Assembly: GCF_900258045.1 (NCBI RefSeq)
Contig: NZ_OGVD01000004.1
Location: forward strand, 496,001 to 560,000
Origin: Sphingorhabdus sp. EL138
Lineage (GTDB): Bacteria; Pseudomonadota; Alphaproteobacteria; Sphingomonadales; Sphingomonadaceae
Reading direction: 5' to 3'
DNA length: 64,000 nucleotides
Shown: one piece after another, positions 1 through 64,000 of the stretch
Layout of the letters: each line of letters begins with the position of its first letter
How positions within the stretch are numbered: the first letter of the stretch is position 1
The notes under the pieces: model-generated
What the model saw: only the letters and a program-made list of their open reading frames with translations
Told to the model about the DNA's origin: nothing
Database searches by the model: none
Position numbers and translations under genes: made by a program

Positions 1-852
1 CTGGTCGCTTTCCGGGAATTTGCGCAACGTAGTAGTCGGTTCATTGGTGAAACCAAGTAATTTTGCCTTAACACGCTGAAAACGTTCTTCGATTTCCGGA
101 TCTGGTGGCGTGTCCCATGCCGGGTCGGCCTGGTAGACGTCTCGGAGCAGCGTCACACGTTCGCCAGAGAGCGGGTGGGTGCGGCCATAGCTGTCTTCTT
201 GCGGAATGCCGAGACGGAACTCATAATTTTGCAGTTTTTTGAAGAAATCAATCGAACCCCGGCCGGTGATCCCGGCGGCGGAAAGATAGCGTGCGCCAGC
301 GGAGTCTGCTGCCCGCTCCTGCACACGGCTAAAAGCCAGGAACTTCCCGGTTGCCGCCTGCTGACCTGCGGCCAATATCCCGGCGCCTGCATCGCCAGCA
401 CCTGCGGCAATGGCGGCGGCACCCAGGATCAGGCTGAGAATGGTAATGCCGGTTGCGGTCTTGATACCTTCATCAAAGCGGATGATATGACCGCCAGTAA
501 TATGACCCAGTTCGTGTGCCATGATCCCCTGAATTTCGACCGCACTGTCGGCGGCCTCGATCGTACCGGAGTAGAAAAACATGCGCTGTCCGCCCGCGAC
601 AAAGGCGTTGATCTGACTACTGTTGATCAGAATGACTTCGACATCTTTTGCATCCAGTTCGGACACTGCGACCAAAGGTGATACCATATCGCTGAACAGC
701 GCTTCAGTCTCGGCATCGCGAAGAATGGATTGCGCGGCAACCGGTTGAACGGTGATCGCGACCATCGCGAGAAACGCGGTGATGAGTTGTCCGATGCGGG
801 AGAGAGAAAGGTGAGCAAACGGTTGGCGCTTGGTATCATTCGGCGATGACAT
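1..852 (-). CDS. M48 family metalloprotease, exported (3' end cut by window edge)
   Basis: Read directly on the minus strand from an ATG at 852 to the window edge, 284 residues with no stop. A hydrophobic signal segment (about residues 18-41, ending AVAAQ) suggests export to the periplasm. The zinc motif HELGH lies at residues 113-117, and the downstream ExxAD motif places the third ligand near Glu179, as in M48 peptidases. A small Gly/Ala hydrophobic stretch follows the zinc helix (about 134-162). The missing C-terminus, beyond the left edge, would hold TPR repeats if this is the BepA/YfgC type that degrades or assists outer-membrane proteins; that subtype is inference. The next gene on the same strand, rne, lies 199 bp upstream. 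Confidence 0.9.
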   Translation of the reverse strand, partial: MSSPNDTKRQPFAHLSLSRIGQLITAFLAMVAITVQPVAAQSILRDAETEALFSDMVSPLVAVSELDAKDVEVILINSSQINAFVAGGQRMFFYSGTIEAADSAVEIQGIMAHELGHITGGHIIRFDEGIKTATGITILSLILGAAAIAAGAGDAGAGILAAGQQAATGKFLAFSRVQERAADSAGARYLSAAGITGRGSIDFFKKLQNYEFRLGIPQEDSYGRTHPLSGERVTLLRDVYQADPAWDTPPDPEIEERFQRVKAKLLGFTNEPTTTLRKFPESDQ

Positions 853-998
853 AGATTTCCTTCGGGACGTCCTCTGGATGAAGTTCTGACGAATTCGCTT
901 GTCCATTACCACAAACAGAGTGAACCTGCGATGAAATCTATCTATTCCTCTGCAAACCGGAATTTGTTCGGCAAAGGCCAAAACGGTCGAGATGGAAT

Positions 999-1028
999 TA
1001 TGGGCCTCTGTATACGCAGAGGCCCATA
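999..1028 (-). terminator. Strong hairpin after rne
   Basis: A perfect 12-bp inverted repeat (999-1010 with 1017-1028, 6-nt loop) lies 24 bp beyond the rne stop. No clear T-run follows on the minus strand, so it could act as a 3' stabilising stem or a weak intrinsic terminator. Confidence 0.6.
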
Positions 1029-1051
1029 TTCAAGCAATCAATCGCCAACAA

Positions 1052-3769
1052 TCAACCAAAGGTCCGTTGCCACCATCCGCCGCGCGGCGATTCCGCCTTC
1101 TGGCCGGCTTTGTCGGCCGTATCATCGGTTTTTTTAGTGGCCTTACTTTCCTTTGCAGCGCTCTCATCAACTTTTTTTGCAGCCGACTTCTTCGCTGCTG
1201 TCTTTTTGGCGGGGGCCTTCTTGGCCGGTTTTTCAGCGGCTTCCACGCCGTCCGCATCAGTTTTTTTTGCCCTGGAGCGGGTCGTCTTTTTGGCCGCCGG
1301 TTTTTCCGCCTTGGCGTCATCGGTCGTTTCCGCCGCAGCATCTGATTTTTCAGCTGCTTTGGTTTTGCGCGGTGCGCGGCGACGCTTTGGTTTCTCTTCG
1401 TCGTCTTTCGCTAAGCCGTCATCGGCGGCTGGTGCACTGTCCGTTTCATCAACTGGCGTTTCCGCTTTCTTGCGTGAGCGGCTGGCCCGCTTCGGTTTTT
1501 CCGCTAATTCAGCATTGTCATCGGAACCAGTCTCTGCTGCTTTTTCATCATCCGACTTCCGGTTGCGTCCACCTCTGGAGCGTCGCGATTTTGGCTTTTC
1601 GCCATCATCGCTGCCTTGCTCAGCGGTTTCCGTTTTACTGTCTTCGTCGGACTGTTTATCGGCGGCTTGGTCGCGGTCACCTGTTTCGACCTTGCTTTCG
1701 TTGTTACGATCTCCGCCGCGTCCGCGCCGTCCGCGCCGCCGCCGCCGCTTGCGAGGACGTTCTTCTGTCTCTTCATCCTGTTCAGCGGTGTCGACAATAT
1801 CGTCATCATCTTCATCGACGATAGGCTCGAATTTCGGAACATTTTTGGGAGGGCCGCCAGAGCCTTTGACCTCCATCCGTGCGCCTTCGATCTCTCCGTC
1901 AGGTATGATCTCTACCGAAACGCCATAGCGTTTTTCAATTTCGTCAATCTCGTGCCGTTTACTGTTCAGCACATAGATTGTCGCTTCCTGACTAGCCGTC
2001 AACGTAATCTGTTTGGCTTTGCCTTTGGCCGCTTCTTCTTCGATCAGACGCAGGGCTGAAAGCGCAGAAGAGGACGCCGTACGGACAAGTCCTGTACCTT
2101 CACAATGCGGGCAGACTTTGGTCGAGGCTTCCAATACGCCGGTGCGCAGGCGTTGGCGACTCATCTCCAGCAATCCAAAGCTGGAAATCCGGCCCACCTG
2201 AATGCGAGCCCGATCATTTTTCAACGCGTCGCGCATCGCGCGCTCGACCTTGCGGATATTGCCGTGACGATCCATGTCGATGAAATCGATAACCACTAGT
2301 CCAGCCATATCACGCAGTCGTAACTGGCGCGCAATTTCCGCGGCGGCTTCCAGGTTGGTCTTGACCGCTGTCGCTTCAATGCCATGTTCCCGCGTGGAAC
2401 GACCAGAGTTGATGTCGATGGACACCAAAGCTTCGGTCGGGTTGATCACCAGATAACCGCCGGACTTCAGCTGAACCTCGGGCTGATACATGGCCGAAAG
2501 CTGATCTTCGACACCATAGCGCTGAAACAGCGATACCGGGTCGGCATAGCTTTTTACGCGGCGGCTGTGGCTGGGCATTAGTAATTTCATGAAGTTTTTG
2601 GCCGCTGTATAGCCATCTGCACCCTCGACGAGCACTTCTTCAATTTCGCGATTATAGATGTCGCGGATGGCGCGCTTTATGAGATCGCTGTCGCTGTGGA
2701 TCAACTTGGGAGCGACTGCACCCAATGTATTCTCCCGAACCTCATCCCACAGCCGGGCAAGATAATCGAAGTCGCGTTTGATTTCCGGTTTGGTCCGCGA
2801 CAGGCCTGCAGTGCGAACGATGCAGCCCATTGTGTTGGGTAGGTTAAGATCGGCGATGATCGATTTTAACCGCTTGCGATCACCGGCATTGTTGATTTTC
2901 CGGCTGATACCGCCGCCGTGAGACGTATTGGGCATCAGCACACAATAGCGGCCGGCCAGACTCAGATAGGTGGTGAGAGCCGCGCCTTTATTGCCGCGCT
3001 CTTCCTTAACGACTTGCACCAAAACAACCTGGCGGCGCTGGATAACATCTTGAATTTTGTAACGCTTGCGCAGGGCCATGCGCTTTTGGCGCGCCTGATC
3101 GCTGGCTTTGGCTACGTTTTTGCCGCCACGACCGCCACGTCCACGGTTGCGGCCCTTACCGCGTCTGCTGCGACCTTTGGTTTCGGTTTCTTTGTCGCTG
3201 TCTGCCGATGCATCGTTATCATCGTCGGCTTCGTCTTCAGTTTCACCGTCTTCCTCATCGCTGCCATCTTCGTCGCCATCTTCGTCGTCGTCACTGTCAT
3301 CGCCATTGAAATCTTCGGCTGGCACTTCGCCTTCCGTGACATCAATTGTATCGACGCTTTCGTCTTTCTCGACTTCGACCAGTGCGGTATCGAGCTCTTC
3401 GGTCGCTTCGCTGCGCACCATGTCTGCGGGCGCATCTTCTTCCTCTTCCTCTTGCGCGCGCAGGGCCGCTTCTTCGGCGGCATGCTCCGCTTCCTCGGCG
3501 AGCAGGCGTTCGCGGTCTTCTTTTGGAATCTGGTAATAGTCGGGATGGATTTCGCTAAAGGCCAAAAACCCGTGACGATTTCCGCCATAGTCCACAAAAG
3601 CGGCCTGTAGCGACGGTTCGACCCGCGTTACTTTTGCTAGATAAATGTTGCCTTTTAGCTGTTTATGTTCGGAAGATTCAAAATCGAATTCTTCAATTTT
3701 GTTCCCTTTTACGACCGCCACCCGGGTTTCTTCCTGGTGGCGCGCGTCGATTAACATGCGCGTTGTCAT
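1052..3769 (-). CDS. rne: Ribonuclease E (Rne/Rng family)
   Basis: Endoribonuclease that starts mRNA decay and processes rRNA and tRNA; 905 residues. The N-terminus carries the RNase E S1 domain, interrupted at about residues 90-225 by a highly acidic Asp/Glu tract followed by an Arg/Gly-rich stretch (KGRNRGRGGRGG). The RNase-H-like and DNase-I-like catalytic parts follow (VIDFIDM region), with the Zn-link motif CPHCEGTG near residue 570. The C-terminal third is low-complexity, alternating acidic and Lys/Arg-rich, ending in Lys-Ala-Pro repeats and GGWWQRTFG. A C-terminal GWW motif is known in Caulobacter RNase E as the PNPase docking site, so a degradosome is likely. It sits back to back with the amidase gene, an arrangement also found in Caulobacter. 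Confidence 0.95.
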   Translation of the reverse strand: MTTRMLIDARHQEETRVAVVKGNKIEEFDFESSEHKQLKGNIYLAKVTRVEPSLQAAFVDYGGNRHGFLAFSEIHPDYYQIPKEDRERLLAEEAEHAAEEAALRAQEEEEEDAPADMVRSEATEELDTALVEVEKDESVDTIDVTEGEVPAEDFNGDDSDDDEDGDEDGSDEEDGETEDEADDDNDASADSDKETETKGRSRRGKGRNRGRGGRGGKNVAKASDQARQKRMALRKRYKIQDVIQRRQVVLVQVVKEERGNKGAALTTYLSLAGRYCVLMPNTSHGGGISRKINNAGDRKRLKSIIADLNLPNTMGCIVRTAGLSRTKPEIKRDFDYLARLWDEVRENTLGAVAPKLIHSDSDLIKRAIRDIYNREIEEVLVEGADGYTAAKNFMKLLMPSHSRRVKSYADPVSLFQRYGVEDQLSAMYQPEVQLKSGGYLVINPTEALVSIDINSGRSTREHGIEATAVKTNLEAAAEIARQLRLRDMAGLVVIDFIDMDRHGNIRKVERAMRDALKNDRARIQVGRISSFGLLEMSRQRLRTGVLEASTKVCPHCEGTGLVRTASSSALSALRLIEEEAAKGKAKQITLTASQEATIYVLNSKRHEIDEIEKRYGVSVEIIPDGEIEGARMEVKGSGGPPKNVPKFEPIVDEDDDDIVDTAEQDEETEERPRKRRRRRGRRGRGGDRNNESKVETGDRDQAADKQSDEDSKTETAEQGSDDGEKPKSRRSRGGRNRKSDDEKAAETGSDDNAELAEKPKRASRSRKKAETPVDETDSAPAADDGLAKDDEEKPKRRRAPRKTKAAEKSDAAAETTDDAKAEKPAAKKTTRSRAKKTDADGVEAAEKPAKKAPAKKTAAKKSAAKKVDESAAKESKATKKTDDTADKAGQKAESPRGGWWQRTFG

Positions 3770-4302
3770 TCAATATACTCCTGGCATGATGCGGCGGGAA
3801 TGCTCCCGGCGGGACCATGCAATATAAAAGGGACGACGTCTTCTTGCGCGCTGCCGAAATAGGGGGAGCGGGCGGCGTCATCCGGTTAATTTCAAATATC
3901 TCTGAAAAAAATGTGTCTGCGACAAATGCATGGCCCGGGCCGTTAGCCAGGGTCTTTCCGTCCATAGAAACACTTCCCTGTGGAAGAGTTTCGGAGCCGG
4001 AGATGTCATGCCTCATGTCGCTTCAACCTGTATATGCTGGATAAACATCCAGCTTAGCTCGTGCCATTTTTAAAAATTTCTGACGGCACAAATGGGGTGC
4101 TAGCACCGCAATAGCAAATCGGCAACACAAACTATCACCGTATCGGACCACCGGTATCTTATTGTTGCGAATAGAAGCTAAGTTCATCGTAAGTATAGTA
4201 AAAATGCTGTTAACCAAGTCATTTTACCGGCGCTTATAGGCTTATCCTTAATAGGGTTTTTACCGCGTTTTGTGGTGGGAAACCGAGGATGATGCCGCCG
4301 AT
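3770..4302. promoter_or_regulatory. Long divergent intergenic region (rne leader / amidase promoter)
   Basis: 533 bp without a convincing gene between the divergent rne and amidase genes; it must hold both promoters. An imperfect hairpin at 3968-3991 (AAAC-A-CTTCC, loop CTGT, GGAAG-A-GTTT) would lie in the rne 5' leader if transcription starts upstream of it. In E. coli the rne leader is long and folded and mediates RNase E autoregulation; a similar role here is inference. The short reading frames in this region show no recognisable motif. I could not place -10/-35 elements with confidence. Confidence 0.5.
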
Positions 4303-5577
4303 ATGAATTTTAACTGGACCGACATGGCTGGCACATTGCATAAGGCGGCCATGCCATTCGCAGCAATTTTAGCATCCTCGCTATTGGCCCTGAACCCTGC
4401 AGATGCGGGCTCTGTAAGCCGCATACATAGCAGCGATGGTCAGATAACTGTTTCTTTCGACGGTCTGGTGGAGGGTGCGTCGACATTCTCTCTAGTTGGT
4501 CCCGATCGCATTGCCGTAGACATCAAGGGCGGCAAAGCCGGGCGTGGCGGTCACGCTGAAGGGATGGTAAAATCCGTGCGTCAGGGGCAGTATGACCCCA
4601 ATACGGCGCGGATCGTTTTCGATCTCGATCGTCCTGCAGTCATTACCGGGGGCGGTTTTTCCGCCGATGGAAAAAGCCTGAAACTTAGCATGCAATCAGT
4701 TGGCGGTGCTGCGATCAAGAAGGGGCGTAAGACCTTCTTTCCGCCGGTTAAATTCCGGGCGGAACCTCCGAAGAAAGCCTACAGCGTGAAGGTGCCCCTC
4801 GGAAAACCGCAAGACACTGTGGATCTCCCGAAAATCAGTGGTTCTGATGATCCCAGCCGGCCGCTGGTTGTTATTGATGCCGGCCATGGCGGCCATGACC
4901 CTGGCGCGATTTCTCCGCATGGAAGTCAGCGCGAAAAGAACATCACTCTCGCCATTTCACGCGCTGTTCGCGATCAGCTGGTCGCCAGTGGCCGGGTGCG
5001 TGTGGCGATGACACGCGACAGTGACAAATATCTTGTGCTCGAGGAGCGTTACGGCATTGCCCGCAGGCTGGATGCGGATCTGTTCATCTCTATCCATGCC
5101 GATGCTGCAGGCAATGAATCAGCCGCCGGCGCTACCGTATATACCCTTTCCGAAGTGGCGTCGGACCGGGAAGCGGCCAAATTGGCCGCACGTGAAAATC
5201 GGTCGAATATCATCAATGGCGTCAATCTTGGCGGATCCAATCGCGACGTATCATCGATATTGATCGACCTGACGCAGCGCGAGACGATGAATGTATCCGC
5301 CGATTTTGCAAAATTGCTGATCCGCGAAGGGCAGCGGATGATAAAGTTCCGCGCCAATCCCCATCGCTTCGCGTCTCTGGTGGTATTGAAAGCGCCTGAC
5401 ACACCGTCGGTTTTGTTTGAAAGTGGCTATCTGACCAATAAAGAGGATGTCGAACTGCTGAGCTCCCGTGCCGGCCAGTCGAAGGTTGCCATTGGTATCG
5501 CCAACGCAATCGAAGCGCATTTCGCGCGGAAACTGGCACAGCGCGGATCGCAAAGCTCTGGTGCGGGGTCCAAATAG
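4303..5577 (+). CDS. amiC: N-acetylmuramoyl-L-alanine amidase (AMIN + Amidase_3)
   Basis: Periplasmic zinc amidase that cleaves the amide bond between MurNAc and L-Ala of the stem peptide, used in daughter-cell separation. I chose the ATG at 4303; a TTG at 4270 would add 11 residues, and an ATG at 4324 is also possible. A signal segment ends near LNPADAG. An AMIN-type region (about residues 40-130) precedes the Amidase_3 domain, which begins near residue 186 with VVIDAGHGGHDPGA (first zinc ligand His). FISIHADA holds the second zinc His, and VLFESGYL carries the catalytic Glu. It is followed after 100 bp by PBP1A, so a hydrolase and a synthase of peptidoglycan are paired. The symbol amiC follows the syntenic Caulobacter gene. 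Confidence 0.92.
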   Translation: MNFNWTDMAGTLHKAAMPFAAILASSLLALNPADAGSVSRIHSSDGQITVSFDGLVEGASTFSLVGPDRIAVDIKGGKAGRGGHAEGMVKSVRQGQYDPNTARIVFDLDRPAVITGGGFSADGKSLKLSMQSVGGAAIKKGRKTFFPPVKFRAEPPKKAYSVKVPLGKPQDTVDLPKISGSDDPSRPLVVIDAGHGGHDPGAISPHGSQREKNITLAISRAVRDQLVASGRVRVAMTRDSDKYLVLEERYGIARRLDADLFISIHADAAGNESAAGATVYTLSEVASDREAAKLAARENRSNIINGVNLGGSNRDVSSILIDLTQRETMNVSADFAKLLIREGQRMIKFRANPHRFASLVVLKAPDTPSVLFESGYLTNKEDVELLSSRAGQSKVAIGIANAIEAHFARKLAQRGSQSSGAGSK

Positions 5578-5677
5578 CGGATATCGTAACACTGACTTTT
5601 GTAACATCATGTGTCGGTAAAGTTTTTCGTCGATATTCTCTGGAAAATGCTCCTGATACTGCTAGATAGCGCAGTAT

Positions 5678-8212
5678 ATGGTCGAAAATACACCCGATAA
5701 TCAAGGCACTAGCGCGCCCGAAAGCCTTGCCTACAAGCTGGAACGCAACACTGGCGGTTTTCTCAATCGCGTTGAAAAACTGTGGCAAAATCGCTGGTTT
5801 CGGCTTTTTCTGGCCTTTATCGCATTATGCTTGCTGGGCTGGTTGCTGATCTGGGTTATTTTCGCTCGCGACCTGCCTGATGCGAAGACCCTTCAGCAAT
5901 ATGAGCCGCCATTGCCTACAATGGTGCGCGCTTATGATGGCGAACCGGTTCACAGCTATGCCCGTGAACGCCGAGTACAGTTGGAATATGCCGAATATCC
6001 TGCGCTATTGATACGCGCTTATCTGGCCGCAGAAGACCGGACATTTTTTGAACATGGCGGTCTCGACTATCCCGGCATCGCAACAGCGATTGTGACCAAT
6101 ATCTCAAGCAGCGGACGGCCGGTCGGTGCATCCACGATCACACAACAAGTTGCCAAGAACCTGCTTTTGACCAATGAGGTTTCCTATCGCCGCAAGGTAC
6201 GGGAAGCCTTGCTGGCTTACCGGATCGAAGAGGTTCTGACCAAGCAAGAGATTCTGGAGCTCTATCTCAACCAGATATTTCTTGGCCGGAACGCTTATGG
6301 TGTGCAGGCCGCTGCCCAGGCTTATTTTGGCAAGGACGTAGATGAACTGGCACTGCATGAAATGGCGTATCTGGCGATCCTGCCCAAGGGGCCCTCCAAC
6401 TATCGGCCTGAAAATAACGAACAGCGGGCTATCAATCGGCGCGATTGGGCATTGGGTCGGATGCTGGACAATGACTGGATCACTCAGGAACAGCATGATC
6501 TGGCGGTTGCTCAACCTTTGGGTGCGATCCGGTCCCGCGGTGCGCGCTTTCAGCGTGTGGGTGGCTATTTTATCGAGGAAGTCCGGCGCCAGTTGATTGA
6601 GCAATTTGGCGAGAATGAAGAAGCCGGGCCTTATAGTGTCTATTCCGGAGGCCTGTGGGTTCGCACTTCGCTGAACCCTGAGTTGCAAGATTATACCAAA
6701 GATGCTCTGCGCAACGGCTTGCTGCGTTATAGCCGCGGCAAAAGCTGGAGCGGACCGATCAACAAGATCGAGATGGATGATAAATGGGCGCAGCGCCTGG
6801 CCTCAACTTTCATCAATACCGACCACGCTGACTGGCGCATAGCAGTCGCTTTGAACCGTTCGGGCAATGGTGCTGAAATCGGATTTACCGACGGGACAAC
6901 CGGGCGCATCGGGAACGCGCCGAGTAAGCTGGCCGCAGGTGATATTATCGCGGTAAGCCCGGCAGGTGGCAGCAGCTATGTGCTGCGTAATGTTCCCAAG
7001 GTTTCGGGCGGAATGGTAGTGCAAAACCCTCGCAACGGCCGGATATGGGCAATGCAGGGCGGGTTTGATGACCGGATGAGTTCGTTTAACCGCGCAACGC
7101 AGGCAGAGCGCCAACCGGGTTCCACAATCAAGCCGTTTGTTTATGCCACCGCGCTAGACCAAGGCATGACACCAGCTACGATTATCGTTGATAGTCCCTT
7201 TTGTGTTTATCAATCGGCTGCGTTGGGCCGCAAATGTTTCCGCAATTTCGGCGGTTCTCGCGGTGCAGGTGAGCAAACGCTGCGTTGGGGAGTGGAGCAA
7301 TCCCGTAACCTGATGACCGTACGCGCCGCGAATGATGCGGGAATGGACAACGTGGTAAAGACCATCAAGACAATGGGTATAGGCGATTATAAACCCTATC
7401 TGGCTTTTGCGCTTGGCGCCGGTGATACGACCGTTGAAAAACTGACCAATGCCTATTCCATGCTGGTAAATCATGGACGGGAGTTGCAGCCGACTGTCAT
7501 TGACTTTGTGCAGGACCGTCAGGGCAAGGTCATTTTCCGTGCCGATAAAAGGATTTGTGAAGATTGTAATCGGGATGATTGGGACGGCGAGGCAATGCCG
7601 CGTCCGCGTCCGGCCGGGAAACAGCTTATGGATCCAATGACGGCTTATCAGATGGTCAATATTCTTGAAGGTGTGATCACCCGCGGTACCGCGCAGAATC
7701 TGAAAAGCCTGAACCGTCCGCTGTTTGGCAAGACCGGAACAGCAAGTGGTCCGACCAACGTGTGGTTTGTCGGTGGCTCCCCAGATATGGTCGCTGGTGT
7801 CTATATGGGCTTTGACCAGCCTGCTAATATGGGCGGCTATGCCCAGGGCGGTACTTTGGCCGCACCGATTTTCAAGGAATTTGCTCAAAAAGCCATGGCC
7901 GGAATGCCAAAAACGCCGTTTGTTGCGCCGCGCGGTATCCGTATGGTCAGGGTGGACCGAAAGAGTGGCAAGCGGGTCTTTGGCGGCTGGCCGTCCGATG
8001 ACCCCAGGTCGGCCGTGATTTGGGACGTATTCAAACCGGAAACCGAACCAAGGCGATCCATCCGCAAGGAAGAACTGCTGGCACGTCTGGAAGCCCAAAA
8101 GGCACAAATAAGAGCCGCGAAACTTGCAGCACGCGAACGTGATGCCAACAACCGCAACCGGCCAGCACAAAATGATGCTGACTTCCTTCAAGATGAGGGC
8201 GGAATCTACTAG
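5678..8212 (+). CDS. mrcA: Penicillin-binding protein 1A (bifunctional GT51/transpeptidase)
   Basis: 844-residue class A PBP that polymerises glycan strands and cross-links peptides. One N-terminal membrane segment lies at about residues 42-65. The glycosyltransferase domain shows EDRTFFEHGG (about 118) and STITQQVAKN. The transpeptidase domain shows the SxxK motif in GSTIKPF (about 482), SRN (about 541) and KTGTASG (about 685). A PBP1A-specific OB-like region lies between them. The C-terminal tail is charged (RRSIRKEELLARLEAQ). It is downstream of the amidase gene. In Caulobacter this gene is followed by prfB; here an outer-membrane protein gene follows instead. ponA is an alternative symbol. 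Confidence 0.95.
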   Translation: MVENTPDNQGTSAPESLAYKLERNTGGFLNRVEKLWQNRWFRLFLAFIALCLLGWLLIWVIFARDLPDAKTLQQYEPPLPTMVRAYDGEPVHSYARERRVQLEYAEYPALLIRAYLAAEDRTFFEHGGLDYPGIATAIVTNISSSGRPVGASTITQQVAKNLLLTNEVSYRRKVREALLAYRIEEVLTKQEILELYLNQIFLGRNAYGVQAAAQAYFGKDVDELALHEMAYLAILPKGPSNYRPENNEQRAINRRDWALGRMLDNDWITQEQHDLAVAQPLGAIRSRGARFQRVGGYFIEEVRRQLIEQFGENEEAGPYSVYSGGLWVRTSLNPELQDYTKDALRNGLLRYSRGKSWSGPINKIEMDDKWAQRLASTFINTDHADWRIAVALNRSGNGAEIGFTDGTTGRIGNAPSKLAAGDIIAVSPAGGSSYVLRNVPKVSGGMVVQNPRNGRIWAMQGGFDDRMSSFNRATQAERQPGSTIKPFVYATALDQGMTPATIIVDSPFCVYQSAALGRKCFRNFGGSRGAGEQTLRWGVEQSRNLMTVRAANDAGMDNVVKTIKTMGIGDYKPYLAFALGAGDTTVEKLTNAYSMLVNHGRELQPTVIDFVQDRQGKVIFRADKRICEDCNRDDWDGEAMPRPRPAGKQLMDPMTAYQMVNILEGVITRGTAQNLKSLNRPLFGKTGTASGPTNVWFVGGSPDMVAGVYMGFDQPANMGGYAQGGTLAAPIFKEFAQKAMAGMPKTPFVAPRGIRMVRVDRKSGKRVFGGWPSDDPRSAVIWDVFKPETEPRRSIRKEELLARLEAQKAQIRAAKLAARERDANNRNRPAQNDADFLQDEGGIY

Positions 8213-8273
8213 CAGCGGCAGTCCGCGAACCCGCAGAGCTGGTGATGCACCGGTGCCACAATTTACGACGAAC

Positions 8274-8317
8274 GGTGATAGAATCACCCAAAATCGGCCC
8301 ATTTTGCGATGGGCCGA
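8274..8317 (+). terminator. Tandem hairpins after PBP1A
   Basis: Two perfect inverted repeats: GGTGAT-AGA-ATCACC (8274-8288) and a 9-bp stem TCGGCCCAT/ATGGGCCGA with a 6-nt loop (8294-8317). The second is a plausible intrinsic terminator, although the following T-run is poor. Confidence 0.6.
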
Positions 8318-8398
8318 GTTGCCATCTTCTTGAAATAATCAGGCGCATGCCCAATTCACGCGAGCGGGGCAACACCGAACAGGGGTTTGGAGTTGAAT

Positions 8399-9184
8399 AT
8401 GCGTAGTTCGTATAAACTATTTGCAGTCCTTGCCGCAGGAACGTCTCTTGCGTTCAGCGGCGCCGCACATGCCGGAGAGCCTTATGTAGGTGCATCGGCA
8501 GGACTGAATTTACCAAGTGATTCAAAAAATCGCGGAGAATTTGAGGGCGATGTAGCAGCAACGGCTGACTTTGACGCTATTCCATCGGGTACTGATCTCG
8601 ATTGGACGACAGAGCTCAATAACGGCCTCGATCTGAATCTGTTGGCTGGCTATCGTTTTGACAATGGCTTCCGGGTGGAACTGCAAGGCTTTTACAACAA
8701 GGCCAATGTTGATTTGCATCGGGATTTAGCCGTTGGTGGAACCGTGATTGACGGCTTAGATTCCGCGATACTGACCCGCGGTGCCGCCAATGCGGCCAAT
8801 CCGACCGTAGGCGCGGTATTGAGTACCGATGACGGCCAGATCAAAAACTATGGTCTGTTTGCCAATGCTCTCTATGATTTCAAGATCAGTGAAAGTCTCG
8901 TGCCTTATGTGGGCGCGGGCGTTGGCTTTACCAGACAGGATGTCGAATATGCGCCATCGGGAATCGATGTGGTTGATGATAAGAAGACCCGGTTCGCCTA
9001 TCAGGGTATAGCTGGTGTGACTTACAGACTGAGCCCGTCCTTCGAGCTTTTCGGTCAATATACTTATCGTGCCACGGATCGCGGCGACTATGATGTCAAT
9101 CTGTTGCCCGCGACTTTGGGCGTGAAGAGTGAGCAATCATTGTTCAATGTCGGCTTCCGCATTCCTCTTGGCGGCGGGAACTAG
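8399..9184 (+). CDS. Outer-membrane beta-barrel protein (opacity/OmpA-barrel-like)
   Basis: 261 residues from the ATG at 8399, preceded by GGAG at 8389-8392. The signal peptide is clear (MRSSYKLFAVLAAGTS, cleaved after AAHA). The mature protein begins EPYVGASAGLNL and alternates short amphipathic strands with Gly-rich turns, typical of 8-stranded barrels: LDLNLLAGYRF, FRVELQGFYN, LVPYVGAGVGF, FELFGQYTYR, LFNVGFRIPL. Long polar loops lie between the strands (about residues 40-60 and 105-145). It has no OmpA C-terminal peptidoglycan-binding domain. Its ligand or role cannot be read from the sequence. It is flanked by terminator hairpins and is probably transcribed alone. Confidence 0.82.
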   Translation: MRSSYKLFAVLAAGTSLAFSGAAHAGEPYVGASAGLNLPSDSKNRGEFEGDVAATADFDAIPSGTDLDWTTELNNGLDLNLLAGYRFDNGFRVELQGFYNKANVDLHRDLAVGGTVIDGLDSAILTRGAANAANPTVGAVLSTDDGQIKNYGLFANALYDFKISESLVPYVGAGVGFTRQDVEYAPSGIDVVDDKKTRFAYQGIAGVTYRLSPSFELFGQYTYRATDRGDYDVNLLPATLGVKSEQSLFNVGFRIPLGGGN

Positions 9185-9217
9185 TTCCGGGTGATATTTC
9201 CCCGATAATATAGAAAT

Positions 9218-9260
9218 ATGCGCGCCGTCCGAACGACTATGTTCAGGCGGCGCGCATTTT
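9218..9260 (+). terminator. Intrinsic terminator after the barrel protein
   Basis: A 10-bp perfect stem ATGCGCGCCG (9218-9227) with CGGCGCGCAT (9248-9257), GC-rich, followed by TTT. The 20-nt loop contains GAAC/GTTC that can extend pairing. It lies between the barrel gene and lepA. Confidence 0.7.
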
Positions 9261-9309
9261 ACGCGTTTCCCTGCTGACAGCGGCGAAAACCCCTGCTATC
9301 GGCGCGGAC

Positions 9310-11115
9310 ATGACTGAACGTTCCCATATTCGTAATTTCTCGATCATCGCGCATATTGACCATGGCAAATCCACGCTTGCGGATCGCCTGATCCAATATA
9401 CTGGCGGTTTGACCGAGCGCGAGATGAGCGAACAAGTGCTCGACAATATGGATATCGAGCGGGAACGCGGTATTACGATCAAGGCGCAGACGGTGCGGCT
9501 CAACTACACCGCCAAAAATGGCGAGGCCTATGAGCTGAACCTGATGGACACACCGGGTCATGTCGATTTTGCCTATGAGGTATCGCGCAGCCTGGCCGCC
9601 TGTGAAGGCGCGTTGCTGGTGGTTGATGCGGCACAGGGCGTGGAAGCGCAGACGCTCGCCAACGTGTATCAGTCGATCGAACATGATCACGAGATTGTTC
9701 CGGTGCTGAACAAAGTCGATCTGCCTGCAGCGGAGCCGGAGCGGGTCCGTACCGAGATTGAAGAGATTATCGGTCTTGATGCTTCCGAAGCGGTGCTGGC
9801 ATCCGCCAAGTCCGGCATTGGTATCGAAGACATATTGGAACAGGTCGTCGAGAAGATACCGGCACCCGGCGGCGACCGCGATGCGCCGTTGAAGGCCATG
9901 CTGGTCGATAGCTGGTATGACCCTTATCTGGGCGTTGTCATTCTTGTCCGTGTGATTGACGGTGTGCTGACTAAGGGGCAGCGGATCAAGTTCATGGCGC
10001 AGGGCACCGAGCATCTGGTTGACCGGGTTGGTTGTATGCGGCCGAAGATTGAGCAATTGCCGGAATTGGCTGCGGGTGAGATCGGTTTTATCACAGCGCA
10101 GATCAAGGAAGTATCCCAGACAGCAGTTGGTGACACGATTACTACCGTTAAAGGCGGAGCGGAAGAAGCATTGCCGGGCTTCAAGGAAGTGCAATCCGTC
10201 GTGTTCTGCGGCCTCTTCCCGGTCGATGCCGCGGATTTTGAAAAGCTGCGTGAAAGCATCAGCAAACTGCGGCTTAATGACGCCAGCTTTACCTTTGAAA
10301 TGGAAACCAGTGCCGCGCTGGGACAGGGGTTCCGTTGCGGTTTCCTTGGCCTTTTGCATCTGGAGATTATTCAGGAACGCCTGACCCGTGAATATGACCT
10401 CGACCTGATCACAACGGCCCCATCTGTTGTTTACCGGATGGTGATGAACGACGGGACCGAACAATTTCTCCACAACCCTGCCGACATGCCGGACGTCGTA
10501 AAGATATCCAATATTGGCGAGCCGTGGATTGAGGCAACCATCTATTGCCCGGACGAATATCTCGGCGGTATCCTCAAACTCTGTCAGGACCGGCGCGGTG
10601 TGCAGAAGAACCTGACCTATGTCGGGGACCGCGCACAGGTTGTGTACGAGTTGCCGCTCAACGAGGTCGTATTCGATTTTTACGATAGACTGAAAAGCAT
10701 ATCACGCGGCTATGCGAGCTTTGACTATCATCAGGTTGGTCTGCGGACGGGTGATCTGGTCAAGATGAACATTCTGGTCAACGGCGACCCGGTTGATGCG
10801 CTCAGCATGATTGTCCACCGCGATGCAGCGGAATCGCGCGGCCGCCATATGTGCGAGCGGCTCAAAGACCTGATCCCGCGTCATCTTTTCAAGATCCCGG
10901 TGCAAGCGGCGATAGGCGGCAAGGTCATAGCGCGCGAGACAATCGCAGCGATGCGCAAAGATGTGACCGCCAAATGCTATGGCGGTGATATCAGCCGAAA
11001 GAAGAAGCTGCTCGACAAGCAGAAAAAGGGTAAGGCCAAAATGCGTGAATATGGCAATGTCAGTATCCCGCAAGAGGCGTTTATTGCAGCTCTGAAAATG
11101 GGTGATGAAAGCTAG
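9310..11115 (+). CDS. lepA: Elongation factor 4 (back-translocating GTPase LepA)
   Basis: 601 residues, the normal family length. The GTPase domain carries the P-loop [13 protein letters not shown] (about residues 15-27), a switch I region with [17 protein letters not shown] (about 80) and NKVD (about 134). The EF4-specific C-terminal region follows, with [16 protein letters not shown] and [10 protein letters not shown] near the end. It acts on ribosomes to reverse or remodel faulty translocation. A signal peptidase gene (lepB) is not adjacent. It has its own terminator hairpin upstream and is probably monocistronic. Confidence 0.97.
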
Positions 11116-11199
11116 CTAAGCGCCTATAGTATATATTATTGAACACGCATAATGCCCGGGGTGCAGGGCTTGAGGGCTCAAATACATATACGAAGCTTT

Positions 11200-11976
11200 T
11201 TACTTTTCTAACTCGCAAGCCTTGATCTTGCCTGGCAGCAGCGCTTTGCCTACCGGGCGAAAGCGTGCGAAATAGCCGCCAAGTTCCGGTCGCTCCATAA
11301 AGCCGATCAGTTGATAACCAACCGCTTCAAATTCGCAGAATAGCTGTTTGGGCCGAATACCATGCTGGACAAAGGGGCGATCGACATCGACAACAATCAC
11401 TTCGCCGCCATCATAGCTGCCACCATTTGCATCCCGGCGGATGGAAGGACGCAGGCGTGACAGAAAAGCGTAAGGTTCCCGCACCTCATGGTACATGTGG
11501 ACCAGAAAAATACGGTCAAAGCTGTCTTCGGGGAGGCGCGGATCATCTGGCGCACCCAGCTTTATGGAGACATTGTCCAGCGCATCGCGAGCGACTCGAT
11601 CGGCGAGCCGTTTTATTGCGTCCTTGTCGATATCCTGTGCCAATACCCGTCCCTCGGCACCGACTCTTTCAGCCAACCGGACAGTATAATAACCCTCACC
11701 GGCGCCAATATCGGCCACTGTCATACCGGGTTCCAGTCCCGCTGCTTTCATGATCTCTTCCGCTTCACCAACCTTGTCGCGTGCGGTTTCGGTCGACCAT
11801 TGATTGCCAGCAAGTTCGGATACCGGCCGAGACGCCGGCGGATAGGCCAGCGCGGTTTCCGGACGGTTGGCATCAGCATCGGGTATTCGTTTGCACCCTG
11901 CCAACGGAGTGGTGGCCGCCAATGCAGCGATTGCAATGACGGGAAGAAAGAAATGATTGCCAGTAAAAATACTCAT
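11200..11976 (-). CDS. Class I SAM-dependent methyltransferase with lipoprotein signal
   Basis: 258 residues from the ATG at 11976; a TTG at 12012 would add 12 residues including a lysine. The N-terminus is hydrophobic and ends in a lipobox, TTPLAGC (Cys28), predicting a lipoprotein. A Rossmann methyltransferase fold follows: VADIGAGEGYYT (SAM motif I, GAGEG at about 91-95), an acidic end of strand 2 (AQDID) and FDRIFLVHMYHEV. The family resembles the predicted methyltransferases of COG4798, some of which carry signal peptides. SAM is not expected in the periplasm, so either the protein has lost catalysis, binds another ligand, or remains inside. The substrate is unknown. Confidence 0.8.
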   Translation of the reverse strand: MSIFTGNHFFLPVIAIAALAATTPLAGCKRIPDADANRPETALAYPPASRPVSELAGNQWSTETARDKVGEAEEIMKAAGLEPGMTVADIGAGEGYYTVRLAERVGAEGRVLAQDIDKDAIKRLADRVARDALDNVSIKLGAPDDPRLPEDSFDRIFLVHMYHEVREPYAFLSRLRPSIRRDANGGSYDGGEVIVVDVDRPFVQHGIRPKQLFCEFEAVGYQLIGFMERPELGGYFARFRPVGKALLPGKIKACELEK

Positions 11977-12103
11977 GTCGAAAGATTTAGGCGAGGGATG
12001 CGACGGGGGCAATGGGGTTAATGGATGTCGGGATCGTAAATGCGGTTAAACGCGGTTCTTGGACTGCCGATGTCCGCTTTGGGTGCAGAAACGGACATCA
12101 CTT

Positions 12104-12685
12104 CTAACGCAAATAGTGCAGCCTGATACCTATTGAACCTGGCTTAAGGCTGGCTTGATGAAATTTTGGTTCATCATAGGCGCTTTTTGCGTGCGAAGTG
12201 CCGTAGCCTTCAGAAGGATATCCACCTGACAGGTCAAAATTTTGATTGCCATTTTCATCATGGAATACTGACATGGCATAGGGCTTTCCGGCAAGGTCTG
12301 GAAAATTGACGTTCAAGGAGCCCTCCTTCGCCGGCAGTTCCACAAATCCGACAGCTCGATCATAATCATGGCTATTGAACGCATCTGCATTGTCAAATAG
12401 CGCGATATAGATTTTTCCGCGATTATTGCGAATGCCGTTAATCGACACTTGCATTGTCTTGCCGGAACGTGCCTGTACTTGCGCTTCTTTCTGTGAAACC
12501 CGAACCGGTTTGCTCGATGGTTCTCGCGGCTTGGTCTGAGATGAGGTTGGTGTAATGTTCCCCACCTCGATAGCATCCGTACCGCTGGCGTTGGCAGGCG
12601 ATATCAGACTGGCAAGCCAACCTCCTCCAAGGACGATGGTTGCGGTTGCAGCAAGGGCAGCGATACGTTGTTTATTCGTCGGCAT
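12104..12685 (-). CDS. DUF2141 domain-containing protein, exported
   Basis: 193 residues. An N-terminal hydrophobic segment (about residues 8-33, ending SPANA) is a signal peptide or anchor, followed by a Ser/Pro/Lys linker. From about residue 75 the DUF2141 domain is recognisable: VSINGIRNNRGKIYIALF, then FPDLAGKPYAMSVFHDENGNQNFD, and a C-terminal beta-rich end. These domains look like periplasmic Ig-like beta sandwiches and have no established function. It lies 24 bp downstream of the sterol-desaturase-family gene on the same strand, so the two probably share a transcript. Confidence 0.82.
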   Translation of the reverse strand: MPTNKQRIAALAATATIVLGGGWLASLISPANASGTDAIEVGNITPTSSQTKPREPSSKPVRVSQKEAQVQARSGKTMQVSINGIRNNRGKIYIALFDNADAFNSHDYDRAVGFVELPAKEGSLNVNFPDLAGKPYAMSVFHDENGNQNFDLSGGYPSEGYGTSHAKSAYDEPKFHQASLKPGSIGIRLHYLR

Positions 12686-12709
12686 GAGGATATCCGTTTT
12701 CCAGATTTG

Positions 12710-13624
12710 TTAGTTCGATGATCGGTCTTGTGGGACTTTCGCCGGTTCAAATTCCGGTGGGCCGAAGAAATAGCCGAGCTTGTTGCGCCACTCCTTTGCT
12801 GTGACGACATTTTTACCGACGCGATAGATGCCATGGAAGAAGGCGACCAACGGATTGTTGCTGTTGATCGGCTTGACAAGACCATAAACGACGGGCGCTT
12901 TTTCTTCGGCAAAGGTGCCAAACATCCGGTCCCAGACAATGAATATTCCCCCATAGTTGGTGTCCAGATATTCAGGGTTTGAGCCATGATGGACGCGATG
13001 ATGGGAAGGTGTGTTGAAGATCAGTTCAACCGGGCGTGGCAGTTTCTTGATCGTCTCTGTGTGCAAAGCTGTTTGATAGAGTTGCACCATGATCTCGGCA
13101 AAAGCGACAACAATCGGATGGAACCCGAGCAAAACCATGATCACGGTCCCGAATATCGGCCAAAGCCCATCCATCGGACCAAAGCGATAGGCCACGGAAA
13201 TGTTAAAATGCGGTGAGCTATGATGGACGCTGTGTGTTGCCCAGGCAAAGTTGAACCGGTGCATGCAGCGATGTTCCCAATAGTATAGTAGATCGGCGAC
13301 AATGATGCAGATAGCGATGGTGCCGAGGTTGGTATCAATATCGAACAGCGCAAAATCCTGCGATCCGTACACAAAGACATAGTAAAGCCCGCCCAGAACC
13401 AGAAAATTGATGCCAATGAACATGGCCAGGGTGATGTAGTTGGTAATCGTGTCGCTGATGATATCCCAGTTGAGACGTCCTTTCAGACGATAGCGGACGA
13501 ATTCCAGCGCGAGGAAGATTAACGCGCCGACGAAAAACCAGTCGTTGATCACGGCATCCCAATATTCAACCCAAGAGGGGTCGATGCTCTCAAACAGGAA
13601 ATCCAAATTTTTGCTCCGAATCAT
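12710..13624 (-). CDS. Sterol desaturase / fatty-acid hydroxylase family membrane protein
   Basis: 304 residues, an integral-membrane di-iron oxygenase. Hydrophobic segments lie at about 30-45, 60-85 and 100-117. The three histidine clusters of the family are HRCMH (118-122), HSVHH (131-135) and HHRVHH (208-213), with a further His188. These bind the di-iron centre that hydroxylates or desaturates a lipid. The substrate cannot be told from sequence; alkyl lipid, carotenoid or sterol-like are all possible. A predicted operator begins 2 bp upstream of the start codon, so there is almost no room for a normal ribosome site. It is divergent from a TetR gene and is probably repressed by that protein. 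Confidence 0.88.
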   Translation of the reverse strand: MIRSKNLDFLFESIDPSWVEYWDAVINDWFFVGALIFLALEFVRYRLKGRLNWDIISDTITNYITLAMFIGINFLVLGGLYYVFVYGSQDFALFDIDTNLGTIAICIIVADLLYYWEHRCMHRFNFAWATHSVHHSSPHFNISVAYRFGPMDGLWPIFGTVIMVLLGFHPIVVAFAEIMVQLYQTALHTETIKKLPRPVELIFNTPSHHRVHHGSNPEYLDTNYGGIFIVWDRMFGTFAEEKAPVVYGLVKPINSNNPLVAFFHGIYRVGKNVVTAKEWRNKLGYFFGPPEFEPAKVPQDRSSN

Positions 13625-13626
13625 AA

Positions 13627-13644
13627 ATTATCAGACTTGATAAT
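13627..13644. promoter_or_regulatory. Operator 1, perfect inverted repeat (probable TetR site)
   Basis: ATTATCA-GACT-TGATAAT is a perfect 7-bp repeat with a 4-bp spacer. It abuts the desaturase start codon and overlaps a possible -35 (TTGATA) for the TetR gene. A near copy occurs 41 bp away. Confidence 0.75.
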
Positions 13645-13665
13645 ATTGAAATAGAGAGTTATATT
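13638..13665 (+). promoter_or_regulatory. Possible promoter of the TetR-Rieske operon
   Basis: TTGATA (13638-13643), 16-bp spacer, TATATT (13660-13665), in a strongly A+T-rich stretch. It is bracketed by the two inverted repeats, as expected for autorepression. Confidence 0.5.
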
Positions 13666-13667
13666 AA

Positions 13668-13685
13668 ATTGTCAATGTTGATAAT
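13668..13685. promoter_or_regulatory. Operator 2, inverted repeat (probable TetR site)
   Basis: ATTGTCA-ATGT-TGATAAT matches operator 1 in 13 of 14 arm positions, with the same 4-bp spacer. It covers the likely start point of the TetR transcript and overlaps TTGACA on the minus strand (13675-13670), a candidate -35 for the desaturase gene. Confidence 0.7.
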
Positions 13686-13699
13686 TTAATGGAGATTCC

Positions 13700-14293
13700 A
13701 TGCCGCGCCCTGCACTGAAAGAAGAACGCCGCGAACAAATCCTGCAGGCCTTTGAGCGCTGTGTGGCCCGTTATGGGATAGAAGGTGCAACTCTGGAGAG
13801 GATTGCCGAAGAAGCGAGCTTGGCACGGGCGCTAATCCGTCACAATGTCGGCAATCGGGACGATCTTGTGCTGGCCTTGATTGAGCGGTTTTTTGCGCAT
13901 TCGGATAACCAATGGGCGGCACTGACTGAGGCTCTTCCCGAAAAGAACAAAACCAAAGCGCTGATCGAATATCTGTTCGATTCCCGTTATAGCGACTCCC
14001 AACAGGTTCTGATAACGGAGGCGCTGATTGCCGGAGGAGCGCAGGACAAGCAACTTGCGAAGCGACTGCGCGACTGGATCGATCAATCTCTTGACGTGAT
14101 TGCAGACATAATAAGGCAGGATTTCCAAGAAGCGGCGTCAGACAGGGTGGAAGCCTGCGCTGCGGGAATCCTGGGCATCTATTTCAATGTCGATAGCTTT
14201 GCCCTGATCGGTGATATGTCCCGTCTGCGCGGTGCATCCAGGGCCGCCGCCCTGACTTTGGTAGACAATCTTGAAAAGGGAGTGAACCGATGA
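13700..14293 (+). CDS. TetR/AcrR family transcriptional regulator
   Basis: 197 residues. The N-terminal helix-turn-helix domain spans about residues 8-55 (REQILQAFERCVARYGIEG, then LERIAEEASLARALIRHNVG, then NRDDLVLALIERFF). The all-helical ligand-binding domain follows. It is preceded by GGAG (13691-13694) 5 nt before the ATG. It overlaps the Rieske oxygenase gene by 4 nt (ATGA) and is divergent from the desaturase gene; two matching inverted repeats lie in the shared promoter region. It therefore probably represses both transcripts until a lipid or aromatic inducer binds. The inducer is unknown. Confidence 0.92.
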   Translation: MPRPALKEERREQILQAFERCVARYGIEGATLERIAEEASLARALIRHNVGNRDDLVLALIERFFAHSDNQWAALTEALPEKNKTKALIEYLFDSRYSDSQQVLITEALIAGGAQDKQLAKRLRDWIDQSLDVIADIIRQDFQEAASDRVEACAAGILGIYFNVDSFALIGDMSRLRGASRAAALTLVDNLEKGVNR

Positions 14294-15435
14294 TTTTGCT
14301 GCCTCGCGAGGCCTATGTCGAAATGAGTTGGCAGAAGCGTGAGAAATCGAAAATTTTTTCCGACAGCTGGTCCTTTGTGGCACTGGACAGTGATCTGCCA
14401 GAAGAAGGCGATTTTCGAGCGCTTATGTGCGGAGACTATCCGCTTCTGGTGCTCCGGCTGGCCGATGGTTCCTTGGCGGGATATCAAAATATCTGCCGTC
14501 ACCGCGGGACACTGTTGGTGGAAGGAGGCAAAGGGAATATCGGTAAAGCCATGATCTGTCCATATCATCGCTGGACCTACAGTCTGAACGGTCAACTCCG
14601 TGGAGCACCGAACATGTCATCATGCTTTCCGGATATGGATCGCTCAAAGATGGGATTGAAGCCTGCATCTGTTGGTGTGTTTCAGGATATGATTTTTGTC
14701 CACCCCGATCCCCAGGCAGATTTTGAAAGCTGGATCGCACCTATCGCCGATAAAGCCTGGCCTCATGATTTGAGTGCAAGCGATCTGCGGGAAAGCAAAT
14801 CGCTTACCTACGACATGAAGTGCAACTGGAAGGTGTTCGTCGAGAACGCCATTGACGGCTATCATCTGGCCTATCTGCATGAGAATACGCTTGGCGGGCC
14901 AACGCCTGATGAAAATATCTGGAAGCGGCATGGCGACCACATGATCTGGTATGCGATGGATGAAGAAGGCGTCCGCCACTCACTACCCGCCAAAATACGT
15001 AAGGAATTTGCTGATTGGTGGTCAAAACCGGTGAAATCAGCTGAAAATATTGAATTTGGCGGTGTCTATTTCCTTTTCCCAAACATACTGATTACCGCGA
15101 CGCCCTATAGTTTTAGCCTGTCATGGCTTGAACCCGTTTCTACTTCACGTTCTCTCCTTCATGTCCGCCATTGGGCTGGCACAGAACAAGCACGGGACGA
15201 ACGCAAATTTATTCCCGGTTACAATGGTGACAGTGACATTATCTCATCCGACAACTGGAAGCAGCATCCGCTTGAAACCGGAGATTTCCAGACGGAAGAC
15301 GTTTGGATTTGTGAGCGCAACCAACGCGGACTGGAATCGCCTGCGTTTGAAATCGGTGCGCTGGCCGAAGGACCGGGTGCAGAGGAACCGATCAGATGGT
15401 TTCATGAAACATTGGCTGAAGCGATGTCTCTTTAG
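14290..15435 (+). CDS. Rieske non-heme iron oxygenase, alpha subunit
   Basis: 381 residues. The Rieske [2Fe-2S] site is C69-R-H71 ... C90-P-Y-H93, and the mononuclear iron site is in ENAIDGYHLAYLH (H192 and H197, with D189 as the likely bridge). Such enzymes hydroxylate or demethylate aromatic, quaternary-amine or lipid substrates, with electrons from a reductase; no reductase or ferredoxin gene and no beta subunit gene is adjacent, so it must borrow them. Start codon overlap with the TetR gene implies translational coupling. Together with the nearby desaturase, a hydrophobic lipid substrate is possible, but this is inference. Confidence 0.9.
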   Translation: MILLPREAYVEMSWQKREKSKIFSDSWSFVALDSDLPEEGDFRALMCGDYPLLVLRLADGSLAGYQNICRHRGTLLVEGGKGNIGKAMICPYHRWTYSLNGQLRGAPNMSSCFPDMDRSKMGLKPASVGVFQDMIFVHPDPQADFESWIAPIADKAWPHDLSASDLRESKSLTYDMKCNWKVFVENAIDGYHLAYLHENTLGGPTPDENIWKRHGDHMIWYAMDEEGVRHSLPAKIRKEFADWWSKPVKSAENIEFGGVYFLFPNILITATPYSFSLSWLEPVSTSRSLLHVRHWAGTEQARDERKFIPGYNGDSDIISSDNWKQHPLETGDFQTEDVWICERNQRGLESPAFEIGALAEGPGAEEPIRWFHETLAEAMSL

Positions 15436-15467
15436 TGTCTACTTCCGCAACAAAGCGGACCTTCCCA

Positions 15468-17444
15468 TCAACCTCTATAATTTTTCCCGATATAGCGGGT
15501 CAGCGGCGTATCGCTTTTGATCGTCGGACCACGCGGATTCATTGTGTCGTAGACGACTGCATTTTCCAGCACGCGTTTGACGTAATTGCGGGTTTCGGAA
15601 ATCGGGATGTCTTCAATCCATTTCAGCCAGTCGATACCGCCTTGCCGCGGGTCGCCATTGCGCCGCAGCCATTTGTTCACATTGCCGGGCCCTGCATTAT
15701 AAGCCGCAGCGGCCAGTGGATAGCTGCCGCCATAATAGCTCAGCATCCGCTGGAAATAACTGCTTCCTAGCCGGATGTTATATTGGGGGTCGCCGGTCAG
15801 ACCGGACAGATTATAGGACAATCCTATTTTGCCGGATTGTTCTCGCGCAGTGCCGGGCATCAGCTGCATCAGACCGCGCGCACCGGCATGGCTGATCGCG
15901 CCTTGTGCAAACTGGCTTTCTTGCCGCGTGACCGCGTGAATGATGGTCCATCTGCTCTGATGACCGGAAGGAACCGGCATGGTCGGGAAAGAGGTTTCAT
16001 CAATCGGGCCGACGCCTGCGCCAAGCGCGCTAATTCCCTTGATCACGCCAAGATCACGGGCACCGATACGCTTTGATAAGTCACTGATCAACAAATAGTC
16101 TTTTGAACTGTCGGCCTCATAGGCCAAGGCGCGGTGGAAACGAATTTGTTCTTTCCATGGACCAGTCCGTGTGGAGGCCTTTGTGGCGATGACCAGAGGA
16201 TTCTGGTCATAGGTGCGCCGGTCTTCGTCGGTGATCTCGATGGCCGGTTTCCGGTTAAATTTGGGAAGGGGCCGGCCCAATCGTTCCAGCGACAGTTGAC
16301 CGTAAAAATGATCGGGGAAGGCCGCAGCCTTCTCAAAAAAGCTTGTCGCTTCAGCGGTTTGCCCCGCTTCGGCAGCTGCACGGCCGGCCCAATAGTAGCC
16401 TTTTGAGCGGATGTTGGGACTGTTATAGGAACGCGCATAGCGGTCAAACATGGCGACCGCCTTGGCCGGATTACGCTGACCCCAGAGGGCGGCATTGCCG
16501 GCCAGCCAGGTGAGGTCGGAATATTTGTCACGGATCCGGCTGCTCTGCGCTGCAATATCCGCTGGCCCGGCATAGGCATCATCGACTTTCGATGCGATAT
16601 TATAAGCTATTGTCCATTGCCGGTCGTTATATGCCGCTCGCGCGTTGATCAGATTCGCATCATACCAGGTCGCGATCTGGGAATCGCTAGTGGGGCGAAT
16701 CCGCAATACCGGCCGATTGGCCATAAGCTGACGCGCATTGTAGCTCTGTCCTTTGTTACGCAAATAGCGTGCGCGGTCGGCGATATAGCCAGCATCATAC
16801 TGGCCCAAGCTATTGACTGTTGCGGCTTTCGCATTGGCATCCGGTGCGTTGGTCAGTTGCGCCAGACGGGCGGCAAAAACCGCGCGACGCCCGGATGATG
16901 CAAAACCGAGCTGCCGGGCTGCGTCTTGCGTCGCCCGTACCCATAAAAGCGCATCCATCCTCGCATCATGATCATCCACTGTAAGGGCGGAGCTAAACCG
17001 GCTGAGCAGGGCTGCTTCATCTTCGTCGGTTAACGTGCCGCCACGCCAGGCCTGCTGCGCCATCGCATTGGCTTTCAGCGTTTCTCCCCTGGATTGCAGG
17101 GCAACGGCATATTTTGCCGCCCCGGCATTGGTTAGCGGTGCGAAGCGGTCAAAAAAGGCAATCACCCGGCCAGCGGAGAAATTGTTGATATCAATTGCCT
17201 GCTCTGCATTGCGCTGCATACGCGCGCCGTCTGGCCAGTCAGGATAAGTGACAAGAAAACCGGCATAATCTTCAAAAGAATAATTGTCGGATTGCGTCAA
17301 AACACGCCAGCGTTGCAGGCCGAGTACGGCATTTCCACCAGTCGGGTCAGACAGTGTCGCACCGCCACTTTGCTCTGCAGCCATGCATGTTACTGGTGTT
17401 AAAAGCAGGCTTGCGAGAATAATTCTTGATACCATACTGGACAT
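15468..17444 (-). CDS. Soluble lytic murein transglycosylase (Slt family)
   Basis: 658 residues, exported (signal peptide ends VTCMAAEQ). The long N-terminal part is alpha-helical and TPR-like, as in the Slt70 ring. The catalytic GH23/SLT domain lies near the C-terminus: TRQESQF with catalytic Glu509, then GARGLMQLMPGTA and AAAYNAGPGNVNKWL. It cleaves the MurNAc-GlcNAc bond with formation of 1,6-anhydroMurNAc. The gene ends 32 bp from the convergent Rieske gene and is divergent from dapA. Confidence 0.93.
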   Translation of the reverse strand: MSSMVSRIILASLLLTPVTCMAAEQSGGATLSDPTGGNAVLGLQRWRVLTQSDNYSFEDYAGFLVTYPDWPDGARMQRNAEQAIDINNFSAGRVIAFFDRFAPLTNAGAAKYAVALQSRGETLKANAMAQQAWRGGTLTDEDEAALLSRFSSALTVDDHDARMDALLWVRATQDAARQLGFASSGRRAVFAARLAQLTNAPDANAKAATVNSLGQYDAGYIADRARYLRNKGQSYNARQLMANRPVLRIRPTSDSQIATWYDANLINARAAYNDRQWTIAYNIASKVDDAYAGPADIAAQSSRIRDKYSDLTWLAGNAALWGQRNPAKAVAMFDRYARSYNSPNIRSKGYYWAGRAAAEAGQTAEATSFFEKAAAFPDHFYGQLSLERLGRPLPKFNRKPAIEITDEDRRTYDQNPLVIATKASTRTGPWKEQIRFHRALAYEADSSKDYLLISDLSKRIGARDLGVIKGISALGAGVGPIDETSFPTMPVPSGHQSRWTIIHAVTRQESQFAQGAISHAGARGLMQLMPGTAREQSGKIGLSYNLSGLTGDPQYNIRLGSSYFQRMLSYYGGSYPLAAAAYNAGPGNVNKWLRRNGDPRQGGIDWLKWIEDIPISETRNYVKRVLENAVVYDTMNPRGPTIKSDTPLTRYIGKNYRG

Positions 17445-17547
17445 TTTGGGGGTAGGCTCCTTATCAGGCGCTGAACGAAGAACTATATCATTGTTAAGCT
17501 TGAGTAAGCCTTGGCAATTTCTTAGCCAAATTTAAAGGAGTATTTCC

Positions 17548-18423
17548 ATGTTTTCCGGCTCAATTCCGGCCCTGGTGACTCCCTTTCGCGACGGATCGTT
17601 TGCGGAAGGCGAATTTCGGGCCTTGGTAGACTGGCAAATCGAGCAAGGTAGCAGCGGCCTGGTCCCCTGCGGGACAACCGGTGAATCCTCGACTTTGTCC
17701 AATGCCGAGCATCATCGTGTTATCGAAGTGTGCATCGAACAGGCCGCCGGCCGAGTGCCTGTCATTGCCGGTTGCGGTTCCAATGACACTACCAACGCCT
17801 TGCTCCATTTGAATTTTTCCAAGAAATGCGGTGCAGCGGCCGGACTGGTCGTGGCGCCTTATTACAATCGGCCCAACCAAGAAGGCATTTACGCTCATTT
17901 TGAGACGCTGACGACCAAAAATGATTTGCCGCTGGTGCTATATAATGTGCCTGCGCGCACCGTGACGGATATATTACCGGAAACGGTGGCGGCCTTGGCC
18001 AAATTGCCGAGTGTCATAGCAATCAAGGATGCTAGCGGCGAAATTGACCGGGTGACCGATCACCGGCTTGCCTGTGATGATGATTTCTGCCTGTTGTCCG
18101 GTGTGGATGAATTGTCTCTCGCCTTTAACGCATCAGGTGGTGCCGGATGTATTTCCGTGACCGCCAATGTTGCGCCAAAACTGTGCGCCGAATTTCAGGC
18201 GGCTTGCGCTGCCGGCGACTATGAAAAAGCGCGTGAGTTGAATGACAAGCTCTATCCGCTTCACAAGGCGATGTTCGCCGATGCATCGCCCGGGCCAGTG
18301 AAATATGCCTTGTCCCGGGTCGTTGACGATTTTCCGGTTGATTTGCGCTTGCCGATGACGCCGCCTTCCGATGCCGCCCGCAAAGCCGTGGACGCCGCGC
18401 TGGAGGGAGCTGGTTTGATCTGA
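17548..18423 (+). CDS. dapA: 4-hydroxy-tetrahydrodipicolinate synthase
   Basis: 291 residues, the usual length. It condenses pyruvate and aspartate semialdehyde in the lysine/diaminopimelate pathway. Recognisable are GTTGESSTL (substrate-binding Thr pair), the catalytic Tyr in [10 protein letters not shown] and LYNVPART, and the Schiff-base lysine in VIAIKDASG (about residue 159). The ribosome site AAAGGAG is 9 nt before the ATG. Its stop overlaps the smpB start by one base (TGATG), so the two are translationally coupled. DAP supply fits the peptidoglycan genes around it. Confidence 0.96.
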
Positions 18424-18905
18424 TGGCGAAGCCTCGTCCTCTTGAATTCGACAAACAAAAGATCGTCGCCGAAAATCGGCGTGCGCGCTATGACTATCAT
18501 CTGGATGAGAAGTTTGAAGCGGGCATCATGCTGACAGGGACAGAGGTGAAGTCCTTACGTTTCGGCTCTGGGACTATTGCCGAAAGCTATGCCGAGGTGA
18601 AAGATGACGAGGTCTGGCTGATCAACGCCAATATCCCGGAATGGAGTCACGGGAACCGTCATAATCACGAACCCAAGCGGCCGCGCAAATTGCTGTTGAA
18701 CCGGCGGCAAATTAATAAATTTTATGGTGCGGTGATGCGTAAAGGCATGACCATAGTGCCGCTGTCGATCTATTTTAACGGGAAGGGGCGAGCCAAGATT
18801 GAGCTGGCATTGGCCAAAGGTAAAAAGGCCCCCGATAAGCGGGCGACTGAAAAGGACCGCGACTGGAAACGTCAACAGGGGCGGTTGTTACGCGAACATG
18901 GCTGA
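18423..18905 (+). CDS. smpB: SsrA-binding protein SmpB
   Basis: 160 residues. It binds tmRNA and delivers it to stalled ribosomes in trans-translation. Typical signatures are [28 protein letters not shown] and the basic tail with [25 protein letters not shown]. The tmRNA gene itself is not in the window. It overlaps dapA by one base, and the next gene by 8 bases. Confidence 0.97.
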
Positions 18906-19506
18906 TCCGAATTCACCAGACAAAGATTGGGGCGCGCGCACGATCAAGCGGTTTTACCGCTGGTTCGCAGAAAAAATGCCGACCCGCGCCGGGATGGCCA
19001 ATAACCGCTATCTCAAGCCGATTGCCCATCGGTTTCTGCGATCTGATCTGTGGCGTTTTACGCGGCGGTCGGTACCGCGCGGAGTTGCGTTGGGTCTGCT
19101 GACCGGATTTGTGGTTCCACTGGGCGGCCAGACATTCGTGGCATTGTTCCTGGCTTTGCCGATCCGTGCAAACGTTCCGATCGCGGCCGTGACGACATTC
19201 ATCACCAATCCCTTTACCTATCCGTTCTGGTTGGCAATTGCGAACCAGTTGGGCCGGTTTGTCCTACGCATGGATGGTATTGCCAGCGGCATATCAGGGG
19301 ATGGCCAGGTCAATGGTCTGGTTGAATGGACGACATGGATCATTCGGGAAGTCGGCGTGACCTTTTTTGGCTTTGTCTTGCTCGGGATCATATTTGGCGG
19401 GATTGGTTATGTGATCAGCTCTTTTGGCTGGCGATGGTGGACGGCCCGTAAGTGGAAGAGGCGGATAGAGAAGCTCGGCCTGGATAGAGATTTTGATGGC
19501 AAGTGA
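18898..19506 (+). CDS. DUF2062 domain-containing membrane protein
   Basis: 202 residues from the ATG at 18898, inside the end of smpB. A basic N-terminus with [23 protein letters not shown] precedes hydrophobic segments at about 62-105 and 140-170. The central [19 protein letters not shown] pattern is typical of DUF2062. The function is unknown; it is an inner-membrane protein. It overlaps the cckA start by 11 bp, so its translation is tied to smpB upstream and cckA downstream. Confidence 0.88.
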
Positions 19507-21934
19507 AGCCCGCGATAATATCGGTTTATTGAACCCCAGCACGCGCAAGACGGCCAATGATGTACGGATGCGTATCGTTATTCTGGTGGTTGCGATATCG
19601 GTGTCGCTCGGGCTGTTATACTGGCAGGTTCAGAATACGGCACTGCTTTTGGCTTTCCTGGCACTGGCAATGACGATTGGTGCAGTGGTCTATTTCCTGC
19701 GTCCGAAAAATGCCGCAGCAGACGAAGAAACAGCATCAATTGCGGATTGGGCAGTCACCCGGCTGGTTGCCGATCAATCCGAAATTGGTCTGGCCATCAC
19801 AGATCGAGCGGGCCGTCTGGTTTGCGCCAATGAACTGTTCACGAAATGGTTTAACGGTCCGGCGATTCCGCCGGAACTGCCGTTACAGGATGGTGGAAAC
19901 GAGTTGCTGACCACCGCTGGGCGGAATGCGTGGCGAGATGGCCGCGGTTATGCCGAAGGGCTGAAGCGCGGGGTGGCGGAATATAATGCCAAGGTTGTGC
20001 GTGCGGGGCAGGGCGATGAATATCTGCTGTGGCAATTCAAGCCGCAGCGCCGCAACGACGTGCTGGACGATACGATCCGTATGGTTGGCGGAGCGACAGG
20101 CCGGGCGCTGTCCGGAGCGGGTGTGCTGGCGACGGTTATTGGTGGCGAGGGCCGGATCAGGGCTTCCAACCAGGGTTTCGCCTTGAGAGCTACCGGCCGT
20201 GAAGAAGCCAACATATCCGGCCGCAACTTCATCAATTTCCTGCGGTCTGATGACAAGGGCACGATCTTTTTCGAGCGTGATGGCCGACATGGCACACCGG
20301 TTCGCCTGTTCCATATCCCGCTGGACCGCGAACAGGAAAAAGGTCCGGCGCTGATCCTGCTCATTGACGATGACGGCGGCGCAGTCGAGCGCGGTCAGGC
20401 ACTGGAGCAAGTCGAATCGATGCTGTCCTTGCTCCCGCTAGGATTGGCTCTGACCGACCGTGATGGGCGTTTTTTGTTTTTCAACAATGCCTTTGGCAGA
20501 GTGGCTGGTGTCCAGGAGGGAGAGAAACCGCTCTATCCGGGGGATCTGATGATCCGGGATGACAAGTCGGCGGTGGCAGACGCGGTTCGGCGCTATGCCA
20601 GCGGTCCTTCCATGTCCGGTGATCTCGCGGTCCGGCTGCGCAATGGTGGGGAAGATCCGGTCGCTTTGGGCATGGCCGGGATTCGCGGGCTGGGTGATGC
20701 AGCAGTCCTGCTATCGATCAAGGATAATAGTGAAGAGACCAAATTGAAGAGTCAGGTAGCGCAGGCGACCAAGATGCAGGCGGTTGGTCAGCTGGCAGGC
20801 GGTGTGGCGCATGACTTCAATAATATCCTGACCGCGATTATTGGTCATTGTGATCTGATGCTGCTCCGCCACGCACCGGGCGATAGTGACTATGATGATA
20901 TTCAGCAGGTCAAGAATAACAGCAATCGCGCCGCCGGTCTGACGCGGCAATTGCTCGCCTTTTCGCGGCAGCAGACATTGCGGCCTCAAATTCTGCAGTT
21001 GCCCGATGTGGTTGCTGACGTGTCCAATCTGTTGAAACGATTGCTGGACGACAGCATCGAACTGGAAGTGAAGCATGGCCGCAATCTTGGCCTGGTTCGC
21101 GCCGACCCGGGGCAGCTGGAACAGGTGATCATCAATCTCGGCGTTAATGCGCGCGATGCCATCAATGCCAGTGGTGCCAATGGCGGCAAGATATCGATCA
21201 CGACACAAATGATCGCCCCGTCCGACGTCCGGGCAATGAAGCGCGATATCCTTCCGGTCGGTGACTATACGGCGCTTTTTGTTACGGATACGGGCAACGG
21301 TATTCCTCCAGCGGTGATCGGCAAGATTTTTGAACCGTTTTTTACAACCAAGGAAGTCGGTAAGGGCACCGGGCTCGGATTGTCCACCGTGTACGGGATC
21401 GTCAAACAGTCAGGCGGTTATATCTTTGCCGATTCCAAACCGGGCGAAGGTGCGACTTTCTCCATCTACTTCCCCGTACACCAGGTTTCTGACCAGGAAA
21501 CATTGCCGTCGTCAGAGCCGCTGAAGGCCGTGGCGAAGAAAGAGCTATGGGGTAGCGGTCACATCCTGCTGGTTGAGGACGAAGATATGGTCCGTGCTGT
21601 CGCTGAACGGGCGTTGACCCGGCAAGGTTATACAGTTGTTACGGCCAGTGATGGAGAAGAGGGACTACAGCATATCGAAGCGCTGGGCGAGGGCGAGGAG
21701 ATTTTCGATATGATCGTATCGGATGTGGTCATGCCAAACATGGATGGACCGGCCATGGCCAAAGAGGTGCGCACGCAATATCCCGATATGCCAATCCTGT
21801 TTATGTCGGGCTATGCCGAGGAGCAATTGCGCAAGTCCATTGATCTCGACAATGTTGCATTCCTGCCCAAGCCATTTTCCGTCGCCCAAATCGCCGAGGC
21901 CGTAGGAGAAGTTTTGGCCGAACATGCCAAATAG
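19496..21934 (+). CDS. cckA: Hybrid histidine kinase CckA (cell-cycle kinase)
   Basis: 812 residues. Two N-terminal membrane helices (about 26-68) precede PAS-type sensory regions (about 85-190 and 300-400). The kinase core has the phosphorylated His in VAHDFNNILTAIIGH (about 439), an N-box NLGVNARDAI, and DTGNGIPPAVIGKIFEPFFTTK with GKGTGLGLSTVYGI. A receiver domain at the C-terminus (about 690-812) has its phospho-acceptor Asp in IVSDVVMPNMDGP (about 743). The HDFNN H-box and this architecture match CckA, which sends phosphate through ChpT to CtrA and CpdR in alphaproteobacteria. chpT and ctrA are not in the window. Confidence 0.92.
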   Translation: MASEARDNIGLLNPSTRKTANDVRMRIVILVVAISVSLGLLYWQVQNTALLLAFLALAMTIGAVVYFLRPKNAAADEETASIADWAVTRLVADQSEIGLAITDRAGRLVCANELFTKWFNGPAIPPELPLQDGGNELLTTAGRNAWRDGRGYAEGLKRGVAEYNAKVVRAGQGDEYLLWQFKPQRRNDVLDDTIRMVGGATGRALSGAGVLATVIGGEGRIRASNQGFALRATGREEANISGRNFINFLRSDDKGTIFFERDGRHGTPVRLFHIPLDREQEKGPALILLIDDDGGAVERGQALEQVESMLSLLPLGLALTDRDGRFLFFNNAFGRVAGVQEGEKPLYPGDLMIRDDKSAVADAVRRYASGPSMSGDLAVRLRNGGEDPVALGMAGIRGLGDAAVLLSIKDNSEETKLKSQVAQATKMQAVGQLAGGVAHDFNNILTAIIGHCDLMLLRHAPGDSDYDDIQQVKNNSNRAAGLTRQLLAFSRQQTLRPQILQLPDVVADVSNLLKRLLDDSIELEVKHGRNLGLVRADPGQLEQVIINLGVNARDAINASGANGGKISITTQMIAPSDVRAMKRDILPVGDYTALFVTDTGNGIPPAVIGKIFEPFFTTKEVGKGTGLGLSTVYGIVKQSGGYIFADSKPGEGATFSIYFPVHQVSDQETLPSSEPLKAVAKKELWGSGHILLVEDEDMVRAVAERALTRQGYTVVTASDGEEGLQHIEALGEGEEIFDMIVSDVVMPNMDGPAMAKEVRTQYPDMPILFMSGYAEEQLRKSIDLDNVAFLPKPFSVAQIAEAVGEVLAEHAK

Positions 21935-21996
21935 CATTTACTATTGCGCATAAGTGCTTAAAGAAATTGTGTTTTATACAATTTCAAAAAAATTCT

Positions 21997-22011
21997 GTTC
22001 CACTCTTGTTC
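21997..22011. promoter_or_regulatory. LexA (SOS) box of recA
   Basis: GTTC-CACTCTT-GTTC is an exact match to the alphaproteobacterial LexA consensus GTTC-N7-GTTC, 75 bp before the recA start. A GAAC immediately downstream (22017-22020) makes a further half-site. Confidence 0.9.
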
Positions 22012-22086
22012 TGGTAGAACAAATGCGGTACATCATATCCATCATTGATTGATAAGGTACAAGCATTTAGCGAAGGGGACAGGCAA

Positions 22087-23178
22087 ATGGCCGGCAATTT
22101 AAAAGTCGTAGAATCGGATAATCAATTGAACTCATCAGACAGACAGAAGGCGCTTGACGCCGCGTTGGCGCAGATTGATCGCGCTTTTGGTAAAGGCTCG
22201 GCTATGAAGCTGGGTTCCCGCAAGGCGATGGAGGTCGAGTCGATCTCTACCGGTTCCTTGGGGCTGGATATCGCGCTTGGCATCGGGGGATTGCCAAAAG
22301 GTCGTGTAATCGAAATTTATGGTCCGGAAAGCTCTGGTAAAACTACTCTGGCGCTGCATGCTATTGCCGAAGCGCAAAAAGCCGGTGGTACCGCTGCTTT
22401 TGTTGATGCCGAGCATGCACTGGATCCTGTCTATGCCAATGCACTGGGCGTGAATATTGATGAGCTGATTGTTTCTCAGCCGGATACGGGTGAGCAGGCA
22501 CTTGAAATCACCGATACGCTGGTGCGGTCCAATGCGATTGACGTACTGGTCGTGGACTCGGTTGCGGCGCTGGTCCCGCGGGCTGAAATTGAGGGCGAGA
22601 TGGGTGATAGCCATGTTGGCCTCCAAGCTCGTTTGATGAGTCAGGCGCTACGCAAGCTGACCGGCTCAATCAATCGTTCCAAATGCATGGTGATCTTCAT
22701 CAACCAGGTGCGCATGAAAATTGGTGTTATGTACGGTAACCCTGAAACGACATCTGGCGGTAATGCGCTGAAATTCTATGCGTCGGTTCGTCTTGACATT
22801 CGCCGCACCGGTCAGATCAAAGAACGCGATGAAATTGTCGGTAACTCGACGCGCGTCAAGGTGGTCAAGAACAAGGTGGCTCCGCCGTTCAAGCAGGTCG
22901 AGTTCGACATCATGTACGGGCAGGGTATTTCCAAGGTCGGTGAGATAATCGATCTCGGGGTCAAAGCCGGTGTGGTCGAAAAATCCGGGGCATGGTTCTC
23001 CTATGACTCAGTACGGATCGGCCAGGGGCGCGAAAATTCAAAGCGCTTCCTGCTGGAAAACCCGGAAATGATGGCCAAGCTGGAAAATCAAATTCGCGGC
23101 AATGAAGAAGAAATTGCCGATGAGATGATGACCGGGCCTGTCGGAGCCGATGGCGACGCTGAAGCCGAGACCGAATAA
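22087..23178 (+). CDS. recA: Recombinase RecA
   Basis: 363 residues from the ATG at 22087, with AAGGGGA 8 to 14 bases upstream; a TTG at 22045 is less likely. It forms nucleoprotein filaments on single-stranded DNA, promotes strand exchange and stimulates LexA self-cleavage. The Walker A motif is GPESSGKT (about residues 79-86), with VDAEHALDP, Walker [11 protein letters not shown], and the L2 loop [28 protein letters not shown]. The C-terminus is acidic as usual. An SOS box lies upstream, and tandem hairpins follow. A LexA gene is not in the window. Confidence 0.98.
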
Positions 23179-23239
23179 AATAGGTGCAGGGGCGGGCTAG
23201 GTCCGCCTCTACCCTTCTCTCCAAAATTCAAGTTTTGCC

Positions 23240-23263
23240 GGTCCGTTTTCCCCGAGACGGACC
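23240..23263 (+). terminator. First hairpin after recA
   Basis: GGTCCGT/ACGGACC, a 7-bp perfect stem with a 10-nt loop, followed by TTGGC. It is immediately upstream of a stronger hairpin. Confidence 0.5.
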
Positions 23264-23272
23264 TTGGCATCC

Positions 23273-23313
23273 GGGCCGTCCTTCTGTCCCCCGATAGTCA
23301 GGACGGCCCTTTT
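23273..23313 (+). terminator. Intrinsic terminator after recA
   Basis: GGGCCGTCCT (23273-23282) pairs perfectly with AGGACGGCCC (23300-23309), followed by TTTT. This is a classical Rho-independent terminator for recA. Confidence 0.85.
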
Positions 23314-23461
23314 CATTTGCTATCCAACAATTTCCTGTCAAAAGTTGGAAAAACCTGACGGGTTCATGTTTTTTGCGGTCTTCCTGGTGTGATTTGTGTG
23401 AACTTTGGGTGCAGTAGAGCACCGAGCTGGTAAATTTGCGATCACTTCAAAAGGGGAATTC

Positions 23462-24088
23462 ATGACCATCATTGTCCATCATCTCGAAAACAGCCGGTCC
23501 CAACGCATCCTCTGGTTGCTGGAAGAATTGGCGCTTCCCTATGAAATCAAGCGCTATGAACGGCACCCAAAGACACAACGCGCACCGGACAGTTTGAAAG
23601 CCATCCATCCGCTGGGCAAATCACCGATGATCGAAGATGATGGTCAGGTGATTATCGAGACGGCCGCTATTGTCGAATATCTTGTCAGGAAAGCGGGTGG
23701 CACATTGGGGGCGCCGGAGGACAGGACCGGGGCGCAGCTTTACACCCAATATCTGCACTTTGCCGAAGGATCGATGATGCCGCCGCTATTCGGCACACTT
23801 GTTATTAACCGCCTAGGATTTCTGGGCTGGCCGGCAAAGAAACCGATAATGGGCATGGTAGAGGACTTGCTCTCATGGCTTGAGACCGAACTCGCATCGC
23901 GCCCTTACTTTGCGGGTAGTGAACTGACCGCGGCCGATGTGATGATGAGCTTTCCGCTGGAGGCGAGCCAGGCACGCGCTGGTCTGGATGACCGTTTCCC
24001 GAATTTGCAGGCATGGCTCAAACGCATTCATGAACGGCCGCAATATAAAACTGCGCTCGAAAAAGGCGGTCCTTATGCCTATGCGTGA
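23462..24088 (+). CDS. Glutathione S-transferase family protein
   Basis: 208 residues from the ATG at 23462 (AAGGGGA upstream). The N-terminal thioredoxin-like domain starts MTIIVHHLENSRSQRILWLL, where the Ser at about 11-13 would activate glutathione, and it has the cis-Pro turn in GKSPMIEDDG and the ETAAIVEYL helix. The C-terminal all-helical domain has ELTAADVMMSFPLE. The substrate is unknown; detoxification or reductive cleavage is likely. A longer frame begins upstream but lacks a good ribosome site. Confidence 0.9.
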   Translation: MTIIVHHLENSRSQRILWLLEELALPYEIKRYERHPKTQRAPDSLKAIHPLGKSPMIEDDGQVIIETAAIVEYLVRKAGGTLGAPEDRTGAQLYTQYLHFAEGSMMPPLFGTLVINRLGFLGWPAKKPIMGMVEDLLSWLETELASRPYFAGSELTAADVMMSFPLEASQARAGLDDRFPNLQAWLKRIHERPQYKTALEKGGPYAYA

Positions 24089-24161
24089 TCGTGCATCAGA
24101 ATTTGCTGATCGATCGATTGACGGGATTGTAAACAGGCCGGGCCTCGCCTAAGTCGATTTC

Positions 24162-26810
24162 ATGATTACCACCAACGATATAAGACGCTCTTTTCTGGAA
24201 TATTTTGCGGCGCAGGGGCACGAAGTTGTTCCTTCGTCTCCGCTGATTCCGCACAATGACCCGACGTTGATGTTCATCAACGCCGGTATGGTGCCGTTCA
24301 AGAATATCTTCACGGGCGCTGAGAAGAGCAAATTCCCGACGGCGACATCAAGCCAGAAATGCGTTCGTGCCGGCGGCAAGCATAATGACCTTGATAATGT
24401 CGGCTACACTGCCCGCCACCATACGTTTTTTGAAATGCTCGGTAACTTCTCCTTTGGCGATTATTTCAAGGAACAGGCGATCCACAACGCTTGGGAATTA
24501 ATTACCAAGACGTGGGGAATTTCCGCCGATCGACTAACGGTGACCGTCTATCATACTGATGACGAAGCCTTTGATTTGTGGCGTAAAATATCAAGACTAC
24601 CGGAAGAACGGATCATCCGGATCGCGACCAATGATAACTTCTGGTCCATGGGTGACACTGGTCCCTGCGGTCCTTGCAGCGAGATATTTTACGATCATGG
24701 CGATCATATTTTGGGTGGCCCTCCCGGTAGCCCGGATGAGGACGGCGATCGCTTTGTGGAAATCTGGAATCTGGTGTTCATGCAATATGAACAGCATGTC
24801 GGTGGCGATCGTATCGATTTGCCAAAGCCATCAATTGATACCGGTATGGGGTTAGAGCGTGTTGCGGCCGTGATGCAGGGCACGCATGACAATTATGAAA
24901 TTGACCTGTTCAAGGCACTGATTGCCCAATCCGGTTCTCTAACCGGTACCGAAACGACAGGGGATAACCAGGCCAGTCACCGCGTTATCGCTGATCATTT
25001 GCGCGCTTCATCTTTTCTGGTGGCAGATGGCGTGCTGCCGGCCAATGAAGGTCGCGGCTATGTACTGCGGCGGATCATGCGGCGGGCCATGCGCCATGCG
25101 CACTTGCTGGGTGCCCAGGACCCGCTGATGCATCGGATGGTCGGTGCGTTAACCGGTGAAATGGGCAATGCATTTCCAGAGCTGATCCGTGCGAAACCGC
25201 TTATCGAGGAGACCTTGTTGCGGGAAGAAACCAATTTCCGCCGGACGCTCGACAAGGGCCTCAAACTACTGGATGCCGAGATTGCCGATATGGGGGACGG
25301 CGATGTTTTGCCCGGCGCTACCGCTTTCAAACTCTACGACACATATGGTTTCCCCTATGATCTGACCGAGGACGCTTTGCGGGCCAAATCGTTGGGTGTC
25401 GACCGCGATGGTTTCGATGCTGCCATGGCAGAACAAAAGACCGCTGCCCGTGCCGCTTGGAAGGGATCTGGAGATCAGGCATCGGAGACCGTGTGGTTCA
25501 ACATCGCTGAGCGCGACGGGAGCACGGAATTCACGGGCTATAGCGCGGAATCCGGTGATGGTGTTGTCATTGCGCTGGTCAAGGACGGCGAAGAAATTCA
25601 GTCTGCCAACACCGGTGATGAAGTCATGATGCTGACGAATCAGACACCGTTCTATGGTGAAAGCGGTGGTCAGATGGGTGACAGCGGTATGGTGTCTGGG
25701 CAGGACGGGTTCTCGGCCAGTGTTGCCGATACAAGCAAACCGCTTGGTCGCCTTCACGCACATCAGATGAAAATAGATAACGGAGCGGTTGCCGTCGGTG
25801 ATACCGTCCATCTGGTGGTCGATTCAAAACGCCGGACGGAACTTCGCGCCAATCATAGCGCGACCCATTTGCTGCATAAGGCGCTGCGACACCATCTGGG
25901 CGATCATGTGACACAAAAGGGCAGTCTGGTGGCGCCAGACCGTCTGCGATTTGACTTCTCTCACCCCACTGCCTTGACCGATGCCGAAATCAAGGCTGTT
26001 GAAGCGGATGTGAATGCGCAGGTGAGGGGTAATAGCACGGTAGTGACCCGCTTGATGAGCCCGGACGATGCGGTTGCCGCTGGTGCGCTGGCCCTGTTTG
26101 GTGAGAAATATGGCGATGAAGTTCGCGTTCTTTCCATGGGTGTCGAAGATGATACCGACTATTCGGTTGAGCTTTGTGGCGGAACCCATGTCAATGCGCT
26201 GGGTGATATCGGTTTGATGGTGATCGTCTCTGAATCGGCAGTATCGAGCGGTGTTCGTCGCATCGAGGCATTGACCGGCGAAGCAGCCCGATTGTGGTTA
26301 GGCGAACGGGACAGCAAGCTGAAATTCATTGCCGCTGCCTTGAAAGCGTCTCCCGAGGAGGCGGCCGAGCGGGTGTCCGCGTTGGTGGAAGAGCGTAAGA
26401 AGCTCGACCGCGAGTTGACGGAAGCGAAAAAGGCTTTGGCACTGGCCGGAGATGGTGGCGGCTCCGCAAAGAACGAAGTGGAAGTCATTGGCGATGTTTC
26501 GTTTAGCGGCCAGGTGATAAATGGCCTAAACCCCAAAGAGCTTCGCGGCCTGATTGATGAAGAAAAAAAGAAAATGGGCAGCGGTATCAGCGCCCTGATC
26601 GCGGTCAACGATGGCCGCGCCACAGTGGCTGTCGGCGTCACGGATGATCTGACCGGCTCTCATAATGCAGTTGATCTGGTTCAGTCTGCTGTCGCAGCTG
26701 TCGGCGGAAAAGGTGGTGGTGGTCGCCCTGACATGGCGCAAGGCGGCGGACCTGAAGGGCCCAAAGCCGATGATGCTATTGCTGCGATAAAGGCTATTCT
26801 TGCGGGCTGA
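24162..26810 (+). CDS. alaS: Alanine-tRNA ligase
   Basis: 882 residues, the normal length. The class II catalytic core opens with [21 protein letters not shown] and includes [11 protein letters not shown] and [18 protein letters not shown]. The editing domain has the zinc site HSATHLLH and the matching CGGTHV further on (about residue 675). The C-terminal Ala domain ends [12 protein letters not shown]. RecA and AlaS are often close neighbours in bacteria, as here. The last 17 bp overlap the end of the convergent antiporter gene. Confidence 0.98.
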
Positions 26811-28602
26811 GTTTTGTCGCAGGAACGGCGCTATCGTCCAAAGCCGATGATTTAAGCTTTGGTCCAACTTCCAGATCACCGTCTTTTTGGATCTGGTGCC
26901 GAATCTGATCCCGTTTCTCATGGATGGACGCAATGACGGGGCCCATGGCGACGCCGTTTTCCACCAGTATCGCCTCTGATAATTGCAGTGACCCTTCCAG
27001 TGCCTCAGGTACCGCATTGGTGGCGCCGGCCTGATAAAGCTCGGCCGCGTGCTCTGTGTCCCGGGCGCGTACAATAATTGGCAAATTGGGAACCCATGCG
27101 CGAACCTTCTTCACAACCTGGACGGAGAGAACCGGTTCGTCCATCGTCAATACGAGCGCCTTAGCGTGCCCAAGCCGCAGCCGATCCAGCATTTCATTGC
27201 GCGCTACATTCCCAAAGATAATCGGATAACCGTCCCGCCGGGCGTCAGCCACTACATCAATATTCGACTCTATCGCCAGATAGTTCTGGTCATGTGCCCG
27301 CATCATGTCCGCCACCAAACGCCCAACTCTGCCAAAGCCAATGATTATCGTTTTCTCGGCATCGATGACCTGATCGTCGGTGGCTTCAATATTTTCGCCT
27401 CGCAGCTCAATGCGCCTGGCCATATCATGGCCAAACCTGGCCAATAGGGGCGTGATGGTAAGACCAATTGCTGTAACAATCTGCCAGAAGGCAGCGGTTT
27501 GTGGCTGAATAAGTTGTGCTTGGGTGGCGGCGGCAAGAACGATCAGGGTGGTTTCCGATGGACTGGACATCAATACGCCAGCCTCAGTGGCTGTGCCTGG
27601 CCGTGCACCGGCAAACCGCAGCAGACCGCCGGTTACGATTGCCTTGACCAGCACCACTCCGACAACAGCGGTAATAAGGCTGGCCCAGTTTTCGAGAATT
27701 ACGCGAATGTCGATCTGCATCCCGACGGTGATCAGAAACACACCGAGCGCTAGCCCCTTAAAGGGAGCAGTGATAACCTCCACCTCTCCATGATATTCGG
27801 TCTCGGCGATAAGTAGCCCCGCCAAAAGCGCGCCCACTATCGGTGAGAGACCGGTCGCGGCCGTCGCAAGGCTGGCGAGGATGATGACCAACAGGCTGAC
27901 GGATAAAAAGAGCTCAGGGCTTTTTGTCCGTGCCGCTTGAGCGAAAATCCGCGGGAGCAATAGTCGTCCGAGCACCAGCATTCCGATTATCACCGCACCG
28001 CCAATAATAAGGGTATTGACCAACTCTTCCCATGACGATCCGCTGGCATAGGAAGGAGCGAGGGCACCAAGCAGAAAAATGATGGGCACGATGGCAACAT
28101 CTTCGAACAGGAGCATAGCCAGGGCAGCGCGACCAACCGGAGTTTTGGTGCCGGACATTGGCAACACGAGAGCCGTGGACGATAAGGCCAGAGCCAGGCC
28201 CAGGCCAAGTGCACCTGCGGGATTCTGTCCGATCAGATAAAGGACAAAGCCGATTATCAGGCCTGAAATGGTCAACTCTGCAGCGCCCACACCGAATACG
28301 AGTTGCCGCATGGACCAAAGCCGTTTGAATGAAAGTTCCAGGCCGATGGAAAATAGCAGCAGGATTATCCCGAACTCGGCAAAGGGCTCTATCGCCTCTC
28401 GATCATTGATGGTGACAAATTTGAGCCAGTCATATTGGCCTGACAGAGCGCCGAGTCCCGAAGGGCCAAGCAAGATTCCGACCAGAATGAAACCGATAAT
28501 CGGCGTGATCCTGAAACGCGCGAAGGCGGGAATGACAAGCCCTGCCGCTCCCAATATGACTATAGCGTCAATAAATGCGGGATTGTCGAGTGGAGTGGAC
28601 AT
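26794..28602 (-). CDS. Kef-type monovalent cation:proton antiporter (CPA2) with TrkA-N domain
   Basis: 602 residues. About 12 membrane helices fill residues 10-395 (start [28 protein letters not shown]). A cytoplasmic Rossmann domain follows, with [16 protein letters not shown] (about 415-430) and an acidic residue after strand 2 (YLAIESN), as in NAD-binding KTN domains. The C-terminus is charged. It likely exchanges K+ (or Na+) for H+. It resembles KefB/KefC/YbaL; no ancillary KefF/KefG gene is adjacent. It converges on alaS with a 17-bp overlap. Confidence 0.92.
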
Positions 28603-28662
28603 GGCGCCATCTATACGCGAAAGATGGTATTTGTCAGCACTATCAATTGAGCAAATGCCATC

Positions 28663-29874
28663 ATGAATGAAGCCAGCACTGATATATTGATCGTTGGTGG
28701 CGGTCCGGCGGGGATGATGGCGGGCTTGCTGTTCGCCAGGGCCGGTTTGACAGTGACAGTTCTAGAGAAGCATGCTGATTTCCTGAGAGATTTTCGCGGT
28801 GACACGGTACACCCTTCGACACTTGAACTGTTCCACCAATTGGGATTGCTCGATGAACTGCTGAAGATACCGCACAGCAGACTGGACAGTTTTTCTGTTC
28901 GGGTTGCTGGCAGGATCATGCGGATCGCTGATATGCAGCACCTTCCGGTTGCCGCGCCGTACATCGCGATGATGCCACAATGGGACTTGCTCAACTTTAT
29001 TGCGACTCAGGCTTCCGTTTATCCGGGATTTGAACTTCGCATGAAAACCGAAGCCACCGACCTAGACTATGACAGTGAAGACCGGGTAAGCGGCGTGCTG
29101 ACCTCTTCGGGCGAAATTCTGCGGTCGAAACTGGTGATTGCGGCTGATGGGCGACGCTCTGTTCTGCGCGAAAAAGCGGAGTTTCCAATAGAGAATATTG
29201 GAGCACCGATGGATGTATTTTGGTTCCGGGTCGACAAACCGCATGACTATGCTGGCGATCTGGCCGGAACCATCAGCGCTGGACGATTCATGGTAATGAT
29301 TGACCGCGGTGAATATCTTCAATGCGCTTATCTGTTCGCAAAAGGAAAGGCTGATGCGGTACGTCAAGAAGGTATCGAGAAATTCCGAGCCAGCCTTAAG
29401 ACCTTGGTACCCGATCTAGCCAACGCATTTGATCAGATTGAAGACTGGGCGCAGGTCAAGATATTGGAAGTTTCTCTTGATAGGCTGCTGAGGTGGCATA
29501 GACCTGGCTTGCTGGTCATTGGCGATGCAGCGCATGCTATGTCGCCTATTGGCGGTGTCGGAATTAATGTTGCTGTCCAAGACGCCGTCACGGCCGCAAA
29601 TGTTCTTGCTGCACCCATGGCGCAAGGAAAGAATCCTGATATGTTATTGGAGCAGATCTATCGACGCCGGATAAAACCGGTCAAACGTATGCAGGCCGTT
29701 CAAAAACTTGCGCAAGACCGATTCATTGCCCCATTACTTGCGCGCAATGAAGCTATTGAAAAACCGTTTCTGCCGTTACGGATATTGAACCGTGTGCCTG
29801 TATTGCGACGGATTCCTGGCGCGGTCATTGGAATGGGACTGGGGCGAGAGGATATCCAGTCGCCGAAAGCCTGA
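28663..29874 (+). CDS. FAD-dependent monooxygenase (PHBH/UbiH-like fold)
   Basis: 403 residues. The FAD-binding motif ILIVGGGPAGMMAGLL is at residues 8-24, followed by VLEKHADFLRDFRGDTVHPSTL. The second dinucleotide motif is VIAADGRRSVLR (about 159-170) and the ribityl-binding GDAAHAMSPIGGVGINVAVQD is near 288. It is a group A flavin hydroxylase by fold; the substrate is not identifiable. The stop codon is directly adjacent to the stop of the convergent icd gene. Confidence 0.9.
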   Translation: MNEASTDILIVGGGPAGMMAGLLFARAGLTVTVLEKHADFLRDFRGDTVHPSTLELFHQLGLLDELLKIPHSRLDSFSVRVAGRIMRIADMQHLPVAAPYIAMMPQWDLLNFIATQASVYPGFELRMKTEATDLDYDSEDRVSGVLTSSGEILRSKLVIAADGRRSVLREKAEFPIENIGAPMDVFWFRVDKPHDYAGDLAGTISAGRFMVMIDRGEYLQCAYLFAKGKADAVRQEGIEKFRASLKTLVPDLANAFDQIEDWAQVKILEVSLDRLLRWHRPGLLVIGDAAHAMSPIGGVGINVAVQDAVTAANVLAAPMAQGKNPDMLLEQIYRRRIKPVKRMQAVQKLAQDRFIAPLLARNEAIEKPFLPLRILNRVPVLRRIPGAVIGMGLGREDIQSPKA

Positions 29875-31095
29875 TTATTTCCAGTTTTGCATTTCCGTTT
29901 CGAGATTGGAGCGAACCGCTTCAAAGAATTGTTCGGTTGTCATCCAGCTCTGATCCGGACCGATGAGGATCGCCAAATCCTTTGTCATGCTGCCGCTCTC
30001 CACGGTCTGGATACAGACTTTCTCAAGCGTTTCGGCAAAGCGCGTGACTTCTGGCGTATCGTCGAACTTGCCACGATAAATAAGGCCGCGGGTCCATGCG
30101 AAGATGGAGGCGATAGGATTGGTAGAGGTCGCTTTGCCTTCCTGATGCTGGCGATAGTGGCGCGTAACCGTGCCATGGGCCGCTTCTGCTTCCACGGTAT
30201 TGCCAGTTGGAGTCATCAACACTGACGTCATCAAACCAAGTGAACCAAAGCCCTGTGCAACCGTGTCGGACTGAACGTCACCATCATAATTTTTACAGGC
30301 CCAGACAAATTTGCCGCTCCATTTCATTGCGGCGGCGACCATGTCGTCGATCAGGCGATGTTCGTAGAGGATGTTCGCTTTTTCAAACTTATCCTTAAAC
30401 TCGGTTTCGAACACTTCCTCGAACAGGTCTTTGAAGCGTCCGTCATAGGCTTTCATGATCGTGTTCTTGGTGGAGAGATAGACAGGCCAGTTGCGATTAA
30501 GGCCATAATTCATGGAAGCACGGGCAAAGTCGCGGATGGAATCATCCAGATTATACATAGCCATCGCAACGCCAGGAGATGGGAACTGGAACACTTCCTC
30601 ATCGATCTTGGTGCCATCGTCACCGTCAAAAACCAGACGAAGCTTACCCGGGCCAGGGACTTTAAAGTCAGTTGCGCGATACTGGTCGCCAAAAGCGTGA
30701 CGGCCAACCACGATTGGGTCAGTCCAGCCCGGTACGAGCCGGGGCACATTATCAATTACGATTGGCTCACGGAAAACAACACCGCCAAGAATATTACGGA
30801 TGGTGCCATTTGGTGATTTCCACATCCGCTTGAGGTCGAATTCCTCGACCCGTGCTTCGTCTGGCGTGATGGTTGCACATTTTACGCCAACACCATGTTT
30901 GTTGATTGCATTGGCGGCATCAACCGTGATTTTGTCATTGGTATCATCGCGCACCTGTATGGCGAGATCATAATAATGCAGGTCAATGTCCAGATAAGGT
31001 TCGATCAGCTTTTCGCGAATCCATTGCCAGATGATCCGTGTCATCTCATCGCCATCAAGTTCGACGACCGGGTTTTTGACCTTAATTTTAGACAT
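29875..31095 (-). CDS. icd: NADP-dependent isocitrate dehydrogenase
   Basis: 406 residues from the ATG at 31095 (AGGAAAG upstream on the minus strand); an upstream in-frame extension to 31194 lacks family features. It oxidises isocitrate to 2-oxoglutarate in the TCA cycle. The start [20 protein letters not shown] and [17 protein letters not shown] (substrate-binding) are typical of the eukaryote-like, homodimeric IDH subfamily common in alphaproteobacteria. [20 protein letters not shown] and [11 protein letters not shown] complete the signature. Confidence 0.96.
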
Positions 31096-31276
31096 AGAAA
31101 TTATTCTTTCCTGCAAGCAATGTTTATCGAAGCATTCGGTGGGAGGAATCCAAGATGACGATCTCTTAGCAAAGATCGCAATATGTTCAACCATCTGTTC
31201 AAAACTCTCGTCATTGATCCTGCAAAACTGCTGCAGGAGTATTGTCAGAGCAGGACACTGCTTCTAAGGAACATCC

Positions 31277-32011
31277 ATGGCGATAGAAAAATATTCAAAC
31301 AAAGGCCTTGGCGAAGCCAAATGGTCTTTTCCACCGGTCCACCCCGAAGGCCGCAAATTTGCGGTCATCTCGGCGGCCATTACTGCAGTCTTTGCTTTTT
31401 TCGCATGGGAAACGCTCGCATGGCCTATGGCCGGTGTTACCATCTGGGTGCTGGCCTTTTTCCGTGATCCGAAACGGGTCACGCCTCTGGATGATAAATA
31501 TATTGTTGCACCGGCGGACGGGCTGGTCAATTTGATCATGCCGGTGGTACCACCGCTGGAATTACAGGGTGAGGGCGGTCTCGGGGACGAGGAACTGATC
31601 CGCGTCTCAATCTTCATGAGCGTTTTTGACGTGCACATCAATCGCACGCCCATTGAAGGTACTGTGAAACGGCAGGCCTATATATCAGGCAAGTTCCTGA
31701 ACGCTGATCTTGATAAAGCTAGCGACGAAAACGAGCGCCAGCATTTCATGGTCGAACGCAATGATGGTCTGAAGGTTGGCTTTACCCAGATAGCTGGACT
31801 GGTCGCACGGCGGATCATGTCCTTCGTGAAAGAAGGCGATTTCGTTGCGGTCGGGCAGCGTATTGGCCTGATTCGTTTTGGTAGCCGCGTCGATGTTTAC
31901 CTGCCCAAGGGCACAACACCCAATGTGGTTTTGGGACAGCGGACCATTGCCGGAGAAACGGTTATTGCTGAAATCGGGCAAGTGAAAGAAATTGAAGGCA
32001 TTGGTCAATGA
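31277..32011 (+). CDS. psd: Phosphatidylserine decarboxylase (short proenzyme)
   Basis: 244 residues. It converts phosphatidylserine to phosphatidylethanolamine at the inner membrane. Hydrophobic segments lie at about 27-60. Self-cleavage at the Gly-Ser of [11 protein letters not shown] (Ser near 203) would create the pyruvoyl group and small alpha subunit. [16 protein letters not shown] is another family mark. It is followed after 35 bp by pssA, which makes its substrate, so the two form a PE synthesis unit. Confidence 0.95.
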
Positions 32012-32046
32012 CGACCAAGGCAACTGTTCAGGACCCGCTCTAGTTA

Positions 32047-32841
32047 ATGGCAGATAATGAGCACACCAAACGACCGGAACGGGGTATATCGCTGCGAGCC
32101 TTTACACCGAACGCGGTGACTGCATTGGCGCTTTGCGTCGGTCTCAGCGGTGTGCGCTTTGCATTTCTGGAAAATTGGGTACTGGCTGCCGGCGCCGTTG
32201 TCCTGGCCGGCATATTGGACGGATTGGACGGGCGCATCGCCCGGTTATTGAATGCTCAAAGCCGTTTTGGTGCGGAACTCGATTCGCTTTCCGACGTGAT
32301 TGCTTTTGGCGTAACGCCAGCGCTTGTCATGTTTTTCTGGTCACTGCAGCATATGCCGCAATTTGGCTGGGTGATATCCCTGACCATGGCCGTGGGTTGT
32401 GCGTTACGGCTGGCCCGGTTCAACGCCCATATTGATGACGAGGATCAGCCGCACAAGTCGGCCGGGTTTTTAACCGGCATTCCAGCTCCGGTCGCTGCCG
32501 GTCTCGCCATGCTGCCCTTATATCTCTGGGTGATTACTGATCAGGAGCTGTTTCGCCATTATTTTGTGGTCGGACCATGGATTGTGCTCATCGCCTTCCT
32601 CATGATCTCCAACACAGCCACATACAGTTGGTCCTCACTTCGGTTGCGTAAGAATATCCGTCTGGAGGCTCTTGCAGGCTTCGCTCTGCTCGGTGTCGCG
32701 CTTATTAACAATCCGTGGATAACATTAAGTGTGATCAGTATCGGCTATATCGTTCTGATTCCGTTCAGCATCCGTGGCTACGCAAAGGTCAAGCGGCAGC
32801 GCGCAAAGGAACTGTTCGAACAGTCCGGCGGCGCGGGCTAG
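32047..32841 (+). CDS. pssA: CDP-diacylglycerol-serine O-phosphatidyltransferase
   Basis: 264 residues, multi-pass membrane protein. The CDP-alcohol phosphatidyltransferase motif D-G-x2-D-G-x-x-A-R-x8-G-x3-D-x3-D is seen in DGLDGRIARLLNAQSRFGAE followed by LDSLSD (about residues 58-83). It makes phosphatidylserine for Psd, encoded just upstream. It is the membrane-bound type II enzyme found in many alphaproteobacteria. Its last 53 bp overlap a small gene on the opposite strand. Confidence 0.95.
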   Translation: MADNEHTKRPERGISLRAFTPNAVTALALCVGLSGVRFAFLENWVLAAGAVVLAGILDGLDGRIARLLNAQSRFGAELDSLSDVIAFGVTPALVMFFWSLQHMPQFGWVISLTMAVGCALRLARFNAHIDDEDQPHKSAGFLTGIPAPVAAGLAMLPLYLWVITDQELFRHYFVVGPWIVLIAFLMISNTATYSWSSLRLRKNIRLEALAGFALLGVALINNPWITLSVISIGYIVLIPFSIRGYAKVKRQRAKELFEQSGGAG

Positions 32842-33031
32842 TCCGGCAAGCCTTGTTCGCTGGCCCACGATTGCGCTGCGAGACAGCCAGCGCACCGACG
32901 TTCTTCTCACCAAGTTCCGCAACTATCACGGCCATTATCTTGTCCTGATAAGTATGAAACATCATCCCGATGGTCAGAACTGCGCCAATCAAGGCGAGGG
33001 CAAAAAAGGTGGCAATAGCGAATGTCAGCAT
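32789..33031 (-). CDS. Small single-pass membrane protein, predicted SOS-induced
   Basis: 80 residues; I do not recognise the family. Residues 3-25 form one strong hydrophobic helix (start MLTFAIATFFALALIGAV), followed by a polar helix with HTYQDKIMAVIVAELGEK and a very basic tail (nine Arg/Lys in the last 30 residues), so the C-terminus is predicted cytoplasmic. The last 18 codons are antisense to the end of pssA, so that part may be shaped by overlap. A LexA box sits 37 bp upstream within a promoter-like TTGACA-N17-CATTAA. A small LexA-controlled membrane protein recalls Caulobacter SidA, a 29-residue SOS division inhibitor, but no homology is claimed. That it is a gene at all is probable, not certain. 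Confidence 0.6.
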   Translation of the reverse strand: MLTFAIATFFALALIGAVLTIGMMFHTYQDKIMAVIVAELGEKNVGALAVSQRNRGPANKACRTSPRRRTVRTVPLRAAA

Positions 33032-33063
33032 GTCAAAATCCCGTATGTTCTTTCTATGAACCT

Positions 33064-33092
33064 TTAATGTTCTAAATATGTTCTCTTGTCAA
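33064..33092 (-). promoter_or_regulatory. Promoter-like element with embedded LexA box
   Basis: On the minus strand TTGACA (33092-33087), 17-bp spacer, CATTAA (33069-33064). The spacer carries the LexA box. The -35 is perfect; the -10 is poor. Confidence 0.55.
33069..33083. promoter_or_regulatory. Second LexA (SOS) box
   Basis: GTTC-TAAATAT-GTTC is an exact match to the alphaproteobacterial consensus, 37 bp upstream of the small membrane protein and within its promoter spacer. By chance about two such exact matches are expected on both strands of a 64-kb window, so placement, not sequence alone, supports it. Confidence 0.7.
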
Positions 33093-33309
33093 ATATTATC
33101 TGAAACGTGCTTGAAATACGCATCAAGTGGCGAAAAGGTTACATCCTGCTGCTGATGCGGAAGTCTCGGAGCCAGGGTAGCTCACGACCTTTCAAGTTGT
33201 ACGATGGTCAGGCTTAGCCTGTTTTCAAAGGTCCGATCTTATCCAATTACATAATGGTCTTCCGTTTCATCCCCTCTATGATCGGCCGGTCGAAAGAGAG
33301 AGAGTGTGA

Positions 33310-33708
33310 ATGCCGGTAGACCCTTATATCTATGTAGTTATCGTCAGCGCGCTCGCGCTGCTGGCTTACTATTTCACTCTGCTGATGGCTGGTTTGGCGC
33401 GGGGCAGGTTCAAAATTGAAGCGCCATCGCACAGCGGCCCTCCGGAATATGAACGCTATGTTCGTGCCCATCATAATACACTTGAGCATCTGGTTCTGTT
33501 CCTGCCCGGGTTGTGGCTCTTCGCTTACGCGGTCAACCCGGTCTGGGCTGCCGGGATTGGACTAGTCTGGCCCGTCATGCGCGTGGGCTATGCCTTGGGT
33601 TATCATAGGGCATCGGAAAAGCGGTTGCTGTGGATTTACCTCAGCATGCCGCCCATATACATTTTTGTTCTGGGCTCGCTTATCGGCGGCCTGATGCAGG
33701 CAATCTGA
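33310..33708 (+). CDS. MAPEG family membrane protein
   Basis: 132 residues with four membrane helices (about 5-30, 58-80, 82-98, 108-130). The loop RVYVRAHHNTLEHL-like pattern, here YERYVRAHHNTLEHLVLFLP, carries the Arg/Asn/Glu features of MAPEG proteins (membrane-associated eicosanoid and glutathione metabolism). A glutathione-dependent role is possible but not shown. It is directly upstream of the amidohydrolase gene (2-bp gap), so they are probably co-transcribed. Confidence 0.85.
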   Translation: MPVDPYIYVVIVSALALLAYYFTLLMAGLARGRFKIEAPSHSGPPEYERYVRAHHNTLEHLVLFLPGLWLFAYAVNPVWAAGIGLVWPVMRVGYALGYHRASEKRLLWIYLSMPPIYIFVLGSLIGGLMQAI

Positions 33709-33710
33709 GG

Positions 33711-35426
33711 ATGAGAGAGATGACTATGGAACATGATCTGGTGATCCGGGGAGGTACTATTGCCGATGGCAGTGGCGGCGCGCTTATTGAAGGTGACATA
33801 GCTGTTTCCGATGGTAAAATCTCTGCCATAGGAGAGGTAACCGGTAGTGGCCGCGAAGAAATTGATGCCACTGACCGGATTGTGACGCCGGGTTTTATCG
33901 ATGTGCATACCCATTATGATGGCCAGTGCATCTGGGCGGAAGAATTAAGTCCTTCATCCTCGCACGGCGTAACAACCGCGGTAATGGGTAATTGCGGTGT
34001 CGGGTTCGCTCCTTGCCGAAAAGACGACCATGATCTGCTGATCAATGTCATGGAAGGGGTGGAGGATATACCCGGTGTCGTGATGGCGGATGGCTTGCCA
34101 TGGAACTGGGAAACATTTCCGGAATATCTGGATACTGTGGCGAAGGGCAAACGCGATATTGATGTCGCCGCTTATCTGCCGCATTCGCCGCTCCGGGTTT
34201 ATGCCATGGCCGAGCGCGGCGCTTCGCGAGAACCGGCCAATGACGACGATCTGGCGCTTATGCGCAAGCTGTCTAAGGAAGCAATTGAAGCCGGCGCGCT
34301 GGGTTTTGCCACTTCACGATTGTCGATACACAAAACGGCGGATGGCGGAAGTATTCCGACATTTGAAGCTGATGTTCAGGAGCTGGAAGCGATTTGTGGC
34401 GGAATGGCCGATGCCGGGGCAGGTACATTTCAGGTCGTGCTCGATGCCTTTGTTGGCTGGGACAAAGAGTATAAGGTGATCGAGCGGGTGGTCGAGGCGA
34501 GCGGCCGACCTGCCACCTTTACATTGGCCTCGGGGAATGATGGCCCGCCACGCTGGCGCAAGGTGCTCGACATGATCGATCAAACCAATGCCAGCGGCGG
34601 CAAAGCCACGGCGCAGATCATGCCCCGTCCGATTGGCTTGATCGCGGGCCTGGAACTGACGGTGCATCCGTTCGTGCTTTGCCCGAGTTGGTCCAAAATT
34701 GCCGACTTGTCTGTTGAGGAGCAGGTCGCTGCGATGCGCGATCCGGAGTTGCGGGAAGCCCTGATCACTGAAGACTTTGAAAAAGGCCACCCGTTTAACG
34801 AGCTCGCCCGGGACTGGAACTGGCTGTTCCCGCTGGACGATCCGCCAGATTATGCCCCGCCAAAGGAAATGAGCATGGCTGGGCAGGCAAAGGCGAAAGG
34901 CTGCTCGCCTCAGGAAATCGCCTATGACCGGCTGTTGGAAACCGAGGGCAAAGGGTTGTTTCTTGCTGCGCTGGGCAATTATGAGGATGCGACGCTCGAT
35001 AGCGCGCATGAAATGCTCAGTCATCCGCATTGTATCCCAGGCCTTGGCGATGGCGGCGCGCATTATGGCGCAATCTGCGATGCGAGCTATTCAACCTTTT
35101 TGCTGACGCAATTTGTTCAAAATCCGGGAGATCTGCGTTTTGACCTTGCCGAGGCGGTACATATGCTGTCGCACAAAGCGGCCAAAGCGGTCGGGCTGCC
35201 GGAGCGTGGCTTGCTGAAGCCGGGGGCCAAGGCTGATATCAATGTCATCAACCTGGACGGCTTGAAACTACACCTGCCTGAAATCGTACGTGATCTGCCG
35301 GCGGGTGGTCAACGCCTTCATCAGCGCGCGACCGGTTATGATGCTACCATTGTTTCAGGGGAAGTGATCCGTCGATTTGATGAATCAACGGGCGCAAGGC
35401 CCGGACAGCTGATCAGGAACGCTTAA
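33711..35426 (+). CDS. Amidohydrolase, N-acyl-D-amino-acid deacylase-like
   Basis: 571 residues from the ATG at 33711; in-frame ATGs at 33720 and 33726 are also possible. The beta-strand start HDLVIRGGTIADGSG and the metal motif DVHTHYDGQ are of the amidohydrolase superfamily, and GNCGVGFAP is typical of the D-aminoacylase branch. The C-terminus has HKAAKAVGLPERGLLKPGAKADINV, a returning beta-sandwich typical of the family. Signal peptide is absent, so it is cytoplasmic. Hydrolysis of an N-acyl-D-amino acid or a cyclic amide is likely; the true substrate is unknown. Confidence 0.88.
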   Translation: MREMTMEHDLVIRGGTIADGSGGALIEGDIAVSDGKISAIGEVTGSGREEIDATDRIVTPGFIDVHTHYDGQCIWAEELSPSSSHGVTTAVMGNCGVGFAPCRKDDHDLLINVMEGVEDIPGVVMADGLPWNWETFPEYLDTVAKGKRDIDVAAYLPHSPLRVYAMAERGASREPANDDDLALMRKLSKEAIEAGALGFATSRLSIHKTADGGSIPTFEADVQELEAICGGMADAGAGTFQVVLDAFVGWDKEYKVIERVVEASGRPATFTLASGNDGPPRWRKVLDMIDQTNASGGKATAQIMPRPIGLIAGLELTVHPFVLCPSWSKIADLSVEEQVAAMRDPELREALITEDFEKGHPFNELARDWNWLFPLDDPPDYAPPKEMSMAGQAKAKGCSPQEIAYDRLLETEGKGLFLAALGNYEDATLDSAHEMLSHPHCIPGLGDGGAHYGAICDASYSTFLLTQFVQNPGDLRFDLAEAVHMLSHKAAKAVGLPERGLLKPGAKADINVINLDGLKLHLPEIVRDLPAGGQRLHQRATGYDATIVSGEVIRRFDESTGARPGQLIRNA

Positions 35427-35537
35427 CAGCGAAGATAGATCAATCTGTCCAGTCCTGCCGCGTTTCCGAAGTTTAGGCTTGCATTTCGCGCCGCATCGCT
35501 CTAACGGCACGCTCATTCCACATGGAAAGCGCTCATA

Positions 35538-35553
35538 CCGGTGCTGATACCGG
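35538..35553 (+). promoter_or_regulatory. Small hairpin in the rpsB leader
   Basis: CCGGT-GCTGAT-ACCGG, a 5-bp stem about 60 bp before the rpsB start. rpsB leaders can be bound by S2 for autoregulation in other bacteria; whether this stem does so is unknown. Confidence 0.3.
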
Positions 35554-35614
35554 CCTTTCAGGTCGTTTGAGGTTCTCAGCTTTCCAGAGGCATAACCGGA
35601 TAAGGAGAAATATT

Positions 35615-36649
35615 ATGGCGGCCCCTGTCGTCACCCTACAGCAATTGATTGAAGCCGGATCGCATTTCGGCCACCAGACCCACCGCTGGAATCCAAAGAT
35701 GAAACCGTACATCTTTGGAGCCCGTAACGGCGTCCACATTCTTGACCTTTCGCAGAGCGTTCCTTTGTTCGCTCGCGCGCTTGATTTCATTGCAAATGCA
35801 GTGTCTTCCGGCGGCAAGGTCCTTTTCGTTGGTACCAAGCGTCAGGCACAAGAGCCTATCGCAGAAGCAGCCCGTGCAAGCGGACAACATTTCGTCAACC
35901 ATCGCTGGCTCGGCGGCATGCTGACCAACTGGAAAACCATTTCCAACTCGATCCGCCGGATGAAGACGCTCGAAGAGCAGCTTTCCGGTGACATGGCTGG
36001 CTTCACCAAGAAAGAAGCCCTGCAGATGACGCGTGAGCGCGACAAGCTGGAACTGTCTTTGGGCGGTATCCGCGACATGGGCGGTATTCCCGACGTGATG
36101 TTCGTGATTGACGCCAACAAGGAAGAGCTCGCGATTAAAGAAGCCAATGTTCTTGGTATTCCGGTTGTGGCGATCCTCGATTCTAACGTCGACCCCAGCA
36201 ACATCGCTTTCCCGGTACCGGGCAATGATGACGCGGCGCGCGCCATTCGTCTTTACTGCGAATCCGTGGCTGCAGCTGCGACCAAAGGCGGCCAGGAAGC
36301 GGCTGTGGCATCTGGTAAGGATTTGGGCGCCGAAGTGGCTCCTCCGGTAGAAGCCATTGTTTCCAGCGAAGCCAATGCAAGTGCAATGGCCGCTGGTGAA
36401 GCGGCTGCAGTTGCAGAGATGGAAGCGGCACCGGCTGAAGCGCCTGCGGCTGAAGAAGCTCCTGCTGCAGCAGAAAAACCGGCAGAAGAAAAGCCTGCTG
36501 AAGAAGCAAAAGCTCCTGCCAAAAAACCAGCTGCCAAAAAGGCACCAGCCAAGAAAGCAGCTGCAAAAAAGGCACCAGCCAAGAAAGCGCCAGCTAAAAA
36601 AGCTGCCGCTAAAAAGGACGACGACAAGAAAGCCGACGAAAAGGCCTAA
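35615..36649 (+). CDS. rpsB: 30S ribosomal protein S2 with long C-terminal extension
   Basis: 344 residues from the ATG at 35615 (AAGGAG upstream). The core (about 1-225) is a normal S2: [31 protein letters not shown] and [14 protein letters not shown]. Typical bacterial S2 has about 240 residues; here about 110 extra residues follow, first Ala/Glu-rich, then a Lys/Ala/Pro repeat tract from about 303 ([20 protein letters not shown] type). The repeats resemble the RNase E tail in this window and histone-H1-like tails. It leads the rpsB-tsf-pyrH-frr cluster. Confidence 0.96.
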
Positions 36650-36665
36650 GCTTGAAGCGTCTTGG

Positions 36666-36686
36666 TGCGGTCATATATTGACCGCA
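36666..36686 (+). terminator. Hairpin between rpsB and tsf (first)
   Basis: TGCGGTCA/TGACCGCA, an 8-bp perfect stem with 5-nt loop, 17 bp after the rpsB stop. No T-run follows; it may protect or pause the transcript. Confidence 0.5.
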
Positions 36687-36698
36687 TAGGAAAATGGC

Positions 36699-36727
36699 GG
36701 GGCGGCATAGGTGCTGCCCCTTCATTT
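36699..36727 (+). terminator. Hairpin with T-rich tail between rpsB and tsf (second)
   Basis: A 9-bp stem (36699-36707 with 36712-36720, one G-U pair, 4-nt loop), followed by TTCATTTTATT. It looks like an intrinsic terminator or attenuator that would partly separate tsf from rpsB. Confidence 0.6.
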
Positions 36728-36774
36728 TATTAGAAGCATTACATTCTCACACACGAAATTGAGGAACTAGGAAC

Positions 36775-37698
36775 ATGGCTATTACAGCAGCAGCAGTGAA
36801 AGAACTGCGTGAGCGCACCGGCGCTGGCATGATGGATTGCAAAAAAGCATTGAACGAAACAAATGGTGACGTGGAAGCAGCGGTTGATTTGCTGCGCACC
36901 AAGGGCCTTGCTGCCGCTCAGAAGAAATCTAGCCGTACCGCGGCTGAAGGCCTTGTCGGCGTGGCCGTATCCGGTACCAAAGGCGTTGCTGTTGAAGTGA
37001 ACAGTGAAACCGACTTTGTTGCCAAGAATGACCAGTTCCAAGCCTTTGTAACCGGCGTGACCGAAGTTGCATTGGGTCTGGGCAGCGATGATGTCGAAGC
37101 TCTGGCAGCAGCAGACTATCCTGCTGGCGGTACGGTTCAGGACACTCTGACCAACAATATCGCAACCATCGGTGAAAACCAGGCGATCCGCCGGATGAAA
37201 ACCGTTGCGGTCAGCAGCGGTACCGTTGTGCCTTATGTCCATAATGCCGTGACGCCTACAATGGGCAAAATCGGCGTGCTGGTCGCGCTGGAAAGCACCG
37301 CCGGCGCTGACGTTCTGGAGCCGCTCGGTAAACAGATCGCCATGCATATTGCTGCGGCCTTCCCATTGGCGTTGAACGCTGATGGTCTGGATCAGGACAT
37401 GCTGGAGCGCGAGCGCGCAATTGCCGCTGAAAAAGCCGCTGAATCCGGCAAGCCAGCGAATATCGTCGAGAAAATGGTCGACGGCGCGATGGCGAAATTT
37501 GCTAAAGAAAACGCGCTGCTCAGCCAGATTTTCGTCATGGACAATAAAACGCCAATCGCTCAGGTCGTCGAGCAAGCTGGCAAGGATGCTGGCGCTGAAA
37601 TCAAGCTGATCGAATATGTTCGCTTCCAGCTTGGCGAAGGTATCGAGAAGAAAGAAGAAGATTTTGCAGCGGAAGTGGCTGCAACGCTCGGAAGCTAA
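36775..37698 (+). CDS. tsf: Translation elongation factor Ts
   Basis: 307 residues. It exchanges GDP for GTP on EF-Tu. The N-terminal UBA-like domain has [21 protein letters not shown], and the dimerisation core has [16 protein letters not shown] (EF-Tu contact). The length is slightly above E. coli (283), normal for alphaproteobacteria. Two hairpins precede and two follow it. Confidence 0.97.
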
Positions 37699-37709
37699 AC
37701 AACCAAATT

Positions 37710-37734
37710 TGCGTCCAAATATCAGTTGGACGCA
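37710..37734 (+). terminator. Hairpin after tsf (first)
   Basis: TGCGTCCAA/TTGGACGCA, a 9-bp perfect stem with a 7-nt loop, starting 11 bp after the tsf stop, followed by TTAACA. Confidence 0.6.
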
Positions 37735-37747
37735 TTAACACTTGGCG

Positions 37748-37781
37748 CAATGGCGCGGACTATCTATGGTCTGCGCCATTG
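37748..37781 (+). terminator. Hairpin after tsf (second)
   Basis: A 13-bp stem with one mismatch (37748-37760 with 37769-37781, 8-nt loop), followed by TCGTATTTGG. It is 45 bp before pyrH, so it may attenuate transcription into pyrH. Confidence 0.55.
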
Positions 37782-37826
37782 TCGTATTTGGTGCTGATAC
37801 ATGACAGTTAGCGGGATGGAGTTTGC

Positions 37827-38549
37827 ATGAAAAGACCAGCGTTTAAGCGCATTTTGCTGAAGCTTTCTGGCGAGGCGTTGATGGGGTCCGGAGAATTCGG
37901 AATCGATCCGGAAACGGTGAATCGGATCGCGGCCGAAGTGAAGTCTGCGAAAGAAGCGGGTTATGAGTTATGTCTGGTCGTCGGCGGCGGGAACATATTC
38001 CGCGGACTGGCGGCAGCGGCTAAAGGTTTCGATAGGACCAGCGCGGACTATATGGGCATGCTGGCCACAGTAATGAATGCGCTTGCCGTGCAAAATGCGC
38101 TCGAACAAATGGGGTGTGACACACGGGTTTTGTCAGCCATTCCAATGGCAAGCGTTTGCGAGCCCTATATTCGCCGCAAAGCAGTCCGGCATCTCGAAAA
38201 AGGCCGAATCGTTATATTCGCGGCCGGCACCGGCAACCCGTATTTTACGACCGATACAGCCGCGGCCTTGCGCGCGGCGGAAATGGGCTGTGAAGCTCTG
38301 TTTAAAGGGACTAGCGTGGACGGTGTCTATGACGCTGATCCGAAAACCAATCCGGATGCGACGCGCTATGATGCGCTGAGCTTCGATCAGGTGCTGACCG
38401 ATAATTTGAAGGTTATGGATGCCAGTGCTGTAGCGCTGTGCCGTGAAAATAATATTCCGATTGTTGTTTTTACCATCCGTGAGCAAGGCAATCTGGCGAC
38501 TGTCCTTGGCGGTGGCGGTACGGCGACCATCGTCGGTGCAACAGAATAG
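37827..38549 (+). CDS. pyrH: Uridylate kinase
   Basis: 240 residues. It phosphorylates UMP to UDP. The amino-acid-kinase fold is seen in [23 protein letters not shown], and the ATP/UMP-binding [22 protein letters not shown]. It is cytosolic and usually hexameric, activated by GTP. It lies in the conserved tsf-pyrH-frr-uppS order. Confidence 0.97.
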
Positions 38550-38568
38550 ATATTGGGAGAATTGAGCG

Positions 38569-39126
38569 ATGGCACAATATGATAAAGGCAGCCTTGAAAA
38601 GCGGATGAGTGCTTCTCTTGAGGCTTTGAAGCATGATCTGAGCGGACTACGGACAGGGCGTGCCAACACGGCGTTGCTCGATAGCATAACGGTAGAAGTT
38701 TATGGCGCAAAGATGCCGCTCAACCAGGTGGCAACAGTGTCCGTGCCAGAGCCCCGCATGCTGTCTATTCAAGTCTGGGACAAGGGCAATATTCAGCCGG
38801 TGGAAAAAGCCGTACGGTCCGCGGGATTGGGTCTTAATCCTATGGTTGATGGTCCCAATATCCGGCTGCCCATTCCCGACCTGACCGAAGAGCGCCGTAA
38901 GGAGCTGGCCAAGATGACTGGTCAGTTTGCTGAAAAAGCACGGATTGCAATCCGCAATGTCCGGCGCGACGGCATGGATGACATCAAAGCCGATGAGAAT
39001 AAGAAGGAAATCGGTGAAGATGACAAGAAACGGTTGGAGACAGAGGTTCAAAAACTGACCGACCAGATGATCGAAGAAGCAGACAAGCTGTCATCTGCCA
39101 AAGAACAGGAAATCCTCACGCAGTGA
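38569..39126 (+). CDS. frr: Ribosome recycling factor
   Basis: 185 residues, the usual length. With EF-G it splits post-termination ribosomes. LSGLRTGRANTALLDSITVEVYG and the three-helix bundle end (EEADKLSSAKEQEILTQ) are typical. The GGGAG ribosome site precedes the ATG. Its stop overlaps the uppS GTG start by 4 nt. Confidence 0.97.
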   Translation: MAQYDKGSLEKRMSASLEALKHDLSGLRTGRANTALLDSITVEVYGAKMPLNQVATVSVPEPRMLSIQVWDKGNIQPVEKAVRSAGLGLNPMVDGPNIRLPIPDLTEERRKELAKMTGQFAEKARIAIRNVRRDGMDDIKADENKKEIGEDDKKRLETEVQKLTDQMIEEADKLSSAKEQEILTQ

Positions 39127-39890
39127 GGCTGGCGCCATCCAAGAAAGGATCGATCGATCCAGATACGCAGGGATCACACGTAGCTGACCTGACCTATGGC
39201 GCGCGTCACGTCGCGATCATTATGGACGGCAATGGTCGCTGGGCAAAAAAGAAACATTTGCCGCGGGCAATGGGCCATAAAAAGGGTGTCGAGACTGTTC
39301 GCAGCATTGTTCGGGTTGCAGGAGAAATGGGTATCGAGGCGCTGACCCTCTATGCTTTCTCTTCAGAAAACTGGAGCAGGCCAGCTGATGAAATCACTGA
39401 TTTGATGGGTTTGCTCCGCCAATATATTCAGTCGGACATTGATGAATTTGACGAAAACGGCATTCGCCTGAAGGTCATTGGAAACTACAAGGCACTCGAC
39501 AGTGATATTGTGCAATTGATCGACAATGCTCTGGAGCGGACGGCTGACAACAACAAGATGACGCTCGCCATTGCTTTGAACTACGGTGCACAGGACGAAA
39601 TGCTGAGGGCGGTGCAGAATATTGCTGAGGCTGTGAAGCGTGGTGATGTAGAGCCAGATCAGATTAACATTAGCCATATGTCTGGAGCCCTGGATACCGC
39701 CGGACTGCCACCGCTTGATCTTTTGATCCGTACATCTGGCGAATTGCGTCTTTCCAATTTCCTGCTTTGGCAGGCGGCCTATTCCGAGCTCTATTTTACC
39801 GATGCCCTATGGCCAGACTTTGATAAAAGAGAGCTGCAGAGCGCTTTGAAATCATTTGGGGACCGGGAACGCCGTTTCGGCGGACGTTGA
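39123..39890 (+). CDS. uppS: Polyprenyl diphosphate synthase (UppS)
   Basis: 255 residues with a GTG start overlapping the frr stop (GTGA). It makes the C55 carrier lipid for peptidoglycan and surface glycans from IPP. The motif HVAIIMDGNGRWAKKK has the catalytic Asp; YAFSSENWSRP and RTSGELRLSNFLLWQAAYSE bind substrate. An N-terminal extension of about 25 residues is unconserved, so a later start is possible, although no ATG precedes the core. Confidence 0.95.
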   Translation: MRLAPSKKGSIDPDTQGSHVADLTYGARHVAIIMDGNGRWAKKKHLPRAMGHKKGVETVRSIVRVAGEMGIEALTLYAFSSENWSRPADEITDLMGLLRQYIQSDIDEFDENGIRLKVIGNYKALDSDIVQLIDNALERTADNNKMTLAIALNYGAQDEMLRAVQNIAEAVKRGDVEPDQINISHMSGALDTAGLPPLDLLIRTSGELRLSNFLLWQAAYSELYFTDALWPDFDKRELQSALKSFGDRERRFGGR

Positions 39891-39893
39891 GTC

Positions 39894-40700
39894 ATGAACG
39901 ATCCCGCCAGTCCTGTAAAAAAGCCGCCGAATGAACTGTTGACCCGGATCATTGTCGGCGTTGCACTGGTGGCAGTAACGGTCGTTACGCTTGTAGTGGG
40001 CGACCATGAAATTGGCAGGCACGCTTTGTGGTTTTTGGTGATACTAATGTCACTGGGCATAATGTCTGAATGGGCTGAACTGACGGGGCGACTGGAGAAT
40101 AAGCGCCTTGCCCTTTATGCCCTGTCAGTCCCACTTGCGATCATGTCATATCTGGCCGCCGGACCGTCGTTTCTTGCACTGGGACTATTACTCGGCGCGG
40201 CGATGTTCATCGCGGTTTTTGACCGCTCGATAAAATTGTCTCTGGGGATAATTTATGCTGGATTACCAGCGCTTTCCGTCCTGTATCTGCGAGGCACTGA
40301 TAATGGGTTGCTTATTTTGTTCTGGACGCTGGCACTGGTCTGGGCGACGGATATCGGTGCCTATTTTTCAGGCCGTGCGATCGGCGGACCAAAGCTGGCA
40401 CCGACCTATAGCCCAAACAAAACCTGGGCGGGATTGATCGGGGGCGTGATTGTGACAGCCTTGTTCAGTTTTGCCCTGCACGTTTACTTTCAACTGCCGT
40501 TCCGTCTGGTCCTGCTGAGCATTCCGCTGGCTGTGCTCGCTCAAATGGGCGACTTGTTTGAGAGCCAGATGAAACGGCAGGCAGGGGTCAAGGATAGCGG
40601 CACCATATTCCCCGGCCACGGCGGAGTCATGGACAGGCTGGATGGCCTGATTCCGGTCGCACCTGTTGTTGCGATCATCATATTATTTGGCGGCCAATGA
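39894..40700 (+). CDS. cdsA: Phosphatidate cytidylyltransferase
   Basis: 268 residues, multi-pass inner-membrane enzyme that makes CDP-diacylglycerol, the precursor consumed by PssA. The signature near the C-terminus is GDLFESQMKRQAGVKDSG followed by PGHGGVMDRLDGL. It follows uppS by 3 bp and overlaps dxr by 4 nt (ATGA). Confidence 0.95.
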   Translation: MNDPASPVKKPPNELLTRIIVGVALVAVTVVTLVVGDHEIGRHALWFLVILMSLGIMSEWAELTGRLENKRLALYALSVPLAIMSYLAAGPSFLALGLLLGAAMFIAVFDRSIKLSLGIIYAGLPALSVLYLRGTDNGLLILFWTLALVWATDIGAYFSGRAIGGPKLAPTYSPNKTWAGLIGGVIVTALFSFALHVYFQLPFRLVLLSIPLAVLAQMGDLFESQMKRQAGVKDSGTIFPGHGGVMDRLDGLIPVAPVVAIIILFGGQ

Positions 40701-41869
40701 ACCACGCATCACCCAGAACTATTTCCATATTCGGGGCCACTGGTTCGGTAGGTACATCCACGCTCGACCTTGTTCGTCTGGAGCGTGACAAATATCGCAT
40801 TCTTGCACTGACCGCGAATAGCAATGCTGAAGAACTGGCGAAGCTGGCCATTGAATTTGACGCTGAGATCGCCGTTATCGCTGATAGCAATCAATATGAA
40901 GCCCTCAAAAACCTGCTAACCGGCACAAAAACCGAAGTTGCCGCCGGGCCGGAACGGCTGGTTGACGCTGCCGCGCTGGGTGCTGACTGGACAATGGCTG
41001 CAATCGTTGGCTGTGCCGGTTTGCCGCCAACACTGGCGGCCTTGAAGTGCGGAAAGACAGTCGCGCTGGCTAATAAAGAGGCTCTGGTTTCCGCCGGCGC
41101 GCTGATGATGGCGCAGGCCAGGGCGGCCGGCGCAACGTTGCTACCGGTAGATTCAGAACATAATGCAATCTTCCAGTCCTTACAGGGCGGGCGCGTTGAT
41201 CAGGTTCGCAAGATTACGCTGACGGCCAGCGGCGGACCCTTCCGAACATGGTCCAGAGAACAGATGGCGTCGGTCACACCAGAGCAGGCCGTGGCGCATC
41301 CCAATTGGGACATGGGTGCCAAGATATCTGTCGATAGTGCCACCATGATGAACAAGGGGCTTGAGCTGATTGAGGCCCATCATCTGTTTCCGGTTGGTTT
41401 GGAGAATATTGACATATTGGTCCATCCACAATCGGTTATTCATTCCATGGTGGAATATAAGGACCGGTCCACATTGGCGCAGTTGGGGTCGCCGGATATG
41501 CGCATTCCCATCGCCAGCGCGCTGGCCTGGCCAGAACGCATGACAACTGACTGTTTGCCGCTTGATCTGGCCAAAATCACTCGCTTGGACTTTGAAACGC
41601 CTGATCATGATCGCTTCCCGGCGATAAAGCTGTCGCGTGACGCCATAGAGGCTGGTGGTGCGGTTCCGGCCATATTGAATGCAGCCAACGAAATTGCGGT
41701 TGCAGCCTTCCTGAAGGAAGATGTTCAGTTTCTGGAAATCACTGAGATTGTATCGCGCATTATTGACAGCTATAGCCCGCCGGTACCCAATGATCTTGTG
41801 GATATTTTTGGGATTGATAGAGAAGTGCGGGAACGAACCGCAACCATGATTGAGGATGTTAGAGTTTGA
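40697..41869 (+). CDS. dxr: 1-deoxy-D-xylulose 5-phosphate reductoisomerase
   Basis: 390 residues. It converts DXP to MEP, the first committed step of the MEP isoprenoid pathway that feeds UppS. The NADPH-binding start ISIFGATGSVGTSTLDLV, LANKEALVSAGALMM and PVDSEHNAIFQ (metal ligands Asp/Glu) are all present. Overlaps: 4 nt with cdsA, and 4 nt with the TTG start of rseP. Confidence 0.97.
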   Translation: MNHASPRTISIFGATGSVGTSTLDLVRLERDKYRILALTANSNAEELAKLAIEFDAEIAVIADSNQYEALKNLLTGTKTEVAAGPERLVDAAALGADWTMAAIVGCAGLPPTLAALKCGKTVALANKEALVSAGALMMAQARAAGATLLPVDSEHNAIFQSLQGGRVDQVRKITLTASGGPFRTWSREQMASVTPEQAVAHPNWDMGAKISVDSATMMNKGLELIEAHHLFPVGLENIDILVHPQSVIHSMVEYKDRSTLAQLGSPDMRIPIASALAWPERMTTDCLPLDLAKITRLDFETPDHDRFPAIKLSRDAIEAGGAVPAILNAANEIAVAAFLKEDVQFLEITEIVSRIIDSYSPPVPNDLVDIFGIDREVRERTATMIEDVRV

Positions 41870-42990
41870 CTGAAAATCCAGGCATATTGCTGACTTTATT
41901 TGCTTTTTTGCTTACTATCGGTGTGCTCGTCTTCATCCATGAAATGGGGCACTATCTGGTTGGACGCTGGTGCGGTGTAAAGGCCGATACGTTCGCCATC
42001 GGTTTTGGCAAGGAACTGGTCGGCTGGAATGACAAGCGCGGCACCAGATGGAAAATCTGCGCATTGCCACTTGGCGGCTATGTCCAGTTTGCTGGAGATA
42101 TGGATCCCGCCAGTACACCCGGCGACGATTGGCTGAAGTTGCCTCCGGAAGAACGCAATCAAACCTTTCAATCTAAATCCTTATGGCAAAGGGCTGCGAT
42201 TGTTTTTGCAGGGCCAGCGATTAATTTCCTTTTCGCCATTTTGATTTTAGCGGGCTTCGCCCTGACTTTTGGAGAGAGCGTGACACCACCGGTGGTTGGA
42301 ACGGTTGCAGAAAATTCGACCGCCGACGGTATCGGTTTGAAGGAAGGCGATAAAATCGTCTCTATTGATGGTGATTCTATTGGCCGTTTTACTGATTTAT
42401 CGCGCGAAATTTCTATCATTCCTGATGAAACTGTGGAGATCGCCTTCGAGCGGGATGGTACGGTCATCGCAAAAGAAGCCAAAATCGGCGTGCGTATTGA
42501 GAAAGATCGGTTCGGAAATGAATACCGGATTGGCCTGCTGGGGATATCGCCGGGTAGCGTCGAACGACGGGATGTCCCGCTATGGGAGGCGCCTATTGTC
42601 GCAACGCGTCAGACCGGCGAGATTGTGGATCTCATCGTGACAACATTGGGACAGGTGATCAGCGGCCGAAGGTCGGTTACAGAATTAGGTGGACCGCTTA
42701 AAATTGCACAGGTTTCAGGTGAACAATTTGTTGCTGGGCTGAGCCAGTTCATATTCTTTGTAGCGTTAATCTCAATTAACTTAGGGTTCATCAACCTCCT
42801 GCCAATCCCCATGCTCGATGGTGGGCATTTGATGTTCTATGCCATAGAAGCGGTCCGGCGAAAGCCTGCTAATCCTATGGTTCAGGAATGGGCGTTTCGA
42901 TCGGGTTTTGCACTGGTGGTAATGTTCATGTTGGTGGTGACGTTTAATGATTTGGCCTCTTTTGGATTATTCAGGGCAATCTCTGGTTAA
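41866..42990 (+). CDS. rseP: Site-2 protease RseP (RIP metalloprotease)
   Basis: 374 residues, with a TTG start overlapping the dxr stop (TTGA). It cuts anti-sigma factors and signal-peptide remnants within the membrane. The zinc motif HEMGH lies at about residues 25-29; one PDZ domain (about 130-215, PPVVGTVAENSTADGIGLKEGD) follows rather than the two of E. coli RseP; the third zinc ligand is in NLLPIPMLDGGH. Membrane helices lie at both ends. A rare start codon suggests low, coupled expression. Confidence 0.94.
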   Translation: MTENPGILLTLFAFLLTIGVLVFIHEMGHYLVGRWCGVKADTFAIGFGKELVGWNDKRGTRWKICALPLGGYVQFAGDMDPASTPGDDWLKLPPEERNQTFQSKSLWQRAAIVFAGPAINFLFAILILAGFALTFGESVTPPVVGTVAENSTADGIGLKEGDKIVSIDGDSIGRFTDLSREISIIPDETVEIAFERDGTVIAKEAKIGVRIEKDRFGNEYRIGLLGISPGSVERRDVPLWEAPIVATRQTGEIVDLIVTTLGQVISGRRSVTELGGPLKIAQVSGEQFVAGLSQFIFFVALISINLGFINLLPIPMLDGGHLMFYAIEAVRRKPANPMVQEWAFRSGFALVVMFMLVVTFNDLASFGLFRAISG

Positions 42991-43091
42991 CAGCCTGTTG
43001 ATTGACCATTGATTGATCGCTCCGGTTGGGGCAGGGGGTTTCGCAAAACTTGATGCATTTATGCACTGGTTAGTATTTTTGAGTTTTAGGC

Positions 43092-45857
43092 GTGAAAGCG
43101 AGTTTGTCTGTGAAGCATAAAAAACGGCTCCTGCCCATGTTGTTGAGTGGTACCATATTGGCAGGCATTTCGGTGCCAGCCTATGCACAGGAAGCGCCGG
43201 CGGTTGAGCCTGTCCTGCCTGTCGACAACACGATCAGATCTATCGTGGTAAATGGCTCTCAGCGGCTGGAATCAGGAACTGTCCTTTCTTACATGAAGCT
43301 GCGGGTTGGGCAGACCTACACGCAGGAAGCTGCCGACCAGGCCCTCAAGGACCTGTTCGAAACAGAATTGTTCAAGGATGTCAGCATCCGTAATAATGCC
43401 GGTGCGGTTGTTATCGAAGTTGTTGAAAATCCTGTGATCAACCGGATATTGCTGGAAGGCAATAAGCGGATCAAAGAGGACAAAATCCGTCCGGAAATCC
43501 GCTTGGCACCGCGACAGATTTTCACTCGTTCCAAAGTGCGCGCCGACGTGGCCCGGATCGTCGAGCTATACAAACGCAAGGGGCGGTTTGCGGCCAGTGT
43601 CGAGCCAAAAATGGTTCAACTTGACCAGAACCGTGTTGATATTGTTTTTGAAGTCAATGAAGGCCCGAAATCCAAGGTTCAGCAGATCAACATCATCGGA
43701 AATGAAGTGTTTTCGGATGGCAAGCTGCGCGGCGAAATGGCTACAAAACAGGCCCGTTTTTATCGTTTTTTCAGTTCGAGCGATACTTATGACCCGGACC
43801 GGTTAGCTTTTGACCAGCAGAAGTTACGTCAATTCTATTTGACCGAAGGCTATGCAGATTTTCGCGTGATTTCGGCTGTGGCGGAACTAACACCGGACAA
43901 AAAAGACTTCATCATCACCTATGTTGTGGAAGAGGGCGATCGCTACAAATTTGGCGACGTTACAGTTGAAAGCGAAATTCGAGATTTCACTTCAGAAACG
44001 TTGACCCCGCTTTTACCGATGAAAGAAGGCGACTTTTACAACGCGAAGCAAGTGGAGGACACAGTGGAAAGCCTGTCCGAGACTGCTGGTTTGTTTGGCT
44101 ATGCCTTTGCCGATGTCCGCCCGGAATTTACGCGCGATAAAGAAACCCTGACCATGGGGATCAACTTTCAGGTTGCCGAGAGTGATCGTGTCTATGTCGA
44201 GCGTATTGATATCAATGGTAATACGCTGACCGTCGATAAAGTGGTACGGCGCGAATTCCGCTTGAATGAAGGCGATGCGTTTAACAGTTTTCAAGTCAAA
44301 CGCTCGGCCAACCGGATCAAGTCTCTTGGCTTTTTCCAGGATGAACTGGAAATTGAACAGAAACAGGGCAGTGCACCCGACCGGATCATATTGGAAGCCA
44401 ATGTAGAAGAACGAGCAACCGGTGAATTACAGCTGTCAGCCGGTTTCTCCAGTGTTGAGAACTTCATTCTTCAGGCCTCTGTCCGCCAACGTAACTTCCG
44501 CGGCAAAGGCCAGGAATTGCGTGCAAGTGTCAGCTATTCCAGCTTCTCTCAATCGATCGAATTCGGATTCACCGAACCATATCTGTTCGACCGGAATATT
44601 GCCGTTGGTGTCGATGTCTTCCGCCGTGATTTGAACAGCTTCAACTTTGTCGGCAATGACCGTGAGACGACATTTGAGCAGCTGACAACCGGTTTCCAGG
44701 TTCGTGCGGGCGTACCGATCACCGAATATCTATCTGCTTCACTACGCTACGGCCTGAGCTTTGATGACGTGACGCTGGACAGGGATTTGTTTTTCACTGA
44801 CTCTAATAGTGATGGCGATCGTGGCAACAGCCCAGAAGATACCTGTGACCCTCTGGTTGCCGGCCGTTTTCTATGCGATGCGCTCGGTAAGCGTACCACC
44901 TCCTCAATCGGCGCGTCGCTGATCTATGATGATCGCGACAACCGGGTCCGCCCGACGCGCGGTCAAACTATCGTCGGCAGTCTCGATTTTGCCGGTTTGG
45001 GAGGCAGCGTCAAATATTTGAGGGGACGCCTTAATGCGGCGAAATATTGGCGTCCATTTGGTCAGTTCATTTTCTCGATAAGCGGCGAGGCCGGGTATAT
45101 TCATCCGCTGGAAAATCGCGGCAGTGCCGCAGATGGCATTGATGATGTTCGATTGACCGACCGGTTCTTCCTAGGCGAACCGCAAATTCGTGGCTTTGGC
45201 ATTCGTGGGGTTGGCCCTCGGGTTGTTCGGAACTTCACGCAGCCGGCGCTGGATGATGATGGCAATCCATTTAACCAGATCATCATCAACGAAAATCAAC
45301 GCACGGATGACGCTATCGGCGGGCGGGCATACTATTTGGCGCGGGCTGAATTGGAGATTCCCCTTGGTTCTGGAGCCCGTGAGTTGGGTTTGAGGCCTTC
45401 GATCTTTGTTGATGCCGGTGCGGTGTTTAAGGTCACTACTCCGATTTTACAAAACCCTCAGTTTGTCGGAAGACTTCAGGAACGCGACGCGAATGGTGCT
45501 GGTGTAACAATCGGGCGTGTTGATGACGCCGGTATGCCGGTTCTCGATGAGAATGATGTGCAGATTCAGGATCCGGTCTTTGTTGATAATGCTCTGGGTT
45601 TCTTGAGAACAGATCCTAATGGCAACGCTATTATTACACCGCAAGCCACTGACGCCAACGGTAATCCATTTCCGGTCGCGACCACATTCACAGAAAGCTT
45701 CTTTGGCGATACTGCCAGTCCCCGTGTTTCCGTTGGCATAGGTGTCAACTGGAATTCCCCATTCGGTCCATTCAGGATTGATGTCGCCCGCGCTTTGCTG
45801 AAAGAGCCCGGCGATGATACTAAGCTATTTACTTTCAATGTAGGAACACAATTCTAA
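43092..45857 (+). CDS. bamA: Outer-membrane protein assembly factor BamA
   Basis: 921 residues, longer than the about 770-810 usual. The signal peptide ends at PAYAQEA. Five POTRA domains (about 45-430) precede the 16-strand barrel. The lid-lock motif is QIRGFGIRG (about 697-705), and the C-terminus ends in Phe (FNVGTQF), the beta-signal. Extra length lies partly in a loop of about 70 residues near 795-865 (rich in Asp/Asn/Gly), and a cysteine pair occurs in another loop (CDPLVAGRFLCDALG, near 590). The bare ATG/GTG choice is uncertain by a few codons. It is followed immediately by skp. Confidence 0.96.
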   Translation: MKASLSVKHKKRLLPMLLSGTILAGISVPAYAQEAPAVEPVLPVDNTIRSIVVNGSQRLESGTVLSYMKLRVGQTYTQEAADQALKDLFETELFKDVSIRNNAGAVVIEVVENPVINRILLEGNKRIKEDKIRPEIRLAPRQIFTRSKVRADVARIVELYKRKGRFAASVEPKMVQLDQNRVDIVFEVNEGPKSKVQQINIIGNEVFSDGKLRGEMATKQARFYRFFSSSDTYDPDRLAFDQQKLRQFYLTEGYADFRVISAVAELTPDKKDFIITYVVEEGDRYKFGDVTVESEIRDFTSETLTPLLPMKEGDFYNAKQVEDTVESLSETAGLFGYAFADVRPEFTRDKETLTMGINFQVAESDRVYVERIDINGNTLTVDKVVRREFRLNEGDAFNSFQVKRSANRIKSLGFFQDELEIEQKQGSAPDRIILEANVEERATGELQLSAGFSSVENFILQASVRQRNFRGKGQELRASVSYSSFSQSIEFGFTEPYLFDRNIAVGVDVFRRDLNSFNFVGNDRETTFEQLTTGFQVRAGVPITEYLSASLRYGLSFDDVTLDRDLFFTDSNSDGDRGNSPEDTCDPLVAGRFLCDALGKRTTSSIGASLIYDDRDNRVRPTRGQTIVGSLDFAGLGGSVKYLRGRLNAAKYWRPFGQFIFSISGEAGYIHPLENRGSAADGIDDVRLTDRFFLGEPQIRGFGIRGVGPRVVRNFTQPALDDDGNPFNQIIINENQRTDDAIGGRAYYLARAELEIPLGSGARELGLRPSIFVDAGAVFKVTTPILQNPQFVGRLQERDANGAGVTIGRVDDAGMPVLDENDVQIQDPVFVDNALGFLRTDPNGNAIITPQATDANGNPFPVATTFTESFFGDTASPRVSVGIGVNWNSPFGPFRIDVARALLKEPGDDTKLFTFNVGTQF

Positions 45858-46498
45858 TGACATTTTCAACTAAGACACTTTTGAAATCAGCGGCATTGGC
45901 CGTTGCAACCTTGTCTGTCCCAGCGGTTGTCGCCTCGCCGGCGGCTGCGCAATCCAGAACCAGCATCGGCGTCGCGAATTATGAAGCGGCAGTTGTTCGG
46001 TCACAAGCTTACCGGACGGCCGTGGAGCAGATGAAAACAACCTATAAGGCAGATATTGATGCGACCAACGCGCGTGCAACGGCTTTACAGACAGAACTGA
46101 AACCTCTGGTCGATGCCTACAACGCAGCGGTTCAGCAGCCAGGTGCTACAGCACAGACGGTGCAACCACAGGCACAGGCCTTGCAACAGAAGCGTCAATC
46201 CGGTCAGCAAGAACTTGCTCGCCTGCAACAGCGTGTCACATTGGCCACGGCTTATGTGGAAGAGCAGGTCGGCATGAAACTCAATGACGCGATCAAGGCG
46301 GCGATGAAAGCCAAAAATGTTGATCTTGTGCTGCAACCCCAAGCTGTTGTCGCACGTGAGCCTTATGTTGACATAACCGAATCCATCGTAGCGGAACTCA
46401 ACAAGCTGGTTCCTTCCGCGACAATTACACCGCCAGCTGGATGGAAGCCTGGTCAGGCACAGCAGCCGGCCGCAACTGAACAACCTTCCGGTCGTTAA
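45857..46498 (+). CDS. skp: OmpH/Skp family periplasmic chaperone
   Basis: 213 residues. The signal peptide (about 1-31) ends SPAAAQS. The mature protein is a helical hairpin rich in Gln and Ala ([20 protein letters not shown]), which would form Skp-like tentacles holding unfolded outer-membrane proteins. The C-terminal tail is Pro/Gln-rich (about 190-213). Overlaps the bamA stop by one base. Position directly after bamA supports the Skp role. Confidence 0.88.
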
Positions 46499-46506
46499 TA
46501 ACCGCT

Positions 46507-46965
46507 ATGTCTGAATCGCTGGATTATGACGTAACAAAGGTGATGGCGGTGTTGCCGCACCGCTATCCCATGTTGCTGGTCGATCGTGTGGAAGAATTGG
46601 TCAAGGACGAGTCGATTCGTGCGGTGAAAGCCGTCACGATGAATGAAGGCTTCTTCCAGGGGCATTTCCCCGGACGACCGATCATGCCAGGCGTTATGAT
46701 TGTCGAGGCTTTGGCCCAGGCTGCCGGCGTTTTGGCGATGGAAAGCTTTGGACTGGTTGGTTCTGGCAAGCTCGTTTATTTCATGGCCATTGACGGGGCA
46801 AAGTTCCGCAATCCCGTGGAGCCAGGCTGCTTGTTGTCGCTCAATGTTGAATTTGTGCAGAAACGTCCACGGGTCTGTAAATTTTCAGGGAAAGCGATGA
46901 TTGGCGACAAATTGGCCGCTGAGGCCAGCTTTACAGCCATGATTGCTGATCCGCCCAGTTCATAA
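46507..46965 (+). CDS. fabZ: 3-hydroxyacyl-ACP dehydratase FabZ
   Basis: 152 residues. It dehydrates 3-hydroxyacyl-ACP in fatty-acid elongation. The hot-dog fold motif [13 protein letters not shown] and the catalytic His53 in [20 protein letters not shown] with Glu67 are clear. In LPS-making bacteria it lies between lpxD and lpxA; here it directly follows skp by 8 bp with no lpx gene on either side. Confidence 0.96.
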
Positions 46966-47085
46966 TTGGCAGGATAGACGACAAAAGAATCTTGCACTTT
47001 GGAGCGGCGGCAGTTAATGCGCCGCTTCGCATTCTATTATACGCTTAGGGAACTGGTCGGAAACCAGCCCGCTTTGGAGCAAAAA

Positions 47086-47316
47086 ATGAAAAAAGATACG
47101 CATCCCGACTATCACATGATCAAGGTCCAGATGACCGATGGCACTGTGTTTGAAACCCGCTCTACCTGGGGCAAAGAGGGCGAAACTTTGCAGCTTGATA
47201 TTGATCCGACATCGCATCCAGCTTGGACTGGCGGCAACCAGCGCCTTATGGATGCTGGCGGTCAGGTTGCACGTTTCAACAAGCGTTTCGGCGGTTTGTC
47301 ACTCAAGAAAAATTAA
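47086..47316 (+). CDS. rpmE: 50S ribosomal protein L31
   Basis: 76 residues from the ATG at 47086 (TTGGAGC upstream). An in-frame extension further upstream lacks family similarity. [19 protein letters not shown] and [28 protein letters not shown] are typical of the zinc-free alphaproteobacterial L31. There are no cysteines, so the Cys zinc site is absent, and expression is not expected to need zinc. A short hairpin (47053-47067, CTGGT/ACCAG) lies in its leader. Confidence 0.94.
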
Positions 47317-47325
47317 GCTGCGTTT

Positions 47326-47346
47326 GCAGAGGTTTAGGGCCTCTGC
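47326..47346. terminator. Bidirectional hairpin between rpmE and pxpC
   Basis: GCAGAGG/CCTCTGC, 7-bp stem with 7-nt loop, between convergent stops. The T-runs are weak on both sides; it may serve both genes. Confidence 0.5.
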
Positions 47347-48294
47347 TCACCACAAGCTAACGGCACCAAGCCATGGCGTGAGAAGCGACAGCTTCTGGCG
47401 ATAAATTTCCGCTGCCCGCAGACTTGAGATTTTTACGAATTGGATTTCCGAGCCTGGGCGCAGTTGCCCGATCAGGTGGCGATCGGCCCTTATCACTTGT
47501 GCTATTCGCGGATAGCCTCCGGTTGTTTGCGCATCTGGTCCGAGCAAAAAAGGTTCTCCGTCCGGTGGGCACTGGATTGTGCCTGGAAACACCGGTGCGC
47601 TTTGCATCTCTTCGTCATTCTCCATTTCGAGAATAATGCCATGCAAATTGAGCCCCATCCGATTAGCTCTTCGTCCGGCCTGAAACTTTTCTTCAAATAA
47701 TTTACTTTGAGAATAGGAGGTTAAGGCCGAAATTTCGGGTCCTGTGGTCATCCGTATGATATATTTTCCGGACAGATTGGGGCGCAACCCAATGGGTGTT
47801 TCCGTATCCGTCGGATCAGGTTCAGAATTCCCTGTCCACTGGATTTCGTCACCGGCCTTCACGGCGCGACCATGAAAACCTCCCAATCCGGCACCGAGAT
47901 AGGTGGATTGACCGCCCAAAAGAGACTGGGCGTCTATTTTTCCCGCAACAGCGAGATAGGATCGGCAACCTTGATCTGCCGGACCGATATGAATGTCGTC
48001 GCCGGGCTTCATATGGATCCGTTTGTGCAATGGCTGATCTTCGCCGTTGATGCGGAAAAATGAGGCGGCGCCTGTTAAAGCCATAGCACTATGTTTTTCG
48101 GCCACAAATTTGGCATCATCCAGAGTGATTTCGATCGCAATCGCGCCTGCAGCTTCGCCGACCAGATGATTGGCCAAGGCGAGGGACAGGTAATCTGCCG
48201 CTCCGGCTGCAGGCATACCTAAGTGCCTATGGCCGGAGAATGGGGAACCTTGCAAAGTCGTTTGCAAACCGGGTTTGACAACGGTGAGACTCAT
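47347..48294 (-). CDS. pxpC: 5-oxoprolinase subunit PxpC (biotin-dependent carboxyltransferase-like)
   Basis: 315 residues. It belongs to the family of allophanate-hydrolase subunit 2 / KipA, with the marks GLQTTLQGSPFSGHRHLGMPAAGA-like N-terminus and FLLGPDAQTTGGYPRIAQVI. In E. coli PxpA, PxpB and PxpC together hydrolyse 5-oxoproline with ATP to glutamate. It overlaps pxpB by 4 nt, so the three subunits are translationally coupled. Confidence 0.9.
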   Translation of the reverse strand: MSLTVVKPGLQTTLQGSPFSGHRHLGMPAAGAADYLSLALANHLVGEAAGAIAIEITLDDAKFVAEKHSAMALTGAASFFRINGEDQPLHKRIHMKPGDDIHIGPADQGCRSYLAVAGKIDAQSLLGGQSTYLGAGLGGFHGRAVKAGDEIQWTGNSEPDPTDTETPIGLRPNLSGKYIIRMTTGPEISALTSYSQSKLFEEKFQAGRRANRMGLNLHGIILEMENDEEMQSAPVFPGTIQCPPDGEPFLLGPDAQTTGGYPRIAQVIRADRHLIGQLRPGSEIQFVKISSLRAAEIYRQKLSLLTPWLGAVSLW

Positions 48295-48971
48295 TCGCCC
48301 AGTTCTCTGGAATATTGTTCCTCGGCAATCTTTTCAAATTCGGCTTTATCAATCGATCGGAATGATACGACTTGATTGGCAGACAAGAGTGCGGGTTGGT
48401 TGTTCTCGGGACGAAAAAGGTGAACAGGTGTGCGGCCAATGATCGGCCAGCCACCAGGACTGCTGAAAGAATAGATACAGCTTTGGTCGCCAATGATACC
48501 GATCGAACCAGCCCCCACTTTCTGTCGGGGTTTTGGCAATCTGCCGATCTTGGCAATTTCCTCCTGGCATCGCAGATAAGCAAAACCGGGCATGAAACCG
48601 AGCATCGTCACAGTGAATGACAAATTGTTATGCCATGCAATCAATGTTGCAGGGGACATTCCCAATTTGTCGGCTATCCATTCCTGGTCGGGTGCGAATA
48701 TTTTGTCGTAACAAACCGGAACTGTGATGGGCTCCATTTGCGGCACTGCAGCGGCCAGCGGTTGCAGCAGTTGTTCGCGAAGCAGGTCGGACGCTTTATC
48801 CGGTGTGATCTGAGCAGGGTCAAACTGTACGGCAACACTTTCTAGTCCGGGAACAATCTCCCGCCACATGGTTTGCTGCCTTAAGGCAGAGCTCGCGGCT
48901 TGAACGGCGTCGAGGTCGCCCAATTGGCAAAAAAGCGTGTCATCGCATATGTGAATGTCGACAATATTCAC
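48291..48971 (-). CDS. pxpB: 5-oxoprolinase subunit PxpB
   Basis: 226 residues. The KipI/allophanate hydrolase subunit 1 family is recognised by MLGFMPGFAYLRC and GGWPIIGRTPVHLF with SVAVQFDP near the centre. It acts with PxpA and PxpC. It overlaps both neighbouring pxp genes by 4 nt. Confidence 0.92.
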   Translation of the reverse strand: MNIVDIHICDDTLFCQLGDLDAVQAASSALRQQTMWREIVPGLESVAVQFDPAQITPDKASDLLREQLLQPLAAAVPQMEPITVPVCYDKIFAPDQEWIADKLGMSPATLIAWHNNLSFTVTMLGFMPGFAYLRCQEEIAKIGRLPKPRQKVGAGSIGIIGDQSCIYSFSSPGGWPIIGRTPVHLFRPENNQPALLSANQVVSFRSIDKAEFEKIAEEQYSRELGE

Positions 48972-49726
48972 GCTTCCGGTGCCGCAATGGATATGCCTTC
49001 AAGCTCCAGTACGCGCCGCATTGCCTTTGCGGTTTCCAAGGCGCCGTCGCTGTCGGAATGAAGGCATAATGTTTCGGCAGGGATTATCTTTGATGCATTT
49101 CCGGCCGTCGTGATGGGTTGTCCTTTGACCAAAGCCAGTCCCTGTTTCACGCGCTCGGCATCATTGGCGATAATGGCTCCTTCTTCCGTGCGAGCAACGA
49201 GGCGAGAATGCTGCGTATATTGCCGGTCAATAAATGCCTCGGCAATAAAGCGAACGCCGTTTTTGACGGCTTTTTCATGTATTGCAGATTCTGCCATACT
49301 GACCAGCGCCAGTTTTTCCATGTGGGTGATCTCGACCAGGATGTCCGCTAGTATTTCATCGTCCTGCGCATCATTATAAAGTGCACCATGCGGTTTCAGA
49401 TGCGTGATATCTGCCGCTACGTCTTTCGCTACAGCCTTGATTGCCTCTACCTGCTCCAGCAAACTGGCTTTCAATGTGGCAGGTTTAATAGTCATGCTCT
49501 GCCGACCGAAATTGGTTCGGTCGGGATAAGAGGGATGGGCACCAGCTGACACGCCTTTTTCTTTCGCGGCAACCAGCATGGCTCGCATCGTTTTTGCCGA
49601 TCCGGCATGACCACCGCAGGCAATGTTGCAGCTGGAAACAACGTCCATAATGGCAATATCGCGCGCCATGGCTTCGACGCTGTCGTCCTCTCCCAGATCA
49701 GCATTGAGGTCGATTGAGAAAGTCAT
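48968..49726 (-). CDS. pxpA: 5-oxoprolinase subunit PxpA (LamB/YcsF family)
   Basis: 252 residues from the ATG at 49726 (an ATG at 49735 would add 3 residues). The N-terminus SIDLNADLGE and the repeated VSSCNIACGGHAG, SAGAHPSYPDRTNFGRQ and LKPHGALYNDA are the family hallmarks. It opens the ring of 5-oxoproline with PxpB/PxpC. The start overlaps the stop of the transporter gene just upstream on the minus strand. Confidence 0.95.
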   Translation of the reverse strand: MTFSIDLNADLGEDDSVEAMARDIAIMDVVSSCNIACGGHAGSAKTMRAMLVAAKEKGVSAGAHPSYPDRTNFGRQSMTIKPATLKASLLEQVEAIKAVAKDVAADITHLKPHGALYNDAQDDEILADILVEITHMEKLALVSMAESAIHEKAVKNGVRFIAEAFIDRQYTQHSRLVARTEEGAIIANDAERVKQGLALVKGQPITTAGNASKIIPAETLCLHSDSDGALETAKAMRRVLELEGISIAAPEA

Positions 49727-50943
49727 GGCCACCATCCCAAGGCCCGGGCGATGAGCCGGACGCCCAACATGGTCGTGACCACCAATATAATCGCTCCGGC
49801 AATATTGCCTTTCCAGCCATTAACGTGACCGCCCAGTAAGGCCCTGTCATTGGCCAGTTTGATAAGGAAAAACGCGATGATAGGGAGGAGCAATCCGTTG
49901 GCTATCTGCGCAACGAAGATGATCTCCACCGGTTTGTAGTTCAGCAATGCACCGAAAGTACCGGACAAGATGACAAGCAACGCGCCGATCCTGAACGGGA
50001 TACGTGATGCACCAGTGCTGGATTTGCCAAAAATCTCCTGCACAATATATCCGGTAGCAAGTGGCGCCGTAATAGCGGAAGTCAATCCTGCGGCAAACAG
50101 TCCGGCACCTAGCGTAGCGCTGGCAAAACTGCCGAACAGCGGATTGAGCTGCTCAGCCATATCAACTGCGTTGGAAATCTCTTTGCCGCTTCCGAACAGG
50201 CTGGCCGCCGCTGTTGCCAATATTGTAATGGAAACAAGCCCGCCGAGACCGATGGAAAAAGCGCTGTCCGTCTGTGCTTCGGCTAGATCACCCTCCTGTT
50301 TCCAGCGTTCCCGTACACTCGCGGCATGGAGGAACAAATTATATGGGACGATTGTTGTGCCAATCAGCGCAATGGCTGTTAACAGCCCGCCTTGGGGAAC
50401 GGAGGGAATGAAGCCGTTAAAAATTGCCACCATATCGGGGCGGGTGATCAGGAATGTCAGCAAGAAAGACAGGCACATGAACAGCACCATCGCTATCAAT
50501 ATCCGTTCTACCCAGCGCGGTTTGGAAAACAGGATGAGTGCCCCGGCAAGCAAGGCGATAGATCCAATTGCAAGGTTGCGGTTGTTAGAAAAGCTGCCGT
50601 TAAGCGCTTCGAGACCCAACAGTGCGCCAGATATATTGCCGGCCTCGTAAGCCGCATTGCCAAGAGCCAAGGCAGCGATAAGCAGCAAAGCCGCCAGCCA
50701 CCGAAGGGGCGGTGAAGCGACCGTTTGCATCATTGCCTCCGCGAGACCCATACGAGAAACTAGCGCGACCCTAACGGCAATCGATTGTAAAATGATGGTG
50801 GTCACGGTGGCAAAGGCCAGCGCCCATATCAATGCAAAGCCGAAATTCGCGCCGGCCAGGGTGCAAGCGGTAACCGTACCAGGACCGATAAAGGCGGCGG
50901 AAACCAACATCCCCGGGCCAGGGCGATAACGGGTTATCTTCAT
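49723..50943 (-). CDS. Divergent NRAMP-family transporter in the pxp operon
   Basis: 406 residues, about 11 membrane helices. By fold it is NRAMP/LeuT-like (COG1914). The canonical TM1 motif DPGN, whose Asp and Asn bind metal, is here GPGT (residues 20-23), and the TM6 MPH motif is here VPY (199-201), so Met and His are also changed. Mn2+/Fe2+ transport is therefore doubtful. Bacillus has an NRAMP-like YcsG beside its pxp genes, so the association is recurrent; uptake of 5-oxoproline or a related substrate is a hypothesis. It overlaps pxpA. Confidence 0.85.
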   Translation of the reverse strand: MKITRYRPGPGMLVSAAFIGPGTVTACTLAGANFGFALIWALAFATVTTIILQSIAVRVALVSRMGLAEAMMQTVASPPLRWLAALLLIAALALGNAAYEAGNISGALLGLEALNGSFSNNRNLAIGSIALLAGALILFSKPRWVERILIAMVLFMCLSFLLTFLITRPDMVAIFNGFIPSVPQGGLLTAIALIGTTIVPYNLFLHAASVRERWKQEGDLAEAQTDSAFSIGLGGLVSITILATAAASLFGSGKEISNAVDMAEQLNPLFGSFASATLGAGLFAAGLTSAITAPLATGYIVQEIFGKSSTGASRIPFRIGALLVILSGTFGALLNYKPVEIIFVAQIANGLLLPIIAFFLIKLANDRALLGGHVNGWKGNIAGAIILVVTTMLGVRLIARALGWWP

Positions 50944-50976
50944 GAAATATGCTGCAATCTAATCATTACTGATGAC

Positions 50977-51636
50977 CTAATTCGCCCACGGCCAGGGCCG
51001 TTCCCTGAACCATTTTGTAATGACATATTTGGTGCCGCTACGCACTTTCATTCCGTGATGCAGGGTCAGATCATTGGCGCTGCCATCGGCGCCAATGTTG
51101 TTCCAGCACAATATGCTGCCAGTCTTTGGCACAAACTTCTTGTTCAGTTTGACGAAGCGCGTGGCCCCGCCGGCGCTCGGTTCATTCAAATAGATCATGA
51201 ATGTCCAGGTGCGTTGTCCAGATTCAGCGCAGAATTTTTCGAAGTCCTGGCCATTGGGATCAAAATAGTCTGTATGGGCCTTGAATTCCTGTCCCTCCGC
51301 ATAACGTTGTCCCTGCAACGGTTCACCAAAGGCAGGGTCAATATTGGCAAAGTTGCAGATTTTTTCATCCATTGCCGACACAAATGGGTCATCATGATCC
51401 AGATCGCAGGTCTCGCTGGTGCGAAAATAATCATCGCCGTTGGCATCGGCAATTGTTGACGGGCGGCGCTTTTCGTCAATGCGCTGGATAAGCTCCTCGC
51501 ATTCGCTTCGACCGATAAAATTTTTCAGCATGCAAAGTTCAACGCTTTTGCTGGGATAGCGCTGTACCTTGCCCAACGCGACCAGATAGTCGGCAGAGGT
51601 GGTGTTTTGATCTGTCATCAAACGGTCCGAACTCAT
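50977..51636 (-). CDS. 2-oxoglutarate/Fe(II) oxygenase (prolyl 4-hydroxylase-like)
   Basis: 219 residues from the ATG at 51636; an ATG at 51618 is an alternative, and longer frames upstream seem non-coding. The double-stranded beta-helix has the iron triad H121-x-D123 (KAHTDYFD) and H193 (LHHG), and Lys204 for 2-oxoglutarate (SGTKYVITKWFRER). It resembles procollagen-type P4H domain enzymes, possibly acting on a Pro- or Lys-containing protein; the target is unknown. It lies 33 bp upstream of the transporter gene on the same strand and may be co-transcribed. Confidence 0.88.
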   Translation of the reverse strand: MSSDRLMTDQNTTSADYLVALGKVQRYPSKSVELCMLKNFIGRSECEELIQRIDEKRRPSTIADANGDDYFRTSETCDLDHDDPFVSAMDEKICNFANIDPAFGEPLQGQRYAEGQEFKAHTDYFDPNGQDFEKFCAESGQRTWTFMIYLNEPSAGGATRFVKLNKKFVPKTGSILCWNNIGADGSANDLTLHHGMKVRSGTKYVITKWFRERPWPWAN

Positions 51637-51725
51637 TCCTAATATGGTGCTCAGACTAAATGAAAATTCGCATGCTGCAACCGCTCTTTGCGGTCCGGCA
51701 GAATCGGGATATAGAAAAGCTAACC

Positions 51726-52352
51726 ATGGCAGACACAAATCTCGATCACGGCGATAGTACTGGTGCAGAGCGCGGTTTCACGTTGGTGGAAATGATGGTG
51801 GCCCTGTTCATTTTTTCGCTGCTGTCTGTTGCCGGTGTCGTCCTTTTGCGCGGTGCAGTGAACAGTAATGAAGTTACCGACGCCAAGCTCAGCGACATGG
51901 CGCAGATGCAGCGGCTCGTATCGTTGATGGAGGCGGATTTGAGTCAGGCGCTCCCACGGCCGCATCGCAATGAAGAGGGGGATCGGGTTGCCGCCTTTGT
52001 GAGCGAAACCGGGTCGCAGGGCCGCAGGTTTTTATCCTTCTCCCGCGGCGGACAGAGCAATATCAACAATAAGCCGCGCTCCAATATGCAGCGTGTGTCC
52101 TATCAATTGAATGACGGCCGGCTGGAACGCCTGCAATATGAAACAACCGATGGCGGTGCAGTGAGCGAGCCTGCTGTCTTGCTGGATGGTATAAGCGCGC
52201 TTCAATTGCGTTTTCGCGACAAGAGAGGGCAGTGGGTTAGTCGTTGGCAGACGGAAAGGCTCAGCGATTTACCGCGCGCGGTCGAAATGCGATTTGATCA
52301 GAATGGGCGAAACTATCGTCATGTCTTTCTGATCGGGACCGGTTATTTATGA
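51726..52352 (+). CDS. gspJ: Type II secretion minor pseudopilin GspJ
   Basis: 208 residues from the ATG at 51726. A short leader ends in G before FTLVEMMVALFIFSLLSVAG, the type IV prepilin-like cleavage site (RG|FTLVE, Glu5 present), followed by a hydrophobic helix and globular domain. It would cap the pseudopilus with GspK and GspI. No gspI, gspH or gspC-G is adjacent. It overlaps gspK by 4 nt. Confidence 0.88.
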   Translation: MADTNLDHGDSTGAERGFTLVEMMVALFIFSLLSVAGVVLLRGAVNSNEVTDAKLSDMAQMQRLVSLMEADLSQALPRPHRNEEGDRVAAFVSETGSQGRRFLSFSRGGQSNINNKPRSNMQRVSYQLNDGRLERLQYETTDGGAVSEPAVLLDGISALQLRFRDKRGQWVSRWQTERLSDLPRAVEMRFDQNGRNYRHVFLIGTGYL

Positions 52353-53338
52353 AGCCGGTTTACGTCGCCAAAAAAAGCGAACGCGGTGCCGCGCTGCTGA
52401 CTGTTCTGCTTTTGGTTGCGGTCATTGCCGTACTGGCCGCCCATGGGATTGACCGGCTGGCGGGCGCGACCAAACTGGCGGCCAACGCGCGTGAGCTCAG
52501 TCAAGCCAAGGCCTATCTGATTGCGGCGGAATCCATCGGCATGCAATCGGCCGAACAAATCGTTAGCCTTTCACCCGGCCGGACGACCAACCTTGGCGGC
52601 TGGAACGGTCAGGAACGTAAGTTTCCGGTTCCTGGTGGATTGATCATCGCAGCGCTCACCGATGGCGGAAACTGTTTTAACATCAACAGTCTGGTGAGCC
52701 AGACTGACGCGGTGCTTTCGGCTCGACCGGAAGGACAAACGCAATTTGTCCGCTTGATGGAGTTACTGGAAATTCCGCAAGGGCAGGCGGCGGATATTGC
52801 AGAGTCTGTTACCGACTGGATTGATAGCGATACGGTTCCATTTCCGCGCGGTGCAGAGGATGAATATTATATCCAACTGGAAACACCCTATCGCACCGCT
52901 AATGCAATTATGGTTGATGTCAGCGAGCTGCGCACGGTAAAAGGCGTGACAAGTGATGTTTACGCTCGTCTGGCGCCCTGGCTCTGTGCGTTGCCGACGA
53001 CTGACTTGTCGCCAATCAATATTAACACACTCCGCCCGGAACAGGCTGTCTTGCTGGCCATGCTGTCCAACAATCCTGATATTGTGCAAACCCGGCAGTT
53101 TCTTGGCCGGCGGCCGGAGACCGGTTATGGCAGTCTCAATGACTTTTGGGCAGAACCGTTGCCCGCGGGCTTCCTGGCGCCATCGCAGGTGCAGGGGCAA
53201 GTGAAATTGAAAACACGCTGGTTCAGGCTGGACATGGCTGTCGAAATGCAAAGCGCTCTGGTGGAGGAACGGGCTCTGGTCGATGCGGCCCGCCAGCCGG
53301 CGCGTCTGGTCCACCGTCAGCGGGGTGATGCACTATGA
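52349..53338 (+). CDS. gspK: Type II secretion minor pseudopilin GspK
   Basis: 329 residues. The prepilin leader KKSERGAALLTVLLLVAVI has Ala after the cleavage Gly, as usual for GspK, which lacks Glu5. The globular domain has FNINSLVSQ, VTDWIDSD and SPININTLRPEQAVLLAMLSN (helix-hairpin-helix type). No gspL or gspM follows; after the stop comes a tRNA-His gene. Confidence 0.9.
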   Translation: MKPVYVAKKSERGAALLTVLLLVAVIAVLAAHGIDRLAGATKLAANARELSQAKAYLIAAESIGMQSAEQIVSLSPGRTTNLGGWNGQERKFPVPGGLIIAALTDGGNCFNINSLVSQTDAVLSARPEGQTQFVRLMELLEIPQGQAADIAESVTDWIDSDTVPFPRGAEDEYYIQLETPYRTANAIMVDVSELRTVKGVTSDVYARLAPWLCALPTTDLSPININTLRPEQAVLLAMLSNNPDIVQTRQFLGRRPETGYGSLNDFWAEPLPAGFLAPSQVQGQVKLKTRWFRLDMAVEMQSALVEERALVDAARQPARLVHRQRGDAL

Positions 53339-53372
53339 TGATTGTTTCATGTCGTTTTGCTGCGCTAAATAC

Positions 53373-53402
53373 TTGACGTCTGCCCCTATGCATCCCTATG
53401 CA
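53373..53402 (+). promoter_or_regulatory. Possible promoter of tRNA-His
   Basis: TTGACG (53373-53378), 18-bp spacer, TATGCA (53397-53402), 38 bp before the tRNA. A direct repeat CCCTATGCA occurs twice here (53386-53402 region). Confidence 0.5.
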
Positions 53403-53440
53403 GCCCGGCGCAGCAGCTAGTTTGCATGCATTGCGATTAT

Positions 53441-53518
53441 GGCGATCGTAGCTCAGTTGGTTAGAGCGCCGGTTTGTGGTACCGGAGGTCGGGGGTTCGA
53501 GACCCCTCGGTCGCCCCA
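53441..53518 (+). tRNA. tRNA-His (GTG anticodon)
   Basis: The cloverleaf is complete: acceptor stem of 7 bp plus the extra G-1 (53441) paired with C73, the His identity element; D arm GCTC/GAGC, anticodon arm CCGGT/ACCGG with loop TTGTGGT (anticodon GTG at 53476-53478), T arm GGGGG-TTCGAGA-CCCCT. The CCA end is encoded (53516-53518). Confidence 0.97.
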
Positions 53519-53593
53519 TTTTCAAAATCACATATCCCATATATTCAAATGGTTAGGGGTTCCGAGGATATCTTGGGGTGACAAAAGTGTTTT

Positions 53594-53606
53594 GTAATAT
53601 TATTAC
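53594..53606. promoter_or_regulatory. Perfect palindrome upstream of the dehydrogenase gene
   Basis: GTAATA-T-TATTAC, a perfect 6+1+6 repeat, 44 bp before the start codon. It may be an operator; the cognate regulator is unknown. Confidence 0.4.
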
Positions 53607-53650
53607 GTTTATACCAAATTATGTTGCTCATCAATTGAGGGGTTTTGCCA

Positions 53651-54700
53651 ATGTCGGTAATGTGGGATTTGCCAGATTTTGACGGCCATGAAGCTGTCCA
53701 TTTTTTTCACGATGTTGAAACTGGTCTCAGTGCGATTATTGCCCTTCATTCCACCCACTTGGGTCCCGGCGCTGGCGGCACACGCTTTTGGCATTATGAG
53801 AATCGCGAAACCGCTGTAACTGACGCTCTGCGCCTGTCGCGCGGGATGAGTTTCAAGAACGCGATGGCTGGACTGCCTCTTGGCGGCGGTAAAGCAGTCA
53901 TATTAGCGGATCGCAATCGTACCAAATCGCCAGAAATGATGGCCGCTTTCGGGCGGATGATCGATTCTCTGAGTGGCCGTTACGTAACGGCGGAAGATGT
54001 TGGCATCAGTACCGCCGATATGGTCGAGGTTTCCAAGCAGACACAATATGTCTCTGGTCTGCCGGTGAGTGATCAAAGTGACGCTGGCGGAGATCCGGGA
54101 CCGTTTACGGCTATGGGTGTTTACCTTGGTGTTAAGGCTGCGGTGAAGCACAAGTTGGGCCGCGACAGCATGGAAGATATCCATGTTGCGATTCAGGGGG
54201 TTGGCAGTGTCGGCGGGGGATTGGCGCGCTTGCTGGCCGAAGATGGTGCGCGGCTGAGCATTGCGGACATCAACAAGGATCATGCGGCCAGTTTAGCTGC
54301 GGAGATTGGTGCGACCGTCGTCGGTCTGAACGATGTGATGCGTCTTGAAGCAGATGTTTTCAGTCCCAATGCCTTGGGTGCAGTTCTAGACAAGGTCTCA
54401 ATTGCCCAGCTTAACGTTCCAATCGTTGCTGGTGGTGCCAATAATCAGCTCGCGACACCGGAAGATGGACAGCGGATTTTTGATCGCGATATTCTTTTTG
54501 CACCCGATTACGTCATCAACTCCGGAGGCATCATCAGCGTTGGCCTTGAATATCTAGGCGATAGCGACGTTAATGAGGTCAATAGGCGGGTCGCCAAAAT
54601 CCCTGCACGACTAACAGAAATCTGGAAAGAAAGCGCAACGAGTAAGCTGCCGTCAGCAGAAGTCGCCGACAATATGGCTCGGGCGCTTATAGGTCGTTAA
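53651..54700 (+). CDS. Leucine/valine-type amino-acid dehydrogenase
   Basis: 349 residues from the ATG at 53651 (a TTG 6 bp upstream is less likely). The Glu/Leu/Phe/Val dehydrogenase fold is seen in GPGAGGTRFWHYENR, MSFKNAMAGLPLGGGKAVI (catalytic Lys69 and Lys81), and the NAD site IQGVGSVGGGLARLL (about 177-191). It reversibly deaminates branched-chain amino acids to 2-keto acids. Leucine dehydrogenase is the closest type by pattern; valine or phenylalanine preference cannot be excluded. No other bkd gene is adjacent. Confidence 0.9.
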   Translation: MSVMWDLPDFDGHEAVHFFHDVETGLSAIIALHSTHLGPGAGGTRFWHYENRETAVTDALRLSRGMSFKNAMAGLPLGGGKAVILADRNRTKSPEMMAAFGRMIDSLSGRYVTAEDVGISTADMVEVSKQTQYVSGLPVSDQSDAGGDPGPFTAMGVYLGVKAAVKHKLGRDSMEDIHVAIQGVGSVGGGLARLLAEDGARLSIADINKDHAASLAAEIGATVVGLNDVMRLEADVFSPNALGAVLDKVSIAQLNVPIVAGGANNQLATPEDGQRIFDRDILFAPDYVINSGGIISVGLEYLGDSDVNEVNRRVAKIPARLTEIWKESATSKLPSAEVADNMARALIGR

Positions 54701-54752
54701 GGCTTTTTTTACGAGGTTGATGCCTTTACAGCGACAGTAGGTAGCCTCGATC

Positions 54753-56942
54753 CTATACCGCGACTTGCATGAACTTGGGTTTGCTCGCCTGCTCTGACGC
54801 GCTTTGGGCGAGTGGATAATTGCCTGGTGGCAAAGCCGCCAGCGGCATTCCTGCTGCTGCAAGGTCATAGGGCGAGACCCGGTGACGGGTGCACAAGCCG
54901 CCCGCGCCATCGCTAACCAATGGTGTTTCAAACTCGGTCGCGACCGTTGCTTCTTTTACCCTTATGACGGTGCTGATAACCAATTGCCCGCCGCCTAGGT
55001 CAAGTACCAACTGGGTACCGATAGGAACGCCGAGCAAACCTTCAAACCGGGCACCGGTTTTGGAAAGATCGCGCATGACAACATCATATCTGTGATCTTC
55101 ATGAATGGCGCCAATTCGGCGGAACACCGTGCGCCTGTCGGGCCGGTATAAGTCGGGACCATCGGGCTCAATTTTGAAAAGCCCGGTTCCCAGATTTTCC
55201 TCGATTTCTTCAAGCTTGAGAGCCTTGGAGTAGATCCAGCCTTGAATATAGCGAGCGCCCTTTGAGCATACGAGGTCAAACTGATCAAAAGCCTCGACAC
55301 CTTCGACCGTGGTTTCCATGCCCAGCGCTTCGGACAGGCTGACAATGGCGGCAATGATCTTGGCGCTGTTCTTGTCCTTCTGGGTACAGGAATCGACGAA
55401 ACTCTTGTCGACCTTGATTTTGTCAAATGGTGCCGATCGCAGATAGCTGAGCGATGAATAGCCAGTACCAAAATCGTCAAGCGCCAGCCGGACGCCCAGC
55501 TCCTTCAAAATTTTGAACGTATTGTCGATGGTTTCACTATCGCCCATGAACACGCTCTCGGTCAGTTCCAGTTCCAGACGTTCAGGCTCGAGCCCGCTGG
55601 ATGCAAGGGCATTCATTACAATTTCCGGGAAGCCGCTATTGGCAAATTGAACAGCTGATACATTGACCGCAATGCGGACCGATTTGGGCCATTGCAGTGC
55701 ATCTGTACAAGCTTTGCGCAGCGCCCATTCGCCCAGTTGATTGATAAGATTAAGTTCTTCCGCAATTGGAATGAAAACGCCTGGGCTAACTGCACCCCGC
55801 TCAGGATGGACCCAGCGCATCAACCCTTCGAATCCGACCACCATATGATCATCGGTGCGGACCACCGGTTGATAATGCAGTTCCAGTTGGTCATTATCGA
55901 GAGCATCGCGTAAGTCTTCAACCAGCAGCCGGCGTTCTTCCTCTTCATCCTTCAGATCTGCGGAGTAAAAGCGGAACTGGCCACGTCCTGAATTTTTCGC
56001 AGAATATAGCGCAAGATCCGAACTGCGGACCAGTTCGTCCTTTTCAACACCATCATAGGGGGCAACGGCGATCCCGATGGATGTACCGATAACTGCGCTT
56101 TTGTCTTCAATGGGATAGGGTTGCGAAACAATCTTCACTATCTTTTCAGCGATTTCACCGAGCTTCCCGCGATCATCCAGGTCCGGTAAAATGACCTGAA
56201 ATTCATCACCGCCCAATCGTCCGATCTCACCGCGATCACCGATGATGGTACGCATCCTTTTGGCAACTTGCTTAAGCAACTCGTCACCGGCTGGATGACC
56301 CATTGTATCATTGACTTGTTTAAACCGGTCCAGATCAAGCATCATGATCGCGCAGCTGCGGTTGGCAGCCTTAAATGCGCCCAGGATTCCGGTGAGCTGA
56401 GTGTCCATGCGATGGCGATTGGCAAGGCCGGTCAGGGAGTCGAATTCTGCTAGCCGTGAATCTTCAAGCTTGCGCTGATACTCGACCGTAATATCCTTGG
56501 CGCTCCCGCGATATCCCTGAAACTCGCCTGAATCATCAAACTTTGGATGGGCTGATATCATCCACCAGGTTGGATGGTCGTCCTGACTCAATGTCGCTGG
56601 CACCCGCCGGACGACGAGGTCGCGAAGTTTGCTGCGCCTGCTGAGTTGGTAGTGAAGCGGACGATCTGATTTCTCATCTGGATTGTCCGGATCATTCTCG
56701 AAAAGCGCCGTTAAAGGCTGTGCCAATATCTCCTCAACCGGTTTGTTCAGGTTTTCCGCTGCTTTTTCGGAAAGATAGACAAAACGGCCCTCTGCATCGG
56801 TCGCCCACAGCCAGTTTATCCCTGCTTGTTCAAAGTCATCCAGGACTTCCAGGCGTCTGGAATGGTTTTTAGATGTAATGACGGATATTGATTCATCCGA
56901 TGAACCATTGGAAAACGCCTTGAGTAAACCTTTGACTGCCAT
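54753..56942 (-). CDS. PAS-GGDEF-EAL-PilZ c-di-GMP turnover and sensing protein
   Basis: 729 residues without membrane helices. A PAS domain (about 35-150) is followed by GGDEF (RLGGDEFQVILP, about 241-251), then an EAL domain with EGLMRW (about 375), NVSAVQF, ELTESVF, DDFGTGYSSL, KVDKSFV and EGVEAF, all catalytic ligands present, then a C-terminal PilZ domain (about 610-710) with RRTVFRR and DLSKTGARFEG. The GGDEF allosteric I-site RxxD is absent at its expected place. It could make, break and bind c-di-GMP; phosphodiesterase activity is best supported. Confidence 0.93.
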   Translation of the reverse strand: MAVKGLLKAFSNGSSDESISVITSKNHSRRLEVLDDFEQAGINWLWATDAEGRFVYLSEKAAENLNKPVEEILAQPLTALFENDPDNPDEKSDRPLHYQLSRRSKLRDLVVRRVPATLSQDDHPTWWMISAHPKFDDSGEFQGYRGSAKDITVEYQRKLEDSRLAEFDSLTGLANRHRMDTQLTGILGAFKAANRSCAIMMLDLDRFKQVNDTMGHPAGDELLKQVAKRMRTIIGDRGEIGRLGGDEFQVILPDLDDRGKLGEIAEKIVKIVSQPYPIEDKSAVIGTSIGIAVAPYDGVEKDELVRSSDLALYSAKNSGRGQFRFYSADLKDEEEERRLLVEDLRDALDNDQLELHYQPVVRTDDHMVVGFEGLMRWVHPERGAVSPGVFIPIAEELNLINQLGEWALRKACTDALQWPKSVRIAVNVSAVQFANSGFPEIVMNALASSGLEPERLELELTESVFMGDSETIDNTFKILKELGVRLALDDFGTGYSSLSYLRSAPFDKIKVDKSFVDSCTQKDKNSAKIIAAIVSLSEALGMETTVEGVEAFDQFDLVCSKGARYIQGWIYSKALKLEEIEENLGTGLFKIEPDGPDLYRPDRRTVFRRIGAIHEDHRYDVVMRDLSKTGARFEGLLGVPIGTQLVLDLGGGQLVISTVIRVKEATVATEFETPLVSDGAGGLCTRHRVSPYDLAAAGMPLAALPPGNYPLAQSASEQASKPKFMQVAV

Positions 56943-57189
56943 AGATATTCTTTAACCTCAGCCCCACTGATAAGTTAATTCCGGTTTTGAGGTTTCAGGT
57001 TTAATGGCACATGGTTACGATAGCGCTAACGGCAGTTATTTAACTTTTGTTTTCTGGATCATCAATTCGGAGGGAGTTGGTGGATCGCGAACTGACCAGA
57101 AAAACACTTGTCGCTTTGCTACAGTTCTGCCATCAAAAAATCAGATTCTACTGGTCGCACAGTAGCAAGAGGCAATGACCGTTTTTTAA

Positions 57190-57906
57190 ATGCACGCTTA
57201 CGCAAATCCTACCCGCTTTCTGTCGCTTGCCAGACCGCTGACGCTTTGGTTTTTGATCCTTGGCCTGGCATTGATTACTATTGGCTCAGCCTATGGCTTA
57301 TTCTACGCTCCTGCCGACCGTTTGATGGGTGACAGCGTTCGTATTCTTTATATCCATGTTCCGACCGTGTGGCTGGCTATGGGCGGCTGGACTGCTATTG
57401 CGATCGCCAGTATTGTGCAAATCGCGTGGCGGCATCCACTGGCAGCAGTTGCAGCGCGTGCGGTGGCTGTTCCGGGTGCTTTGTTTACCGCCTTGGGGTT
57501 GATTACCGGATCAATCTGGGCGCGACCGACCTGGGGTACCTGGTGGGTCTGGGATGGCCGTGTGACATCAGTATTGGTGCTGTTTTTTCTGTATCTCGCC
57601 TATATTGCGCTGGCCTTTGCAAGTAGCGAAAAAGGCGGTGTATCACGGGTAACCGCAATTTTTGGTATCGTTGGCGCTATCAACATTCCCATAATCAACC
57701 GGTCGGTCGTCTGGTGGAACAGCCTGCATCAGCCAGCCAGTATTACCGTGGGAGGGTCTTCCATTGATAGTGCTTTTCTATGGCCACTACTTGTAAATGT
57801 TATTGGATTCAGCCTTTTGTTCGGGGCAATCGTATTGATGCGTATGCGCGGAATTTTGGCGGAAACCAAAGTCGAAGCGCGGCTGAAAAGGATGGCTGCA
57901 GAATGA
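57190..57906 (+). CDS. ccmC: Heme exporter permease CcmC
   Basis: 238 residues with six membrane helices. The tryptophan-rich heme-handling motif WGTWWVWD is at 115-122, and His57 and a His in NSLHQPAS flank it. It loads heme on CcmE. It is the first gene of an overlapping ccm operon; ccmA and ccmB, usually upstream, are not in this position. Confidence 0.95.
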   Translation: MHAYANPTRFLSLARPLTLWFLILGLALITIGSAYGLFYAPADRLMGDSVRILYIHVPTVWLAMGGWTAIAIASIVQIAWRHPLAAVAARAVAVPGALFTALGLITGSIWARPTWGTWWVWDGRVTSVLVLFFLYLAYIALAFASSEKGGVSRVTAIFGIVGAINIPIINRSVVWWNSLHQPASITVGGSSIDSAFLWPLLVNVIGFSLLFGAIVLMRMRGILAETKVEARLKRMAAE

Positions 57907-58034
57907 ACCACTGGCCTTTTGTAATCGCATCCTATGCGATAGTGCTGCTCGGCACGGCAATCGTCATTTGGGGCAGCTATGCAGCCATGCGCAGGGCAGA
58001 AGCAAAGGCGAAAAAATTGAGTAAACGTAAATGA
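57903..58034 (+). CDS. ccmD: Heme exporter protein CcmD
   Basis: 43 residues: one membrane helix (FVIASYAIVLLGTAIVIWGSY) then a basic tail (MRRAEAKAKKLSKRK). It matches the small CcmD subunit in size and place, between ccmC and ccmE. It overlaps both neighbours by 4 nt. Confidence 0.85.
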   Translation: MNHWPFVIASYAIVLLGTAIVIWGSYAAMRRAEAKAKKLSKRK

Positions 58035-58480
58035 AGGCAAAACATCAAAGACTTGCATTGGCGGTGCTTGCGCTGGTCGCTTTGGTCGGCGCGGGTCTGC
58101 TGGCGGCTTTCGCGCTTCAGGATCAGGCGAATTATTTTTATACGCCTTCAGATATCGTTCAAAAGCAACCTGAGGTGGGTCAGGCAATTCGTCTTGGCGG
58201 TATGGTTCAGAAAGGCTCCATCCAACGCGCCGATGATGGTGTAACCGTAACATTCACGGTTCACGACGGTGCTTCATTTCAGCCTGCAACCTATACTGGC
58301 ATTACTCCAGATCTGTTTGTCGAAGGGTCCGGAGTCGTGGCGGACGGAAAGCTGACTGCCGATGGCTTATTTGTTGCCGATACATTGCTGGCCAAACATG
58401 ATGAAAATTATATTCCACGAGAGCTGGAAGGCATTGATATGACAGGCAATATGACGAAAACGGATACGCTGGTCGAATGA
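58031..58480 (+). CDS. ccmE: Cytochrome c maturation heme chaperone CcmE
   Basis: 149 residues, with an N-terminal membrane anchor (about 7-29) and periplasmic OB fold. The heme-binding histidine is His123 in AKHDENY, which bonds heme covalently; Tyr127 is the conserved axial ligand. It overlaps ccmD and ccmF by 4 nt. Confidence 0.96.
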   Translation: MKAKHQRLALAVLALVALVGAGLLAAFALQDQANYFYTPSDIVQKQPEVGQAIRLGGMVQKGSIQRADDGVTVTFTVHDGASFQPATYTGITPDLFVEGSGVVADGKLTADGLFVADTLLAKHDENYIPRELEGIDMTGNMTKTDTLVE

Positions 58481-60414
58481 TTGCCGAGGCAGGTCTTATC
58501 GCGCTCTGGCTCGCCGCCAGCATGGCGTTTTTGCAATTTGCTTTGTGCACCATTGGCCTGGTGAAGGGGCAGGACGAGTTTTTTGCAGCAATCAGGCCCG
58601 TGGCCATCGCCCAGGGCGTGCTGGTTGCCCTGTCTTTTCTGCTGCTGGTCTGGCTGTTTGTGCGGTCCGACATGTCGGTGAAGCTCGTCGTCGCCAATAG
58701 CGTTGCGATCAAGCCGTTAATCTACAAGATTTCTGGCGCATGGGGTAATCACGAAGGATCGATGCTTCTCTGGGTCGCCATCATGGGACTTGCCGGCGCA
58801 TGTATTGGTATTTTTGAACGCAATCTCAAAACAAAGACTTTGGTGACGACCTTGGGCGCGCAAGCGTTTATCAGCATTGGTTTTTATGCCTATCTGTTGA
58901 TTGCTTCCAATCCGTTCGAACGGATATACCCGGTTCCGGCAGACGGGCAGGGGCTTAACCCGCTATTGCAAGACATTGGGCTCGCTCTGCATCCGCCGAC
59001 GCTTTATATCGGTTATGTTGGTCTATCGATCGCGTTCTCTTTTGCTGTGGGAGCCATGATCACGCGAGATGTCGGGCCGGAATTTGCCAAGGCCATGCGG
59101 CCATGGGTGCTCGGCGCATGGGTATTCCTGACACTGGGCATTACAGCCGGCAGTTACTGGGCTTATTATGAGCTGGGCTGGGGCGGCTGGTGGTTCTGGG
59201 ATCCGGTTGAAAACGCTTCGTTGATGCCTTGGCTCGCTGCCACAGCTTTGCTGCATTCGGTTACGGTATTGGCGACACGTGATGGTTTGCGCGCATGGAC
59301 GCTGATGCTCGCAGTTGTCGCTTTCTCTATGTCGATGATCGGTACTTTCCTCGTACGTTCCGGTGTTCTTACCAGCGTTCACGCCTTTGCGGTTGATCCG
59401 GAACGTGGTAGCTTCATTCTCGCCCTGCTGGCCATTTATATTGGTGGAGCCATGGCTTTGTTTGCGCTGCGCGTTGGTACTGTCAAAGAAGGTTCCCAAT
59501 TTGAACCCGTCAGCCGGGAGGGCGCTCTGGTGGCAAATAACCTTTTGCTATCGGCCATATTGGGCATTGTTTTTATCGGCACGCTCTATCCCCTGGTTGT
59601 TGAAGGATTTAGCGATGAGATGATCTCGGTCGGCCCGCCTTATTTTAATCTGGCAACAGGGCCACTGGCTCTCGTTCTGGTGGCGATAATGGCTGCCGGG
59701 CCGCTCCTGCGATGGCGTCGTGATCAGGCGAAAGCGTTGCTTAACCGGATTTCGATTCCAGTCTTTTTGACGGCAGCAGCGCTGTTTGCGCTGGTCATAT
59801 TCACCTCATCAATGTCAGTTCTGCCCTTGCTAGGTCTCGCGTTGGCAGCAGGTATCGCCGTGGCGAGTTTTGCGCCGCTATGGAAACGTAACCTGCGCCG
59901 CACGCCGATGCATGTTTATGGCATGGTTCTGGCGCATTTTGGTGTGGCTGTTGCACTGGTCGGGATGGCGTCAGAAACCAGCTTCACTGAAGAAAAACTG
60001 GTGGCTGCGACGCCCGGTGACGAAATCATCGTCAACAACTGGAAGATCAAGTTCCAGGCTATTGAACCCGTGGCCGGTCCCAACTGGACTGCACTCGAAG
60101 CGCGCGTGACAGCGCAATATGAAGACGAAGCGATTCATGAGATCGCACCGCAAAACCGGATGTTTGCCTCTGCACAGATGCAGACTAGCGAGGCGGCTCT
60201 GCTGACCCGTTGGAACGGACAGCTTTATGTTGTTCTCGGTGACAGCGACGAGCAAGGGCGATGGCAGTTGCGTATCTGGTGGAAACCGTTTGTGACGCTA
60301 ATCTGGTATGGCGGCGTGCTGATTGCTTTGGGCGGGTTGCTGGCGATGGTCGGCCGTTTGCGCCGCGCGGTCCGTCAGAAGCAGCAGAGAGCCTATGCTG
60401 AGGCCGTGATATGA
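58477..60414 (+). CDS. ccmF: Cytochrome c heme lyase subunit CcmF
   Basis: 645 residues with about 14 membrane helices. The WWD motif is in GGWWFWDPVENASLMPW (about 228-244). It attaches heme to apocytochrome c together with CcmH. It overlaps ccmE and the thioredoxin gene by 4 nt. Confidence 0.97.
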   Translation: MIAEAGLIALWLAASMAFLQFALCTIGLVKGQDEFFAAIRPVAIAQGVLVALSFLLLVWLFVRSDMSVKLVVANSVAIKPLIYKISGAWGNHEGSMLLWVAIMGLAGACIGIFERNLKTKTLVTTLGAQAFISIGFYAYLLIASNPFERIYPVPADGQGLNPLLQDIGLALHPPTLYIGYVGLSIAFSFAVGAMITRDVGPEFAKAMRPWVLGAWVFLTLGITAGSYWAYYELGWGGWWFWDPVENASLMPWLAATALLHSVTVLATRDGLRAWTLMLAVVAFSMSMIGTFLVRSGVLTSVHAFAVDPERGSFILALLAIYIGGAMALFALRVGTVKEGSQFEPVSREGALVANNLLLSAILGIVFIGTLYPLVVEGFSDEMISVGPPYFNLATGPLALVLVAIMAAGPLLRWRRDQAKALLNRISIPVFLTAAALFALVIFTSSMSVLPLLGLALAAGIAVASFAPLWKRNLRRTPMHVYGMVLAHFGVAVALVGMASETSFTEEKLVAATPGDEIIVNNWKIKFQAIEPVAGPNWTALEARVTAQYEDEAIHEIAPQNRMFASAQMQTSEAALLTRWNGQLYVVLGDSDEQGRWQLRIWWKPFVTLIWYGGVLIALGGLLAMVGRLRRAVRQKQQRAYAEAVI

Positions 60415-60938
60415 ACCGCTGGCTGCTCTGGATTCCGTTGGTGTTGTTCAGCCTGTTTTTTGCGATCGTCGCAGGCGGTTTAATGCGGCCCAAGGACAAC
60501 ATCATCGAATCGAAAATGATCGGTAAACCGATCCCGGAATTTGCGCTGCCTGCTGCGATTGCGCAGCGCCCGGCTTTGACCACTACTGATCTGGCTACCG
60601 GCAAACCGCAATTACTCAACATTTTCGCAAGCTGGTGTGTGCCCTGTATTGCAGAGGCACCGCAGCTGCTTGCGCTGGAGCAGGCAGGCGTATCGATCAA
60701 CGGCATCGCCAGCCGCGATACGCCAGAGGATATCGCGAATTTCCTCAACCGATGGGGCAATCCTTATGTCCGGATTGGGACAGATGTGCGCAGCGCGGTG
60801 CAACTGGAACTCGGTTCATCGGGTGTTCCGGAGACATTCGTGATCGATGGCAATGGCGTGATTGTGCACCAGCATATCGGTGATATCCGCAAGGAAGATG
60901 TTCCGGAACTGCTTGAAATATTGGAGAAAGCGGGATGA
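60411..60938 (+). CDS. ccmG: Thiol:disulfide interchange protein CcmG (DsbE)
   Basis: 175 residues. One N-terminal membrane helix and a periplasmic thioredoxin domain with the CxxC site WC76VPC79. It reduces apocytochrome c for heme attachment. GVPETFVIDGNGVI is the cis-Pro region. Overlaps both neighbours by 4 nt. dsbE is an alternative symbol. Confidence 0.96.
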   Translation: MNRWLLWIPLVLFSLFFAIVAGGLMRPKDNIIESKMIGKPIPEFALPAAIAQRPALTTTDLATGKPQLLNIFASWCVPCIAEAPQLLALEQAGVSINGIASRDTPEDIANFLNRWGNPYVRIGTDVRSAVQLELGSSGVPETFVIDGNGVIVHQHIGDIRKEDVPELLEILEKAG

Positions 60939-61360
60939 CCAGATTCCTTTGCCTGCTCGCCTTGCTGTTCACGGCACCTGTTATGGCTCAAAACGCGCTC
61001 CCGGCGTCCCCTTATGCCCATCGACAGCTGGATGACCCGGCACAGGAGGAAAAAGCGCGCTCGTTGATGGAAGAATTGCGCTGCCTGAAATGCCAGAGCC
61101 AGTCGATTGCGGACAGTGATGCCCCGATGGCGGGCGATATGCGCAGTCAGGTGAGAGAACGCATTGCTGCTGGTGCCACGCCAGAGGAGGTGCGCAGCTG
61201 GCTCATTGAGCGCTATGGTGATTGGGTAACCTACAATCCCCCGGTAAATGCGGTAACTTGGCCACTCTGGATTGCGCCAGGGGTATTATTGATACTTGCC
61301 ATATGGCTCGCACGCGGGCTTTTTCGCCGGCGCAAAACTGATCAGAAGGATGCAGGCTGA
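60935..61360 (+). CDS. ccmH: Cytochrome c biogenesis protein CcmH (CycL)
   Basis: 141 residues, signal peptide ending VMAQN. The LRCLKCQSQSIADSDAPMA motif (Cys50 and Cys53) is the thiol pair that acts on apocytochrome c. A C-terminal membrane helix anchors it. Overlaps ccmG by 4 nt and the next gene by one base. Confidence 0.95.
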   Translation: MTRFLCLLALLFTAPVMAQNALPASPYAHRQLDDPAQEEKARSLMEELRCLKCQSQSIADSDAPMAGDMRSQVRERIAAGATPEEVRSWLIERYGDWVTYNPPVNAVTWPLWIAPGVLLILAIWLARGLFRRRKTDQKDAG

Positions 61361-62013
61361 TGGGCTGGCTCATTCTACTCGCCATGATAATCGCACTTTT
61401 CGGTGCGCTTGTATTCTTGGGCAAACTACCGCGGACCGCTTTTGAATTGACCGGTGCTGCTCTCTTATTCGGCGTTGCGGGCTATGCTTGGCAGGCCAAT
61501 CCAGGGATGGCCGGTGTATCGGTCGAACCAACCGAAAAGCCGAATAGCTTCGATGAAGCCAGTATTACATCGCGTGAGGAAATGGGTCAGCGTTTTGGCA
61601 CAGCGAGAGAATGGCTGGTATTCTCAGATGCCTTGAACCGCAGTGGCCGGCATGGCGCAGCGGCCAACTATCTGCGCAACGGGGTTAAGGAACATCCCAA
61701 TGATCCGGACCTGTGGGTCGGACTGGGCAACGCCATAGTCGTTCATGCAGATGGAGTGATTACTCCGGCGGCTCAATTTGCGTTTCAGAGAGCAGCCGAT
61801 ATCTCTCCCGAGCACCCCGGCCCGCCGTTCTTTCTCGGCATGGCCTATGCGCAATCTGGCAAGATTGACCAGGCACGTACGATATGGACAGAGTTGTTAG
61901 AACGTAGTGCCGAAGATGCGCCATGGCGCAAGGATCTCGAGTCGCGTTTGGCGGCTATGGAGAAAATGCAACCCGCGCTGCCGATGACTCAAAACCCGCC
62001 TGCTGGTAACTAA
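61360..62013 (+). CDS. CcmI-like TPR protein of the ccm operon
   Basis: 217 residues, with two membrane helices at the N-terminus (about 2-20 and 27-48), then TPR-like helices (DALNRSGRHGAAANYLRNGVKEHPNDP and AQFAFQRAADISPEHPG). It would hold apocytochrome c for CcmF/H. It is about half the usual CcmI length (about 400), matching only its second (CycH) part. Confidence 0.82.
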   Translation: MGWLILLAMIIALFGALVFLGKLPRTAFELTGAALLFGVAGYAWQANPGMAGVSVEPTEKPNSFDEASITSREEMGQRFGTAREWLVFSDALNRSGRHGAAANYLRNGVKEHPNDPDLWVGLGNAIVVHADGVITPAAQFAFQRAADISPEHPGPPFFLGMAYAQSGKIDQARTIWTELLERSAEDAPWRKDLESRLAAMEKMQPALPMTQNPPAGN

Positions 62014-62165
62014 AATATAGTTATATCAGGAGGTTGATTGGCATATCTGCGGCTCTGGTTGCGTGCTATAGAGGCCCATGCTAGTCGCGCGCGCTTGTCG
62101 AAACAGATGTGCGGGGCTAGCGCAACCATTTCGACCCAATCAGGGGACCGCCAAAACGGCAATCA

Positions 62166-64000
62166 ATGTCTGAATCGACGTCACAACCGAAACGGAAACG
62201 CAATCGCGTAATCCAGCCTCACGGGTCACGCCAAGAGGGCAGCGCAGTTGCAAAGCTGGCTGCTGGCGCGATCGGTATTGTGTTCGGCGATATCGGTACC
62301 AGTCCGCTCTATGCTTTTCGCGAAACATTTGTCGGTGCCCACCCGCTTGAGCTGGACAAGATCCACGTGTTGGGTGTGGTTAGCCTGATTTTCTGGTCGA
62401 TGACGCTGGTCGTTGCGATACAATATGTAACCATATTGATGCGCGCAGACAACAAGGGGCAGGGCGGCAGTCTGGCTGTGGTTGCCTTGCTGTCCGGGGC
62501 GTTACGACGATCAAAATTCGGCTGGGTAGCGATACTGCTGGGCGTTTTCGCCACCTCGTTATTTTACGGCGACAGCATGATCACACCGGCGATTTCGGTT
62601 TTGTCAGCTGTTGAAGGGCTGACGGTGGTCAATAGCGGCCTGCAGCCCATGGTTATTCCGATTGCGGTGGGATTGCTGGTCTTCCTGTTTGTCATTCAGT
62701 CACGGGGAACCGCAAAAATCGGCGCTCTATTTGCACCCGTGATGTTCGTTTATTTCACCGTCATCGCGATTTTGGGACTGACGCAAATATTCCATACACC
62801 CGAAATACTGCTCGCGTTGAACCCTTGGTATGCTGTTCAATTCTTCTTGATCGATGGTTTCAAGGCTTTTCTGGCTTTGGGCTCGGTTGTGTTGGCCGTG
62901 ACTGGTTCTGCGGCATTATTTGCGGATATGGGGCATTTCGGCCGCAAACCTATGCGTATTGCGTGGTTTGGCTTCGTGATGCCGGCCTTGTTGTGCAACT
63001 ATTTCGGCCAAGGCGCGATGATTATCGGATTGGATCAGGCAGGCGCCGAGGCGGCAATCCAGAACCCGTTTTTTCTGCTTGCTCCTGAAATGCTGCGCTT
63101 GCCATTGGTCATATTGGCGACCATGGCGACTTTCATTGCCAGTCAGGCAGTGATTTCCGGAGCATTTTCGGTCACGCATCAAGCGATCCAACTGGGCTTC
63201 ATCCCACGGCTTACAGTCAAGCATACCAGTGCTTCCGAAGCGGGGCAGATTTATATTCCAGTGATCAACTGGACTATCATGATCGCAGTTTTGATCTTGG
63301 TGCTTACGTTCCAGAGTTCAAGCAGTCTCGCGTCTGCCTACGGGATCGCGGTGACCGGCGCGATGCTTATTGATACCTGCTTGCTCGCTGTTCTGGTCTT
63401 CACCTTGTGGAAGTGGAAATGGTGGTATGCCGTTCCTCTGCTTGCCCTGTTCTTCCTTGTTGATGGTGCCTATTTTGCCGCAAACCTGACCAAGGTTCCG
63501 CAGGGCGGCTGGTTCCCGCTAATGGTCGGTGGTTTCGCCTTCCTGTTGCTGACGACCTGGGCCAAGGGACGCAAGATTATGCGGGAAAATATGGCAGAGG
63601 CGGCGATGCCGATTGAAATCTTCACCAAGTCTGCCAAGAACAGCGCAACCCGGGTTCCCGGAACGGCAATCTTCATGGCTTCGGCATCGGTCGGTGTTCC
63701 GTCCGCTTTGCTCCACAATATCAAACATAATAAAGTGGTTCACGAACGGGTGGTAATTTTGACCGTCAACATCAAAGATGTGCCCTATGTGGAATCGGAA
63801 AAACGCATAGAGGTTAAAGATCTCGGCGATGGTTTTTATCGACTCATTCTGAACTATGGTTTCATGCAGGAAACGGATGTCCCGGCGGCTCTTAAAAAGG
63901 TCAAGGAATGCGGTATGGACTTCGACATGATGACCACCAGTTTCTTCCTTTCGCGGCAGACATTGTTGCCTTCAGAGAGGCCAAAGATGATGATCTGGCG
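62166..64000 (+). CDS. kup: Kup-family potassium uptake transporter (3' end cut by window edge)
   Basis: 611 codons are visible from the ATG at 62166 and the end is missing. The start [21 protein letters not shown] is the Kup hallmark (GDIGTSPLY), then about 12 membrane helices to residue 475, followed by a cytoplasmic domain ([32 protein letters not shown]). It is a K+:H+ symporter. Since family members have 620-660 residues, only a short piece should lie past the edge. It is separated from the ccm operon by 152 bp with no gene seen. Confidence 0.95.

Follow-up and report, generated by a model that had tools for sequence, protein, structure and literature searches.

A predicted LexA-controlled small membrane protein gene, widespread in the Sphingomonadaceae and mostly convergent to pssA, as a candidate damage-induced inhibitor of division

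Organization of the locus

The window (the whole stretch of 64,000 nucleotides from Sphingorhabdus sp. EL138 that was analysed) holds a small open reading frame (ORF) that the initial annotation had described as encoding an 80-residue, LexA-controlled membrane protein of unknown family. The ORF, with its ATG start, lies on the minus strand as first described, and its reported antisense overlap with the 3′ end of pssA amounts to 53 bases (Table 1). It is transcribed towards psd-pssA. The product of pssA has a Pfam CDP-OH_P_transf match that exceeds the cut-off of that model, and its best NCBIfam match is TIGR00473, at 99.8 bits and under the cut-off of 107. Upstream of the small ORF and divergent from it are a MAPEG gene and an amidohydrolase gene, followed by rpsB from position 35630; the start of rpsB is 2.6 kb from the small ORF.

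Table 1. Positions of the small membrane protein gene, its features and reference elements in the window
Feature	Position	Strand	Basis or remark
Small SOS-box membrane protein, coding sequence	32789..33031	minus	80 aa, ATG start, stop included; ORF list, dN/dS, relatives
Membrane helix and its continuation, residues 2-42	32906..33028	minus	AlphaFold2 model; conserved face
Basic variable tail, residues 43-80	32792..32905	minus	low-confidence coil in model; charge
C-terminal Ala-Ala-Ala, candidate degron	32792..32800	minus	Ala-Ala end conserved
LexA (SOS) box, GAACATATTTAGAAC in the gene's direction	33069..33083	minus	exact match; conserved in relatives
-10 element CATTAA	33064..33069	minus	read from sequence
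-35 element TTGACA	33087..33092	minus	read from sequence
pssA	32047..32841	plus	convergent neighbour; last 53 bases overlap the small coding sequence
recA box, GTTCCACTCTTGTTC	21997..22011	plus	reference regulon member

Ahead of the ORF, the elements TTGACA and CATTAA, separated by 17 bases, make up a sigma70-like promoter, and the exact SOS box that had been placed within this spacer is indeed present there, on the minus strand. It occupies most of the spacer, shares one base with the -10 element and begins 52 bp upstream of the ATG (locus L013 of our set); read on the plus strand it is GTTCTAAATATGTTC, and in the direction of the gene GAACATATTTAGAAC, that is, GAAC-N7-GAAC. The recA gene of the window (ORF 22045-23178), which was said to have a box of the same type, carries one (GTTCCACTCTTGTTC) ahead of its start. 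The sole lexA gene found in the genome (G000:C1:726453-727139, minus strand) likewise has a box, GTTCCGTATTCGTTC at 727158-727172, on the same strand and immediately upstream. Excerpts of PMC12700426 give GTTC-N7-GTTC as the LexA-box consensus of Caulobacter, the same as here.

The motif occurs four times in the window against 1.55 expected, and four or more occurrences were seen in 7 of 100 shuffles; in the genome it occurs 108 times against 105 for a reversed control motif, which is the level of chance. Two of the exact matches in the window, at 32752-32766 inside pssA and at 60814-60828 inside another ORF, are probably fortuitous. A single box, or a count alone, proves nothing; what lifts the box of the small ORF above chance is its conservation across relatives.

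Distribution of the gene and conservation of its box

A search with the single protein gave weak matches in other genera, and these proved to be genes that converge on pssA and point away from rpsB. Profile A1, of 12 proteins, found matches in 119 of 397 genomes of the family (40 of 96 genera), and profile A2, of 78 proteins, in 204 of the 397 (56 of 96 genera) at E ≤0.05, a threshold that admits some matches by chance. A draw at the level of the order gave matches in 34 of 147, all from the family of the window except one weak match, and a draw at the level of the class in 8 of 289, of which those in two from the window's family were the only strong ones. The collected set retained 99 rows, corresponding to 93 distinct proteins. 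Twenty-one of the 30 early loci (L016, L020-L022, L024, L025, L027-L037 and L039-L042) were dropped because they had no match below 1e-3, and L103, a matching paralogue without a box, was excluded by hand from the later loci.

If the ORF is LexA-controlled, the initial annotation had argued, its homologues should keep the start and the membrane helix and should each be preceded by a box. The start and the helix are kept, and a strict box in the gene's direction stands within 200 bp of 89 of the 93 distinct relatives; the remainder of these loci, 289,352 bases, contains 9 boxes in either orientation. The four members lacking a strict sense box within that distance are L026, L055 and L058, in which the nearest candidates are one-mismatch sites, and L108, in which the box is reversed. 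In 82 of the 89, TTGA precedes the box by no more than 30 bp. Among 20 further loci taken from the A2 matches, the strict box was found in all, in the orientation of the gene in 19, and every protein ended in Ala-Ala. The reversed arrangement, with GTTC in the gene's direction, is seen in both members examined of genus g51 (L108 and L159). Genus g2 has paralogous second copies without a box (L103, L281 and L282), whose tails are longer and different.

A test independent of protein similarity was made on one genome from each of 53 genera, chosen for having no A2 match. We found pssA in 51 of these and scored its 3′ flank over about 960 bases, requiring an ORF of 45-150 codons that starts no more than 210 bp after a box and encodes an N-terminal hydrophobic segment. 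A box in the expected orientation was present in 48 of the 51 flanks and one in the opposite orientation in none; behind the box, a small membrane ORF satisfied the rule in 46 flanks, and 39 of these 46 ORFs end in Ala-Ala. The flanks with no strict box in the scored stretch are L181, which has one-mismatch sites, L211, where boxes lie nearer rpsB, and L217, which stops at a contig end. In L220 and L222 a box is present with no ORF that satisfies the rule. Outside the family, we scored 40 of the 64 flanks that had a pssA match (20 of the 42 belonging to other families of the order and 20 of the 22 belonging to the remainder of the class; one flank, L240, is only 375 bases long), and they held a box in 0 of 20 and 1 of 20, respectively, and a small membrane ORF in 0 of 40. 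Taken together, these searches support the view that a small membrane protein behind an SOS box is common across the Sphingomonadaceae, mostly at a single locus. We thus reject a chance box as the explanation: counts in the window and the genome are at chance level, whereas conservation in the relatives and in the syntenic flanks is not.

Two observations concern variants among the family members that the profiles missed. Behind the box of L220 (at 1390, reverse complement) lies a 35-residue membrane peptide without a tail, near the 29 residues of SidA. In many profile-missed members (L172-L222) the helix finishes with an Ala-Asp-Ser motif, as in LADSxLRG, and these may form a second subtype.

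In two genera the gene has left pssA. It lies near lon (L090 and L278), beside rpsB (L091) or at other places away from pssA (L126, L276, L277, L279 and L280) in genus g69, and near adk (L105) in genus g88; a box precedes the relocated gene at 8 of 8 loci in g69 and at 3 of 3 in g88. In L090 and L278 the gene sits near the end of lon, the identity of which was confirmed; this proximity to the gene for the protease that clears SulA from E. coli (excerpts of PMC13396833) may be a matter of chance. L091 holds two tandem copies, and only the downstream-listed copy, 2051-2326, has a strict box of its own. The pssA genes left behind differ between the two genera. No box adjoins pssA in g88 (3 of 3). 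In g69 a box in the family's sense is retained beside pssA in 9 of 9 loci (L267-L275), but it stands ahead of an ORF of 449-464 codons, and no small membrane ORF is found beside pssA in any of the nine. The long ORF, which may encode RmuC, appears coiled-coil-like and is co-directional with pssA, and it is a candidate further SOS gene; a 106-residue fragment of it gave no Pfam or NCBIfam match. Since the g69 box stands ahead of the long ORF, a box beside pssA is by itself no proof, and what is conserved is the pairing of box and small ORF. With this pairing followed through relatives, syntenic flanks and relocated loci, control of the small membrane protein gene by LexA is well supported.

Coding status, helix and topology of the protein

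Among ungapped pairs from the window's genus, dN/dS outside the pssA overlap ranges from 0.08 to 0.36 (2 of 28 pairs were saturated and gave no value); inside the overlap, with few sites, it scatters from 0.25 to 2.5. Comparison of the coding sequences in this way shows that the small ORF is a real protein under purifying selection. An AlphaFold2 model of the window's protein has one helix, residues 2-42, with a mean pLDDT of at least 86 for each of the first three blocks of ten residues, and a disordered tail. A hydrophobic segment is present in all 93 members. In the same 93 proteins the N-terminal side of this segment is never net positive and the C-terminal side has a mean net charge of +6.1, reaching at least +3 in 88. 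According to the positive-inside rule, the more positive side of a membrane helix is the cytoplasmic one; on this basis the tail is probably cytoplasmic and the uncharged N-terminus periplasmic.

The best-conserved positions, 10, 21, 24, 28, 32 and 36, fall on one face of the helix, and their helical moment was matched in 0.0009 of shuffles; the tail is the least conserved part of the protein. Repeated on 14 of 20 later members, the six with a shifted N-terminus having been excluded by hand, the test gave a moment matched in 0.0069 of shuffles; this group, having been found with the same profile, is not fully independent. A single conserved face suggests that the helix has a specific helix partner, rather than acting as a membrane-disrupting peptide.

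The protein had been called a member of an unknown family, and the profile databases bear this out: when 78 members were scanned against Pfam, NCBIfam and PHROG, the only matches were weak and each occurred in a single member, so that no model of these collections matches more than one of the 78. The window's 80-residue ORF has no Pfam match, and LysM is not among the families listed for the 78 members. The statement that bacteria of this group lack a known SulA holds as far as our scan extends, in that PF03846 matched none of 59 genomes of the family, that of the source included, and did match the E. coli control.

The Ala-Ala end and the overlap with pssA

The protein ends in Ala-Ala in 87 of the 93 members, compared with none of the 46 gene-like ORFs in the window; the six exceptions are L062, L065, L079, L087, L088 and L126. 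In 79 members the coding sequence overlaps pssA by at least 16 bases, and in all 79 it does so in a single register. The terminal RAAA-stop is antisense to pssA codons for (V/I)-(K/R)-(R/Q)-x-R, as seen in the 40 rows printed. This pssA motif is partly retained in g69 and g88, from which the small gene has left, and pssA thus accounts for part of the conservation of the Ala-Ala end. Conversely, the end is kept in 13 of the 14 members with a shorter overlap or none, and also in five further g69 loci. Because Ala-Ala persists where there is no such overlap, we read it as functional, with the overlap adding to its conservation. ClpX, according to review passages, recognises ends such as Ala-Ala, and we infer that the end probably acts as a degron.

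Discussion

The initial annotation had offered a new division inhibitor or a membrane toxin as possible roles. In our judgement the locus is best explained as encoding a membrane protein that is induced by SOS, inhibits division in the manner of SidA and limits its own action, a reading to which we give about an even chance. A checkpoint inhibitor best accounts for the features seen together here, namely an SOS operator, no SulA in 59 genomes, and a membrane protein that has a single conserved helix face, a variable tail and Ala-Ala at its end; division as the target is suggested by analogy with known systems. LexA bound to the box in the promoter spacer would repress the gene, and DNA damage, acting through RecA and cleavage of LexA, would for that reason switch it on. 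The protein would be inserted with its uncharged N-terminus in the periplasm, one helix crossing the membrane and extending beyond it on the cytoplasmic side, where the basic disordered tail would also lie. The conserved face of the helix may then bind a partner in the membrane, the likeliest candidates being proteins of the late divisome (FtsW, FtsI, FtsN), and so delay septum synthesis until repair is complete. Through its C-terminal Ala-Ala the protein would be delivered to a cytoplasmic AAA+ protease, of the ClpXP class or Lon, so that the division block would end when SOS ends. On this model the protein would be the sphingomonad counterpart of Caulobacter SidA.

More tentatively, and as a possibility rather than an expectation, the same features may describe a family-wide damage checkpoint of the Sphingomonadaceae, in which LexA would control a membrane inhibitor whose tail lies in the cytoplasm and ends in a degron. 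In most members the end of its coding sequence would be locked antisense into the end of pssA, so that the two genes share codons and constrain each other.

Other readings start from the same observations. TisB of E. coli is an SOS-controlled one-helix membrane toxin, and DinQ, also of E. coli, is described as an SOS-controlled one-helix membrane protein with such a role. The protein here might likewise be an SOS-induced membrane-depolarising toxin that slows growth or brings on dormancy and is not specific to division, and the 35-residue tail-less form behind the box of L220 would be in keeping with this. Unlike TisB and DinQ, however, it is longer, has a conserved locus and ends in Ala-Ala. 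Moreover, toxin-antitoxin pairs usually spread patchily and this locus is conserved in most genera; the conserved helix face also speaks against a toxin. An Rfam scan of 31200-33800, which covers known families, matched no RNA that might serve as an antisense antitoxin. We regard a toxin as unlikely. We see the same slight likelihood in some other SOS function at the envelope, in which the basic tail would bind a repair protein, DNA or the head groups of lipids and tether what it binds to the membrane: the tail is strongly basic, but it is the least conserved part of the protein and is missing in L220, and the conserved face lies in the helix.

The arrangement with pssA invites the idea of a regulator of phospholipid synthesis that lowers PssA activity after damage, through either the protein or an antisense transcript. 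Most loci have the gene convergent to pssA, and the register of the 3′ overlap is fixed throughout the overlapping members, and yet the genes of g69 and g88 sit elsewhere and keep their box. The purifying selection on the protein itself makes a purely antisense role unlikely, and overall we hold regulation of PssA to be rather improbable. Very improbable, in our estimate, is that the box serves rpsB or some other divergent neighbour and that the ORF is incidental. In many loci the box does lie between rpsB and the ORF, and the box beside pssA in g69 precedes the long ORF rather than a small membrane ORF; against this, rpsB of the window is 2.6 kb away with two genes between, the box still stands ahead of the ORF near lon in g69 and near adk in g88, and the small ORF is coding.

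A damage-induced division inhibitor would be of interest in this family, because sphingomonads have SOS boxes at recA and lexA and yet no SulA in the 59 genomes searched. Within the family the gene is widespread and is kept under one operator, and in 40 flanks from other families it was not found at the corresponding position. The overlap with pssA in a fixed register, together with the Ala-Ala end, also provides a testable case of two genes that constrain each other's codons.

Comparison with known systems

Our literature searches, with most subscription journals outside their coverage, returned no paper on this gene and none naming a division checkpoint of sphingomonads. The proposed role resembles that of SulA of the Enterobacteria, an SOS-controlled division inhibitor cleared by Lon (excerpts of PMC13396833), but the target of SulA is FtsZ and PF03846 is absent from all 59 family genomes. 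In its Ala-Ala C-terminus, present in 87 of 93 members, the protein resembles the substrates with ssrA-like C-degrons.

In description the protein comes closest to SidA of Caulobacter crescentus, a small inner-membrane protein under LexA control through the same GTTC-N7-GTTC box (excerpts of PMC12700426 and PMC4211646). A single small helix is a further point in common, here predicted only, and SidA differs in having 29 residues (PMC4211646, in excerpt), whereas the protein here has 80, among them a long basic tail that ends in Ala-Ala. DidA, also of Caulobacter, has 71 aa and one helix, and its ORF overlaps the end of a neighbouring ORF (excerpts of PMC4211646); in contrast to the gene here, which has a LexA box in its promoter, it is described as SOS-independent and induced by DriD. 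YneA of Bacillus, SosA of Staphylococcus and ChiZ of Mycobacterium are SOS-induced membrane proteins that block late division (excerpts of PMC13396833). YneA has an extracellular LysM domain according to the same excerpts, whereas the protein here has no Pfam domain and its tail is predicted to be cytoplasmic. As far as these sources extend, SidA, DidA, YneA, SosA and ChiZ are mostly unrelated small membrane proteins that act at the FtsW/FtsI/FtsN stage. Should the sphingomonad protein prove to be a division inhibitor, it would extend the small membrane SOS checkpoints by one more family, the tail of which is predicted to lie on the opposite side of the membrane from that of YneA. This would be a new family for which a known task is predicted, having a cytoplasmic tail and a degron of its own.
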